64,000 nt of DNA from Sacculina carcini (lineage: Eukaryota > Arthropoda > Thecostraca > Sacculinidae): the NCBI GenBank assembly GCA_916048095.2, contig OU696576.1, positions 7,003,488-7,067,487 of the forward strand, written 5' to 3'. The notes beneath the pieces were generated by a model that did no database searches, had not been told where the DNA came from, and saw only the letters and a program-made list of their open reading frames with translations. Each line of letters opens with the position of its first letter. Positions within the stretch are counted from its first letter, which is position 1. Shown one piece after another: positions 1-64,000 of this stretch. The translations under genes were made by a program, and so were the position numbers.

Positions 1-144
1 GGAGAACGCCGCAAAGCTGATGCATTATCTGGGGTTATGAAATATATTGGAATGAAATGAGAAAGACGCTAACTGGTAAATTATGAATAAATGTTTGTGA
101 AAATCTGACCTGTGGCAAAGTGGAGAGTGGTGGGTGCATCACGA

Positions 145-256
145 CAAGACAATGCGACAATGTGTGTTCCGTCGGATTTGCAGCGGTGATCTGTACTTGA
201 AGCACAGCGTCACTCTTGTTGTTAGATACATGACAAGAGACACAGAGATCTCGGTG
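145..256. repeat. direct repeat copy 1
   Basis: About 95 bp here (core 165-255, ending in GACAAGAGACACAGAGATC) is repeated in the same orientation at 738-828 with roughly 80-85 percent identity. The second copy lies just 3' of the formin-like frame on its coding strand. This suggests a duplicated 3' flank or a dispersed repeat. The rest of 1-737 holds no gene I can support; short open frames there look incidental. Confidence 0.6.
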
Positions 257-737
257 CACCCTATCAATCATCGCTTGGATCTTACGATTCTTCAATTCAG
301 CCAGCTGTCGTGATCTTATTAACAATTTAAGCATCTCAAAAACACATCAGTCACGATGGTGTTTATTTCTGCTGCCCAGACCGCTGCGCCAAAAATCAGA
401 GTGGTCCATGCCGCTCAGATATCTACTGTGGCTACAGGTCCCCCTTTCCCAGGGGAAAGTATTAACCGCTCAGAGGCGGGGGTATCATAGCTGCCAAGCT
501 ACTCATTGTCGCCTGCTTTCAGGGTCTTCAGAGGATAAACTTGTCGGAAATTATGGAATAAGTCCACAAATTCACCGTGACACCGTGAGGTCGACCAGAA
601 ACAGGGACTCTGACAGTAGTGATGACAAAACAAGCCGCTGCCACCATTCATCTCCTCACCCTGTCTTCAAAGCTTGAGATTGCGGCGACCGATAGAGAAA
701 GAGAGTAGGAGAGATTGAGAGCGAAACAGAAGTGTGA

Positions 738-830
738 TGTGTCTTCCGTCAGATTCGCAGCGGTGATTTGTATACTTGATACACAACCCTGCTGCTGTTG
801 TTAGATAGACGACAAGAGACACAGAGATCG
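738..830. repeat. direct repeat copy 2
   Basis: Partner of the copy near 160-255. It contains the same blocks (CGCAGCGGTGAT and GACAAGAGACACAGAGATC) and sits immediately downstream, on the minus strand, of the formin-like reading frame. Confidence 0.6.
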
Positions 831-849
831 CGAAATGTGACCGTCAAGG

Positions 850-1761
850 TTAAACCCAGCCCATTCTGCCGATTTCTCTATTTTGGGCAGTTTGGCTAGA
901 CGCTTTGATGACCACGTCTTGCACCAAATTCGCCACAATGTCTCGTACAATGTCGTCATCCGTTTCACCGGCCACAGCGACGGTCGCAAGGTCACTTGCT
1001 TGTTTTCCACATGCAAATTGCTTGCATTGATCTCTCGGGCAGTTCGTAATGTCTGAGCCGACATTAGTAGTAGAATTTTCCCTTGTTTTTGTTTTCATGC
1101 TCTGTTTACGCAGAGTTTCGGTGGCTTGTCGATGATGGTGGATTTCAGTCAGACCGCGTTTCAGCAGCTGAAGCAAACGAAAGTCGGATATGATTTTCAT
1201 GCCCACCGACACATCGTTCATCATCATCACCTTCATACATTGAGCGTATTTGTTAAGCGCTGAAATCAACGTAGTGAAGGTCGATTCCTTGCTAGTCTTC
1301 GAAGATGCAAGTCTGCATTTTTTGTTCTTGACGGCGGTCTGTTGCTGGCTGAGTTTGAGAGTTTCCACAGCCGATAAAATAGACTCGATGCACTCTTTGA
1401 GAACATCGAGACCGCCGCATTCATGCACAAACTCGCTCATCCATAACAAGCTGTACGTGCGGAGACAAATCTCCAAGTCTGACAGCACGGCAATGTGTTT
1501 CTTGCATGAAGCGGTCACTCTTTGTGGCTTTTGCGATCGCAACTTGTGTAGAAATTGTCGCAGGGCGCTCACATAGAAGTGTGGACGTTTGCGAGCAACG
1601 CTGTTTCGGTTCAGAAACATGAGCCACTTTCTTTCTTTGCTGTAGTGACCATACAGCTCTTCAGCTCTTGTCTCAAGGCCCAGTGAGACCAAGAGTTGGG
1701 CGAACGCGTCGCCGATCACTTCATCAGAAGGAAGTTGTCGCATTGTGTTTGGCATAATCAA
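850..1761 (-). CDS. formin-like (FMNL/FRL-type) GTPase-binding domain protein, intronless, lacks FH1/FH2
   Basis: A 303-codon uninterrupted frame starts at ATG 1761; a second in-frame ATG follows two codons later. Residues about 10-120 match the layout of the formin GBD: a helical start, the HYSKERKW motif where FMNL proteins have a YDNEKKW-like block, then DLEICLRTYSLLWMSEF and GGLDVL, which mirror the FMNL 'LE-SLRT-W-EF-GLDVL' core. A later helical stretch (ALNKYAQCMKVMM) resembles the start of the FH3/armadillo region. The last 80 residues are polar and unlike formins. Full formins exceed 1,000 residues and carry FH1-FH2 actin-nucleating domains, absent here. It may be a truncated paralogue, a retrocopy, or one long exon whose donor I cannot identify. 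Formins of this family are Rho-GTPase-regulated actin nucleators; this product could at most bind regulators. The family call is inferred from motif layout only. Confidence 0.55.
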   Translation of the reverse strand: MIMPNTMRQLPSDEVIGDAFAQLLVSLGLETRAEELYGHYSKERKWLMFLNRNSVARKRPHFYVSALRQFLHKLRSQKPQRVTASCKKHIAVLSDLEICLRTYSLLWMSEFVHECGGLDVLKECIESILSAVETLKLSQQQTAVKNKKCRLASSKTSKESTFTTLISALNKYAQCMKVMMMNDVSVGMKIISDFRLLQLLKRGLTEIHHHRQATETLRKQSMKTKTRENSTTNVGSDITNCPRDQCKQFACGKQASDLATVAVAGETDDDIVRDIVANLVQDVVIKASSQTAQNREIGRMGWV

Positions 1762-2215
1762 AGCCTGGAGTGCAGTAAGTGAACTGTAGCAACACCACTG
1801 TACGATTGCTCGTCAAGTTTTAAGCTTGCGCGAATTGAAAACTTGGATTTTCAGTTTTTCAGTTTGCTCGTTATATCTCGAGTGAAGTGTCTCTGGAATA
1901 ATTATCGATCAATTAATTCAGAGATACATTTCAAGTTGATTTTCTAGCGATTAAATACAGTGCATTCTTTTGCAGAGCGCCTCTACATTACAATAACAAA
2001 CACAATAGCATTTGTTTCATTGGCCGATCAATAATGGAAACAAAAACAGCAAAACTGAATAATATTCTGGGGTAATGAAAATTCCTGATATAATCATATG
2101 AGAAAGGTGTGAAGTAGCAAATATTAAGGGAATATCAATAAATGAACGATTCACAGTAAAAAGGTCTTGCTCACAGTAAGATAGCATATTGAATTTTGAA
2201 TGACGAAATGGATAA
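1762..2215. other. AT-rich spacer
   Basis: Upstream flank of the formin-like frame and 5' of the first recognised exon of the plus-strand gene. I see no coding frame, RNA gene or clear promoter motif. Missing 5' exons of the plus-strand gene could lie here or further left outside the window. Confidence 0.5.
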
Positions 2216-2223
2216 GCTAGATG

Positions 2224-2480
2224 CAGAGCCGTTGCGAGGAATTAAGCCCCCTCCCCGAAGGCAACACTTGGGACCCCCATTATAAATATATCACCAAATA
2301 ATGAATGTATTTATTAGACATAATCACATAATACAAGCTCAGGTGAAAACATCTTAGCAAAAAGGTAAAGGCTATACGTAATAAGTATGATAAATTGTAA
2401 TATCATACGTGACGCAACGGGGCCCCTCAACATTCGGCCCCCCCGGCCGGGGGGTACCCGGGGCGGCTGCTACGGCTCAG
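2224..2480 (-). mobile_element. hAT-type mini-element, family H copy 1
   Basis: The element is flanked by a perfect 8-bp duplication, GCTAGATG (2216-2223 and 2481-2488). Its ends are short inverted repeats, CAGAGCCG and CGGCTCAG. The interior is related, in reverse orientation, to 37602-37866. An 8-bp target duplication with a CAG-type terminus is the hAT signature. No transposase is encoded, so it is non-autonomous. Confidence 0.8.
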
Positions 2481-2603
2481 GCTAGATGCATCTATTTGAT
2501 ACCATTCATATGAATTCGTAAATTTGCATACGGCACCATCTAAAATTTGCACATTGGAAATTGCACTAAAATGGCGAAATTGATACACTTGGCTCTGATG
2601 CAG

Positions 2604-2739
2604 GGTGTACAAATGGAGCGATTTTCCAGACGAACTCTATTTGAAGGCTGAGTTCTGGGTGCGCACGCATGCGTCCGGCTTCACCATTGTACTCAGCTCG
2701 TGGGCGGGAGTCAGCGAAGAAAACACGGTCAATGTCAAG
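2604..2739 (+). CDS. receptor-like gene, first exon visible
   Basis: The acceptor GATGCAG precedes the exon, and AAG|GTGGTT is the donor. The frame reads VYKWSDFPDELYLKAEFWV then an Ile/Val/Leu-rich beta pattern ending VNVK. It enters with two codon bases from an unseen upstream exon and leaves in phase 0. The pattern faintly recalls the beta-sandwich of farnesoic acid O-methyltransferase-like domains, but too weakly to name. Confidence 0.65.
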
Positions 2740-5700
2740 GTGGTTTGTGTTTGTTATTTATCAACGTATCACATACACAAACACACACACACACACACAC
2801 ACATACATCAGTGGTGGTGCCAGGATTTTTCCAATAGGGGAGCTGAGGGGGGGAAAAGGAAAAAGTTGAGGGGGCTTGGCCAAACATGAAGAACTACACT
2901 CGAACGCTGACTACATGATACAATAATAAGGGACTGAGGCACACTGATTGAGTCCTCGAACTTGAACCAAAATTACAGGAATGCATTTACAGTGGTAAGA
3001 AATTTTAATATCAATGATTATGATTTTTGGGGTGGCATATTTTGGGGGGCACCAGCTCCCCCCCCAAGCTCCCCATTTGGAATATGTCGTAAAATGTACT
3101 TGCCTATTAGTTGTCCATTGAATATATATATATATGTATATATGTAACAAAAAAACAAAAACTATATACTTACCATTTCTAGGGATATATAAATGTTTAT
3201 ATAAATGTTTATATAGTCGCCGCCACTGACACCCACACATGCACATATACTCCCACTCCCCGGCACAAGGACGGAATATAACACACACGCACACACACAC
3301 ACACACACGCACATAATGACACAAAAAGACACACACAAAGAGAAAGAGGTGATTTAATTAACATATATAGATGCATAAATGAAACCATCAACACAGACCA
3401 CATTGGCTTAGTTAATGTGCGTATAGGACACATGAAAAACTGAGGAAAACACGTTGTCGAAAAGATGTAAAAAAGTATAGTTTCCCGTTTAGGAGCGTAG
3501 ATAAATGGAACCAATTGGACAGCAAAATAGTTGAAGGCAAAAATTTGAGTTCCTTCAAATATGGAAGCTAGATGAATTATGGAAAAGAGACAGAACAGCA
3601 CGAGCTTAGCTCATACCCTGTAGAACAACTAAGTGATTACACACACACCCACTCATACACAAAAAAAACACACACACGCACACACACACTGACACGCACA
3701 TTTACACACATGCACACACAAACACACACACACACGCACTGACACACACACACACACACACACACAGTTAGTTAGTTAGTTAGTTTATTGACCACAACAA
3801 ATACATCATCACAATTTTCACAATTTTCGGCATAGTCCAATACACAATATACATCATTATATGACATAATATACAATATACATAATGATATGACACAATA
3901 CACAGTATGCATATGATATATACACAGGTACGAATTTACACACACACACACACCCACACACTCATACACACATAAACAGACATACCCACATGCACACATA
4001 CACTAATACAAATAAACACACACACACACACACTGAAGCATACACACATACACACACACACACACTAATACACATAAACAGACACACACAAACTTACACA
4101 CACACTTACACATATACACACACACACACACACATGGTTAATCGGGTTAGTCGAGCGTAAAGTGGAAGATAGAATTGATGAGACGTCTGTGTGATGTCAC
4201 GCCGTATATCAACCCGTAAAGCGTAATCCGTAAGGCGTATTTGCGTATTTTCCCGGCACTGTCTATGCATTTTGATTGAGTCGGCGTGTGTTTCAGCTGA
4301 TTACGCCGCGTTGATCGCGTTGCATGCGACAGTGCAATCTTGCATATCACATACGCTTGTATATAATAGAATTTGATAGGCCAGCATTGGGCCAGCGTTC
4401 AGATATTTTAACGAATGTAGAATCTCAACATATTTTGAAAAGATAAATTTATACATTACATCAATGTGGTTTATCAAGTAGGATTAATGGTGTTATATAA
4501 AAAGGAAAGCTTGTCTCTAAATAGTATTCCATTTACATTGTTTTATAAAACAGTGGATACATTTCACATCACAAAAGAAGCACCTTTATATACACATTGA
4601 CAGCGAATAGTTACACATACACACACACACACAAACACACACGTGCACGCACAAACAAACAAATTTACCGCGGGAGACGTAATGGAAGTGAATTGTAGAT
4701 GTACGTGCATATTTAACTCGCATTTTGTGATTGCATTTTTTTAAAAACCGTTTTGATTCTTAACTTTGCGCGTGTAAACACTGTGCCACTTGTTTGCGAC
4801 TATGTCTTGCCACTCCTTACTGATGCTCCTGCTCCTGCGTTCAGATTGCCTTCGACAACGGCGCTGCCAATGTGTACGTGTTGCACTGCAATGACCAGCA
4901 ATCGCCGATGGACTGCAAGCAGCTGGCTCGCTCGAAAAACCGCGCCTGGCGACAGCTGAAGTCGACCAAATACTACACGAAAGATCGCGAGCCAATCGTC
5001 CACCTGAACTACGGCCGCTGGACCCGAATGCTGGTCGTTTCGCAGGCCAGGATCTTCCGGCTGGTCCTCTTCAAGGGCGAGCCTGAGCAGCCAGAGGCCT
5101 ACAGCTACGACCTGGCGCATTTCGGCTACATGTCGGAGAAACAGTACAGCCGGGCGGTGGGACGGAGCAAGACCAACGAGGCGCATTTGCATAAGATGTT
5201 CGGACACAAGGATTCGGTACGGGAGACGTTCCAATTCAGGTGACCAGCTCGCCTTTGATGTGGGTTCTTTTTGGCTAGATTTTTATGAGGTTCATTCAAT
5301 TTACTTTTGTCGCTTGGATCACTGACGCACATTGGCGGATCCAGGAGGTTCGGGGGCTGAAACCCCCACCCCCAATGCTTCCATCGACTCCTCATAACTA
5401 AGAGATTCACTAAAAGAGGTCAAGAAAATTTATATTTTGTGTAATTTGGTGATATAAGCATAATCGCAAAGCATATTCGCGCATATTGGGTGTGTAAATG
5501 TGTGTATATATCATTGAAAAATGCTCAAAGTCATGATCTTCGCACGCTACCTAGTCTCCCACAAAATTGCATCTGGATCCGCCACTGTTGACGCAGTTGT
5601 TACTCTTGCTTCAAGAAGAATTCGTTGGGAAAGCTGAACAAGTATGAATTGAATCAAGTATACGAGTGAATATGCGTTCTAAATGTCGTCGTGTCAATGG

Positions 5701-8700
5701 GAATACTTTGCGGAGTCTGAAAACACCCACGACTCCCAGACCTACTGAACTGCAAACAAACTCTATATTGGTAAAGTTTTATTGCAAAAATCTCGTATAA
5801 TTGTAATTACGCACGACGCCACATCAAAAATAAAAAAGACCGCAACACTTGGATTGTCTCCAAGCAGTGTTGCAATTGAGTATGAAATATGTATGCAACC
5901 ACAATGCTTCAGAACGCATAGCACCAGAACCAATACACCGTTCACATATAGACACTGAGTTGCAAGCAAACATTGATTCACTTCTACCTCGCTGCACAGT
6001 GTAATATGCGTTTTAACATACAATAACTCGTGATTTCGCGCTTAACTCGCTTCCACAAATTTCAGACGAACGATTCAGATCGTTAATGTGAAATTACAAA
6101 TTTATTGGGATGCAGTGTCTCTAACACCAATGACTTCAACACTCAGAGCTATCTTTTTTCTTTCTTTCTTTTTTCTTTGAAATCGGCTTGAAGCGGAAAC
6201 ACAGCGACGTGAATTGTTCGGAATACAATGCGGATTGCTATAACTGTCATTTGTTGTGGAAAGGAGAAACAAAAATAGAAATAATGAATTTGGCTTTAAA
6301 TTGAAAGTATTCTGCACTGCCTAGTCATCATTACTAGAACATTTTGCTCGGTAATATCGGCTAACAGCCATGATATTCTCTCAATCGCACACATTGCTAA
6401 TATAATTGTTTTCTCTCTGAAAACTTGAGTACGCATGGCTACGCTTGCTTTGTGCATTCTGCATATATTTTATTGTGGTTGGATTGCTTCATTGGATGTT
6501 ATAATCGCTCAAATATCCCACTTGTAGCGAGTCCAAAAAATTGCGTATATATTAAGACTAACAATTAACACAGAGCATGTATTTAAATAATATCGATAAA
6601 ATCCACAATACACTTACAACAAATCACTTGCAATGCAACGACAACTATGCGCGATACTCCACGCACACGTCTCTCGCCATCACGCTTTCCAGAACAAGTT
6701 CGGTTGACGCTACATGTGTAAGGAATCAAGAATATTATATTGGGAAAATTTGATTTAACGAACTTTTTTCCAGTCCCTTGCCTCCTGCAAAGGCAGCACA
6801 TTAAATTAGAACGCTAAACCTAACAACCTAAAATCTATGAAAAATATAGACACGTTTTTTGCGTTTTTAAGGGTTTTTTATAAATTAGCTTTTTTAATGT
6901 TCTTGAATCCTTACACATTTAGCTTAGACCTACAATTTCTGCTTAGTTTTGAGCTACTACGTCATCACCGCAACAGCCAATCAAACTCCAGCAAAGCGAA
7001 ACACACAAACACGTCAACACACCCAGATATTTATCGCCAAAGTGAGTTGGTGCCAGTGGCGGCGTCAGGATATTTTCCGGTGGGAGAGCTGAGGGGGGTT
7101 AACGGAATTGATACGAAGTCTTGACGAAGCATGTGAAGCTACATTCGAAATGAGCATAGTCAGGATTTTTGGGGAATTCAGGACGATTTTGATTTTTTGG
7201 GGCCTTTGAAGCCCCCCTTTGGGAGCCGCCATTGATTGACGATGTTATATATATATATTTTTAGGTATATTGGTTTCGGAATGGACAACGATGCACAGTT
7301 ACCGCCTCGTGTGTCCTATATCCGGCTTCACTGCAGCCATCCGGCTGAAAGTCCGTCCGTCACCTATCCGAACTGTTTGCCGGACAGAAGCCTGCCCAGC
7401 ATTCAGACATTCAAGGTCTCAATTCGGGAAATTTCTCTCACATAAAACCAAATGATTTTTTTTCAGTCGAGTTCGATATTTTACTTATACATATATTTAT
7501 TATGTGCATGCTATAGAATATGCGAGAATTATGAACACTGTATCTAGAAAAGAAATTACTTAATGAACAAAACCTTAACGAAACATATTTTTGTATACTA
7601 ACTTATCCTTGACATTCTCTAATTTTCATTGTAATTTTGCTGTCTTAAATTTTTTGTTTTTCTTATTTGTGAGCCTTTCTCATTAATAGAATATATTTTA
7701 CTATCTGAATTAAAGACAGGAGATTTTCTTTATTTGAACAAATAAAACACGCTCATATTTTCCTACTTTTCCCACATGAACAGTCACTCAAGGGTCTAGG
7801 TGTCCAATTTTCATTTCTTTAAGCCAGTGGGTCTCAACCTTCTCCAGTTTTCGCACCCCCATTATTCCCGCAGTTGTTTTTCGCACCTCCTGTATTCTTG
7901 ATATGTATACGAAAATATACAAATACAAACGACGTATTAACAAGACTTGTTTATTCAATATTCATTCATACAACTCCTTCAACAGGATTAAGCAAAACTG
8001 TGTTTCTCAGGAAAAATTTAATGCATAAGTTAAACGTATAGTTTCTTTATATATAAAAAATCACAGGAATCCTAGCACCTCCTAGAAACCAAGCAAGCAA
8101 GCAAGCCCCCTAGAAACTAAGCTCCTGTGATCCCCGATAAAGAACACCTGCTTTAAGCTAACTTATCCTATCTTTCCCACTAGCCGCGAACACAAAGCTT
8201 TCTTTACCACATCATCACTAAATCCTTACGTGTTTTGCGCACCTTTCTTTCTCTCTCTGTGTGTGTCTGTGTGTGTGTGTGTGTCTGTGTGTGTGTGTGT
8301 GTGTGTGTATGTTAGGGCACTTGGTCTGTGACCGAGTCAGGTGAGCAATGCACTCCCTGGGCGTCGCTTTTGCCCGACTGGAGACTGTTAGCGGGAGATC
8401 AGGTGTGCACCGGCTCACTGATTAATTAACGTTGTACAGGTGTATGCCGCTACACGTGGATGTTATATTGGTGTGCTCTCAATATCAATCAATTCTTGCT
8501 TCACAGACAGATACACACACACACACGCACACACACACACATACATAAATATATCTATATATAAAGGATATATATATATATATATATACAAACGCAAACA
8601 CACATACACACACACCAGCTAATGCACGCACAGACAGACATACGGACAAACGCACACCCTGTGTGACTTCATGTTTGTATGTGTGTATGTATGTGTGTGT

Positions 8701-11459
8701 GTGTGTGTGTGTACACTCACCAAGTTTCCCCAGTGGAAAATGTCCAGACAGCCGAAACGTCGCATTAAGTTTCCCGCGGGACAGGCGGTCATCAAAGGTG
8801 TGCGCACGGGCAAGTTCAACCCGACCGATGTCGATGTGCTGAACAACTGTCGTAATTGGCCAGGCATCGAGGGCACCATGTGCTTCGTCAAAAGGTCAGC
8901 CAATTTGATGTTTTAATCTGGTGATGGAGATTTGATAAAGTTCCGTTTACACGCCAAAATAAACCATTCACTTCCGCCAACATGGCGTTCATTCGTAAGC
9001 TCATATTTGACCTTATTTTACAGTTTCATAAACCATTGTCTTTAATTTCCGGACTCCTGCCTTTTAAGACTATATTTGCACTTATCCTTCTACACTCGTA
9101 CGTATAAACATGTATTCTTGTTCATGTATTGTTGTCCCATAGGCACATGTTGTAAGCGTATTTAAAAACCCTTATATGTTTGACGGTATGACAAATATAT
9201 GAATTGAAATTAATCGCGCAGCTCAGCTAGGCTAAGGGTCGGTCCGCCGACGGTAGTTGAGTTAGCTTGATAAAAACTATCCACGTAGTCTCTTATATAA
9301 TTTAAAATGTGTAAACATGTTAGTTATTTCTGTTTTTTTCATTGCGCGAAGCTCACCAATGATAAATAAGAAATCCCAAGCTCAGTTTTTTTGTCTCAAT
9401 TCCCAAAACTTTAATTCTGGCTTGCAAGTATTGATAATAATGACTATGCGGCCCTTGTTCGTGTTTCTTCCAGTTATCCGTACCTCAGTGAGAAAAATTT
9501 ACCGACCCCTGTGCTAGGCCAACGTTCTCCAACCTCTGGTACACGCACACTTTGGTGGTCATGCAAAACGTTGTTATGTATCACGTCACATAAATGATTA
9601 GTGTTTAAAACAATATAATTTGCAACTGCTACCAAATACCACCCACCTGTGGCCCCAGCGGCTCACCGTTGAATTATAAATCAGTGTTTTTCTTGTGTAA
9701 TTATGTCGATAAAGTGATATATCTCATATAACTGAGTTTCACTTGAAGCAGGTGGTATGAGGCGACTGTACGATACCTCCAGGTCGTACTCGATCACTAA
9801 AAGGTTGAGAACCACTGTGATAGGCATTGCTAAGTCTCCAAGGACAGTTGCTTCACATAGAACATATCGTTATTATTATTATTATTATTATTAATTACAG
9901 GCAAATCCAGTAGCATGGGAAGAGTGCAAGCACTATTAACACCCTAAGGTGGCCCCATGTACCGGAAGCGCCCAAGAGATTCAGAGAGAAAGAGAGTTCG
10001 AAAAGAAAAAAGTCTAGAAAGAGAGTTGGAAAGAAAATAATAAATAAATAACAATAAATATTATACCATCATCCGATAACAATCCATAATGTCATTCCGC
10101 CCACGTTCCTCAATAAATAATAACAATCAACAATAAATATGTGATTAAGTAAATAACAGCCATCAATAAATAAGAATAAATATTAATAAATAAGTAATAA
10201 ATAACAATCAAGAACAATAAATATGATTCAATAAGAAACATCCAACAATAAATATAATGCATTTAATTAAATGCATTTGGGCCAGATGTAATTGAATTAG
10301 CGGTATTATCTTACATTTTGAGTTGTATTGTTTGTAAATTGTCATTTGCTTCAACTAAGCCGTAGAACTAGCTTCATTCAGTGCTGATATATGTACGAAA
10401 ATAACACCCGAATTATACGAACATGCTTTCCAGCATGATGTTTTCCATCAATGCATGACTAAAACACTCGAACTGGAAACAGACAACGCTGGATCTAGCA
10501 TTACTAAGCATTATTTTCAGAGCTCACGAATGTCTACGGCAGTGGTTCTAAACCATATTCAGTGTCGCAGCGTTTTCAAGTCAGCAGCCAGTTATCGCAC
10601 CCCCTAGATTTTATGATAGTTAAATGAAAATATAATAAAAACGACGTAATCACAAAACTAACTTATTCATTATTCATTCATACAGCTTAAAGCTTCTTTA
10701 AAGAACATTTAGCAAAACGTATTTTGTAGGAAAAATATAAAGCACAGGCAAAACATATACCTTTTTAAATTTTTCACAGGGATCCTAGCACCCATTGATA
10801 ACCAAGCTCGCACCCCTTGGAAATCGAGCACCCTCGGTTAAGAACCCTTAGTATACAGTTTGTATTACTAGTGACAATTTCATTCCGAACCTCAACACTC
10901 TCAATTTTATCGCCCATTTTTCATTCTGTATTGTCCGTCCTTCTGTCATATTTCTCACTTTTCTCGTTGTATAATTTCAGCCAAGCTGACAAGTATGGAG
11001 CAGCAGTGGCGGATCCAGAGTGCAATTTTGGGAGGGGCTGAATTAATTTGGGGGGGAGGCTGAATTCAGTTATGTGCATGCATCATTATGCAACATCTTT
11101 GCGATAATACTTACATCAAAAAATTATAGGGAACAATACTTTTTATTGGCCTCTTTTATTGAACCTCTTGGTTATGAGGAGTTGATGGAAACATTTTGGA
11201 GAGGGGGTTTCAGCCCACTGATCCCCCCCCCCCCCCCCTCTGGATCCGCCAGGGTTGTGGACAGCTCGGCGGAATGTGTCATTTTTCCATATCCCAAACG
11301 TCCCAATCGCCCCACTCCTATATCAGTTGAGCTGTCGTTGTTGTCAGATTTTATGTCAGTAGACTTTTGCCGCATTCCTACCATCACTGGCCCCATAGTC
11401 CCTTGTGGGACATTGAATATATGTAGCCTCATTTGCTTCCACATGTGCGCGCGTGTGTG

Positions 11460-11490
<31 letters not shown>

Positions 11491-12990
11491 GTGTGAGCGA
11501 GAGATAGAGAGAGATGCTGCCAACTTTGTATATTATACTTGTGCACCGAAATGCTTGTGGCTGTGGATATGCGTGTGAATGATGGCCGTTCCCCAGTCCC
11601 GCGGGGCGAGCGCAAATGGCCACTCGGGCGTCGAAATCAAGGCACATCGTTTATCAAAGTCGTCCGCTTCTATTCGTCGCGCGCACGCGCATCGGCTGAA
11701 TTTCACGAAAATAGCTCGACGTGTGCATGTGCGGCTTCTCGGTGAAATACGGATTGTAATATAGACCATTCATTCATTTTGACGTTGAGTTGATATCTCT
11801 CCGGATACTCTGGTGAAAGCATACGATTAAAATTGCCGTCAAAATGACACAAAAACGGAAGATAAATGTTCTTTGGCAGAGTTGCAGGAATGCAAAGTTT
11901 GAGTGCACACACACACGCTTACGCCCCAACATATACATATACATATGTAGGGTGCTGTATGAATACTGATATGAACGCTTATGTTTGCAAGTATTCACTG
12001 TCAGAATACACAAAAATTATCGCTTATATTGAAAGTACAATGCAAGTGACACGTTTTTGATAGCTGATACCAAACTTAGCAACATTTATTGCACATTGTG
12101 TGTGTGTGTGTTTGTTTGTGTGTGTGTGTGCGTGTGCGTGAGTGTGAGTGTGTGTGTGCGTACATGTGTGTTTGTGAGCAATTCTGTTTTTGATTTCTGT
12201 TCATATCTATGCCGGTGCGTTTTCTTTCATAATATTATTGATCTTGGCTATATATTGCTTGATGATCAAGATGCATGGCGTTCACAGTCATGCTAATTAT
12301 TATAGCCTTCACGCCCTTTCCACTTCTCATTGTGAATTGCTAACCTGTGTCTCAATTCACGCTTGCCGCTCTATTCCTTCGTTACAAATGTTAAAGGCCT
12401 AAGTGACAGCTGCTACAAAGGAAGAAGCCGAAGCTTATGAACACACAGGTGTTCCCCATGCAGCTCGCTGCCACCACAGAACCGACCCTCTCCACGCTAT
12501 AGCGCCACAAGGATTGAATACGTATTGGAGAGGGCCACTTCCCAGAATGCATGGCACAACAAATGACTGATATCTGGTAGCATCATTTACTGCTGGGTGG
12601 ACATGGGCTGTTGGGTTAAAAAATTCGCCCATTGAAGCTCTCCTCCGCCGGGTTTCGAACCACGGGTCTCCCGCTTGTGAGGCGGGCGTACTAACCACTA
12701 CACCACGGAGTCCAATAACTGGTCAACAATCATGTCATTGTTGATTGATTACTCGGTGAAACAAAACGGCAGGTTCGGCAAGATCAAGCCGGACGAGTAT
12801 CAGCGACAGTTCGGAGACGAGGCTACACTTGGTCAGGAGGTCTACTGGGATGTACCGCAGCCGTGCAGTCCATCCGTGTGCAGCTACACCAAATGTCGAG
12901 GCTGCTTTGCCGGTATCACCTATCGCGGACCAGAAACGCACACTGGCCTCACGACAACCGAACAATGCACTCCGGTAGTACACACACACT

Positions 12991-13048
<58 letters not shown>

Positions 13049-14493
13049 CACATATTTAAAGAAAGACTGGATAGTTTGAAATACTGGGAATTTCAAGGAA
13101 GATAGGTTAGAGGGTGGGCTGGAGACAGGACAGCACGATCATAGCTCATCTCCTGTGGTAAACAAATAGGTGAGTACAAATAGGTACAAATAGGTGAGTA
13201 CAAATAGGTGAGTACACACACACACACGCACACACACACACGCACACACACACATACACTAAACACACACACATACATACACACACATTCATGGATACAC
13301 TCGCACCTACGTACGCACATACACACAAACTCACATTGATTTTAACTTGTATTTGGTAGTAGATATATCAATACGATTGAAAAATGGTTTAAAGTACAAT
13401 ATTATACGTTTTTAAGTTGATTTAAGCCATTTCTAGTACAACTGGTCTGTTTTATTGTTCGAATTCGCTTAATTGAAGCCTGACAATAATCAGCTGCATA
13501 GTATTCTCGTTGCATTCAATTTATTTTGAACACATGCTTTGAACACATGCATTATTTTGAACTTCCCAATGTGCTTTCGTTTTCTGAAATAATTGCCTTT
13601 TCTCTTTCCCTGCCTCCAATGATCACGGTGCATAATTGTTGCATTGATGTAATCAATATTGCTCGTGCTCTTTCCATTTTATCTTATTTGTTGATGTTGA
13701 TAATAGTAATAATAATAATACGGTGCAAAAAAGCAAAAATAGTGTGTGAAAAATGGCGTATTATTGCCTTGTTTTTCACCTTGTGTTGGTGGCCGCTAGA
13801 CCAATCAGTTGTCCGAGTGGCCGAGCCGACTGATGGGCGGTCCCAATTTGTGTCGCAACGACGGAGACCGCGAACAAATGCACATCGACCGTCCGTTCTG
13901 CTACGTCCAGATATCGTCGCTATCGACGAAGCGACCGTCGCGATCGACGATACGATCGACGGCAAGATCGGCCGAACAGCCGTTGCCTCGCTATTGCAAC
14001 GGCGTGGCCATGTGTAATCCGCTGCCGATCAGTCATTTTACGCACAGCAACAGTGAGGTGACACGGTGTGGGGTGTTCGGGGGAATTACGGTCGTGCAGA
14101 ATATATTTGTGCCTCTGTGGATTTGTCGTACAATCAAGCAGGCATTCAGCGGCAAGCAGAGACGAAGATAAAGTATTTACTTAATCCTCTATGTTGAGAT
14201 AATCTTAGCAAATAACCTGCCGGCTTGTGGCGATGCTAAATACACACGAAAAATCAAATTTCACCGAATTATGAAAAGAAAGAAAGAAATGTTTATTTTG
14301 CTCAGACTCAATAAGAGTATGGAGCACAGCTCCGCATCAAATAACAGCGGTGTAAAAACAACAACAACAAAGCACAACGTCAAAACAACAAACAATTCAA
14401 TATGACATTATATATGAATCCAAATATGCAAATTCCCAATCATAATGCAACAAATCACGTATATAACTTGAATGCTTGTTTTAGAAACCTAGC

Positions 14494-14585
<92 letters not shown>

Positions 14586-17500
14586 GTAGGCTTGTGCGTA
14601 TGCATGTCACTTTCTGCAATTATATAATAAATTTCTTCATTTTCTTTTTGCACATTTTCCAATTTTACCACTTTGTAAATACCATTGGCGCGCAAATATT
14701 TTAACAGTGGGGAGCTGAGCGGGATCTAAGTGAAATATGCGTACCCTTGACGAAACATAAGAAAACCAGGGAGTACTACAATATTGCCCTATGAACATAT
14801 TAGCCAAAAATGCCCGAGTACTCCCATACTCTGCAATAGGGCAATATGTTCACCTCGGCCAGTGTAGTGTCAAAGGCGTACCAAGTGCGGTGAGTGCGAC
14901 TGCGGCTTGTGGCCAATATGTTCACTTTTCACCATAGCGTAATTTCAGTGGTTTTCAACACAAGACACGAGTTTATACTCAACAAGTAGCTAGCACCTAA
15001 CATACTGTGCGGTTATTGGCTAGGTTAGGTCAGGTCTGGTCAAGTTAAGTCAAGTTAGATTACTGAGCTTAGCCAATAACCGCACAGTATGTTAGGTGCT
15101 AGCTACCTGTTGAGTATAAACTCGTGTCTTGTGTTGAAAACCACTGAAATTACGCTATGGTGAAAAGTGAACATATTGGCCACAAGCCGCAGTCGCACTC
15201 ACCGCACTTGGTACGCCTTTGACACTACACTGGCCGAGGTGAACATATTGCCCTATTCCAGAGTATGGGAGTACTCGGGCATTTTTGGCTAATATGTTCA
15301 TAGGGCAATATTGTACTAGATCCGAAAACCACACTCAAAATAGTCATGGTCAGAATTTCTAGGGGGAGCCTAGAACTGGCGGGCTTGGTACATTTTTGCT
15401 GAGAGAGGGCGTCAGATCTTCCAAGCCCTCTCTCGTGTGTGTGTGTGTACGTGTGTGTGTGTGCATTCAGATTCGCCTGTTGTTGCACGCAAATATGAGC
15501 GATCGCGTGCACGTGGGACTACTCTCGACAACTCCGAGTGTGCGGGAGTTTGGTGCGCTACTCTGCTACACGGACATGCAGTGGCGAGTGGCAGGTAACA
15601 CCACCTGTGTCTACATTGGCGGCAGTTTCATTATGGGAGTGCGCGTCGTCTATACGCAGCGTACCAGGTATGCTGTTCTTTTCTTCTCGTCTAATTCAGT
15701 GGTTCTTAACCAGACTCTTCAGGGAATGGAAGAGTTGCCAAGTGGGAAGCTAAAGGTCGGACAGAAGTGTGTTTTTATCAATTCAAATTCGTTATATTTT
15801 GCTTCTAATGACCTCTTCACATTTACTTTGATGTAACAACTGAATTTATTGAATGTATCAGCGCTGTTGTGGAAAATGAAGAGATGGCTCATTGAGAAGT
15901 GTGGAATCAGTGAGACAACAGGTTAAGAACCACTGGTCTAATCTGTAGTATCGTCTTTCTGGACTGTAAAACTATCGAATGTTGAAGGATATAGAACGCA
16001 CACACAATATTTCGCACACATACACCAAGAACCACTACCGATCAATTCTACGTTGAATCGTACGCATGACTGATTGACTGTCGGAGAAAGATGGCCTAAT
16101 AAGAAAATAACAATATACTATGATAACAATGGACAGCAATCTCGATCTTCATCAACACCGAAAACCACCGCAACAGAATCACTTTTCCCTCCCGCTTCTC
16201 TCGCTGTCCCTCCTGCTCAAACTCAAGAACGATTAATTATATAAACATTAACAAAGCTATTTAACATTCATATACACACATTGAAATATTAATTATATAT
16301 AATATTAATTATATAAAATATTAATTATATAAAATATTAATTATATAAAATATTAATTATATAAAATATTAATTATATAAAATACTAGCGACAAGTTCCG
16401 CACTTCGTGCGGTTATGGTCGCTAGTAGATCCGCACTACGTGCGTCTCGTAGCTTCGTTTGTAGTATTGTAAGTGATGCGGTCGCCTTGAGTTTTGTCTG
16501 GGATAGCAATGCAAATATGATGATAATGCACTTGAAGCAAACGTCAAGGCCAATGCAAATAAATGGTGTCGCAAGTGCAAACAAATGGTGTTGCTGTGGT
16601 GTTGCAACACCACAGCAAGCGGTGAATAGCGATAGATGCTGAAGCAATAGGCGTTGTCTGCGAGTAGCATCAAATGTTGTAAGATGTTGACTTTCCACGT
16701 CACCCAGGAGGTATCAACATTCGACGCGTTTTTTTTACGTGGTTCCCCTGGAGGCCTAATCCACGTGAAATGCAGCAACGTAAGCTCACACATGCGCAGG
16801 CGCAAACGCATAATTAAGCATTTACACTACTGCCAGGGCGGTAAGCATGATCAGCATGTGCCCATGGTTGTACAAAACCTAACGGCCCCGGCTGGAACAC
16901 TGCAGGTCCAGCCTCCGCAACGGGTTTTCGCAGTAACATCCAGAACAGAAAGCTGCACGGCTGTGCGCAACGAAACCCACCATACGGAAAAGGGGTGTTT
17001 CTATGAGAAACAATAATGTGGAAACCCAAGCTAGGGAATATAACTGTAAGACGTACTCACGGAGTCAACCTTTCCTAATTGTTCCTAATCTATGTCTTAC
17101 CGGGCAAAACCCATCTGCCAAGGCTTGAACACAGTGGGTCCAGTCGCCGTAACGGATTTTCGCAGTAACATCCAGTACAGATGTTTAACCAGCCTGCGAC
17201 AGAATCGCCGTCTGATCATCAAAATGTTGCACAATCCGTGTGCACGACATTATATAAGTTCGCATCGCACATACAGACGCACACGCATACAAACACTGGC
17301 TGTACACGTGTTCGTTCATATAATTTCGGCACACGGATACACATACCAATACAAAATGCAAAACGGTATCGTGTGTGCAATTCCTGGGAAGAATTGCAAA
17401 ATTATGCAAGAACAGTTCGCAGAAAAGATGTGGTGGCAATCTGGCAGGGAAGTTTCTAGCAATCGCTCAACTGAATGACAAAAGTGTGTAGAATAAAGGT

Positions 17501-18038
17501 AAAAAACAAACACCAATAGAAAAATATATGATAATTACAATTACAATATTGGTAAGCTACACATATACACTTGAAAAACGCTTCTGGAACACGCACATGC
17601 ACGACGATGTACTTAATTAAACACTCCGTTTTACTACGCACTCTGCACGCCACTGTGCATTTGCAAACGCTCGCTGCAATGCACGTGAGTCATGGTATAT
17701 CGACACACAGACACACACACCAATATATACATCAGTGTGCCGTTCTGTACACTGTGTATGTATGTGTGTGTGTGTACGTGTAATTGTAATTTTTTTGTAA
17801 TTTATTGCCACCGCATCAAAAACACACACAAAACATGATAAAATACAGCAGCATAGTCTGTCAAGCCAAATTGTGGCTTCTCAACAGACAAATTAATACA
17901 CTAATACTTCATACTGACGGGAGTAAAAATGTACAACATCACATGAGACACATCACACGATAGATCATGGTTACATTCAAATAAAGAGATACAAAAGAAA
18001 CTTGAATATCTAGACTTAAATATAATCACACACACACT

Positions 18039-18070
<32 letters not shown>

Positions 18071-18118
18071 CACAGGCACCAACACACACAAACACACACA
18101 CACACGCACACACGCACA

Positions 18119-18168
<50 letters not shown>

Positions 18169-21100
18169 AAGGTAATGCAAATTCGACAATGGGTATACAA
18201 ATGATAACACAGAACAATAATACATCTCTTAGTTACAAGCACTAATGATTATTCTGATTAATTGGCCCGATGTGGACATCCATTGTGCACCACAATGGAT
18301 TTCCATTCATATATTTCAACACACAATGAAATGCAGAAGAAAACACGTATGAGACAATCGCAGTTAACATAAATATGGTGAGCATTGTTTGTCAAGAACA
18401 TACTTTCGTATAACCTTTTTAAACTGGTGGGGGCTACTACAATTTACTAAAATTTTTATCTCAGTAGGTAAGCTATTGAACAATTCCGGTCCATAACTCA
18501 CAACGCACATTTTAAACAGTGTGGTCCTGAATTTCGGTAGTATCAAGTTCACGTTATTATTTCTAGTGTTACAAGCATGGTCATTTATTCGAAAAATAGA
18601 GTTATGTCCGATCAGTTTGTATATAAGCAGGATTGTGAAATATTTATGGATGGATGAGAACTTGAGAATGTTTTTTTGCCTGAATATGTCTTCTGTGGAA
18701 TCAAATTTTTTTCTGTGAAAAAGACAACGTAAAAATTTTCTCTGCGCAACATTAATTTGTGTTAAAAATGAACTATAGGTATTCGCCCAAATTGAGACGC
18801 AATAGGTCAAATGAGGGTAGAAAAGTGCATAGTAAACATACATTTTAGCCTCATGTGTAAAATTGTGCCGAACCCGATACATAATTCCCATTATTTTTGC
18901 CAGTACACGTGTACCTGTATGTGTATGTGTGTGTGTGTGTGCATCTATGTCAGTGTGTATGTGTGTGTGTGTGCATGTATGTCAGTGTGTATGTGAGTGT
19001 GTGTGTGCCTGAGGTGGCAATCTCGCATGGGCGTTTCTAGCAATCGCTCAACTGAATGGCGCAGTGTGTAGAATAATGGTAAAAAACAAACACCAGTAGA
19101 AAAATAAATGTTAATTACAATTACAATATTGGTAAGCTACACATATCCACTCGAAAAACGCCTGTGGAACACGCACATGCACGACAATGTACTTATTTAA
19201 ACACTCTGTTTTACTACGCACTCTGCACGCCACTGGGCATTTGCAAACGCTCGCTGCAATGCACGTGAGTCATGGCATATCGACACACAGACACACACAC
19301 CAATATACACCAATGTGCCGTTCTGCACACACACTCACTCACTCACTCACTCACACATGTACGTTGAGCTTTATTATTATAGATCAATTAATATATAACA
19401 ATTCAACTATAGACAAAATACCCAATCAGCAGACAATCGCGGCGCATACATACATACACATTCATCGTAGTCGACTTCTTTGATTCTCATAACTTCACTG
19501 ACCTTGTTCGACCTCGATGTGTCAGCCACCAGGTCCACTGTTTGCGCATTGTTGATTGAATGCTGATTTTAACAGCGCGCACTTCACCTGGAAGAAGGCA
19601 CTGGCCACCGCTCGTATTGTCGAGCTGGTGAGTCTGGACGCATCGCTCGAGGGTTCGACTTCGTCCCAGATCGACGGCCACCACATCAACTGGTACTGGC
19701 TCAAGTTTGACGACACCAGCGTAATGCTGGGACGACCGGGCACTGATGCTGTGCTGCTGGTTGTTCCGCGCTCCAGTAACTGCTACCAACACACACACAC
19801 ACACACATACATACACAAACAAGCAAACGTTTTTCAATATGCAATGGCCAAAAGATTCAGTAACAAGCAGCATACAACGATATAACGATGAGCTAAAAAA
19901 GCTGGCCAAAAATAAAGTTTCCCGCTGATAGATGCATCAACAGTAGTGGAATAGACTACCAGACAAAATTGTCAACCAGTAGAGAATTCAAGGAACATTA
20001 TGACAAATGGAAGGCAGGACACACGAGTGCTCAACTCATTCCTGTTAAGAACAACTAGGTAAGAACACACACCCGCACATTAATGCACATAGGTTGAAAA
20101 TGGTTGCATAGAGTTCCAGAGCGGTCATTTGAAGCCATTCGAGGCTCACTTTCCTCTGTGAATGAACGACACAACAGTTACTACAACACAGTCTTGCATT
20201 TCAAATGCTCATAACTCGATTTTATCTTTGAATTTGAACAAACATTGTAGCCGGCAAATTTTTGGTTTTTTCCAACTCATTGATTTCCACCAACCGTTTT
20301 TCACTGCGCAGAGAAAACGAGAGCGAGTAGAAATTGGCGTTGAATCACTATCAGGGTAATGAACTATCGCAACAGGATACATCTCTGTTCTATAATTGAA
20401 TCGATGATTAAAGGATATTACTAGCCGGAACGAGAAATAACACAAGCAAATTTCCCAGCGGTAGGGGATAAGAACTTAGCCGCCATTACCCGCTGCGTGT
20501 CGTAAGAGGCGACTAAAAACGGACCCTCTGCTTCTTCCCTCCATCTTTGTGCCATATCCAAGGAGGGGAGCGTTAATCTAGCAGGGTTGGCACCCCCTCT
20601 GGATCGCAGCAGCTTACTGCTGTCCTATCCTCTGATAAAATCAGTAAACAATAACAACAAAGGTGGCTGGCATGATTCAGACGGTCGCCATGGTTACGAC
20701 GGCGCCTCGAAGACTCTGTCGACAGTAGACTGGATGGTTCGCCTTGGCATGGTGCAGTCAAGACTGGAAGCTCTGGTGAACGTCTTCAACGGCTCGCTTG
20801 CACAACAGGAGCGGCATCAGCCGAGCGAAGAGCGCGTAGTCAGGGAGCGGGACTTCAGTGCCCTTCTAATGGCAGGCGACCATGTTCACAACACCATCTT
20901 CATGTTTCCTGAACGCCAGCTGCAAACCGTCTGTCCTGTCTTTGGACTGGTGCCATACACGGCAAGTGAGCATATATTTTGTATGCATCCTTATATGTAT
21001 GTATGTTTATGTCAAAAACTACAATTACATACTATTGTATTTAGTGGTGCCTGGTTTATGTGTATAGTTATGCACGTTTAAGCGTGCTTAAATACATCAT

Positions 21101-21171
21101 ACACACATACACACACACGGACACACACACACACCACATACACATGGACACAAATACACTCACATACACAT

Positions 21172-21211
<40 letters not shown>

Positions 21212-24134
21212 ATATATATATGAACACACAGGTCATCACACATTGTGAATAACAATTTCTTATAATATATATACACAAAATAAAAAATAGGCAACAAAAA
21301 TATATTTGAATTTCCATATGTGTGTTTGTGTGTGTGTGTGTGTGTGTGTATGTGTGTGTTCAAGGAGGGAGCTGTGTTTTCTCTGAACAGACGTCGCAAA
21401 ATAAATGAGCATTGCTACGAAACAACAGTCAACTGGCACGTGCGTCACGACGGCGAGCGATCAGATAGGGATGTCGTGTTCAACATCATACTGCACGAGT
21501 CGTCCAGGCCTGTCGAGTTGGGATTTGCCGTGAGTACATCGACAAAATGTATCTGGCTAAAAAATTCACAACAACAACAACAACAAAAAAACAGCAAATT
21601 TATTTTCTATAGAGCAAACAGTAATCAGAGGCGCGAAACATAACAAATAAATGGACGAAAGAAAAGAAAATAGAATTAAGTAGCTCGGCGGGGGAAAGTC
21701 ACAATGAGCAGTCGAAGAAAGTCAATATACATGGAAATATTAGAGTAAATATAGAGTAGATGCATGAATATGAATAAATATATGTGAATATAGAGTTAGG
21801 GAACAAAATTATCAAATGAGTGAAAGTCAGTGTGAGGGCACAAACAAGCAAGTGGCAATATGAGGGCTAGTGGCGTCGAAACGGAGGGGTAAGAGGGGAC
21901 GGCAAGGATAGTAAATATTTGTGCAGTGAGGTAGAAAAGGACATGCACGATTTCTTCTCCGGTATGTGAGGAGGTAGAGAATTATATACACGAGGAACAG
22001 AGAAAAAGAATGATTTAGCGGACCAGCTGGATACATGGAGAGCAGGAGGGGAGAGTACATTTACCGGAGTACGGATTTAATTCTAAAATATAACATAGGT
22101 TTTTCAAAAGGCTTGTTTGTTTGCCACTTTTGAAAAATACGAAATATGTGCATCATACAGATGTTAACACTTTAAATATTGGAATCAAATCAGTAGCAGA
22201 TCGAGAGTGCAATTTTTTGGGGGCTGAATTACATATGGCTGACTAGGTAGCGTGTGAAGGTCAGTTTTCTATAGAATCATATATATTTTCAATATAAATT
22301 ACATATATTGAAGATTTCATTGAATAATATGCGTCAATCAACGATTGTCTTCACAGACACACCACTGGTGGATCTAAGGGGGGGATCAGGGGGCTGAATC
22401 CCCCCAAAATGTTTCCATCAACTCCTCATAACCAGGAGGTTCACTAAAAAGGTCAAAACATATTTTTTCCAGTGGAATTAGTTGATATATGCATTATACC
22501 AAAGACGTTGCATAGAGATGCATGTACATGACTCATCGACACTAAAATGCAGCCTTCACCTAAATTATTCCAGTCCCTCCCAAAATTGCACTCTGGATGC
22601 ACCACTGTGACACACACAGTGACGACATAACAAATACGACAGCTATTACAGTACATTAGATGAAACCAAGCCTTTTACAAGACGACCTGAGGCCTCATTT
22701 GGCTGTGCGCGTTTCGGTTACAACTTTCGGCTGTTTGGTACGGCAGGGGCGCCGTCAGATTGGAAGCACAAGATTAATTTCAATTGTAATGATTTTCTTC
22801 TAAATGATTTCTTACACTATACTATTATGCTTGTTATTTAGGATGAAATATTATATTTCGACTTTTACCAGCTGAATTATATGTAATCCACTAACAACAA
22901 GTATGTGAGGCATTCTACTACTGAAAATGCCTGATACCGATCTTGTGGGACAGTAATGATCCCAGTTGCTAGCACATTTCATTCCGTTCGTGAACACATG
23001 CAATAGATGTGCGTGTGTGTGTAGGTGTATGTATGTGCGTGTGTGTGTGTGCACACACATTTGCTCGCTCGATGATTGGTATCGGCCGCGAGCAATTTGT
23101 ACAAAGTAACGACCACGGCGTCAGCGTTGGTATATATATATTGCGCCACTGACAGCATACAGTTCTGTGTGGCTGTCGATAGTCGCGAATTTGTCCAGAG
23201 GGTGTAGTCATGTCACACCACAAATGGGGCCTCTAAACTTCACCGGCGGCTTTCGCTAAAATACCAGCTTATCAGATGGAGGGCAGCGCAAACATAGTAG
23301 CTGCAATACAGGGTGGCGCCGTCTCTGATGGCATCAGATCGTCGGGAATGCTTCTTCCGCTTGCCACAGACTGGACGTCGCCCCCAGACTCGTCCAAGCT
23401 CCGCTTGATTTTGTACACGAAGCTTCTGTCGTCCTTGAGGAAGGTGGCGACCTCCGGCGCCTCGTTGCCGGCGTGAAGCGCCACAATGACAGCGTGTCTT
23501 TTCATTTCTTCGGTTATCATCTTTAGCTGCAACGTTCCCTCTTGCTATGGCACACAAATACTATAAAGCCTGGAACATAAATATAAAAAAATATTGCTCT
23601 GCACAAAATAGTTTACTCGCAATACAGGTTTGAAATTTGTGGTTATTTACCGGCACCGTATATCAGACAATGCTGCATTGGGAAGCTGCATTGCACAAGG
23701 CGCTATTCAAGGGCGTACATTTGTGTCGAGGCTCGGGGCGGTATGCCATATATTATGCACTAGTGTTCAGGGATGAATCAATTGGCCGATACATGGGACC
23801 CTAAACCAATTTTGACCTATTCGATTACTGAACTCACCAGAATTCTCGGGGGGTGTAATTGCATATTCATACCTCCAGCCAATTTATCGTGGTTATATAT
23901 ACCTCCATACCCCCAGGATCTACGTCCATGGCGCTATACTGCATGCAATTGCTCAGATCGCATTTGCAAGAGTGAGCGGATTGGTTAATTTAAATGATGC
24001 AATATTAATTGAACACTTTGTAGATGATAATATATTGAGGAAACAGCCAATGAATAACCGCACAGCAGATACACAATCACAACACGTCCACACTTCTAAT
24101 TCACACAACCTCAATCATTATCAAGCTCCTATAA

Positions 24135-24177
<43 letters not shown>

Positions 24178-26809
24178 TACACACATATACAGTCGTTTAT
24201 AACGACTGGTCCAGTCATGTATGTTAGAAATTACCCAGGAGTTATTTGTGAATGTTGTGCCTACACATACACACCGCTACACTGAAAGATAGATCAGTGT
24301 TTCTCAACCTTGTTCTTGCTAAAGTCCCCTTCAACACAAGGCGAGTCCTTGTGGCCGCCCAGAAACAACCATTGCGCCCCCCCCAGAATTCCTAGTGGCC
24401 ACATACACACGTCGATGGTCGCCACGCAACTTCTCCATTCTTCTCCGACCACTTGTTCCAACATGTATCTTTCGTGGCTTGTGACAAAACATGGTGGCAT
24501 CCCATTTTGTTAATCAAGTCCTATGGGCCCTCAAGAAAATCCAATGGCCCCCGAATTGGATTATATCGCCCACGTTGGAAAACTTATGTAGAAGTATGCG
24601 CAATAAACAGGTATAGGCTGATCTATAAACAACTATGATACAGGGTGTCTTTTTTATGATAACATAGTGTGTTTTTTTATTATAACAGAGTGTCTTTTTT
24701 ATGATAACATAGTGTTTTTTTGTGATAACAGAGTGTATTTTCATGATAACAGTGTCTTTTTTATGATAACAGAATGTCTTTTGATAACAGAGTGTCTTTT
24801 TTATGATAACAGAATGTCTGTTTTATGACAACAGTGTCTTTTTTATGATGACAGTGTGTCTTTAATTTAATTCAATCACCCAACGACTGTTGCAGTCGTT
24901 GGATGATTGAATTAATCAAAAAGTGTCTTTTGTTATGTCTTAAAGTTTGATTAGTAAATGGTGTCCCGAACAGAGACACGAATAGTGGAGCATCAGGCCC
25001 GTGAACGAGACGATTAGAAATTGGATTTAATCGTATCGGTGGCGCTTACAAAGTGGAAGACGGTAGATTAGTTGACACTCACGAAGATTTATGACATTAA
25101 TTACGCTCTCCATCTTCTTAATTAATTTACTAGCATCTTCTGGATCAATTACTTCATTAGCTTTCAAATCAATTACTTTCTGACTAAAACTTTTACTTTT
25201 CGAACTCATTTTCACTCTACAGCTCTTGGGCGCTTCCAGTACATGGGGCCACCGCAGGGTGTTAATAGTGCTTGCACTCATCCCATGCTACTGGATTTGC
25301 CTGAAGTTATTAATAATAATAATAATAAAACAATAATAATAATAATAAAACAATAATAATAATAATAAAACAATAATAATAATAATAAAACAATAATAAT
25401 AATAATAAAACAATAATAATAATAATAAAACAATAATCATAATAATAATAAAACAATAATAATAATAATAATAATAATGCTATCAAACAGGTGTACAACA
25501 TCACCATCGCAACACAACGGATCATAGGCACATTGGCTTCGTTGCCTAGCAAACACGACACGCACAAGTACTGGATACACGCCGAAGCATACCGTCGTGG
25601 CTTGCGACGCGTCTTCGGACCGACCTCGCCGTCTGGGGACGAACCGGCCGACAGCTGGATAGCTCAGCTGGGGCAGCCGCAGCCGCTGGTCTCTGGTGAT
25701 CTTGCCGACGGTCGCTGGCGTGAGATGACGGTGCGGTTGATCACCACCAATGAGCGCTCGCCAACGCTTCCCGTGGCTCGTCTGTCACTGCAGGTGCGGC
25801 GTCAGACTGCTTGCGTATGCGATTATCACATGATCTGACAAGGTTGTCCCACGAGGGAAGGATAAAATGATAGTGAAAAATAGACATGATGTGTTCACCT
25901 TCAAGATGTGTGTGCCATTGGCACGCACACACACACACACACACACATACACGCACACACACACACGCCAAAATCTCGCAATTAACAGGCATACTCTACC
26001 GGATAAGACATAACCTGACTACTGAAGCTATGCTTAGCATATATTACACAATGTGTTATCCTCACCTGCATTACTGTGTAGCATTATGGGGATCCACATG
26101 GCCTTCATTTCATAAACAATTAAGTATTGCACAAAACAAAATATTTCGTTGCATATTTCAAGTAAAAAAATTCGACTCCATAGGTAAATATTTAGCAGAT
26201 AGAAATATATTGCAATTTCATTTCATTCACAAATATTACACCTTATTATTGATCCATAAATACAAAAATATTACACTTTTTACCTTAACTGAAAGCAGCT
26301 ACACGACAAGAAGTCATCGCTTAAACTTTGAATGTCCGTCTTTTAGAACAACTCTTTTTAAACACAGTGTAATATGTTCGGCTCCAAATTCATTCAATGA
26401 ACTTCCCATCAATCTTAAGCAACTTCTGAACGCAGTTCACAAGAATGTGTATAAAAATATAATAAAAAACACCTGCTTGAGCAACAAAACAACAAATGTG
26501 TCCGAATGTGAACACCGCTGAACATGCGTATTTTGTTGCACGTTTTGTACTTATTTATATTGTCATTTTTCCACGTGTCTACTCACAATTGTCGATTATG
26601 TCATTTATATTATACACTTTCATTGAGTGAACTGATTAAATTGTTATATTATCATAGAGTTAATTAAACTGTATTGATACAATTGCATGTAATGTTGAAA
26701 TGTTTATGTCAATCTGTTCGTCCAGGAGCTGTTTAGCTCGACGAACTATCGCCGCAATATTTAGCTGATTGTTTTGTTGTTTTCTTGTTAATGTTGTTTG
26801 TGGCAATAC

Positions 26810-26844
<35 letters not shown>

Positions 26845-29800
26845 CACACACACACATGTGGTGCAAGAAGGCATGTAGTGTTGATGGCATTGTCCGTACA
26901 CATCATACATGTTGTAATGAGTGGATGCGTGTGAAATAACTGTTCAATCAAGTGGTCTGAACCATATGGAAATGATAAAAGAAATGGTTGCTAAATTTTG
27001 TTTCAGAATTCACGTGTGTTCGATTGGATTTGACACAACCGTCTAGTTATCCGCATTAGCTTTTTCCATCAGTCTTTGAGCTTCTAGTAGGAAGTTGTAT
27101 TCGATGTTATGCAAATCTTGTAATTGAATGTGAATCTTTCTAGGAGATTCTATTCAGCCATTTTCAACCATGAACAACGAAATTTGTATATTTTTGTCTT
27201 CTGCATCAATGTGTGCGCAACTTTTGTAGATTATAAAGGACAATTCAGCCATGGAGACGGTGTACGAAGGTGTGATTGACGACTCGTTAATGGTGGGAGA
27301 TATTCGCTACGTCACGTTCAGCGTGTCCCATCAGGCACAACTTCTGCTCGACCTGATGGGAGGTCACTGCCATCCCCCGCAGCCGGCAGACTTCCAGGTG
27401 ACCTTGAGACGCTTACAATACCTTGCATTGCAACAACTATTCAGTAGCGGATCCAGAGTGCAATTTTTTTTGGTGGGGGGGGCTGCCATTATTCCTCAAT
27501 GATATATACACACATTTACAAACGCATTATGCGCAAATATGCTTTGCGATAATGCTCATATGAACAAACTCTACAAAAATATTCCTTGGTCACGTTTAGT
27601 GAACCTCTTAGTTATGAGGAGTTGATCGAAACATTTTGGGGAGGGGCTGCAGCCGCCTAGCCCCCCTCTGGATCCGCCAGTGCAAATATTGGTGTATCTC
27701 AGTTGTTTGTCATCAAGATGAGCTCGATTATGGTGATGAGCCAAGTCATCTAACTAAAATGCTTTGTTTATCGCACGATAGAATGGCTAATTTGTTTGGC
27801 TCATGTTTTAGGAGCACTATTGGTGATCCTTTGTTTATGTAATTCCGATTTAATATACCCAATTTGGCGTTATGATGGATAAATATACGTTTATGCATTA
27901 AATGAATTCAATAAATAGAATGAATGAATCGGTCGAATTTAGCTGTACTGAAAGTGAGTTAAAAGAAATATTGAGTCTTCAGAGCCAATGAGAATAAAGG
28001 TGATTGTGCGTGAGAAGTCGAAAGGTGAAATAATTAGAGCATATGTATCTATCGAAATTAAACATGACGTAAGTCAGCACTACAGTGACGCCAGGTCAGG
28101 AATTGAGCAGTCAGGAATAAACCATTTCCCCATCTGGCTGCATAGCCAGTGTTTCGTGACGGTAGATGGGGAGCATGGACGCCTTGGGAGTGTAGTGCCG
28201 AATGTAACGGAGGCTACGGCATGCGGCGACGCTTGTGTGACAACCCGACGCCGTCTCTCTGGGGACGAGACTGTCCAGGTACCTGTAAACACGCACCAAT
28301 TACACATGCGCTTGGAAATTTATTCGTTATGACGGCTAGGCTATTGTTGCCTGTGCGACCTGAAAAACAATCCGTGGTTCTGTCGATTATTACAAGGGAG
28401 GGAAATAGTAAGGAAGCACAACTGGCCCACGATCTACTTTCTTGCAGCGGTAATTTTACGGAAAATTGATTATTTAAATAATAAACTTTAACGAAGATAT
28501 AAAGTATGCATCACATACGACGATATAAATTATGTGTTGAGATGTAGGCCTTTGTGTACGGAAAGTGCGTGTGTGCGCGTCTGTGATATTGCCTGTGTGT
28601 GTATGTGTATGTGTGTGTGTGTGTGCACTCACGTTGATGTTGTGTGAATGCGGTGGTGACTTGTTGACTCGCTCGCTAGTGTTTGAGCGCTCATAGGAAT
28701 CTCTAGCTTTCGTGTCGACATAATTGCATTTGGAATTAGGAGGTTGTCATTGTCTATTCTATGAGAGCTGTGTGGAGTGTGATGTGCTTGATAACGTTTT
28801 GCAGACGTGAATGTTGTATGATTGTGGCATGGGCGTGGATCCTGAGGGGTATGGGGATATATATACCTCCAGACAAATTGGCTGGGGTTATGAATATGCA
28901 ATTATACCCCCCGATAATTCTGCTGATTTCAGTTCATTGGATATAGTGTCATCAAAATCCACATAGCAAGAAAGTTACAATACACGACAAGTGTGTGTAT
29001 GAAGTTATATGCAATATACTTTTCATTGAGGTATGTTTGTTGTAATTGACTTGACATAAAATGTTTAAGGGTCCCATGCAATCGACCAAATGAGCCAACT
29101 TTGAGCACTAATTCATTGATGGCTGTTATCCCCCCGAGCCTCGACACAAATATACTCATTTGGGTAGTAGCAATATCATGCAATATTATCTTGTTGGTCT
29201 ACTTTGACAGGATGGACCGAGCCGAGGCACTATGGCATGTGTAACAACCATAAGTGTGGAGCGTTTTCTGATGATACAAGGATCAAGATTAAGCACTCGT
29301 TGGCCTCTAATCCCGTTTCGCTTGACGTTGAAGATGGCGAGCAGTTTGAGCTAAAGTGAGCTCACAAGCCAAGAACATCAGATAACACCTGAACTTTGAA
29401 CCTTGAAAACACTTTGAAGTAACTTACTAAGTTTAACTAAGCTTTGAACTTGACTTTGATCAGATTTACTTATTTATGGGGTCTTTGATCAGATTTACTT
29501 ACTTATCTATGATATTTTTCTCTCTTTATCATTGAAGCGTGCGAATTCATTGAAAACAGGAAAGCCTTGCAACGTGTGAAATATGGACTATGCAATATAT
29601 TCGTACTTGTGCTTAACCAAGCGCTTTCACAGTGATCTTACCTTATGCGTGTCGTCATGTTTCGAGATACAACTCCCAATAGAAGCTGTACGTTTGTACT
29701 TCTCTTTTCATAAACCGATTCCGTAATCTAATCCGATTCGGGCTGATAACAAGTCACCTGCTGGCAATGTTTTCTAGGTGCAGCACAGATGCGTATCGGG

Positions 29801-32800
29801 CGGCCATGACAGAATTTCCTCTGGGCAGTGTTGAGTGGCGACACAACGGGCTTCAATGGTGCCGTGACCCGGATCGCATGCAGATGAGTGATGTGGATGT
29901 CACTGTGCTCAACGCTTCTAGCCGCGACGATACGGGCGTGTACGGGTGTTTTGTGTATGCCAACACAGATATGCTCGAGCGATGGGAACAGGGTGCTAGT
30001 GTGCTCGTGGCCCTCACTACTGTCGTCGTTCGCTCCAAAGCTGTCACATTGTTAGTGCGTACGATATTCAGTACGATCTGGTATAAACTAGTAACTGGTA
30101 GTTAAGTTCATTGGTGATTGATTTTAGAGAGGTGTCCATGGAAGTCACATACCATATATGTGTGAAATTTAGGACGGTGGAAAATGGAGATTCGGTGGAG
30201 TTTGACTGCAGGGCGGAGATGCTCGACCATGTCTATGACCGGCTGCTACATATGTGGTACCTCGACGGAGAGTTGTACTCCTTCATGGGAGCAAGGTGTG
30301 AGATCAGTGTCGCTAGCTGCATGATTGCCTGTTCAAGATTATTTCCCCTGAAGGCATGTGGTGAAATTTTTTGAATTATTACTATATTGATTGATATAAA
30401 TAGTCTCAGTCTCCTGAATTGTGTTTATCGCTGAAATTTCGGTCACAGGTATTTCTCGGACGAGAACAATTCAGCTGTGATCATTCCGGATTTGTCTACA
30501 AACACCACGGAACCGCCGCTGATTTCCATTGAAGACATCACTCTGGATGTTGGTGACCAATCTTATTGCGCAAACGTTACGCTTCTTTATCATAATATTT
30601 AGATCATTCAGCTCATCATACATAGAATACAAAACATAACTAATGTGCGAAATTTCATTATAGAGTACAACTACGTAAATGACTTAAAATTCTGAGAATA
30701 TTAGAAATGCATATAACTTTAAAATCTCAAATTGTCTATTGCAATTTGTTTCGGATAATTATTATAATTTGCAGGCATAACTACTCGGTAAATTCTTTAA
30801 CTAATTACCAACGCTATTTTCAATATTCACTGCAATTAATTTCACCACAAGAACTGTGACAATTTGGTCATGCCTGAGGATTGAAGTGCAATATGAACAC
30901 ACACGATGTGTGTTTTTCAAAAAATTATTAGGGGAAACGTTGGAAAATTGTCGGAAAAAAAATTTAACACTCAAGTTATTCGGCAATCCTGGTGCTACCC
31001 TGACACATAGCTCCCGAGTAGCTCAGTGGTTAGGCGCTGAGCTCTCGTGTCAGAGGTTCGCGGTTCGAATCCTGGCCCAGTCACCACCGTCGATAGGCAC
31101 ACAGTGGGGCGCGCCATATAGTCTAAACTGGCTGGTGCGCGCTTAAAACACCAATAACAACAACACATACCATTTGTGTCGCACCGTTGGCACTAGCGCC
31201 GATACAGCCGGTCCAGTGTGCAAACATTGCCTTTGGCGTGAAGCTGAATTCGTCTGTTTACAATCAGGGCTTGATTGCAATGTCCGGGCAGGCGGGGTCT
31301 GGGGGTTTGATGTGCTCTCGGCCGAACAGTCAATCTAGCTAGACAAGACGGCACAATACTTGTTGGTATGCATCTCCAGTGTGCTCCGAGCGGCGCCTAC
31401 TGATATATGGCCGCTAGTGGCTCTGTTGCCGCCTGCGCACATGCACACACACGCGCATACAAATACACACAATTACGAAAACAGAAGGCGTAGATATATT
31501 CATCTCACGTCGGCCGTCGGCGCTCGCCAGTGCCTGCATCAGTGACATGAATGTAATACGCATCAGTCAATATTGCCGATTAATTCAAGATCTTCGGCGG
31601 TGCGAGTGGAATTCGAGTCTGCAGGCGTTCATGAGACGTCGGTCCATACACGCAGTGCGCATTCGGGCAGAGAGAGTAGACTTGAGGAGTGGTCGATTTT
31701 TACAAGTGACTGAAGAAGGTGGAAATTTCGATCAGAAATTGTATTCCCGTCGGCGATTGCTCCAAGTCATCACTATCTTGCACAAATTGCATCCAGACTC
31801 TAGTAAACGATATCACTGATAACTTTCTAGAATATTTCGTCCTCATACATATTAGGAGGACGAAGAACGACGATATAAATATGGAAGTATATTTGCTTAG
31901 TTGAGCGTTGGTATCAATCGACACAAATGCACGCACTCAACATAATGATTAATATTTGTATCAGTACCGCACAAAACAAGCGAAGTAACACACACACATG
32001 TTATCAGCCGCATCATGCAGCCCCTACGCATTTTGCACGCGGCAAAGACGGGGAACTAGAATAGCAAGAGAGAAAAGGAAGACGACACATAAATGAGCAG
32101 ATCACGGATCTCGCCTTTTTCACTCAGGAGGTGTTTCGGCCAATTTCCGAGCAGTTGACACCATGGGCAATTCTTCATAACACACGCATGCAGACACTAG
32201 CAAATATCGCTAGTGTTGCTCAAATATTACTCTACAAGTATCTGAAAAGATCTAATTCAACACTGATGCTTGGTTGTTGTGTGCATGTTTTCGACGTATG
32301 CAGGAGTGGAACGCCACCTACATGAACACGATGAAGATGAGACTGGCCAGCAACAGGTTGACCGGCGTGTGGGAGTGTGCTGTCTACCAGCCAGACTATA
32401 ATCTCATCTGGACGACCAACTGGTTCAGGCTGCAGGTGCTCCGATACCCATCGTCAGCCCTTGTGCTCTTGGGCGTAGTCGATAATTATTACTGATGCTG
32501 GGCTGGTCAAAGGCCTGATCGGATCAGAAGAGATTTCCTAAGATTACCGATAACCTTGAATACGCTAAATAGCTAATAATGGGTTTACTTGGTTGTAGGG
32601 GGACTCAGATGATTACAAGAAAAATTGACACAAGTGTGACGTGGTTGTGATTTGTTTTGACAATTTGCCACTGCGATTACATCAATTTTAGTGCATAAAT
32701 TTTGCCGGCTGATGCAACAAATGATTGGTTTTTCCATTGAAAAAGGGGTTTGGTGTTTTCATGCTTCACGTACTTCTAGTTTCCTGATTTTAGCTGACTT

Positions 32801-33885
32801 GATTGTCTTATTGATGCTTATTGGCGGTATTATCAGCTCACCATCTAACTCTCTTTCTCTCTTTCTCTCTCTCATTGGTGAACGGTTTGTTCTATTGAAT
32901 CAGGTCGATCCTTACAGGCCCTACAATCACATGCTCAAGATGCCGCTGGCAACAGAACTACTGAGAGGCGTCAATTGGCGACTTGTTCTGGCCAGTGCAA
33001 TATTCATAGGTGTAACGGCGACACTTACAGGTAGGAGGGCTGGATTGGAACACATTGGGTAGAGTTAAGAATAGGCTTGACCAGACCTGCTTCACATGTA
33101 CTTTACATTGATTTATATACAAATGCCGACTTAAATTTGTGACGTTATGGCAAGGCAGGCGTTGGATTCTATGACAAGGTAGCACCAAAGTATGAAATGC
33201 GTTTGAATGGAAACAAGTTATTAGAGCAATTCGAAAAAAATCAAGAGAGCTGAGGTCGACAGCCATTTGTATTTATCGAATATTTTCCGGGACTTTTCAT
33301 TATTTCATTATTCTTTTCAATTGAGCTGACATAATTGTAAAATTGGCTGTAATTGATACCAAATTGAACACATTTGAATCGATCACATCAAATACGACAA
33401 TGTATATGTATTTATGTATTCATAGTTTTCGCATATTGGATGCCTAGTTTGCACGAATTATTTATCCAAACTATATTTTAATGCTTAAAACCCAATTGCT
33501 CTTGTGTGTCTGTCGTTTAGGTTTGTTGTATTGCTGTGTATCTGGAAGACAAAAGCGGATCGAGCTGCAAATGAAAGTCTTCCGAAAATCCGGCCTGCTT
33601 GTGGAGCTCACGGAAACCGGTGCTGAAGAGAACATTCCATTGCTGTCCGAAAGTGGCCCGACTGACTCCGGGAACGAGCTGCTAGAAGAAGCTGTATCCG
33701 AAGAACATCACGATGAGATACTGCATCAACAGCGGATGTCAGCTGTCGAAGAACAATCCCAAGAATCCAAAGAGCAGGAAATCGCAGAGAAATCCGAAGA
33801 ACAAGAAATCCCGGCGACAGAAGAGCTGGTGGAAGAACTCAGCGTCTCCGAGAGCCAAGCCAGCGTTTCGTTGGAAGTCAATTGA
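2604..33885 (+). CDS. large multi-exon single-pass membrane protein with TSP1 and two Ig-like domains (5' end missing)
   Basis: Twenty exons join in a single frame: 2604-2739, 4845-5239, 7265-7415, 8734-8894, 12773-12974, 13809-14057, 15471-15667, 19576-19775, 20663-20965, 21365-21529, 25491-25793, 27230-27397, 28146-28278, 29211-29355, 29778-30050, 30173-30295, 30449-30548, 32304-32435, 32904-33030 and 33521-33885. Together they give about 1,340 codons. In order: an ectodomain of about 900 residues with no confident family match; a stretch resembling the C-terminal half of a MAM domain; a thrombospondin type-1 repeat (WGAWTPWEC, CNGGYG); two Ig-like domains; a transmembrane helix; a basic juxtamembrane RQKR; and a glutamate-rich tail. 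No signal peptide lies in the window, so at least one 5' exon is missing. By architecture it should be a type I cell-surface receptor or adhesion protein. UNC5 is excluded because there is no ZU5 or death domain and the domain order differs. Convergent with the secretion-activator gene. Confidence 0.8.
2780..2805 (+). repeat. (CA)n microsatellite just after an exon donor
   Basis: A short CA repeat begins about 40 nt downstream of the 5' splice site at 2740, on the transcribed (RNA-like) strand of the receptor-like gene. Confidence 0.8.
2811..3080 (+). mobile_element. family B mini-element (AGTGGCGGNGCCAGG ends)
   Basis: It begins AGTGGTGGTGCCAGGATTTT and ends in a G-run then C-run (near 3050-3076), like the copies at 36325, 38274 and 41982. 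Shared interior blocks include the GAACTACACTCGAACGCTGAC motif. There is no coding capacity. This copy lacks a clean right terminus. Confidence 0.6.
3345..3640 (+). mobile_element. LINE 3' end embedded in CA repeats
   Basis: The frame SVDKWNQLDSKIVEG corresponds to the 'D-WN-LP-IV' block at the C-terminus of the better preserved LINE at 61881-62565. The segment is flanked on both sides by (CA)n (3280-3340 and from 3642). Only the extreme 3' end survives and it has stop codons. Confidence 0.55.
3641..4135 (+). repeat. CA-rich compound microsatellite
   Basis: Alternating (CA)n tracts with CT, CG and CATA interruptions, and a short TTAG tandem at about 3769-3785. The region 4136-4844 that follows is intronic, AT-rich and otherwise featureless apart from a CA tract near 4618-4645. 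Confidence 0.8.
4845..5239 (+). CDS. receptor-like gene, exon 2
   Basis: The acceptor CGTTCAG|ATT and the donor AG|GTGACC bound a 395-nt exon, phase 0 in and phase 2 out. It is GC-rich relative to the flanks. The product is hydrophilic with two cysteines (LHCND, MDCKQ) and a tyrosine-rich stretch (KYYTKDREP, EAYSYDLAHFGYMSEKQYS). No known domain is recognised. It follows exon 1 as one continuous beta-rich segment. Confidence 0.75.
5332..5587 (-). mobile_element. family A mini-element (GGCGGATCCAG ends)
   Basis: The plus strand starts TTGGCGGATCCAGG and ends CTGGATCCGCCACTG, an inverted terminal repeat. The interior shares CCATCGACTCCTCATAACTA and GATATAAGCATAATCGCAAAG blocks with copies at 11009, 22369, 27445, 43966 and 60061. 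Non-coding. Confidence 0.75.
5588..7050. other. intronic sequence without recognised features
   Basis: Most of the second large intron of the receptor-like gene. It is AT-rich. I see no convincing exon, tRNA or element except an antisense poly-pyrimidine stretch near 6150-6175. Confidence 0.5.
7054..7232 (+). mobile_element. family B mini-element, short copy
   Basis: It starts AGTGGCGGCGTCAGGATATT and ends TTTGGGAGCCGCCATTG. The interior is shortened relative to the copy at 38274. It lies 30 bp upstream of the acceptor of exon 3. Confidence 0.65.
7265..7415 (+). CDS. receptor-like gene, exon 3
   Basis: Acceptor TTTTTAG and donor AAG|GTCTCA. Its first G completes the arginine codon left by exon 2. 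It reads YIGFGMDNDAQLPP then RLHCSHP and YPNCLPDR. Phase 0 at the end. Confidence 0.7.
7826..8155. mobile_element. hAT-like mini-element, family C copy 1
   Basis: It begins CAGTGGGTCTCAACCTTCTC, the hAT-type CAGTGGTTCTCAACC terminus, and is related along its length to 10541-10850 (shared TTATTCAATATTCATTCATA and ATCCTAGCACC). The right terminus is degenerate. Confidence 0.55.
8262..8308 (+). repeat. (TG)n microsatellite
   Basis: TG repeat interrupted by TC steps. A mirrored CA tract lies at 8513-8541, with TA repeats near 8570-8588. Confidence 0.9.
8734..8894 (+). CDS. receptor-like gene, exon 4
   Basis: The acceptor TTTCCCCAG is preferred over the weaker CACCAAG nine bases upstream; both keep phase 0. 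The donor is AAAAG|GTCAGC. The product is basic at first (RQPKRRIKF) and carries NNC and GTMC cysteines. A TG tract at 8691-8711 lies immediately 5' of the acceptor. Confidence 0.7.
9234..9511. mobile_element. hAT-like mini-element (family of 55281-55591), truncated left end
   Basis: It matches 55315-55591 over most of its length (CATTGCGCGAAGCTCA, CAGTTATCCGT, GACCCCTG end). The left inverted terminus is lost or diverged. Confidence 0.65.
9520..9817. mobile_element. hAT-type mini-element with 8-bp target duplication
   Basis: The left flank TGCTAGGC (9512-9519) and right flank TGATAGGC (9818-9825) match at 7 of 8 positions. The right terminus is GGTTGAGAACCACTG, with a degenerate left partner CAACGTTCTCCAACC. 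It abuts the previous element end to end. No coding capacity. Confidence 0.75.
9880..9990 (-). mobile_element. SINE family D with AAT-type tail
   Basis: On the minus strand it reads GCGCTTCCGGTACATGGGGC, then a gap, then a pyrimidine-rich block and an (AAT)n tail. Related copies are at 25215, 35735, 43105, 55676, 57533 and 59636. Confidence 0.6.
9991..10260 (+). repeat. AATAAA-rich low-complexity tract
   Basis: Degenerate (AATAAATA)n sequence, no coding potential. Confidence 0.7.
10541..10850. mobile_element. hAT-like mini-element, family C copy 2
   Basis: It starts GCAGTGGTTCTAAACCAT and ends CGGTTAAGAACCCTTAG, an imperfect inverted terminus. The interior is similar to 7826-8155. Confidence 0.6.
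11006..11252 (+). mobile_element. family A mini-element
   Basis: It starts GTGGCGGATCCAGAGTGC and ends CTCTGGATCCGCCA. It carries the shared block GTTATGAGGAGTTGATGGAA and a run of 14 C before the right end. Confidence 0.8.
12424..12714 (-). mobile_element. tRNA-derived SINE, copy 1
   Basis: On the minus strand the first 72 bp form a tRNA-like head: GGACTCCGTGGTGTAGTGG, an anticodon-arm-like CCCGC-CTCACAA-GCGGG (anticodon CAC) and a perfect B box, GGTTCGAAACC. A tRNA-unrelated body follows. The whole 290 bp matches 44320-44612, including the body, so this is a SINE, not a tRNA gene. It ends 58 bp upstream of exon 5. Confidence 0.8.
12773..12974 (+). CDS. receptor-like gene, exon 5
   Basis: The acceptor ACGGCAG and donor CCG|GTAGTA bound it; the first G completes an arginine codon. 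Cysteine-rich middle: QPCSPSVCSYTKCRGC then EQC. A CA repeat (12981-13050) starts six nt past the donor. Confidence 0.7.
12978..13053 (+). repeat. (CA)n microsatellite at a 5' splice site
   Basis: The CA tract directly follows the exon 5 donor and is also the left flank of a LINE 3' end. Confidence 0.9.
13054..13216 (+). mobile_element. LINE 3' end embedded in CA repeats
   Basis: The frame FKERLD begins a CR1-type C-terminus. The 3' end is a 14-bp tandem (ATAGGTGAGTACAA) repeated about four times. CA tracts lie on both sides. It resembles the LINE tail at 61881-61927 in mirror orientation. Confidence 0.65.
13809..14057 (+). CDS. receptor-like gene, exon 6
   Basis: Acceptor CCAATCAG and donor GAG|GTGACA; 83 codons, phase 0 to 0. 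It reads LSEWPSRLMGGPNLCRND and then an Arg/Ser-rich stretch (STKRPSRSTIRSTARS) followed by PRYCNGVAMCNPLP. Domain unknown. Confidence 0.65.
14503..14583 (+). repeat. (TG)n microsatellite
   Basis: Uninterrupted TG repeat of about 80 bp inside the intron. Confidence 0.95.
14705..15385 (+). mobile_element. family B mini-element interrupted by a foldback element
   Basis: The flanks 14705-14773 (GGGGAGCTGAGCGGGAT) and 15319-15385 (CCACACTCAAAATAGTCATG, GGGGGAGCC) match the left and right interiors of family B copies such as 36325-36529. The two halves are separated exactly by the foldback insertion. Confidence 0.55.
14779..15313. mobile_element. foldback element: 244-bp inverted repeats around a 47-bp loop
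   Basis: The left arm 14779-15022 and right arm 15070-15313 are reverse complements with only two mismatches that I can find. Both ends read CAATATTGCCC. A perfect 5-bp duplication, TACTA, flanks it (14774-14778 and 15314-15318). Inside each arm the end motif recurs (TGAACATATTAGCC, GGCAATATGTTCACC, GGCCAATATGTTCAC). No open frame; it must be mobilised in trans. Confidence 0.92.
15433..15463 (+). repeat. (TG)n tract abutting a 3' splice site
   Basis: The TG tract ends seven nt before the AG of the exon 7 acceptor. Confidence 0.85.
15471..15667 (+). CDS. receptor-like gene, exon 7
   Basis: Acceptor GCATTCAG and donor CCAG|GTATGC. It reads IRLLLHANMSDRVHVGLLST then LLCYTDMQWRV and NTTCVYIGGS (an N-glycosylation site). 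Phase 2 out. An internal GT within GGCAG|GTAACA could serve as an alternative donor. Confidence 0.7.
15697..15935. mobile_element. hAT-type mini-element with 8-bp target duplication
   Basis: The termini CAGTGGTTCTTAACC and GGTTAAGAACCACTG are a perfect 15-bp inverted repeat. The flanks GTCTAATT (15689-15696) and GTCTAATC (15936-15943) match at 7 of 8. It is inserted 29 nt after the exon 7 donor. Confidence 0.88.
16283..16386 (+). repeat. 16-bp AT minisatellite
   Basis: About six head-to-tail copies of ATTAATTATATAAAAT. Confidence 0.9.
16820..17190 (+). repeat. imperfect direct repeat
   Basis: The block CGCAGTAACATCCAG, with flanking GGTCCAG/CGTAACGG sequence, occurs at about 16928 and again at about 17161. 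It is either a degraded dispersed element or a local duplication. No coding assignment. Confidence 0.4.
17447..17752 (+). repeat. 300-bp direct repeat, copy 1
   Basis: It matches 19021-19331 at about 90 percent identity from TTTCTAGCAATCGCTCAACTG to the GTGCCGTTCTG block. The interval between the copies contains a minus-strand LINE fragment. Confidence 0.85.
18028..18166 (+). repeat. (CA)n microsatellite
   Basis: Long interrupted CA tract between the two copies of the 300-bp repeat. Confidence 0.9.
18167..18905 (-). mobile_element. CR1-like LINE, reverse transcriptase C-terminal fragment
   Basis: A 175-residue minus-strand frame (18364-18891) contains FYPHLTYCVSIWANTYSSFL, AQRKFLRCLFHRK and FRTTLFKMCVVSYGPELFNS, the conserved thumb/C-terminal region of CR1/RTE-type reverse transcriptases. 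It is about 50 percent similar to the frame at 25980-26520. 5'-truncated; the rest is 3' UTR. Confidence 0.8.
19021..19331 (+). repeat. 300-bp direct repeat, copy 2
   Basis: Second copy of the segment at 17447-17752, offset by about 1,575 bp. A (CACT)n tract follows at 19330-19352. Confidence 0.85.
19576..19775 (+). CDS. receptor-like gene, exon 8
   Basis: Acceptor TTTAACAG and donor TCCA|GTAACT. It reads SAHFTWKKALATARIVELV, then INWYWLKFDDTSVMLGRPG and DAVLLVVPR. A strong internal GTGAGT (19628) could give a shorter isoform, but coding-like sequence continues past it. A CA tract starts 14 nt after the donor. Confidence 0.7.
19809..20070 (+). mobile_element. LINE 3' end embedded in CA repeats
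   Basis: Frame-broken C-terminal LINE sequence, with a WNRLPDKIVN-like block encoded near 19950-19978. CA repeats lie immediately before and after. Confidence 0.5.
20450..20661 (+). mobile_element. SINE-like element with AAC tail, just upstream of an exon
   Basis: It contains CGCTGCGTGTCGTAAGAGGC, a motif seen in invertebrate retroposons, a GC-rich body and an AATAACAACAAAG tail that supplies the AG of the exon 9 acceptor. Class is uncertain. Confidence 0.45.
20663..20965 (+). CDS. receptor-like gene, exon 9
   Basis: Acceptor CAACAAAG; two bases complete the serine codon from exon 8. It reads GWHDSDGRHGYDGAS, WMVRLGMVQSRLEALVNVFN and MAGDHVHNTIFMFPERQLQT. The end is either GCAA|GTGAGC or a GC donor, ACG|GCAAGT; the latter joins exon 10 in phase 0. 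Confidence 0.7.
21175..21210 (+). repeat. (CA)n microsatellite
   Basis: CA repeat in the short intron between exons 9 and 10. A TG tract at 21318-21360 precedes the next acceptor. Confidence 0.9.
21365..21529 (+). CDS. receptor-like gene, exon 10
   Basis: Acceptor GTTCAAG|GAG (or AG at 21370-21371), directly after a 40-bp TG tract; donor GCC|GTGAGT. It reads NRRRKINEHCYETTVNWHVR and FNIILHESSRPVELGFA, a beta-strand pattern. Confidence 0.7.
22369..22607 (-). mobile_element. family A mini-element
   Basis: It carries the shared block CCATCAACTCCTCATAACC and ends CACTCTGGATGCACCACTG. A fragment of the same family (CGAGAGTGCAATTTTTTGGG) lies at 22200-22230. Confidence 0.7.
23240..23557 (-). pseudogene. 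mariner-like transposase N-terminus, frameshifted
   Basis: The minus strand encodes MITEEMKRHAVIVALHAG, then PEVATFLKD and FVYKIKRSLDESGGD, a helix-turn-helix DNA-binding region typical of mariner-type transposases. The reading frame then continues in a second frame (KRKKHSRRSDAIRDGA), showing a frameshift near 23360. The catalytic domain is absent, so this is a dead fragment. Confidence 0.7.
23705..23930 (-). mobile_element. family E repeat (GTGTCGAGGC / TATACCTCC)
   Basis: It contains GGGCGTACATTTGTGTCGAG at one end and TATATATACCTCCATACCCC at the other. It is related, in reverse orientation, to 28840-29165 and 40835-41125. Non-coding. Confidence 0.55.
24137..24190 (+). repeat. (CA)n microsatellite
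   Basis: CA tract inside the intron between exons 10 and 11. Confidence 0.9.
24295..24588. mobile_element. hAT-like mini-element, degenerate
   Basis: The left end CAGTGTTTCTCAACCTTG matches the hAT-type terminus. The right end near CCACGTTGGAAAACTTATG is only weakly complementary. Confidence 0.45.
24645..24866 (+). repeat. 22-bp minisatellite
   Basis: About nine to ten degenerate copies of TGATAACAGAGTGTCTTTTT(TA). It ends at a perfect-looking hairpin. Confidence 0.85.
24867..24915. other. 23-bp-stem hairpin
   Basis: The arms 24867-24889 and 24893-24915 are inverted repeats with one mismatch and a 3-nt loop (core CCAACGACTG/CAGTCGTTGG). It directly abuts the 22-bp minisatellite. Confidence 0.85.
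25205..25330 (+). mobile_element. SINE family D with AAT tail
   Basis: GCGCTTCCAGTACATGGGGC, CACCGCAGGG and GCTACTGGATTTGCCTG blocks, followed by the AAT-rich tail that expands into the tandem array 25311-25478. Confidence 0.65.
25311..25478 (+). repeat. AAT-rich array ending 12 bp before an exon
   Basis: About seven copies of a unit of four to five AAT triplets plus AAAAC. It probably grew from the SINE tail. The exon 11 acceptor lies just beyond. Confidence 0.9.
25491..25793 (+). CDS. receptor-like gene, exon 11
   Basis: Acceptor ATCAAACAG and donor CAG|GTGCGG, exactly 101 codons. It reads VYNITIATQRIIGTLASLP, an RRVFGPTSPSGDEPADSW loop and DGRWREMTVRLITT. The last part resembles the middle of MAM domains (W-x-V-x-L), a weak similarity only. 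Confidence 0.75.
25921..25964 (+). repeat. (CA)n microsatellite
   Basis: CA tract forming the left flank of a LINE insertion. Confidence 0.9.
25965..26845 (+). mobile_element. CR1-like LINE 3' half with ACTT tail, inside CA repeats
   Basis: The frame from about 25967 to the stop at 26519-26521 encodes YRIRHNLTTEAMLSIYYTMC, YPHLHYCVALWGS, AQNKIFRCIFQVK and FRTTLFKHSVICSAPNSFNE. A UTR of about 290 bp and a (CTTA)n tail (26811-26843) follow, then CA repeat again. CA on both sides implies insertion into a microsatellite. Confidence 0.85.
27230..27397 (+). CDS. receptor-like gene, exon 12
   Basis: Acceptor TTTTGTAG and donor CAG|GTGACC, 56 codons. It reads METVYEGVIDDSLMVGDIRY and GGHCHPPQPADFQ. 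The 'EGV-DDS-GDI-GGHC' spacing matches the C-terminal part of MAM domains (EGxRG-GDIA-GxC), suggesting a divergent MAM domain across exons 10-12. Confidence 0.75.
27445..27682 (+). mobile_element. family A mini-element
   Basis: It starts AGTAGCGGATCCAGAGTGC and ends CTCTGGATCCGCCAGTG. Interior GTTATGAGGAGTTGATCGAA. Confidence 0.8.
28146..28278 (+). CDS. receptor-like gene, exon 13: thrombospondin type-1 repeat
   Basis: Acceptor GCTGCATAG (needed for phase 0; the nearby CCAG would break frame) and donor CCAG|GTACCT. It reads DGRWGAWTPWECSAECNGGY, then RRRLCDNPTPSLWGRDCPG. The W-x5-C, C-GG and R-x-R-x-C-x-P pattern is diagnostic of TSP1. The last cysteines fall in the next exon (MCNNHKC). Confidence 0.9.
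28840..29165 (+). mobile_element. family E repeat
   Basis: It shares TATATATACCTCC, TCATCAAAATCCACATAGC and GAGCCTCGACACAAATATAC with 40835-41125. It ends 45 bp before exon 14. Confidence 0.65.
29211..29355 (+). CDS. receptor-like gene, exon 14
   Basis: Acceptor TTTGACAG and donor TAAA|GTGAGC. It reads WTEPRHYGMCNNHKCG, closing the TSP1 repeat, then SLASNPVSLDVEDGEQFELK, the first strands of Ig domain 1. Confidence 0.85.
29778..30050 (+). CDS. receptor-like gene, exon 15: Ig-like domain 1
   Basis: Acceptor TTTTCTAG and donor CATT|GTTAGT (phase 2, required by exon 16). It reads KCSTDAYRAAM, VEWRHNG and DVTVLNASSRDDTGVYGCF, giving the Ig pattern Cys, Trp, D-x-G-x-Y-x-C. It ends with a V-rich strand, LTTVVVRSKAVTL. 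Confidence 0.88.
30173..30295 (+). CDS. receptor-like gene, exon 16: Ig-like domain 2, first part
   Basis: Acceptor AAATTTAG and donor CAAG|GTGTGA. It reads VENGDSVEFDCRAEM and LHMWYLDGELYSFMGA, the B-strand cysteine and C-strand tryptophan of an Ig domain. Confidence 0.82.
30449..30548 (+). CDS. receptor-like gene, exon 17: Ig-like domain 2, middle
   Basis: Acceptor GTCACAG and donor GGAT|GTTGGT (phase 0). It reads YFSDENNSAVIIPDLSTNTT, with possible N-glycosylation sites. The exact donor is uncertain; a later GTTACG is also possible. Confidence 0.65.
31010..31167 (+). mobile_element. tRNA-derived SINE, second family
   Basis: The head has an A box (TAGCTCAGTGG) and a perfect B box (GGTTCGAATCC), with a poor anticodon stem (loop CTCTCGT). 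A short body and an (AAC)n tail follow. The 7-bp acceptor stem is not closed, so it is not a functional tRNA. Confidence 0.65.
32304..32435 (+). CDS. receptor-like gene, exon 18: Ig-like domain 2, end
   Basis: Acceptor GTATGCAG and donor CAG|GTGCTC. It reads EWNATYMNTMKMRLASNRLT, then GVWECAVYQ, the F-strand cysteine of the Ig domain, and a G strand. Confidence 0.82.
32904..33030 (+). CDS. receptor-like gene, exon 19: juxtamembrane and transmembrane helix
   Basis: Acceptor TTGAATCAG and donor ACAG|GTAGGA. It reads VDPYRPYNHMLKMP, LLRGVNW and RLVLASAIFIGVTATLTG. The hydrophobic helix continues across the splice into LLYCCV. Confidence 0.85.
33521..33885 (+). CDS. receptor-like gene, last exon: end of helix and acidic cytoplasmic tail
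   Basis: Acceptor TCGTTTAG. It reads GLLYCCVSGRQKRIELQMKV, then about 95 residues very rich in Glu, Ser and Gln (EESKEQ-like repeats), and stops at TGA 33883-33885. The basic stop-transfer RQKR follows the helix, giving a type I orientation. No kinase, ZU5 or death domain. Confidence 0.88.
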
Positions 33886-35340
33886 CATTTTGATGACAAC
33901 AGTGATTTTCTGAGCAAGGTCAACAGTGCAGACGAACAGGAAGAGTTTGTAAATGAAGAGCACAACGAGAAGTTGGCAGAAGATAACATTTTCATTACAT
34001 AAAACTTCAAAAGAATCCATCCAGTCATCATATTTGAATATTGTATTGCATTCTATGTGATTATCAAAAACATGTACAAGACTTCACAACGCTTCAACGA
34101 ACACTATAGGCTATATATATAGGCGTAACTGCGAAAAAGTTAGAATCAACAGCAAACTTGAATGATTTAATTAGTCGACAAACAACAACGTCACAACAAT
34201 ATACATTGCTGATATTAAAAATATAATCGGAAAGTTTATGAGTATATGCATATCATCTATTTACATTCGATCCAAGCAGCCTCACACATCACGCATCACG
34301 CTCAACTAATCCGATAATATTTTCAACTAGCGACGCAGATAGTTAGCCTCATTTGCAAAATTCTGGCCTGACAAATTTTGCATATGAGCAAATAGCACGG
34401 AATGAGTGAATAGTTCGTTGTATGAACAGCATAATGCTAATCACAAGTCGACAATCGCAAACTGTTGAAAATGTCACTAGCAACGAATAGCTTAGAGTAG
34501 AAGTCATCACACGCACACACACACATTTGGACATCGCCCGAAAACTTCTATCTTCTTGTTCAAGCTTTACATTTGTTTTGTCGTCGTATTTTTTCTGACG
34601 ATAGCGCACCGTGGAAATTTTGACGACGATTTTTGCAATTAAGCGTATGACAGCGTCTTAATTTTACTATGACGTATGTCGTCTTCATATAGACTCTGAC
34701 ATATAACTGAAATTCACGGCAGTCATAGCAAGGACCATAGATGGAAAATGAGAAAAACAAGTATGATATGTCCAAGCGTACCGTTAACCAATGATGGATG
34801 AGATTGGAAATGAGATAACTATCAAAATATATGACCATGTGCATTGCAAATACGTAATGGAATGGCTGCCAAAAAAATCCATGAACATAGATGCAGCCAT
34901 GCAGAAGAGCCAGGTAGATTTTACTCAAATATCTATCTCTCATTTGGCTCGTGATTTTGCGTCGGACTATAATCGAATCTTGTCCGGAAATTATTCCACA
35001 TTTTGGCTTTTTTGGTAATGCTATTCGCACATTTATCACAAATTCGACCAATACGAATGTTGACCAGTTGTGGCGCCTCATAAGATATTCAATCATTCAC
35101 CCATCAGATATCCCCTGCAAACGGATTTGGCCGGTCGAAAGCACAAGGGCATGCTGGAACAGATGTAGTTCACATCCTGGACTATATCCTAAACCATGAT
35201 CGGGTCGTCTCGAGAAGGTTCTGTTCATTCACACTTTTCATTGAGAAGGGCCGCGGTGGCAGCGGGAACTATCCAGACCGCCAGTCTGCAGATGCGTTGA
35301 ATTTATGCGACCTGGCAAGATGCTACCAAGCCCATAAATA
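33886..35340. other. 3' flank of the receptor-like gene, no gene identified
   Basis: It starts with the likely 3' UTR; an ATTAAA near 34213 could be a poly(A) signal. Opposed open frames at 34560-35096 (minus) and 34791-35018 (plus) overlap, and neither resembles a known family to me. A (CA) tract lies at 34507-34525. Confidence 0.4.
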
Positions 35341-35501
35341 GCTGAATCATGATGCGGATGCGAAAATCAGCGTCGTGGAAGAACATGGCAGAAGATTTAG
35401 CTCTGTCTTTTCATCCTAGAAGAAGCCTCCTCCACCCAACTTGCTTCCAAGGCCGCCAAGTCCTTTGGAGAACCCACCAAGAACTCCTCCAACCTATGTC
35501 A

Positions 35502-35672
<171 letters not shown>

Positions 35673-35729
35673 ATTGCACACACACCTTTGACATTCCACA
35701 AGTGTGCACATATCAAACTCTCGTTCTCT

Positions 35730-35820
35730 CTTTATCTTTTGGGCGCGTCCGGTACACGCGGCCACCGCAAGGTGGTAATAGTGCTAGCGCTCTTCACATG
35801 CTACCTTAATTATAATAAGA
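35730..35820 (+). mobile_element. SINE family D
   Basis: GCGCGTCCGGTACACGCGGC, CACCGCAAGG and a short AAT tail, as in the other family D copies. Confidence 0.6.
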
Positions 35821-35934
35821 TGGAAGTGCGGCTGAATGGCCGCTGGCTAAGAAGTAGCTCATCGGCCCTTGAGCAGGGTTTGTTTTAGTCCTGTTGAATG
35901 TCACCCAGCCACCCAGCTCTTTGTGAAAACAGGG

Positions 35935-36156
35935 GGGGGGGGAGCCGACGACTCTACTTGGAATCTGGTTGTGCTGGAATTTCAGCCAACACTTGAGTCA
36001 GTACACTTGAGCCACACCTTGCCGACGACGTTGGAAGTGGCGTTGGCAACCTTAGCCGCAACGTTGTCGTCCTCGGCCGGTGCAGCAGACCCGGTGGCAC
36101 CTCCGGCGTTGCCTTCCGCAGAGCCGCGTCTTTCCCTGAGCGGAGAAAATTGCAAA
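35935..36156 (+). CDS. orphan exon-like frame between the two genes
   Basis: A GC-rich open stretch, DDSTWNLVVLEFQPTLESVH onward, then an Ala/Leu/Pro-rich segment ending SLSGENCK at a strong donor, AAA|GTAAGC. A possible acceptor, GAAAACAG, lies just before a G-run at 35931. No family recognised. It could be an alternative 3' exon of the receptor-like gene, an exon of a third small gene, or chance. Confidence 0.3.
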
Positions 36157-36324
36157 GTAAGCCATCAAGAGTGTCGCTTGTATAACTTAATTGTTATAAC
36201 TGCGCTACATGTGCTGTGAGATGTGGAGCTTATGTCCTTCCTGAGAAGAAGATAAGGTTCTAAAAAAAGTCACGAAACAATACGCTACTTGGGAATAATC
36301 AGCTGTTTCCGATGAGCAAAATAC

Positions 36325-36529
36325 AGTGGCGACGCCAGGATTTTTCCGCAGGTGGGCTGACGAAGGCTAAGGAAAACAATTTTGGCGCTTGGCGAAGCAT
36401 GAGGAACTACACTCGAAATGTTCATGGTCATGATTTTTGGTGGGACTCAGGGGGTCTTGACATATTTTTTTTGGGGGGGGGGGGTTCAACCCCTCCAAGC
36501 CCCCCTCCCCTTTGGCGCCGCCACTGACA
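36325..36529 (+). mobile_element. family B mini-element
   Basis: It starts AGTGGCGACGCCAGGATTTT and ends TTTGGCGCCGCCACTG. Interior AGGAACTACACTCGAAATG. Confidence 0.75.
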
Positions 36530-36727
36530 AAATAAGATTTTTTGTGTAATATTTGATGCTAAAATGCAATCCGCTATTGTAGCATATTTGAAAGAAAAAA
36601 CATTCAAAATTATCTCTTGTTGTAGCTTAAAAGTTCAACATTGTCCTTAGACAATTTCTATTTTGCTTCTAGTGCGACATAGATAGTGACACTGTGTTCA
36701 TGCTTTGTTAACAATAATTGTTTGTGC

Positions 36728-36728
36728 C

Positions 36729-36759
<31 letters not shown>

Positions 36760-36762
36760 GTG

Positions 36763-36813
<51 letters not shown>
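36728..36813 (+). repeat. (TG)n microsatellite
   Basis: Interrupted TG tract downstream of the secretion-activator stop codon. No other feature in 36530-37066. Confidence 0.9.
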
Positions 36814-37066
36814 CAATTTGATGTCAATTTGATGTATTGCCACACATAGAAAACAAAACAAGTTATACAGTAAACACAGATTAATAAGGCAACGATTCGT
36901 CGAGCCGTGGCTCTTGGACGAACGGATAGTTTAGAGTGCATTCAGTTGTACAATCATGTAAATGTGCTCATTTGTGTGTGATATTTATATACGTCAATGG
37001 ACAAATCATGCAGCAAACAACGAAAATCATATCGAGACTATATATGAAACAACACAAGACACTGCA

Positions 37067-37288
37067 TTAAAGTATATGCAATTTGCATGAATTACATCGA
37101 AATAAGATGTGTGTGATGTGTGTGTGTGTGTGTGTGTGTTTTTTTTTTAACTGTTCGTCCTGTCTGCTTCCTTGTACAAGGCTGCAAGTTGCCTCTTCAG
37201 TATGCATTCGCTGCGAGACGGCCTGGTATGTCTTGCTGTCCAGCTTGTCTTCGATCACTCCCTGCAGCTCGAAGTCTGTGTACAATTT
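37067..37288 (-). CDS. CADPS: CADPS last exon, C-terminus reads through a CA repeat
   Basis: The acceptor CGACAG precedes [20 protein letters not shown], a conserved CAPS C-terminal block, and then [11 protein letters not shown]. The frame continues through an A10 run and (CA)n (37108-37140), giving [16 protein letters not shown], and stops at 37067. Known CAPS proteins end in an acidic tail at this point. I see no better donor before the repeat. Confidence 0.82.
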   Translation of the reverse strand, partial: KLYTDFELQGVIEDKLDSKTYQAVSQRMHTEEATCSLVQGSRQDEQLKKKHTHTHTHITHILFRCNSCKLHIL

Positions 37289-37536
37289 CTGTCGACAGGG
37301 CATGACCATTGACTAGGAATACTATCACATTTACCAGATTGACTTCGGTTTAAGGATTGATTTGTTTATTGTAATCGATTTTACTGCGCCCTATTTGGCC
37401 AAATCGAACTTACCAGCCAATTTTTGGGGTGATCTTGTTCAAACTGCTTGTTGTAGTTTGTTCTCATCTAACTTATAGCCCTAACTAACACATATATTAT
37501 ATACGATATGAAATATTATATATTATACTCGTATCT

Positions 37537-37596
<60 letters not shown>

Positions 37597-40500
37597 CTCA
37601 CCAGAGCCGTATCAACCGCCCCCCGCACCCCCCGGTCGGGGGGCCCTGAATGTTGAGGGGCCCCGTTGCTTCACGTATGATATAAAAATGTATCATATTT
37701 ATTATGTATAGCCTTTACCTTTTTGCTCAGATGTTTTAACTTGAGCTTGTATTATGTGATTATGTATAATAAATAAATTCATTATTTGGTGGTATATTTA
37801 CAATGGGGGCCCCAAATGTTGCCTTCGGGGGGGGGGGGGTGCCCATAAGTCCTTGCAACGGCTTTGACACTCACACATAGAAAGCACACACGAATAGATA
37901 CTCCATCGAAAGACAAGTATGCATACGTGGTGCGGGATGAACTGGTTTTATTTATGGCATTAAGCAGCACATGCATATCTATAATTCAACCTCTGTGGAT
38001 GTCATTAGAGTTATGCACTGAGTACACAAGGTGACTTTACAGTCAGACTAGCCGATATGTGAACACAAACAACAAACTGAAAACAACGACATGCACGCGT
38101 CGGTCATTGATTGAAAAGCTAAGCTGACGGAGTTCGTAATTTGGGAAGTTAGCTTGGGAACGACGCATGCTACAATATGGCGAAGCTGATGTACATCAAT
38201 CTTTTTCCGGCCACAGCTCAGTGGCCTACACATTCGCGTAGCTAATGTGGTTCTGGGCTATGGCTATTGTTCAATGGCGGCGCCAGGATTTTTCCGATAG
38301 GGGGTTGAGGGGTGGCTAAGGAAACAGTTATGGGGGCTAAGGAAAAAGTTGAGGGAGCTTGGCGAAGCATGAAGAGCTTCACTCGAACGCTGACTACAGA
38401 ATATTTTAATAAGGGACTGGGGCACACTGAATGAGTCCTCGAACTTGAACCAAAGTTACAGGACTTTATTTACAGTGGTAAGAAATTTGTATGTCCATGA
38501 TCATGATTTTTGGGGTGCCTTAGGGGGGCTTGACATATTTTTGGGGAGCTCCAGCCCCCATCCCCCAAGCTCCCTCTTGGCGCCGCCACTGTTTTTGTTA
38601 GACGCAAGACAGCGTGCCATCATTTCGTCAGAGACATGACAGGACTTACCAAATCCAGCTCCCTCTACCCTCATATAGCCAAGATCTGATTTCGAACATT
38701 ACTCGGAGAAGAATGTCGACATACACTTGACAAGACAATGCAAATTGTCTACAATTTGATCTAGTGAAAGTCGCATAATCAAACTCCGGCAACGAATGGC
38801 GAGTTCTTCTGCGATTGATGCGATTTAAATTTGCATTCTACGCGAGATGACATCTCTCGTGGCTCATCCAAGCCACAAGAGACGAACGTAGCAAATGTTT
38901 GCCTCAGCGCATATGTCAGGGGCCAAATATATTCAGCCAAGTATTCCCTCGAGGAACACTTGAGTGCAGGTGTTTCCTGCACTGGTGTCACTCCAGATAT
39001 CCTTGATTGACTAGTGTAATGCGCTCCGTCTCCAGACGATGTGTGCAGCTGCGGTGACGCGACGTAAATACTGATTCATCTTTGACCCCCTCTTCACTGG
39101 TGGCTTCGGCGATTGTCTAACAGGTGTAGGTTTATACACACACACACGCACACACACACACACGCACACACACACACGCACACACACATACATATTCACG
39201 CACAAAGCAAAGTGTAAGGCGGCAAACTTTGCATGCACTGCTAAAATATTCGTCCAGAGCAAATTGTTTCAATCGGACGAAAATAATAGAGGAAAAATTA
39301 AACGAGTACAAATATGCAACTGGTAATGTTGCAAAGAAAAAGCCAAAACAGTGCGTATTTGCAATAAGAAAGCTAGAACAACTACAATCAAATCACAAAG
39401 CTACAAACGAATATGGATGATAAAAAGCCTCAGAATTAACCAGAAAATGAAAATTCGGCGAAGTACACTAGTCAAATTAGGCATCAAAACCGACGTACAA
39501 TTACGCTCTATTAAAACATGCGCTCTATGAACAAGCATGCAATGTGCAGGACACACTGCAATACACAACAGGATACGCTGGGCTTGTTGGATATGTGCAT
39601 GTACATGTAGAGTATCCGCCAAGTGTTTGGACGCCAAACGCAACAGAAACATAATGTTGTATTTGGACATCATGAAAGTGACACAACAATTTTTTGGACA
39701 ATTGACTATATTTCTACCTTATTAATATTCATTGAAAATTGCTCTCTGGAAACAGAGAACTAAATGTTTGGTAGCTTGCACAACAGAGCTTACGGTTGCC
39801 ACGAAAAACAAACCGACCTCCAATGATGCTCAAAAATATTTCACCTGACAATTTAAAGCATCCTGGTAGAATTCAACATTGAGTTTACTGTCAGCCCCGT
39901 AAAAATATATATATTTAGCCCGTGACGTTGAGTGCGAGAGTCTAACAACTTATGACCAATTTACATTTGAATGATATATGACATCAACACACATGCGTCC
40001 ATACTTTTGGCGTATACTTGTTGTGTGAGATATGGCCATGGACATAAAGATAGAGAGAGAGGTAATGCTAGCGTCAATGTCACCCGGTCGGACTACTAAT
40101 TACCTTAACAATATGCGCCAGCGAGATGACCTGGTAAGGATGCAGCGATCGATCCATTCGCTCCGTTAGCCAAGTGCTCAGCATCTGTATCTGTTGTGTA
40201 TACCAGATCTGACACAAAAGAAGCACACACACACACGCACAAACATACGCGCATAAACACGCACACGTACACGCGCATAACGGCAAAATTATTGTTTCAA
40301 GAACATTGGAAATATATGTTCAAGAAGCGACAGAAACAACTGAATGTATTTATTTATATTTACTTTCAGTGATAAACAGAAGAACAAACATAGATCTAGC
40401 AATAATATCATGATGATTGGAGTGGTAATGAGGTGTCATGATTATATGATTAAATACAGGAAATTCATGATGTAGGAAAATACGCGACCTAAAAAATCTC

Positions 40501-43500
40501 GTCACAGCTGATTCTAAGCTAGATATTTTTCCTGCTCTATCTAGCTATAGCTAAATATTTTTACACAATTGTTGATACATGAAAATGGATTATATTTTGC
40601 ACCGATGTGTTATTAATCTTTAGCTGTTTGCTATATGTTTTTCTGACTAAATTTGATGGCAAATGGAAACAGGACTGTGGCGTTTGGCTCGCCACACACA
40701 TGGTCCAATAACACATACACGAACAAACATGACACACAGACACACATTCCTACACAGATCTGGTAGGGTCGCGAAGTGGCGCGAGACGAAATTTCTGTCG
40801 CACCACATAACCATGGACGAAGATCCTGGGAATATCGGGCGTATATATACCCTCCACGAAAATTCTGGTGAGCTCAACTGGTCGGGTATATTGTCATCCA
40901 AATCAGCATAGCAAAAAGTAACAAAACACGACAAATGTGTGTGTATGTGTGGGTAGGCAATTATATGCAATATATTTTGCATTGGGGTATGTGATATACA
41001 TGTATAATTCAATAAACACAAAATGATTGAGGGTCTCAACTGCAATTAGCCAACTGAGTCAACTTTGAACACTAATGCATGCTGGCCGTCATGCCCCCTC
41101 CCCCCTCGTCAAGCCTCGACACAAATATACGCCCTCGGACAGAATCGACAATGACCACTGACCTCGAATACGTTGAGTATCCACAGTTCGTCGGTGACCT
41201 TCTGTCTGATCTGATCCATGCTGTTTCTGGTGAATGTCACGTACGATTGGCCGGTGTCCTTGCCGGATCCGGACACATTCTGCTTGTACTGTGACAAACA
41301 AGCGGCTAATTGAAGGCCCACTGTAAGTGGAGCCCAACGGTGGGCGTTCATCACTAATGGATATATCAACGCAGATTAAGGATACTTGGAGATTCTTGAC
41401 CTCATGCCTGTGTGAACGTTGGGGAATCGATAAATACCCATTCCCGAGAAGGTCAGGGGGTAGTTGGAAATACCCGCGTCAGATTGAAAAGAAGACAAGA
41501 CGCTCAGGCCTTCAACCACCGTATCGAAATGCGAGGTAGGTTGGAAAAAACAACAACAAAAAAACTAATATGATTTGCTGCCAATTATAGCGGAATGATT
41601 AAACATATTGCAAACGTGCCAGTGGCGGTGCCAAGGGGGGGCGTAGGGGAGGAGCTGGAGCTGGAAATATGGCAAGCCCCCCAAATTATAATCATGGAAA
41701 TTACATTTTCTTACGACTGTAAATGAAGTCCTGAAATTTTAGTTCCAGTTCGAAGACTGAATCAGTGTGTCCCAGTCCCATATTATAATATTATGTAGTC
41801 AGCGTTCGAGTGTAGTTCTGCATGTTTCGCCAATCCGCCTCAACTTTTTCCTTAGCCCCCACAACTTTTTCCTTGGCACTCCTCAGCCCCCCCCCCCCCC
41901 ATCGGAAGAAATTTGGCGCTGCCACTGAAACGTACACAACCCGAACCTGTGTGGTGATTGGACAACAACGAAAACGGGGAACAGTGGCGGCGCCAGGATT
42001 CTTCCGATGGGGAGGGGCTGAGGGGGGGGGTAAGGAAATAGTTGGGGCGTGGCGAAGCATGAAAAAAACACTCGAACGCTGACTACATGATATAATAATA
42101 AGGCACTGGGGCACACTGATTCAGTCCTCGAACTTGAACCATAATTGCAGGACTTCATTTACAGTGGTAATAATTTTTGTTGTCCACGATTATGATTTGG
42201 GGGGGGCTTAGGGAGAGCTTCGCATATTTTTGGAGGGGCTCCAGCCTCCCCTCCCTTGGCGCGGCCACTGGAGGGGAATAAGAGAAAAAAGGTTACAAAA
42301 CCCCTGTTTTAGATCGAATTGAGCTCACTGTGAAGCTGAGTATGCTGCCGATAAAGCTTCCTTCATCGTAGCGACCCAGTTTGGCCAGTGTGGCTTCCAG
42401 TACTGAAATGAGCCGAGCCACCAGACCCGTCACCATTGACGACAAAGTCTTCTCGATCAAGCTGTCGACCTTTGAGTGGTACTTGTACTGTTTGCTCAAA
42501 GCACACATGACGCAAACGTAAAATAGCCTTTGGGATACGCGTGGGGGAAAGATACCAAGAAGTCGTCTTTTTCGGGCGCAATTTTTAGAAATGAAAACAT
42601 CAGCAGATTTATCATGCCAGCCGAAGTTGAAAAATCGCTTTGAAATTTTGTTAAAATTCAGTTGAAATTTAGCGATGAAAGCATCACAATACCAATAACC
42701 ATTTCTGATCGCTGTGTACAAAACTAATGAATTTGTGCGTGTATATATATGTGTGTGTGCATGTGTGTGTATATATATGTATTTGTGTGTGTATATGCGA
42801 GTGCGTCTATGTGTGAATAACCTGTCTCCGATAACTACACAAACAAGGACAAAACAAAAGTGAAATAAAATTGCACAAATACACTTGTGCAATATCGGTC
42901 TTCAATAGTGCATACTTGCATAAGCTTGCACTTGCACTGAATCACATATTTATTTATTGTTGATTGTTGTTATTTATTTAAGAGTGTGGGCAAAGTGACA
43001 TTATGGAGTGCTATCGGCTGGAGTTATTGTTGTTATTTATTTATTTTTGTTTTCAAACTCGCTTTCCCTCTGAAATTTCTTACTTTTTTAACTCTCTCTT
43101 TCTCTCTACATCTTTTGGACGCTTCCGGTACACATGGGACCACTGCAGGATGGTAATAATGTTTGCACTCTCCTCATGCTGCTGGATTTGCCAGTAATTA
43201 ATAATAATACTAATGTTATTATTATTATTATTAACTCATAATCCAAGCCAAATTTTCAGCAAAATCTAACGTGTGCGACGGACAATCGTCTGTAGTAGTG
43301 GTCTGTCTCACCAGATCGACGGCACTGACGGTGCACAACTTGAACGACTGATTTTTGGCGTCGATAACGACGTTGATGAGAACGCATAGCTCGGCCGGAA
43401 CTATGTACTCGGTCGATATGAACGCCACACCCTTCTTGAGCCACTGCTGAAAGTTCTGCTCGGCCCTGTGCGTGCCACAACATCGGTGAAGTTTCAGCGT

Positions 43501-46500
43501 CAGTTGATTGGAAGAAAGTGACGTTGCTAGGCAACGACAGTGAGAAAGTTATCTGGTGTTGAATGGCTTTGTGACGTGGATGAGCGTTATTTGACTGGGC
43601 GTGTAATTGTTAGCTTAAAAGCTAAATTGTTGGCACAGAATTAGCCCCATTAGCTGTATAAAGACTGCCGAGATTATGTATATAGTACAATCCACTATAT
43701 ATTTCATAGGGAGGCTTGAAAAACTCTGTAATAATTTGAATTTGAGTACAATATTTTGAAAATTTACAAAAGTTGAGCATCATGATACGTTGTATCCTAC
43801 GAATTCCTTTTGAGAAAAACATGAATCCATAGAGTGAAAGTGGAGTCCTTCTTCAAAGTCATCCTGAAATTCATTTGCATTAGAAGTGCCATAGTAATTG
43901 GATGCGCTCTAGATGGAACCATATGATAACCGGAAGCACCGTGTCCGTTCAATGCTGGAGACACTGGCCCATCCAGTGGGGTCGGGGGATCAAGCTTCCC
44001 CCAAAATGTCTCCATCAACTCCTCATAACTCAGAGATTCACTAAAAGAGGTCAAGGAAAGTAACTTTCTGTAGAATTTGTTGATACAAGCATTGTCGCAG
44101 AGCATATTCGCGCATAATGCGTTTGTAAATATGTGTATATATAATTGAACCAATTTTCAGCTACAACCAAAAATCATTCAGCCCCCTCCCTAAATTGCAC
44201 TCTGGGTCCGCTACTGGCTGGAGAAGCATTCATATCAGGTCTAGACCAGAAAACATCTAAATTTTAGCATCATCTATCTTATGAAAATTATCCATGGACT
44301 ATTTGCCTGACTTCCTTGTTGGACTCCGTGGTGTAATGGTAGCACATCCGCCTCATAAGCGAGTGGTCTGTGGTTCGAAACACGGCAGAGGATAATTTCT
44401 TTGGACGAATTCTATAATCCAACAGCCCCTGTCCACCCAAACAGTAATTGGTAACAGATATCAGTCATGTGTTGTGCCATGCATTTTATAGAGGTGGTCC
44501 TCTTTGAAACGTCTCCGTCCTTGTGGCGCCATAGCGTGGAGAGAGTCGGTTCTGTGGTGGCAGCGAGTTGCACGGGGCTTGTGTGTTCATAAGCTTCAAC
44601 TTCTTCCCGTGTATCAGTTTTCAATTGAGGCAGTCACTTTAAACTTTACCTGTGAGTTTAGCCTTTGCCAATATTCTTATCGGGAGCAAAACGTCAAAGC
44701 GTTTGTGAGTGTTCCTTTACGCGGATTTTGGCGCGGATTTTGCGCTGATTTCGCTAAACTAACTTTTGCACGCAGCTCTCGATAATTTCGCTGGCCATAC
44801 GCTTGAGTCTCATCTCCAGATGCGAGCCGAACTCGGCGTCCGGCCAGTGCAGATCGTAGACAAATGATTGCAAGGCATCCAGCTTCCAGAACAGATCTTC
44901 CGACGTAGAACATCCGTTACTAATATCACGTTCACACAAGAGCATATACGTACATAAACATACGCATACATGCAAGCACTTAGTGTAGACAACGGTTGAA
45001 ATAAGTGGATGCTACAAGATATGTATTTTTTTATTGATAGAAGAAAAATCGTTTAGACCTTTTGAAATCTCCGGTTAATAAAAACGGTAGTGGTACTCTT
45101 TTTCATGTGAGCAATTGCGCTTCGTACACCATTTCGCATGACTCCAGAGATTATTCCAGATTATCATTTCACGATACTCAAAATAGCGATAGATATGATG
45201 GTAGTACTGTGGTGCTTTCTTCGCAACTCTTGGATAGGATGTGAAATTCTGTATCCATCAAATTATCTATACATCATTTAGTAGGAACAGATACCCTTTG
45301 GCTTCCCAGCGCTCCTTTTCGAATCCTTTCTGTAGCGACTGCGCGATGGACGACTCCATCAGGTCGGTGTAGCGTACCACCATCGGAGCGAACGTGTCGC
45401 GAATGTGCTGATGAAATCGGCCGTTCCTCAAGTTGTCTGAAGCAGATTGGCAACGCAACAAAACACAGCACTGGTGCTGGACACATTTGAACATAGACAC
45501 TGACAAAGATGTATTTGCGTTTCACTCCGCCCAAGGATTCAAACCTTAGCTGCCCGCGCGCAAAGCCCGTGATTTAACCACTCGGCTACGAGGAACATGA
45601 CTGACCTCACTGTACGTATTCTATTAATGTGAGCAAATAAAATAGTGTGAGCGTGTGTAACCAGCGATGATGCGATTCCCGCCGGGATTTCATGTGAACA
45701 TCTACGGGATGGACTCTGAATGTGACATTATTTTAGCAATTATCACAGCATATTAATGAATGGACGTCCCCGAAATTCGTATTGACCGAGCCAAAGATTT
45801 GACCATAACGGAGTCCGACTGACTATATGGGCTATATTGTTGAATACCCCTATTTGGGTCTTTGCTTGGAATATGGTAAAAACCCAACAGCGGCCTCATT
45901 TAACCACACACATGCAATAGTGCGGGAGTGTTTTCATTTTCTCATGTCCGATTGTCTTCGCTCGTTCAATCTCATTAACTTGTCGCGCGATAGTTTTCGA
46001 GAGGATGCACTGTGCACTGATGAGTGTGCCCGAAACGCACCGTCAGTGCGCAGGTAGTCGTTGAGCAGTTGAAAGAGAGGGAAGGCGCTCCACACGTCCG
46101 GAGGCTGTGCGCTCAATATCTGATCCATATCGACGGCGAACAATGACCAGAATACCTCCGAATGCTCTACCAATAAGTCGCTGTACAACGAGAAGGCCTG
46201 GGCAGACGTTGCAAACACACATACACACACGCATGGCTGGATTCGTCAGCCTAGGCTCGTCGTTGCGTTAAATTGATTAGACGTGACGTAGCAGCTAAAT
46301 CTACTGTGGTTTGTATGCGCGCGTGCCTGTGCATGCGTGTGTGTGTGTGTGTGTGTGTGTTTGCTGTTAGCCACTGTTTCCAAGTGAATGCCGTTAAATG
46401 CCGCCGCCTCACATATTCTCATTATCGGCGAAACATCATATATAGTTGGTGGCCCAATTATGAGCTGAACAACAAGCTAAATTGTGAAATTGATATCTAC

Positions 46501-46520
46501 AAATATTCATTGACATATAT

Positions 46521-46590
<70 letters not shown>

Positions 46591-49387
46591 GCTTATTTTT
46601 AATTTATAATTAATAAACCAACAAGCTAGCGCAGGATGTTGTCTTTATGGATCATTTTCTAAGCACCCAATAAATAATACACAGCAACCGTGGGAATTTT
46701 TTTTGGGGAAATCTCCTCTGGAAATGGATATGCAAATTACATCTGGGGCAAAATGAATAATACCACTACGGCTGATAAAATTATAATTGTTTTCCCTCTA
46801 TCTATAAAAAAGACATTGTTTATATAATTATTAGCCTATATTATACCTAAGCGGCAAATATATTTCCTTTGCAATCATCACCTCAACGTAATATTCGTTG
46901 TTTTCCTGCAGGATTTCAACACAATTCTGTGCCAGTTTGATCAAATCGTCGAGTCGTTTGGCCGGAGAAATAGCTGTATCATCGACAGTCTCTTCTAGCC
47001 ACAACAAACGACATCATTTGCATATTGATGAGGGCAGTGCGTGTTGAGGCATAAATTGTTTCAAGTGTCGAATTTCCCAGCGCAAGATTGAGTTATATGA
47101 AATTTGTTCTGAATAGAGCGTATAGGGATTGCAAGAAATATTCTAAGAAGATGAACTTGTTAATATTTTAGCAGAGTTATAAGACAATGTTGTGGTTGAT
47201 GTAAATGTATTGATTGTATTCATGAGTGAACCGCCAGCATATAAGTATAGAAATGATAAGTGAAATTTTATGATTTATCTAAAAAGATTTACCCGGAAAT
47301 TCAACAATAACAACCCACAAACAATAGCAAACGACATCGGATGACCGCAACGCACCTTCTAACCGACTGTTTGTTGATAATCGGGTGTAGCACTTGAGTG
47401 CTGCACTCTGCAGACATTTCTTAATTACCGAGCGCACCTCCTCAGGACTGGGCGGTGTGACCACGTCTTTGTGCAATACACTCTCGAGCAACACGAGACT
47501 GGCCTTCAGAGCACCTTCGGGACGTCCAAACGGAAAGAAAGTTCTGCGTGTACGGCAGGATAGAGCAAGCATATCGAAGGCATTAAAGACAGAAAAATCA
47601 TGCAGGCTTATATTCGAGCAGCTTTCAATGTTGATTCAGATGGCGGAAAATGTGTGTCTCTAACACTGTACGATATTTGATCTGATCTTAAAATACGTAA
47701 TGTAATATTACCACGCAATATCTTAAATTTTAGCATAGAGTATAACATTATCCAATCTCAATTTGATTTATATAGAGTGAGAAAAAATCGGTTAAACAAA
47801 TTAATATATCAATTTTTGTGAACTAAAACTCGCAAATTATGTCAAAATGGGACAAATTTAATAAATAAGTCATAATTAATCATATTTAGGCTTATAATAG
47901 ATTTTAGTCTTTGAGAATATGTGAAAAATAAGACGTGTGTATATCTAATTTCCTACATATGTTCAACGCAAACCTCATTTGCATACTGCGCGCTAGCAGT
48001 AGGCTGTTTTTGAATATTTCCTACAGTCACTGAACTCCGTTGTCAGGCGTCCAGACCCACCTGAACTCTGCTATTTGATTCTGCAGCATAATTTCCAGCC
48101 TGTCCTTGATCTCTTGAAAGCACTCTTTCTCCTCGTGCAGCACCGTTCCCACGCCGTCCGGCCTGGTCACGTAACATGCGGCATTGTGATTGTGTTAGAT
48201 TGTGATTGTGTTAGATTGTGATTGTGTTAGATTGTGATTGTGTTAGATTGTAATTGTGTTAGATTGTAATTGTGTTAGATTGTGATTGTGTTAGATTATG
48301 ATTGTGTTAGATTGTGATTGTGTTAGATTGTGATTGTGTTAGATTGTGATTGTGTTAGATTGTGATTGTGTTAGATTGTGATTGTTTTAGATTGTGATTG
48401 TGTTAGATTGTGATTGTCTTAGATTGTGATTGTCTTAGATTGTGATTGTGTTAGATTGTGATTGTGTTAGATTGTGATTGCGTTAGATTGTGATTGTGTT
48501 AGATTGTGATTGTGTTAGATTGTGATTGTGTTAGATTGTGATTGTGTTAGATTGTGATTGTGTTAGATTGTGATTGTGTTAGATTGTGATTGTGTTAGAT
48601 TGTGATTGTGTTAGATTGTAATTGTGTTAGATTGTGATTGTGTTAGATTGTGATTGTGTTAGATTGTGATTGTGTTAGATTGTAATTGTGTTAGATTGTG
48701 ATTGTCTTAGATTGTGATTGTGTTAGATTGTGATTGTGTTAGATTGTGATTGTGTTAGATTGTGATTGCGTTAGATTGTGATTGTGTTAGATTGTGATTG
48801 TGTTAGATTGTGATTGTGTTAGATCGTGATTGTGTTAGATTGTGATTGTGTTAGATTGTGATTGTGTTAGATTGTGATCGTGTTAGATTGTGATTGTGTT
48901 AGATTGTGATTGTGTTAGATTGTGATTGTGTTAGATTGTGATTGTGTTAGATTGTGATTGTGTTAGATTGTGATTGTGTTAGATTGTGATTGTGTTAGAT
49001 TGTGATTGTTTTAGATTGTGATTGTGTTAGATTGTGATTGTGTTAGATTGTGATTGTGTTAGATTGTGATTGTGTTAGATTGTGATTGTGTTAGATTGTG
49101 ATTGTTTTAGATTGTGATTGTGTTAGATTGTGATTGTGTTAGATTGTGATTGTGTTAGATTGTAATTATGTTAGATTGTGATTGTGTTAGATTGTGATTG
49201 TGTTAGATTGTAATTGTGTTAGAAATGTGATTGTGTTAGATTGTGATTGTGTTAGATTGTAATTGTGTTAGATTGTGATTGTGTTAGATTGTGATTGTGT
49301 TAGATTGTAATTGTGTTAGAAATGTGATTGTATTAGATTGTGATTGTGTTAGATTGTGATTGTGTTAGATTGTAATTGTGTTAGAAA

Positions 49388-49419
<32 letters not shown>

Positions 49420-50777
49420 AAACAATAATACTAATAATAATAATAATAATGATTTCGTTGCAATTGCGAAATCCACTTTTATTACATTATGAGACAAATT
49501 GAAAAAACGTATATATGCATGGATATACAATCACAATCATACACACGTATCGATAGACGCAAACATACAAAAATACATATATACACAATAATATAAACAT
49601 ATCTCTTGTATATGTGTGTGTGTGTGTATGTGTGTGCATGTGAGTGTATGTGTGCGTATGCGTGTGTATATTTGTATACGTGAATGTGTATATATGTGTG
49701 TGTGAGTGTATATAAACATTTGTTTGTATGTGTGTTAGTGTGTCTGAGTGTATATAAACATTTGTGTATACCCCTACCACTGTCTCCTTGCCTCTAGCTT
49801 CTCAAATTCGCAACCTTGGCATCACATTTGATCCGACAATATCATTTTCTCAACACTTTTCTCAACTCACTCGCTCTTGCCGCTTCATTCTGAGAAAATT
49901 GTATCCCATACGTTCTCTTTTGGACGAATCTTCGGCTGTTCTTCTCGTCAATCCTTACATTTTCACTCGCCTAGATTACTGTAACTCCTTGTTTTTTCAC
50001 CTTCCCCTCAAAAGTATCCGCCATCTACAATCCATTATCAACCTTGCCTGTCGCTTCGTTCTTAAACTTCCTCCCAAAACGCCAACTTCAGCTCACCTTC
50101 ACCGCCTTGGTTGGCTCACTGCTCATTTCCGAATTCGCTACAAAATTTGCTGTTTGGTGTACAAAATCCTTCACTGTCCTTCACCCCCGTCCTATCTACG
50201 CTCACTACTTCTGGTTCAAGAGAGTACTTCTGGTTCACGTCGCCATTCTACTCCTCTAATCTGTCCCCCTGCGTTGAACCAATCCACTTGGTCTGCGAAA
50301 TCATTCTTTTTTTCTGCACCCCGCATTTATAATTCACTTCCTCCTCGCCTCCTCCGAATGAAATCCTACTCATCTTTCTCCTCTGAGCTGCACAAACATT
50401 TCCTTTCTTTGGCCTCAGAGTCTTCTTAAGTTTACTTGTTTGCAATGTTATAATTGATTTATTCTTCCTATTGATATTGATTTAATCCGTTTTTCCTTTT
50501 ATTTAATGATTTATCTCTTTTTTGCACATTTTAGTTACATATTCCGGACTCATAATTGCTACATGTTTGTGTTTCTGTTCTGCGCTGCATGTTTTTACTT
50601 CACCCAACCTTCGCAATTGACCCAATTTCCCACTTGCTCCAGTATTATTTTGCGTGTCGCGCGCTTGTAACTATTGTGTGCGCTATATTAAATACATGTT
50701 TGTTGTTGTTGTTGTTGTTGTTGTTATGTGTGTTAGTGTGTCTGAGTGTATATATACATGTGTGTATGTATGTGTGT

Positions 50778-50867
<90 letters not shown>

Positions 50868-51612
50868 TTATCCCTTGAGAATATCCAGCCTTATATTTTC
50901 TAAGGGAGCCATCAAGAAAAGTATTTGTTGAAACAAGAATACATTGTAGTACATTACTTACGAAAAAAAACATGGCACGGGATTTTAACAAAAAGCTGTC
51001 CACTTGCATTATGCTAATGATATTCAAATGAGCACAATTGCATCAGGTCGGGGCTGCTTTGCTGCTCCCGAGGAGCTGAGTGTTCAAATGTGAAAAATGT
51101 ACAAAATATCTTGCGCCTTCCATGTGTTTTAATGCAGAAATTTGCATGCGCATGAAATGCAGCAATGTGCATGTATCCATTAGACCTGTTCAAAAAACAA
51201 ATTTTTCTATTTTTATACCCTCTTGCACGTTTTATCATGCTTTTCGACCTGAAGAAGTCGAAAATCACAACGATTTTTGTCTAAAATGTCTCTATACCCC
51301 GCCGTATTGGACTTGAAGTTTTCGCGCCCGATACAGCAGGGAAGTACGCAATTTTGCCTTGCCCCGCGCAGTTGTTTTACTCATAACTTGTGTAACAGGT
51401 GCAATTGAACAGACCTTTTCAACAGGTCTGATATACAAGCATGTTTGTACATACTTAGGCGTGTTTGCGCTTATGTGGGTGCATTTATCTAGATGTATAG
51501 GTGCGTAGGTATGTGTAAACTTGTGTATGGTTTCAAGTATATACGTATATAAGCATAAGTAAATTTAAAGACATTTAGAAAGCGGTTCAGTGTGTGTGCG
51601 TGTGTGTGTGTG

Positions 51613-51651
<39 letters not shown>

Positions 51652-52345
51652 CTGTGCGCGCGCGTGTGTGTGAGTGAATGTATTAACATGGTTGTATATA
51701 TCATATATGACCTTAGTAAATAGGTGGTGATTAGGCGATTTTTCAGGGCTCACTTAAAAAGCTGAATAGCTTCTATGTGAGTCCCGTGCTTCATACCCTT
51801 GCTAAAGCAACTATATATGTTAACTGCAATATAGTTTTGGGCTTCCATAAGACAAAAAAAATTACTGATGCCTCTAACGAACATACACTGCTGAAAGACA
51901 TTTTTACAATACTCTGCAAGTGTTGGTTAGCATAAATATATTTTTGTGTTGAATTAAATTTATTTATTCCAATATTTATGTCGGATCATTGTTGATATAA
52001 TTTGAAGCACATATATAAATTGCCAACGTACTTGAACAAATCAATTGCGTAAATCGACCAGGATAATTCGGACTATAATATCCTGCAATATTCTTTGTTT
52101 TCTTCATAGCATGCGTTATTAATTACATTGTGATTTTATGACTTCTCTCACCATATTATGACACCGATGCTGACGACACGATACATATCATTTAGTACAC
52201 ACATATATCATTAGATATTGCTAACAAATTTAGCGTCATTTTCAGAAGCTAGCAAACTTTGACAACCTACCCATAGTTCACGCGACCATCTTCTTGAACG
52301 CTGATTAACCATTCATCCACGCCGTTGAAGTGTTTGGTGGCACAT

Positions 52346-52421
<76 letters not shown>

Positions 52422-53528
52422 ACACACACACACATACACGTTGAATGGTGAGCCGTGCAGGCATGTTGAGTGTAAGTTTCAAAGTGTCCGCCTTGTTGGT
52501 ATGCTGTTGTAGTGTTGGAAAAAAGGTCGTGCCAACAGAAATCTCACAGCTGTGTGTGTGTGTGTGTGTGTGTCTTATTAGGTGGACAAACAAAAGGTGA
52601 GTTTGCTATGTTGCAAGCTAGTCAAATTGGTAGTCTGTTTGTCTCTGGGGTAGAAGTCTGTTGCAAGCCAGTATACATGAGATAGTCTTTGACAAGGTGC
52701 ACGCGACAACAGTATGATTGCATGTTTTGTTGCAAATACTCAAATCAACATGCAGTGCTTATAAAATCAAGGTTGAAAGCAGAGTCGGTAGGGGATGACA
52801 CGACAGGATTATCTACAGTAAGCGCCAAAAGTTTGGACGCACAAGTGTTGATATAATACATTTACATGTAAATTGGTCATAAATTGGGATGCCTTCGCTT
52901 TCAAAGTCACAGACTAACTATACAGATTTTGTGTTTGTGTTTCGTGGGAGCGGAGGTTTTATTTTCCTTTTGTGCTAGCTATTAAGCATTTGGTCTCAAT
53001 GTTTTCAGCTATCAGTAGTCAAAAAGTATCAATTAATATCAGTAAAGCAAAAAATAGTCTACAAATTGTCCAATCAAATTTGTTGTGTCACTTTCATGCC
53101 GTCAAAATACAAGATTTTATTTTTGTTGTGGCTGGCGTCCAAGCTTTTCTTTTGCGGCTACTCCAAATAGGCGCAAACATTCTGTTCATCTGTTCTCTTT
53201 CTCTTCTGTTCTGTTCTTTCAGCGCTTTATCCACTAAACGCAAACACAACAAAAACACAGACACACGAGTGTGCGCGGTGGCCGATTTTGGGCGAAACTT
53301 TACCTGTTTCCGTGCACGTGGCTAGCGCAGAACGAGAAGCTACAATGGAAGAGCATCGGGTCTAGAAGATGTCCTTTCTCGCTGCTGTCAAGCAGTTCGA
53401 GTAGATAGCTGAGGTGTCGATGGCATTGGCGCACGCCGTAGCGCGCAATGTATTCGTCTAGAACGAAAATCTGCGCCGGACTGAACCAACCCTGATGGGC
53501 GGGGGGCGGTAGGACAATAACACACACA

Positions 53529-53575
<47 letters not shown>

Positions 53576-56500
53576 CGTTGATAGTCGTGGAGTGAATGTC
53601 GCATTTGGATTCGTATTCAATCTCCAAGCAGTCAGACAAACAAACAAACTAATCTCAGCAGCTGGATAAACAGAAAATTCCAAATTGATGTTTGTAGTTT
53701 GCAGTGAAGAGCCGTCGAAACTTTTGGCATTGTTTCCAATTCTGAATACGACTCAATACGACTTCATTAGTGAGAGAAGCATGTGCATGAATGTGTATGC
53801 GTGTGCGTGTGTGTATGTGTGTGTGTGTATGTAATCAGCGAGTGGTTCACAGCGGTGACATTTGACTATCGACTAGCTACGCCAAATATAATTGGATGGA
53901 GATTTATGGAGTATTTTATGGGCAAATATTATTGAGCCCAGTCATAACTAGCTTGAACTAGCTACATACACACACACACAGACACACATACACATCCAGA
54001 GGAAAGAAACAGCTGAATATTGCAAAAAAAGCAAAATATATTAATCGTCCATTGCATTCATATTATTATAAATATATATTATTATTATTATTATTATGAA
54101 TATAATTAATATGATGATGATGATTATTGTTATTAATTAGAGGCAAATTCAGGTTTATATCAAGAGTGCCGGCATTATATTACCCCAGCAACGGAAGTGT
54201 GCACATATTATATATATATTACGGAAGCGTATATTTTATACATTCCATATTGTAAATTCTAAATTATAAATTTTGTCCTATATACATTATTTAAAACACA
54301 AGTGATACAATTTCATCAATGTATTCTGTTTAGAATACATTATTTGTAGAATACATTATTTGTAGAATACATTATTTGTAGAATACATTATTTATAGAAT
54401 ACATTATTTGTAGAATACATTATTTGTAGAATACATTATTTGTATAGATACATTATTTGTAGAATACATTATTTGTAGAATACATTATTTGTATAGATAC
54501 ATTATTTGTGGAGAATACATTATTTGTACAATACATTATTTGCATAGAATACATTATTTGTAGAATAATGTGTTCTTCATTGTTATGCATATGTCTGTAT
54601 GTGTGTGTGAATGTATGTGTGTCGGATATATATTCACGCACGTCTACCCGCTACGCTTTGAAACTGTACAGCGGGAACTACAGCTAAAGTAAATGCTATT
54701 GGCAAAAATGTTTGCTGATTCAGTGCGATCGATACGGTACAAATGGAGTACACTGGATCCAGAAAATAGAACGAATTCTATGCACTCAACATTGTCAGGG
54801 CAAGTTAACGTTTTCCATTGGCAAGTCTGCCGATGTGTTGCACGTGCTCATTTCAGTTGTTGCATACAATCAATTCAGCTCCTGTTGCATGAATATCTAG
54901 GCGGTAAATGTTGTGTTTAGAGACTGAACACATTTACATTATCGGCTCAAATAAATACTCGTTGAATATAAAAGCACTGCATTAGTTGATAATGGCCGAA
55001 CAAAGTGATAAAGCGAGATATATAGCACGAATGAAAGCGGGTTGGATCGAATGGAAATTTATTGAGTCAGTTGCAGATCTGAAACGTACCAGCGAGGTCA
55101 GGGGGCCGTTGAGTCTGTACTCGAGAGTGGATGCTTGAAGAAAGCGTGACAGAGCCGCATGGTCCATTGCAGACGGGTCTGCCACAATGAACTCGTCCAT
55201 GCCATGCTTCTTGGCCCGATCCGTGTCTGTCGACGACAGAAAAACAAAGTTGTTTAAGACATTGAACAAACAATATAAGCCAGGAGTCGGCAAACTACAG
55301 CTCACGACGTGGATTTGTCCGGCCCGCCGATGGTAGTTGAGCTTGCTTGATAAAATGTACCAGCGTAGCTTCTAAAATAATTTAAAGTAGGTAAGCATGT
55401 TGGTTATTTTTGTTTTTTCATTGCGCGAAGCTCATCAATGATTAATATGAAATGCCAGGCTCAGTTTTTTGTCTTAATTACAAATGATTTAGTTCTGGAA
55501 TGTAGGTATTGAAAATAAGGACTATATGACCCGCGCTCGTGTTTTTTTCCAGTTATCCGTCCCTCAGTGGGAAAAAGTTTGCCGACTCCTGATATAGACA
55601 GTGGTAAATTTATTTTCATGTCTTTTTGAAGAAAACAAAAACTATCGGAATAGATTTATGGGTATATGGGAACATATACAACTCGGTACATGGGCCACCA
55701 CAAGACGGCAATAGTACTAGCAGTCTTCACATATCACTAGACCTGGCTGCAATTAATGACAAACACACCAATATCAAATATAATACTTCCCCTGAAGTGA
55801 AATCTCAAGTATCGACAAGTCTGCGAGTGCATTTTTCAGTTGTTGCACAAATTCAGTTGCATACATTTAGTCAGCACCACATTTTTGTCACGAATACCGT
55901 TTTTTCTCAGTATCGACTCCAGAACTCACCTCCTTGCAGTTTGCTGACACTAACAGGCTGTCCATGCTGCGGTGTCGGCTGTGTTGGCTTGTGGCTCTGT
56001 CCGGTGGCGCGGTACAGGGCCATCACCCACAAGTGACATTCACTCTCGTCGTCGCTGGCAAACAACACCCCGTCTCCATCGCGAACCGCGTTGAAAAAAC
56101 ACCGTCCGCCTTCCAAATCTGACAGCGTGTCAGCGTGTGTCAGTGTGTCAGTGTGTCAGTGTGTCAGTGTGTCGATGTGTCAGTGTGTCAGTGTGTCAGC
56201 GTTTAAGCGTGAAAGTGTGTAAGTGTGTCAGTATGTCAGTGTATCAGTGTGTCAGCGTGTCAGTGTGCCAGTTTGTCGGTGTGTCAATGTGTCAGCGTGT
56301 CAGCGTATCATTGTGTCAGTGTGTAAGTGTGTCGGTGTGTCAGTGTGTCAGTGTATTAGTGTGTAAGTGTGTCATTGTATCAGTGTGTCAGCGTGTCAGT
56401 ATGTCAGTGTGTCAGTGTGTCAGTGTTTAAGCGTGTCAGTGTGTCAGTGTGTTGGTGTGTCAGTGCGTCATTGTGTCATTTTGTCATTGTGTTAGAGTAT

Positions 56501-59500
56501 CAGTGAATCGGTGTGTCAGTGTGTCAGTATGTTAATATGTCAGTGTGTCAAAGTGTAAGTGTATTGTGTCAGTGTGTCAATGTGTCAGTGTGTCAGCGTG
56601 TAAGCGTGTAAGTGTGTCAGTATGTCAGTGTGTCAATGTGTCAGTGTATATGTTTCCTGAAGTAATTGTGCTAACCTATTGAACTTGGAATATGAGATTT
56701 CACTTTAAGCATACTTTGCACTCTGAACTAATGAAAAACACCAGGAATGTCAAGGACGAATTTTGGCTCTCTATATCTTGTATTGTCCTTCAATTTGAAC
56801 TGTTATAAATGTGGCCCGTTTTGGACTCAAATATAGACCAAACAAGTATTCATATATGGTTATAAAGAGTGTAAACACGAATGTGTGTGTGTGTGTGTGT
56901 GTGTTTGTGGGCCTGTCTACTAATGTATGCAATGTATCAACCAGATTTAATGTATAATACAAATGTGATAAATCAGGGATAATCTTACCCATTCCAGCCA
57001 TCAATTGTGCTGAAACGTACACACACACACAAGCACAAGAATGTTTAAATTTAAGCGAACTGAATGTTTTCAGATTATTTGGTTCGCCCAAGATCATATG
57101 TCATGTCAGCTTCGATTTCTTGCTAGCAATTATCGACAAAGTATAATTCTTGCAAACGGGTGATATAAATACAATAAACAAACAAATATTGTAAAATAAT
57201 TATCATAATTGGATATTGCATATCGTCTTTTTGTCATAGATAATAATGTCTATTTGGCAAACCAGTATTGGTTCTTGTTAAACGTAAAATCGGTAATCAA
57301 TTTGTCCCCTTTTATATTATATTAATCTGCATTCGGCTCATATCGCATGCTAAAATTTATATTTTTACCATTTTATTATGAAGTAAGAAATTGATCATAT
57401 TATATTTTTTTAAACATATTTAATATTGTCTATGTAACATTGTGCAATAAATAATCCACATTGGATCGTTTGGCAAGTAGTTTGTATACTCTACGTATTA
57501 CTTTGCTGTAGTTTATCCTTTATTAATTATTATTATTAATTTGATTAATTACAGGCAAGTCCAGTAGTAGCATGGGGGAAGAGTGCAAGTGCACTATTGC
57601 ACCACACTGCGGTGGCCCCATGTACCGGAAGCACCTAAAATGACGTAGGGAGAAAGAGAGTTGGAAAAGTAAAGATTCTTGTTAATGAAGAAGGAAGCAA
57701 AATAAATATACGATTAATTAAAAAACATCAAATCGGAAGGTGAAATATACGTGCATTTATAGACAATATATACAAAATTGTGCACCATACTTATTAAGAC
57801 AATACAATATCAAATTTAACGGAGTTAGGCCTCACCGCTGGCCGCTTCGAGAAAATCCACTGTGTATCCGTCCATTTGCAACAGTTCTGACGGCTCCGAT
57901 TTGCGTTCGAGATAGCAGCACATTGCAAACGTGTACTGCGACACTTGAACCAGCACAAAATAGCGCCGTTTCCATTTTCGCCAGATATTCTTGCCGGTGG
58001 CGTATAAATATCTGCACATACACGTTGTACACGACAATTTTTGGCGTTCGTTTTTTGTGTGTGGCGTGTTTGGACGTGTTTTATGTTGGCGTTTTTGTGC
58101 TCGCAAGCCAAAACATCGTCATTTTCTCGTAAATTAATAATATAATGACTTTTAATTATTAATTGTTGATAATATAATTACTATAAATTATTAATTTTTT
58201 TTTTTCTCATTTCTTTATTTATTTTTCTTATTTATTTATTTATTATTCTTATTAATTTATTTAATATTCTTATTTATTCATTTATTATTCTTGTTCATTT
58301 ATTTATTATTCTCATTTATTTATTAATAAGTAAAAAAATTATTTGTTTTAAAGTAATTCTAATATCTTCTGTACATATTTCGTTGTATACAGAAACAAAC
58401 GCATAAAACAGCTATCATATTTCTCCTAATGGCGTGCAAGCATGATATTATTTCGGCACATTATTGCAGTCATAAGTATCGAAAATCATTGAGCACGTGA
58501 GCTTGCGTGCGTGCCTGCCGAGCCAATCTACCGGGGAAATTAGCTGTACGTTATGGCCAACGTTGTTTACCTATACGTCTTGTCCCATATTGGCTCTCCC
58601 ATATTGCGCAGATCGTGCGTAAATTCGCACAATTCTATGCCAATTCACAAATCACTCAGCGCCTACAGAAAAAACAAAATTCAAAGTTCCTACAGGACGG
58701 CTAAGAAGTCACAATTCCAATTATCAACCTTGGTAACTTGGAATTAGTTAGTTTCCTCAGCATTTTAGTGTAATTAATCTTAATTACGACTAATATTAGT
58801 GAGAAAGCTAATGTATGTCGACCTCTAAAGACCAATCTACTTCGTGCAAGTGGTCTGTAGATACTGGACACACGTGAAAACATTGTTCTCACCCGCCATG
58901 TTTCATGTTGAGGGGCTTGTCCATGCGACAGGCTATTTTGATCTTGAGATCTTGGTCGGCGGCGCTTTTTGGAACGGTCAGCTTGTGCCATTCGTACGAC
59001 TGTGAAACATAATAGAGTCATACATTGCATCAAGTCCAGTGTATCCAGAGTATCAGTGGCGGCACCAAGGCGAAACTTGACGAAAGTGAAAACCCTCTGA
59101 GTCCTGCCACCCTTTAAAATCCTGACCACTGATATTTCCAGTGTAGTCCCTCGTGTTTCATCAAGGCCCCGTATCTTCTTCCTCAGTCCCTTCCCCCACA
59201 TTCAGCTCCCCCACCGGAGAAATCCTGGCGCCGCCACTGCACCGGATACGATTGTAGTGTATCCATGCCAATTACAATTGCATCGTTTAACGGCGATCAA
59301 AAAAGCGGCAATTTTTTCACAAAAAAACACATTGCATAATCACTGGTGCTATTAGTTTACGCTATTAGTTTACGCTACTTTTTCAACTTGCCACTTGAAC
59401 AATCTTGTAATGATAAATGGATTTTATTGAGAAGGCGCACAGTCAACTGACATTTGTGACGAGATAAATCCAAATTTACGACAAGACCGGGCACCTGTGA

Positions 59501-60576
59501 CGCGCACATTTATTTAGCTATTGGATTTGACAGTTTTATTTTATTCATAGTCTATTTCTTTTGATGCATTCTTCATCAGCTTTCATCTTTCGGACTAAAA
59601 CCTATAATTTTTGAAATATCGTATTTTATGCAAATTTTGGGAGCTTCCAGTACATGGGACCACCGCAGGGTGGTAATAGTGCTTGCACTCTTCCCTTGCT
59701 ACTAGATTTACCTGTAATTAGTAATCATAATAGTAAAATTGTAATAATTATAATAACTAACCGCGTGCCACGTATGAGACGTGATCTGTGAGGTGGCCAA
59801 GAAAACGCATGCAAGCTTGGACGGAAAAGTCACCTTTGTGGAGAACGGTGTGGGATGCAACACCACCTTGCCCAGCTCCTTATCGTCCAGTGTCAGCATG
59901 CCAACATTCTCGGCGTACAATTTCACCTTGACCGTAGGCAGCGCGTGACAAGTGCTAAAGTCTCCTTGCGTGTCCCAACTGCACGCACCAAAAGCGACAG
60001 ACACATCACCGAATTGTGTGCGCCGAATTCAACTCAACTCAATTTGATTAGTCACAAACACTGGCAGATCCAGAGGCGGGGATCAGGGGGTCAAGCCTTC
60101 TCCCCCCTCCCGAAATGTTTCCATCAACTCCTCTTAACCGAGAGGTTTAAAATAAATAGATCAAGAAAAAGTATTATTTCTGTAGAATTTGTTGATATAA
60201 GCATTATCGCAAAGATGTTGCATAGTGATGCATGTACATGACTGATGGTCACCAAAATTCAGCCCCCCCCCCAAAATTGCACTCTGGATCCGCCACTGGT
60301 CGCAAATCACACTAACACAAGAAATTCACGCAGCCAGGCAAAGAAATTCGCCAAAGGCTTCAACTGCTCCTTGTACAAGTGAATAGAAACAGAATATATA
60401 GACCTATTTACACACATACACACATGAAAAGAGTACAAAAACTACTTGCACTGAAAAACTATTGTGACCTAGATTAATTATTTTTCAGATAGAATAAGTT
60501 TCAGACATTTTTGACAATTAAACAAAGAAGGAATTGTGGAGAGTATATTGTCGTTTCAAGGTAAATTCTAAGCTTA

Positions 60577-60659
<83 letters not shown>

Positions 60660-62561
60660 ACACACACACATCGTAAATATATAGATATGTATGCTAAATC
60701 AAAGAGTTGATCGTTGCTCAATACAAACTGTAAATTCAGAAGACAACAATTGATCTATAAGTAGGAAGAACACATTGAACAACTGTGAGAATTACGAGTA
60801 TCAATTGCGATAGTCAAAATCCCGCTCAGCAAAATACTTCAGAAGAACCGCTAGAAAACCACTTTGGAAAGCAGGACAATTTCTCGCCGCAGAGAGCAGA
60901 AATAATCCAATTTCTTCTGCTCCGATTTTGTGTTGGACGACTTTGCCGGAACTTATAAATCCGGCTCAATGCAATCAGTGTATATTGCAGCCTAGAAACG
61001 GACCACGTCTCCAATAAATACTGATACACTAGCAAACTGACTACCCATCTGCCCGCTGGTCTGTTGTTTGACCTTACACCGCACTAGATGAGAATTCGGC
61101 ACAAATACGACACCCGAGCGGAACGGAGTGAACGCCCGCGGCTAAATTGGCGTCTAGTCGTGCCAGCAGTGCTGACATCACATATCGTCGATGCCGACAC
61201 TGCGAAATCTATCGACATCGACCCTTTGCCAACAGACGACAAGTGGATTTGTTTCAAAACCGAAAAACCGACCGCATACTCGCCAACAGTGGCAAATACA
61301 GAAATGATTGACAGCAGGGATATCAAGTAAGTGGTTGCATCAATCATTATATAAGGTTTATATACACATTATATATACTGGAGCTGAAAATAGCGAGCCC
61401 AGCTACACTGGAAGAGGTGGAAAAGTGGGGCGAGTCCAGCTCCACTGGACTCTCCGTCTGGATCCGCCCCTGCTGGCCAGCCAAGAGTTAATCAATGCAT
61501 TGCATCGTGCAATGCGTGCCCAAGGCCGGATTTGAATAATTGGAGTCACAGTGAATTTGACGATCCCAGATGAAATGGAAAGTTTATGATGAAAGATATG
61601 ATTGTGTAATCTATTAAGACTATTTGTAAATATATCTAGATTATCTGATAACTGAAATAAGCTAACTAGAAATAATTGATTTTCTACATTAATTACTAAT
61701 AATTAACTGTTCGTAATTTGATGGTAGCAAAGTCCTGAATTCCTTCGGAGTTTTTCAGACATTTGACGATATCTCTCTAGATACAGATTATTACCAAACT
61801 TTTCGGGGGTTATTGAGTCATTGTAGTTCATAAATATCTACTGATTAATTTCAACTCAATGACCGTGTGTGTGTGTGTGTGTACTCACCGAGTTGTACTC
61901 ACCGAGTTGTTCTACAGGATTAGAGCTTAAGCTCGAGCTGACCTGTCTCTCAACCTATCAATTTTACTTTTAAACTCTGATATTTTCTCACTCTCGACAA
62001 TATCCGTGGGTAGTTTATTCCAACTATCTATAGCTCTGTATGGGAAGCTGTACTTCTTTATATCCTTTTTGCAACGGGGTTTCCTTAATTTATACTTGTG
62101 TCCTCTTCCTTTCATCTGCTTATAAAAACCTGTAATTATTGGAGTGGCCATCTTTTTCATATACTTAAATATGTTTATCAAAGCCCCCCGCTTTCTTCTG
62201 TCCTCAAGACTAGTTAGGTTCAGAGCTTGTAGTCGTTCCTCGTAGGTCCTGCCTGTCAGTTTCGGAGCAAGTTTCGTCGCCAGTCTTTGGAGTCTTTCCA
62301 GTTTCTTTTTGTGTCCCACCTCATGGGGGGACCAGACCACGGCGGCGTACTCCAACTTGGGTCTAATCACTGACACTATCAACTCTCTAATCATATGCTC
62401 ATCCAGAAATTCGAAGGTGTGTTTAATTCTAACAATCAAAGCATAAATTTTTCCGCAAATGTCATTAATGTGCCCTTGAGGAGAAAGATCAGTTTCCACA
62501 ATAATTCCGAGATCTCTTTCTCTTGGAACTTCTTGCAAGGATTTGTTTCCCAGCCTGTAAA

Positions 62562-62602
<41 letters not shown>

Positions 62603-62727
62603 GACAGTGGTTTTGAGGCGTCCGTCTGGTCTGTCTGCAGTTTCTCGCCGCCGTCCACTTCCATCGTGCAGTAAATCTGACGTGTGGCCGCCAGGGACTT
62701 AAGTCCACGCACTTCCAACACTACCAC
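37067..62727 (-). CDS. CADPS: calcium-dependent secretion activator (CAPS), N-terminal exons outside window
   Basis: Eighteen exons join in phase, in transcript order: 62727-62606, 59978-59834, 58999-58893, 58011-57836, 56118-55930, 55226-55090, 53491-53304, 48162-48061, 47543-47356, 46994-46882, 46197-46041, 45436-45295, 44919-44764, 43465-43312, 42487-42329, 41288-41163, 40208-40104 and 37288-37067. They give about 895 residues covering the C2 domain, PH domain and the MUN/Munc13-homology region. CAPS/UNC-31 is a cytosolic and dense-core-vesicle-associated priming factor; its PH domain binds phosphoinositides and its MUN region promotes SNARE assembly for peptide and monoamine release. Blocks such as [54 protein letters not shown] and [13 protein letters not shown] make the call secure. 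The upstream N-terminal third lies beyond 64000. C2 is single, as in CAPS and unlike Munc13. Confidence 0.95.
37541..37588 (+). repeat. (TA)n microsatellite
   Basis: TA repeat of nearly 50 bp in the last CADPS intron. Confidence 0.95.
37602..37866 (+). mobile_element. hAT-type mini-element, family H copy 2
   Basis: The ends CAGAGCCG and CGGCTTTG are near inverted. The flanks ATACTCAC (37594-37601) and ACACTCAC (37867-37874) match at 7 of 8. It is related along its length to 2224-2480 in opposite orientation. Confidence 0.78.
38274..38592 (+). mobile_element. family B mini-element, most complete copy
   Basis: It starts AATGGCGGCGCCAGGATTTT and ends CTTGGCGCCGCCACTG, an inverted terminus of about 14 bp. 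Internal direct motifs GGGGGCTAAGGAAA and GGCGAAGCATGA. Confidence 0.82.
39137..39192 (+). repeat. (CA)n microsatellite
   Basis: CA tract with CG interruptions in the last CADPS intron. 38600-39136 and 39200-39600 show no supported feature. Confidence 0.85.
39616..40013 (-). mobile_element. Tc1/mariner-like mini-element, copy 1
   Basis: The left end CGCCAAGTGTTTGGACGCC and right end ATGCGTCCATACTTTTGGCG are imperfect inverted termini. The interior (ATCATGAAAGTGACACAACA, ACTTATGACCAATTTACA) matches 52822-53158 in reverse. Non-coding. Confidence 0.7.
40104..40208 (-). CDS. CADPS: CADPS exon ([20 protein letters not shown])
   Basis: Acceptor GTGTCAG, donor AAG|GTAATT, 35 codons, phase 0 to 0. 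It encodes the conserved 'WY-WLTDRMD-LH-YQ' block near the CAPS C-terminus. A UG tract lies 19 nt upstream of the acceptor on the transcript. Confidence 0.92.
40835..41125 (+). mobile_element. family E repeat
   Basis: TATATATACCCTCC, TATTGTCATCCAAATCAGCA and AGCCTCGACACAAATATACG. It abuts the 3' end of the CADPS exon at 41163, lying just after its donor on the transcript. Confidence 0.65.
41163..41288 (-). CDS. CADPS: CADPS exon ([20 protein letters not shown])
   Basis: Acceptor TGTCACAG, donor GAG|GTCAGT, 42 codons. A Ser/Gly-rich linker precedes the conserved YVTF block. Phase 0 to 0. Confidence 0.92.
41618..41929 (-). mobile_element. family B mini-element, inverted partner
   Basis: The plus strand starts AGTGGCGGTGCCAAGG and ends TTTGGCGCTGCCACTG. 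It is opposite in orientation to the neighbour at 41982-42272. Confidence 0.7.
41982..42272 (+). mobile_element. family B mini-element
   Basis: It starts CAGTGGCGGCGCCAGGATTC and ends CTTGGCGCGGCCACTG. It forms a 650-bp inverted pair with 41618-41929 inside the intron next to the exon at 42329. Confidence 0.78.
42329..42487 (-). CDS. CADPS: CADPS exon ([20 protein letters not shown])
   Basis: Acceptor CAAACAG, donor ACA|GTGAGC, 53 codons. It encodes the 'YHSK-D-LIE', '[10 protein letters not shown]' and 'SFLSFT'-type blocks of the MUN region. Confidence 0.94.
43105..43235 (+). mobile_element. SINE family D with ATT/AAT tail
   Basis: GACGCTTCCGGTACACATGG and GCTGCTGGATTTGCCAGTAA, followed by an AAT/ATT-rich tail to 43234. 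Confidence 0.62.
43312..43465 (-). CDS. CADPS: CADPS exon ([15 protein letters not shown])
   Basis: Acceptor CGCACAG, donor CTG|GTGAGA. One base completes a lysine codon. It contains [20 protein letters not shown], equivalent to the CAPS 'N-MVDAK-QS-KLC' block. Confidence 0.93.
43966..44217 (-). mobile_element. family A mini-element
   Basis: CCATCAACTCCTCATAACTC and GCACTCTGGGTCCGCTACTGG. The left end is diverged (GGCCCATCCAGTGG). Confidence 0.68.
44320..44612 (+). mobile_element. tRNA-derived SINE, copy 2
   Basis: The tRNA-like head, GGACTCCGTGGTGTAATGG with GGTTCGAAACA as B box, has a disturbed anticodon arm (CTCATAA loop). The body matches 12424-12714 in reverse complement, ending near the AAGCTTCAACTTCTTCCC block. 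Confidence 0.8.
44764..44919 (-). CDS. CADPS: CADPS exon ([20 protein letters not shown])
   Basis: Acceptor GATATTAG, donor AAAA|GTTAGT. It carries the strongly conserved [12 protein letters not shown] block and [11 protein letters not shown]. Phase 2 in and out. Confidence 0.95.
45295..45436 (-). CDS. CADPS: CADPS exon ([20 protein letters not shown])
   Basis: Acceptor GCTTCAG, donor AAGG|GTATCT. It starts [20 protein letters not shown]. Highly conserved MUN segment. Confidence 0.95.
45522..45597 (-). mobile_element. tRNA-like sequence (SINE head or tRNA relic)
   Basis: On the minus strand: A box TAGCCGAGTGG and B box GGTTTGAATCC at tRNA spacing, but no standard anticodon stem. No body or second copy identified in the window. 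Confidence 0.45.
46041..46197 (-). CDS. CADPS: CADPS exon ([14 protein letters not shown])
   Basis: Acceptor CTGCCCAG, donor GACG|GTGCGT. It reads [36 protein letters not shown] and [13 protein letters not shown], the core of the MHD1 region. A UG tract lies 18 nt upstream. Confidence 0.96.
46522..46588 (+). repeat. (TA)n microsatellite
   Basis: TA repeat of about 66 bp. The remainder of 46232-46860 is intronic with a TG tract at 46336-46361. Confidence 0.95.
46882..46994 (-). CDS. CADPS: CADPS exon ([20 protein letters not shown])
   Basis: Acceptor GTGGCTAG, donor GAG|GTGATG. The preceding segment (EETVDDTAI) is shorter than the vertebrate linker. Phase 1 in, 0 out. Confidence 0.93.
47356..47543 (-). 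CDS. CADPS: CADPS exon ([20 protein letters not shown])
   Basis: Acceptor TACACGCAG, donor AGAAG|GTGCGT. It contains the hallmark [12 protein letters not shown] block and [18 protein letters not shown]. Confidence 0.96.
48061..48162 (-). CDS. CADPS: CADPS exon ([20 protein letters not shown])
   Basis: Acceptor GTGACCAG, donor TTCAG|GTGGGT, 33 codons plus split codons. It ends [12 protein letters not shown]. Its 3' splice site lies 21 bp from the end of the 16-bp minisatellite. Confidence 0.95.
48184..49389 (-). repeat. 16-bp minisatellite abutting a CADPS 3' splice site
   Basis: About 75 copies of GTGATTGTGTTAGATT (plus strand), mostly with 0-1 changes. At 49190-49389 it shows a higher-order pattern of three units ending AGAAAT. 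On the transcribed strand the unit is AATCTAACACAATCAC, containing CTAAC. Confidence 0.97.
49390..49620 (+). repeat. dispersed repeat shared with the right edge of the window
   Basis: A TG tract, an AAT tract, CAATTGCGAAATCCACTTTT and ATGGATATACAATCACAATC. The same order recurs at 63800-64000. Confidence 0.7.
49771..50724 (+). mobile_element. L2/CR1-like LINE 3' part with TTG tail and 30-bp target duplication
   Basis: The frame 49764-50429 encodes [60 protein letters not shown] and [20 protein letters not shown], ending at a stop. A 3' UTR and (TTG)n tail (50698-50723) follow. The 30 bp at 49727-49756 are repeated exactly at 50725-50754. 5'-truncated but with an intact C-terminal frame, so recent. 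Confidence 0.92.
50779..50865 (+). repeat. (TG)n microsatellite
   Basis: Nearly uninterrupted TG repeat of about 85 bp, just after the LINE target duplication. Confidence 0.95.
51594..51672 (+). repeat. (TG)n microsatellite
   Basis: TG tract with CG interruptions. 50866-51590 and 51700-52265 hold no supported feature apart from an 8-bp hairpin, TTTTCGAC/GTCGAAAA, at 51241-51264. Confidence 0.9.
52271..52300 (-). CDS. candidate 30-nt microexon of CADPS
   Basis: Acceptor TTAATCAG and strong donor ATGG|GTAGGT flank 30 nt that would insert [11 protein letters not shown] in frame (phase 2 to 2) between the CASHVHGN and PDGVGT exons. A long UG tract lies about 45 nt upstream. CAPS proteins I know lack this insert; it may be a cassette exon or chance. 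Confidence 0.3.
52346..52440 (+). repeat. (CA)n microsatellite
   Basis: CA repeat of about 90 bp. A second, TG, tract lies at 52552-52573. Confidence 0.95.
52822..53158 (+). mobile_element. Tc1/mariner-like mini-element, copy 2
   Basis: It starts AGCGCCAAAAGTTTGGACGC and ends GGCGTCCAAGCTTTTCTTTT. It shares TTGTTGTGTCACTTTCATG and ACATGTAAATTGGTCATAAA with the reverse complement of 39616-40013. Confidence 0.7.
53304..53491 (-). CDS. CADPS: CADPS exon ([20 protein letters not shown])
   Basis: Acceptor CCCATCAG, donor AACAG|GTAAAG. It contains [14 protein letters not shown] and [16 protein letters not shown], signature CAPS blocks. A UG tract lies 30 nt upstream on the transcript. Confidence 0.96.
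53521..53575 (+). repeat. (CA)n microsatellite
   Basis: CA tract upstream of the previous exon's acceptor (UG on the transcript). Confidence 0.95.
54330..54568 (+). repeat. 16-bp minisatellite (TAGAATACATTATTTG)
   Basis: About 14 copies with small insertions, inside a CADPS intron. Confidence 0.93.
55090..55226 (-). CDS. CADPS: CADPS exon ([20 protein letters not shown])
   Basis: Acceptor GTCGACAG, donor CTG|GTACGT. It continues [20 protein letters not shown]. Conserved linker after the PH domain. Confidence 0.95.
55281..55591. mobile_element. hAT-type mini-element
   Basis: The termini CAGGAGTCGGCAAACT and GTTTGCCGACTCCTG are inverted repeats of about 15 bp. The flanks ATATAAGC and ATATAGAC agree at 6 of 8. 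A diverged copy is at 9234-9511. Confidence 0.85.
55676..55745 (+). mobile_element. SINE family D fragment
   Basis: TCGGTACATGGGCCACCACA and the TAGTACTAGC block match the family D core. No tail. Confidence 0.45.
55930..56118 (-). CDS. CADPS: CADPS exon: second half of PH domain
   Basis: Acceptor GCTGTCAG, donor GGAG|GTGAGT. It reads [20 protein letters not shown] and [20 protein letters not shown]. The W in HLWVMA is the invariant PH C-terminal helix tryptophan. An 8-bp minisatellite begins directly at its 3' splice site. Confidence 0.96.
56122..56648 (-). repeat. 8-bp minisatellite abutting a CADPS 3' splice site
   Basis: About 65 degenerate copies of GTGTCAGT (plus strand). The transcribed strand reads ACTGACAC, so most units contain CTGAC. 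The array starts three bases from the intron's AG. Confidence 0.96.
56883..56906 (+). repeat. (TG)n microsatellite
   Basis: Short TG tract. The surrounding intron 56650-57530 is AT-rich with no other feature seen. Confidence 0.85.
57533..57680 (-). mobile_element. SINE family D with AAT tail
   Basis: On the minus strand: GTGCTTCCGGTACATGGGGC, CACCGCAGTG, then GCTACTACTGGACTTGCCTG and an AAT tail (57525-57560 region). Confidence 0.65.
57836..58011 (-). CDS. CADPS: CADPS exon: first half of PH domain
   Basis: Acceptor TATGTGCAG, donor CAGCG|GTGAGG. It reads [37 protein letters not shown] and [17 protein letters not shown]. The basic KWKRRYF region forms the phosphoinositide-binding face in PH domains. 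Confidence 0.97.
58140..58340 (+). repeat. TTAT-rich low-complexity tract
   Basis: Degenerate (TTTA)n/(ATTC)n sequence inside a CADPS intron. Confidence 0.8.
58893..58999 (-). CDS. CADPS: CADPS exon ([20 protein letters not shown])
   Basis: Acceptor TTTCACAG, donor GGCGG|GTGAGA. It ends [12 protein letters not shown], linking C2 to PH. Confidence 0.96.
59053..59240 (-). mobile_element. family B mini-element, short copy
   Basis: The plus strand starts AGTGGCGGCACCAAGG and ends AATCCTGGCGCCGCCACTG. Confidence 0.72.
59636..59760 (+). mobile_element. SINE family D with AAT tail
   Basis: GGAGCTTCCAGTACATGGGA, CACCGCAGGG and GCTACTAGATTTACCTGTAA, then an A/T-rich tail. It ends about 75 bp past the donor of the C2 exon at 59834. 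Confidence 0.68.
59834..59978 (-). CDS. CADPS: CADPS exon: C2 domain continuation ([20 protein letters not shown])
   Basis: Acceptor CGTGCAG, donor AAAG|GTGACT. It continues [20 protein letters not shown]. Phase 2 in, 0 out. Confidence 0.96.
60061..60299 (-). mobile_element. family A mini-element
   Basis: It starts CTGGCAGATCCAGAGG and ends CACTCTGGATCCGCCACTGG. Interior CCATCAACTCCTCTTAACC. Confidence 0.75.
60580..60672 (+). repeat. (CA)n microsatellite
   Basis: Uninterrupted CA repeat of about 75 bp plus CATA steps. 60673-61860 contains open frames on both strands at 61084-61347 that I cannot assign. Confidence 0.95.
61881..62565 (-). mobile_element. CR1-like LINE C-terminal fragment embedded in TG repeats
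   Basis: The minus-strand frame contains [59 protein letters not shown] and [20 protein letters not shown], ending DRSARA and stop at 61927. The 3' end (61884-61912) has a 14-bp tandem, TACTCACCGAGTTG. TG repeats flank both sides (61864-61881, 62566-62600), which is CA on the element's sense strand. No frameshift, so young. Confidence 0.88.
62566..62600 (+). repeat. (TG)n tract at the CADPS C2-exon donor
   Basis: On the transcript this is (CA)n starting within five nt of the 5' splice site. Confidence 0.95.
62606..62727 (-). CDS. CADPS: CADPS exon: C2 domain start ([20 protein letters not shown])
   Basis: Acceptor TGTGTGTAG, donor CCACT|GTCCGT (phase 2, needed to join the next exon; the GTCCGT donor is weak). 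It continues [20 protein letters not shown]. If unspliced the frame stays open through (HT)n into the LINE. Confidence 0.93.
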
Positions 62728-63019
62728 CTACACACATGCACACACACACACATGCACACATGCACACACAAACAGTATTTGAGACGAAATTAAACTGGAC
62801 GGAATGTTAGTAGCGATCAAACGAAATGAAAGTTGAGCCTTAGCGAATCGTGTGTTATTATACCTGATACTAGTAGATACTTTTTACGAAGTCTTTCGGA
62901 ATATGACCATCAAATTTCAAGGCACCGAAATTGAGGAGTAGCCGACAATTTTTTAAATAATTTTTGGAGTGAAAATAGACAAATATCTTGAATTTATTTC
63001 ACACGTCGACCACAAACTT
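62728..63019. other. CADPS intron, 5' side
   Basis: CA-rich up to 62770, then unique AT-rich sequence. No upstream CADPS exon is recognisable between here and the right edge. Confidence 0.5.
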
Positions 63020-63341
63020 CAGTGGTTATGGGTTTGATCGAATCTTAGGGGTTCGGTGAGTCAGTTTACAAGGTTCGGCGGTTTGGTTCACCCACTCGTG
63101 TGATTCGTGACGTCAAGCTCTGCTTGGTCATCTTAGGCTGCAGCTAATCACGCCACATCGCTTGGCCTTGATATCTGTGCTGCAAGCAACTCGGTCCACT
63201 CAGTAGTAGCCTACTTATGTGACTGTCTTGATCGTACGTGATTTGTGATGTTTCTTAAAATACTTCAAGCATGAAGGTTTCGATGAATGCATATATGGAA
63301 CTTCTAGGGTTCGGTAGGTCCAATAAGGTTGAGAACCACTG
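63020..63341. mobile_element. hAT-like mini-element
   Basis: The left end CAGTGGTTATGGG and right end GGTTGAGAACCACTG form a partial inverted repeat. I see no convincing 8-bp duplication. Confidence 0.55.
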
Positions 63342-63695
63342 ATATAGTGCAAATATTGACCGGAATACATCAACTAGGCGAAATCATCAATTTCCGAATA
63401 CTATCGCAAAACCATCATCCTTCATTCACCTAAATTCATTAATCTTATCGCAATTATCTGACATATTAATTATCAATATAAAAGCTACCTGGACAGCGCT
63501 GACTAAACAAAGTCAAAAGATTCTGAATATTTACGTGCAAAAATATTTACAATTACAAGAATATACGACCAAATATCTGGTGCCTATCAGTGCTGTATAC
63601 GTTTTGTACATTATGTATTTTTGATCTTTCATATATTGAAGCAAATGGGATGACATAAGCTACACTGCCTACTGTGCTTGTGAAATATTCTACTG

Positions 63696-63696
63696 C

Positions 63697-63794
<98 letters not shown>

Positions 63795-63817
63795 CTGTGT
63801 GTGTGTGTGTGTGTGTA
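63696..63817 (+). repeat. (TG)n microsatellite
   Basis: Long TG tract with TCTG interruptions. Confidence 0.95.
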
Positions 63818-64000
63818 AAACTATAATAATTATAATAATAATAATAATAATTTCTTTGCAATTGCGAAATCCACTTTTTATTGCATTTTGAGATCAATTG
63901 AAAACACACGTACATATACATGGATATACACTCACAATCATACGCACGTAGACGCAAATATACAAAAATGCGTATATACAAAATAATATATACATCTCTC
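63800..64000 (+). repeat. dispersed repeat, second copy (runs off the window)
   Basis: Same order of TG tract, AAT tract, CAATTGCGAAATCCACTTTT and CATGGATATACACTCACAAT as at 49390-49620. Confidence 0.7.

Follow-up and report, generated by a model that had tools for sequence, protein, structure and literature searches.

A 16-bp minisatellite with candidate branch sites at the 3' end of a CADPS intron

The locus described here bears on whether a tandem repeat can come to occupy the region from which the branch site is chosen. In a 64,000-nt stretch of DNA (C8:7003488-7067487, hereafter the window, from a genome of 264 Mb in 43 contigs), a minisatellite whose units carry the branch-point-like motif CTAAC runs almost up to the 3' splice site of an intron. 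From the genes that it contains, we take the source of the window to be an animal. An initial annotation proposed that the array offers many branch points to the acceptor that follows it. Here we describe the array and its host gene, compare the site with other acceptors of the same genome, and weigh the proposal against competing explanations.

The array, its exon and its host gene

The host gene lies on the minus strand of the window and is CADPS/CAPS, its joined exons matching the Pfam families C2_CAPS (1.4e-33), PH (7.1e-06) and MUN (4.9e-53). No Pfam family was matched by the joined fragment with the exon next to the array; the peptide of this exon alone gave no Pfam family above the cut-off and no PDB match, and the two-exon peptide found PDB matches at chance level only. 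A second CADPS gene, on contig C6, aligns with the window gene exon by exon. The features around the array are the following.

48183..49385, minus strand: 16-bp minisatellite of 75.1 copies (TRF and unit alignment), sense unit AATCTAACACAATCAC, 68 CTAAC
48163..48164, minus strand: AG of the 3' splice site, placed by alignment with the paralog
48061..48162, minus strand: CADPS exon of 102 nt, phase 2-2, from the paralog and the junction; donor TTCAG/GTGGGT
53304..53491, minus strand: upstream CADPS exon, ending AACAG/GTAAAG; the intron donor GTAAAG starts at 53303

TRF reports the array at 48183-49385 with a period of 16, 75.1 copies, 96% matches and a score of 2220, which bears out the minisatellite of about 75 units that had been proposed for the transcribed strand; with head-to-tail units of 16 bp it falls within the usual definition of a minisatellite (units of about 10-100 bp). 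An array of 75 copies is beyond chance, and that its motif and position are also beyond chance is only moderately supported. The gap between the array and the exon measures 20 nt with the AG included (an 18-nt spacer plus the AG), in good agreement with the earlier estimate of about 21 bp before the exon at 48162.

The acceptor assigned to this exon by the initial annotation is upheld on two grounds. The paralogous exon on C6 starts TTAG/GCCCAGTGGAGTG, compared with CCAG/GCCGGACGGCGTG in the window, that is, at the same base and in the same frame, and the junction of the upstream exon with the array exon has an open frame and consistent phase; both support the AG at 48163-48164. A splice site further upstream, within the array or before it, was considered because the exon frame stays open into the array's final bases, and it was rejected because the paralog exon begins at the equivalent G, with a stop just upstream. 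The intron that bears the array is 5141 nt long (donor at 53303) and has the features of a U2-type GT-AG intron, namely AACAG/GTAAAG at one end, CCAG/GCCGG at the other and an open junction. The U12-type donor consensus is RTATCCTT, and a U12-type intron is ruled out here by the donor, GTAAAGTT. Since the 102-nt exon is of phase 2-2, it can be skipped with the reading frame kept.

In the C6 paralog, the 3' end of the equivalent intron is free of arrays; the nearest one listed for this intron is 53 bp long, has a TG-rich 18-bp unit and lies 690 nt before the exon. If functional, the 16-bp array would not be common to that paralog. Within the array-bearing intron of the window, an open frame on the plus strand (49758-50429), antisense to CADPS, resembles by eye the end of a non-LTR reverse transcriptase; a Pfam search with it gave no match.

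The units of the array are highly uniform. By unit alignment, the minus-strand (transcribed) unit is identical in 54 of the 74 complete units, and the 75 CTAAN motifs comprise 68 CTAAC, three CTAAA, three CTAAG and one CTAAT. TCTAA, at unit positions 3-7, is invariant across the units, position 14 is the most variable (9/75), and position 8, the C of CTAAC, comes second (7/75: three A, three G, one T). Because this C varies, unit comparison does not demonstrate constraint on the whole motif, and selection on CTAAC across units is unsupported, given that the invariant TCTAA is followed by a variable base. An AG within the array is created solely by the three CTAAG units, which are the 15th, 16th and 33rd of 75 counted from the exon; these positions are uninformative as to whether AG variants close to the acceptor are selected against, an idea that we set aside. 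As to the array's origin, a two-unit 32-mer probe with at most three mismatches found 72 matches genome-wide, all 72 inside 48183-49385 and none elsewhere. A copy of a dispersed repeat is therefore without support for the 16-bp array, and the result would fit a local origin.

Candidate branch sites in two AG-free zones

The part of the array closest to the exon contains the following features.

48194..48198, minus strand: acceptor-proximal CTAAC, with the candidate branch adenosine at 48195 (fourth base), 33 nt before the exon
48165..48417, minus strand: 253-nt AG-free zone leading up to the acceptor AG, with 13 CTAAC and one CTAAA
48418..48419, minus strand: first upstream AG, in a CTAAG variant, the 15th unit from the exon
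A at 48435 and A at 48707, minus strand: further CTAAG units

The first two CTAAC adenosines lie at -33 and -49, and the CTAAC at -33 places a match to yUnAy within the usual branch window. This is the adenosine, at 48195, that had been put about 33 nt from the AG. Given an array end at -21, any branch site at the usual distance would almost surely lie in the array, or else just at the border of the 18-nt spacer. The branch base itself is not set by the sequence, since the units hold AUCAC besides CTAAC; its A falls at -25, and it is a poorer match than the CTAAC at -33. A polypyrimidine tract beside the candidate branch site is absent, the pyrimidine runs of the 16-bp unit being no longer than three. 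In the last 17 nt before the CAG at the 48162 exon, the pyrimidine fraction is 0.53 (median 0.59) and that of U is 0.24 (median 0.41). In a predicted fold of 180 nt of the proximal array, nine of ten CTAAC adenosines are unpaired at 0.90-1.0, and the tenth, which is the favoured candidate at -33, is the least accessible, at 0.62.

The AG-free zone bears directly on which acceptor would be chosen. Scanning for AG would stop at the true AG whichever of the 13 proximal sites it started from, so the proximal array is safe. Use of the AG at 48419 as an acceptor would add 255 nt and introduce an early in-frame stop (codon 12, in a test frame that starts AAC AG).

A second array adjoins another acceptor of the same gene.

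56135..56647, minus strand: second array, 8 bp x 64.5 (TRF), sense unit CTGACACA, 34 CTGAC
55930..56118, minus strand: CADPS PH-domain exon of 189 nt, following the second array; acceptor AG at 56120-56119

Here no AG occurs from 56656 to 56121, leaving 536 nt AG-free, and CTGAC adenosines precede the PH-domain exon at -22, -30, -38 and -46. The acceptor is backed by the paralog (TATCAG/ATCTGGAAGG versus TGTCAG/ATTTGGAAGG). In a predicted fold of this site, 11 of 13 CTGAC adenosines are unpaired at no less than 0.78, with the remaining two at 0.41 and 0.22. The unit of the second array belongs to a dispersed family: a 39-mer probe with at most two mismatches has 658 forward and 1017 reverse matches (1675) genome-wide, and we take the 8-bp array to be a member of this dispersed family. 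On contig C7, one copy precedes a myosin exon match in the sense orientation; it is interspersed with plain CA repeats and, judged by eye, stops short of the acceptor. In the C6 paralog, the intron before the PH-domain exon carries a different array, with a 15-bp unit (ATCATGTGTGACTTA x 8.4), which ends 41 nt before the exon (C6:10630798-10630926).

The two sites among other acceptors and arrays

To place these sites we used 78 acceptors, 21 and 22 from the two CADPS genes and 35 from myosin (of 81 junctions tried, three could not be located). Among the 78, finite AG-free zones are longest at the two array acceptors, at 253 and 536 nt with the next at 232 nt; at acceptor L085 the 312 nt examined lack an upstream AG, which bounds its zone only from below. 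Both are thus large AG exclusion zones, well above the usual length. Inside these zones CTRAY occurs 13 and 39 times, the next highest count among the 78 acceptors being one, and the U content before the AG at the two array sites is the third and sixth lowest. A second set comprised 79 stretches upstream of exon matches, 39 from myosin (partly overlapping the 78 acceptors) and 40 from kinesin, taken from the start of the match and not from the exact acceptor. Per 300 nt, CTRAC was found not at all in 63 of them, once in 14, twice in one and three times in one, compared with 14 and 21 times at the array sites.

The arrays themselves can be surveyed in the same way. Around both CADPS paralogs there are 149 arrays with a period of at least 7, five of them with CTRAC in the sense unit and three with CTRAC in the antisense unit; among the 42 that span at least 60 bp, the counts are three and zero, and two of these three adjoin acceptors. 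Across 122 regions (43 CADPS, 79 others), CTRAC arrays meet acceptors in two, both in one gene. The kinesin matches also include a cluster at C11:1881371-2062534, where eight single-frame full-length motor matches share a strand, out of 23 genome-wide that are full-length and stop-free; this cluster is possibly an expansion or a set of retrocopies.

Position beside an acceptor is not special in itself, because arrays at acceptors are common in this genome. A tandem array ends within 80 nt of the exon match in 41 of the 79 other exon-side stretches. Of 124 arrays in the two CADPS genes, 18 have an end no more than 60 nt from an acceptor versus 4.37 expected, and of the ten arrays with a period of at least 7 and a length of at least 100 bp, three (the two CTRAC arrays and one TG array) come to within 25 nt of one versus 0.15 expected, where the expected counts assume uniform placement and the comparison is post hoc. 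With many arrays and many acceptors, some chance meetings follow. Triplets of CTAAC at 6-30-nt gaps are also abundant and strand-symmetric genome-wide (25348/24734 overlapping matches, with 6396/5551 for the reversed motif), so that some CTAAC array near an acceptor is to be expected. The presence of two such arrays within one gene is notable but post hoc.

These frequencies favour an explanation in which the array is an ordinary intronic minisatellite and a passive neighbour of the acceptor, with branching at a degenerate site (the AUCAC at -25, or a sequence unlike yUnAy) and CTAAC incidental. The motif counts at the other 76 acceptors point the same way. CTRAY is found at 5/2356 positions between -50 and -15 versus 50/13376 between -290 and -110 (ratio 0.57), yUnAy at 47/2356 versus 366/13376 in the same zones (ratio 0.73), and CTAAC at none between -50 and -15; CTGAC, at 2/2356 versus 6/13376 (ratio 1.89), is too rare to weigh. 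As CTRAY and yUnAy are not enriched at these 76 acceptors, a CTAAC branch consensus is not apparent in this genome, and the initial annotation's appeal to the metazoan consensus is weak here. On the other side, the reach of the array to -21 means that a branch site at 18-40 nt is almost surely inside it, and the second array, with a different unit, repeats the layout, likewise with CTRAC. We therefore consider a purely passive array rather unlikely. The branch-point reading of the initial annotation stands in part: it is favoured by a CTAAC in the usual window, an AG-free proximal stretch and a second similar array, and it is weakened by the lack of enrichment of the motif elsewhere.

What does mark acceptors in this genome appears to be a different sequence. 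TGTGT is enriched 9.1-fold in the near zone of the other 76 acceptors, where CACAC is mildly rarer (ratio 0.61). A TG6 run occurs in the last 100 nt of 29/79 stretches and 11/43 CADPS acceptors (40/122), and a CA6 run in 1/79 and 0/43 (1/122), despite an equal sense background of 161 TG6 and 161 CA6 runs in the two CADPS regions. Sense UG repeats are thus a mark of many 3' splice sites in this genome, a pattern to which the two CA-rich arrays run counter.

This contrast raises the prospect that the sense array binds hnRNP L/LL-type proteins and regulates inclusion of the 102-nt exon, probably by repressing it or making it conditional. According to PMC3823766, hnRNP L and LL favour repeated CA, with a CANNCA spacing that is stricter for LL than for L. 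Clustered CA with this spacing is present in the consensus unit as CACAATCACA, and the scarcity of CA6 beside acceptors makes a CA-rich acceptor stand out. The motif is of low complexity, however, and CACAC is only mildly depleted near acceptors; we judge such a binding platform improbable.

Precedents and the proposed mechanism

Repeats that touch splice sites and exons with multiple branch points are both known already. Among the open-access papers listed by a literature search, none was seen to describe a tandem branch-point array at an acceptor. Several known systems are comparable in part. Cuin and Porter, in 1995, reportedly described a minisatellite that provides multiple splice donor sites in the interferon-induced 6-16 transcript. 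Like the CADPS array, it holds repeated copies of a splicing signal, but it supplies donors, whereas the CADPS array would supply a branch site, which could be reused without necessarily changing the mRNA. Tau exon 6 is said, in work by Wang from 2007, to have multiple branch points, and thus to share with the CADPS reading the use of several branch points for one exon; it is not known to involve a tandem array. CFTR exon 9 is known for its (TG)m(T)n acceptor polymorphism, which resembles the CADPS array in being a tandem repeat at an acceptor (variable in CFTR) and differs in being a UG/U tract, where the CADPS array has a CA-rich unit with a branch-like motif.

Exons with distant branch points, as presented in Gooding 2006 (PMC1431707), have large AG exclusion zones with the branch site and polypyrimidine tract toward the far end of the zone. 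Both CADPS array sites share with those exons the long AG-free region before the acceptor (here 253 and 536 nt), but differ in that the zone is filled with motifs and lacks a visible polypyrimidine tract. A study of ABCA7 describes an intron 18 VNTR with a 25-bp unit at the exon 18 donor, associated with unit retention and in-frame exon skipping, whose length correlates with exon 19 skipping, an effect ascribed there to splice-factor motifs (PMC5954066). It is, like the CADPS array, an intronic minisatellite touching a splice site, but it lies at a donor and carries splice-factor motifs, whereas the CADPS array lies at an acceptor and carries branch-like ones.

The ABCA7 case would be a precedent for a further explanation, advanced by the initial annotation, in which the length of the CADPS array, through the use of proximal or distal branch points, sets exon inclusion among individuals. 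Such tuning would be helped by the near-identity of the units and by an exon whose frame survives skipping. However, the ABCA7 precedent concerns a donor and another proposed mechanism (PMC5954066). Moreover, with 13 equivalent sites already present in the proximal 253 nt, extra distal units should matter little, and we hold this explanation to be distinctly improbable.

It is very improbable that the CA-rich array acts as a structural bridge, pairing with the sense UG tract at 52439-52347 of its intron and so bringing the splice sites together: the predicted duplex energy (-73.3) lies below that of 100 mononucleotide shuffles (mean -50.0, lowest -71.6) and the idea of structure replacing U2AF2 has reportedly been published, but two plain CA tracts of the same intron pair far better with the UG tract (-184.7 and -164.7), the tract lies about 860 nt from the donor, and the modelled case for array pairing is weak.

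The reading that we put forward, with chances that we place just short of even, is that a minisatellite absent from the paralog fills the 3' end of a CADPS intron of U2 type and is tolerated there as an AG-free sequence whose proximal units serve as putative branch sites, so that no regulatory role is needed. The minisatellite would have expanded in place at the 3' end of the intron and would now cover approximately -21 to -1220 relative to the exon, in place of an ordinary 3' splice-site tract. It may have persisted because its proximal sense strand lacks AG and because nearly every unit would offer a UCUAAC branch site. The spliceosome would then branch at a proximal unit, most likely at the A at 48195 (-33), and would splice to the next AG downstream; for each of the 13 proximal CTAAC motifs this AG is the true acceptor. 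Distal units, past the first CTAAG variant, would be either neutral or a source of cryptic, stop-containing products. Tolerance, not regulation, would maintain the array.

The occurrence of two arrays in one gene suggests, short of proof, that tandem repeats can take over the branch region of an intron. A much stronger claim would be that minisatellites of branch points form a genuine class of 3' splice site, in which AG-free arrays with a usable branch site in each unit replace the UG or pyrimidine tract and interchangeable branch points resolve to one AG, with the two CADPS arrays as examples and with length or CTAAG variants shifting the inclusion of in-frame exons in a neurosecretion gene; we regard this as quite improbable.

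Branch sites are loosely constrained, and the locus bears on how much redundancy they tolerate. Thirteen almost identical candidate branch sites at even spacing, all followed by one and the same AG, form a natural ruler for branch choice, spacing and AG scanning. If the arrangement is real, a minisatellite would be able to assume an essential splice signal, which would bear on how repeats near exons come to be tolerated or harmful.
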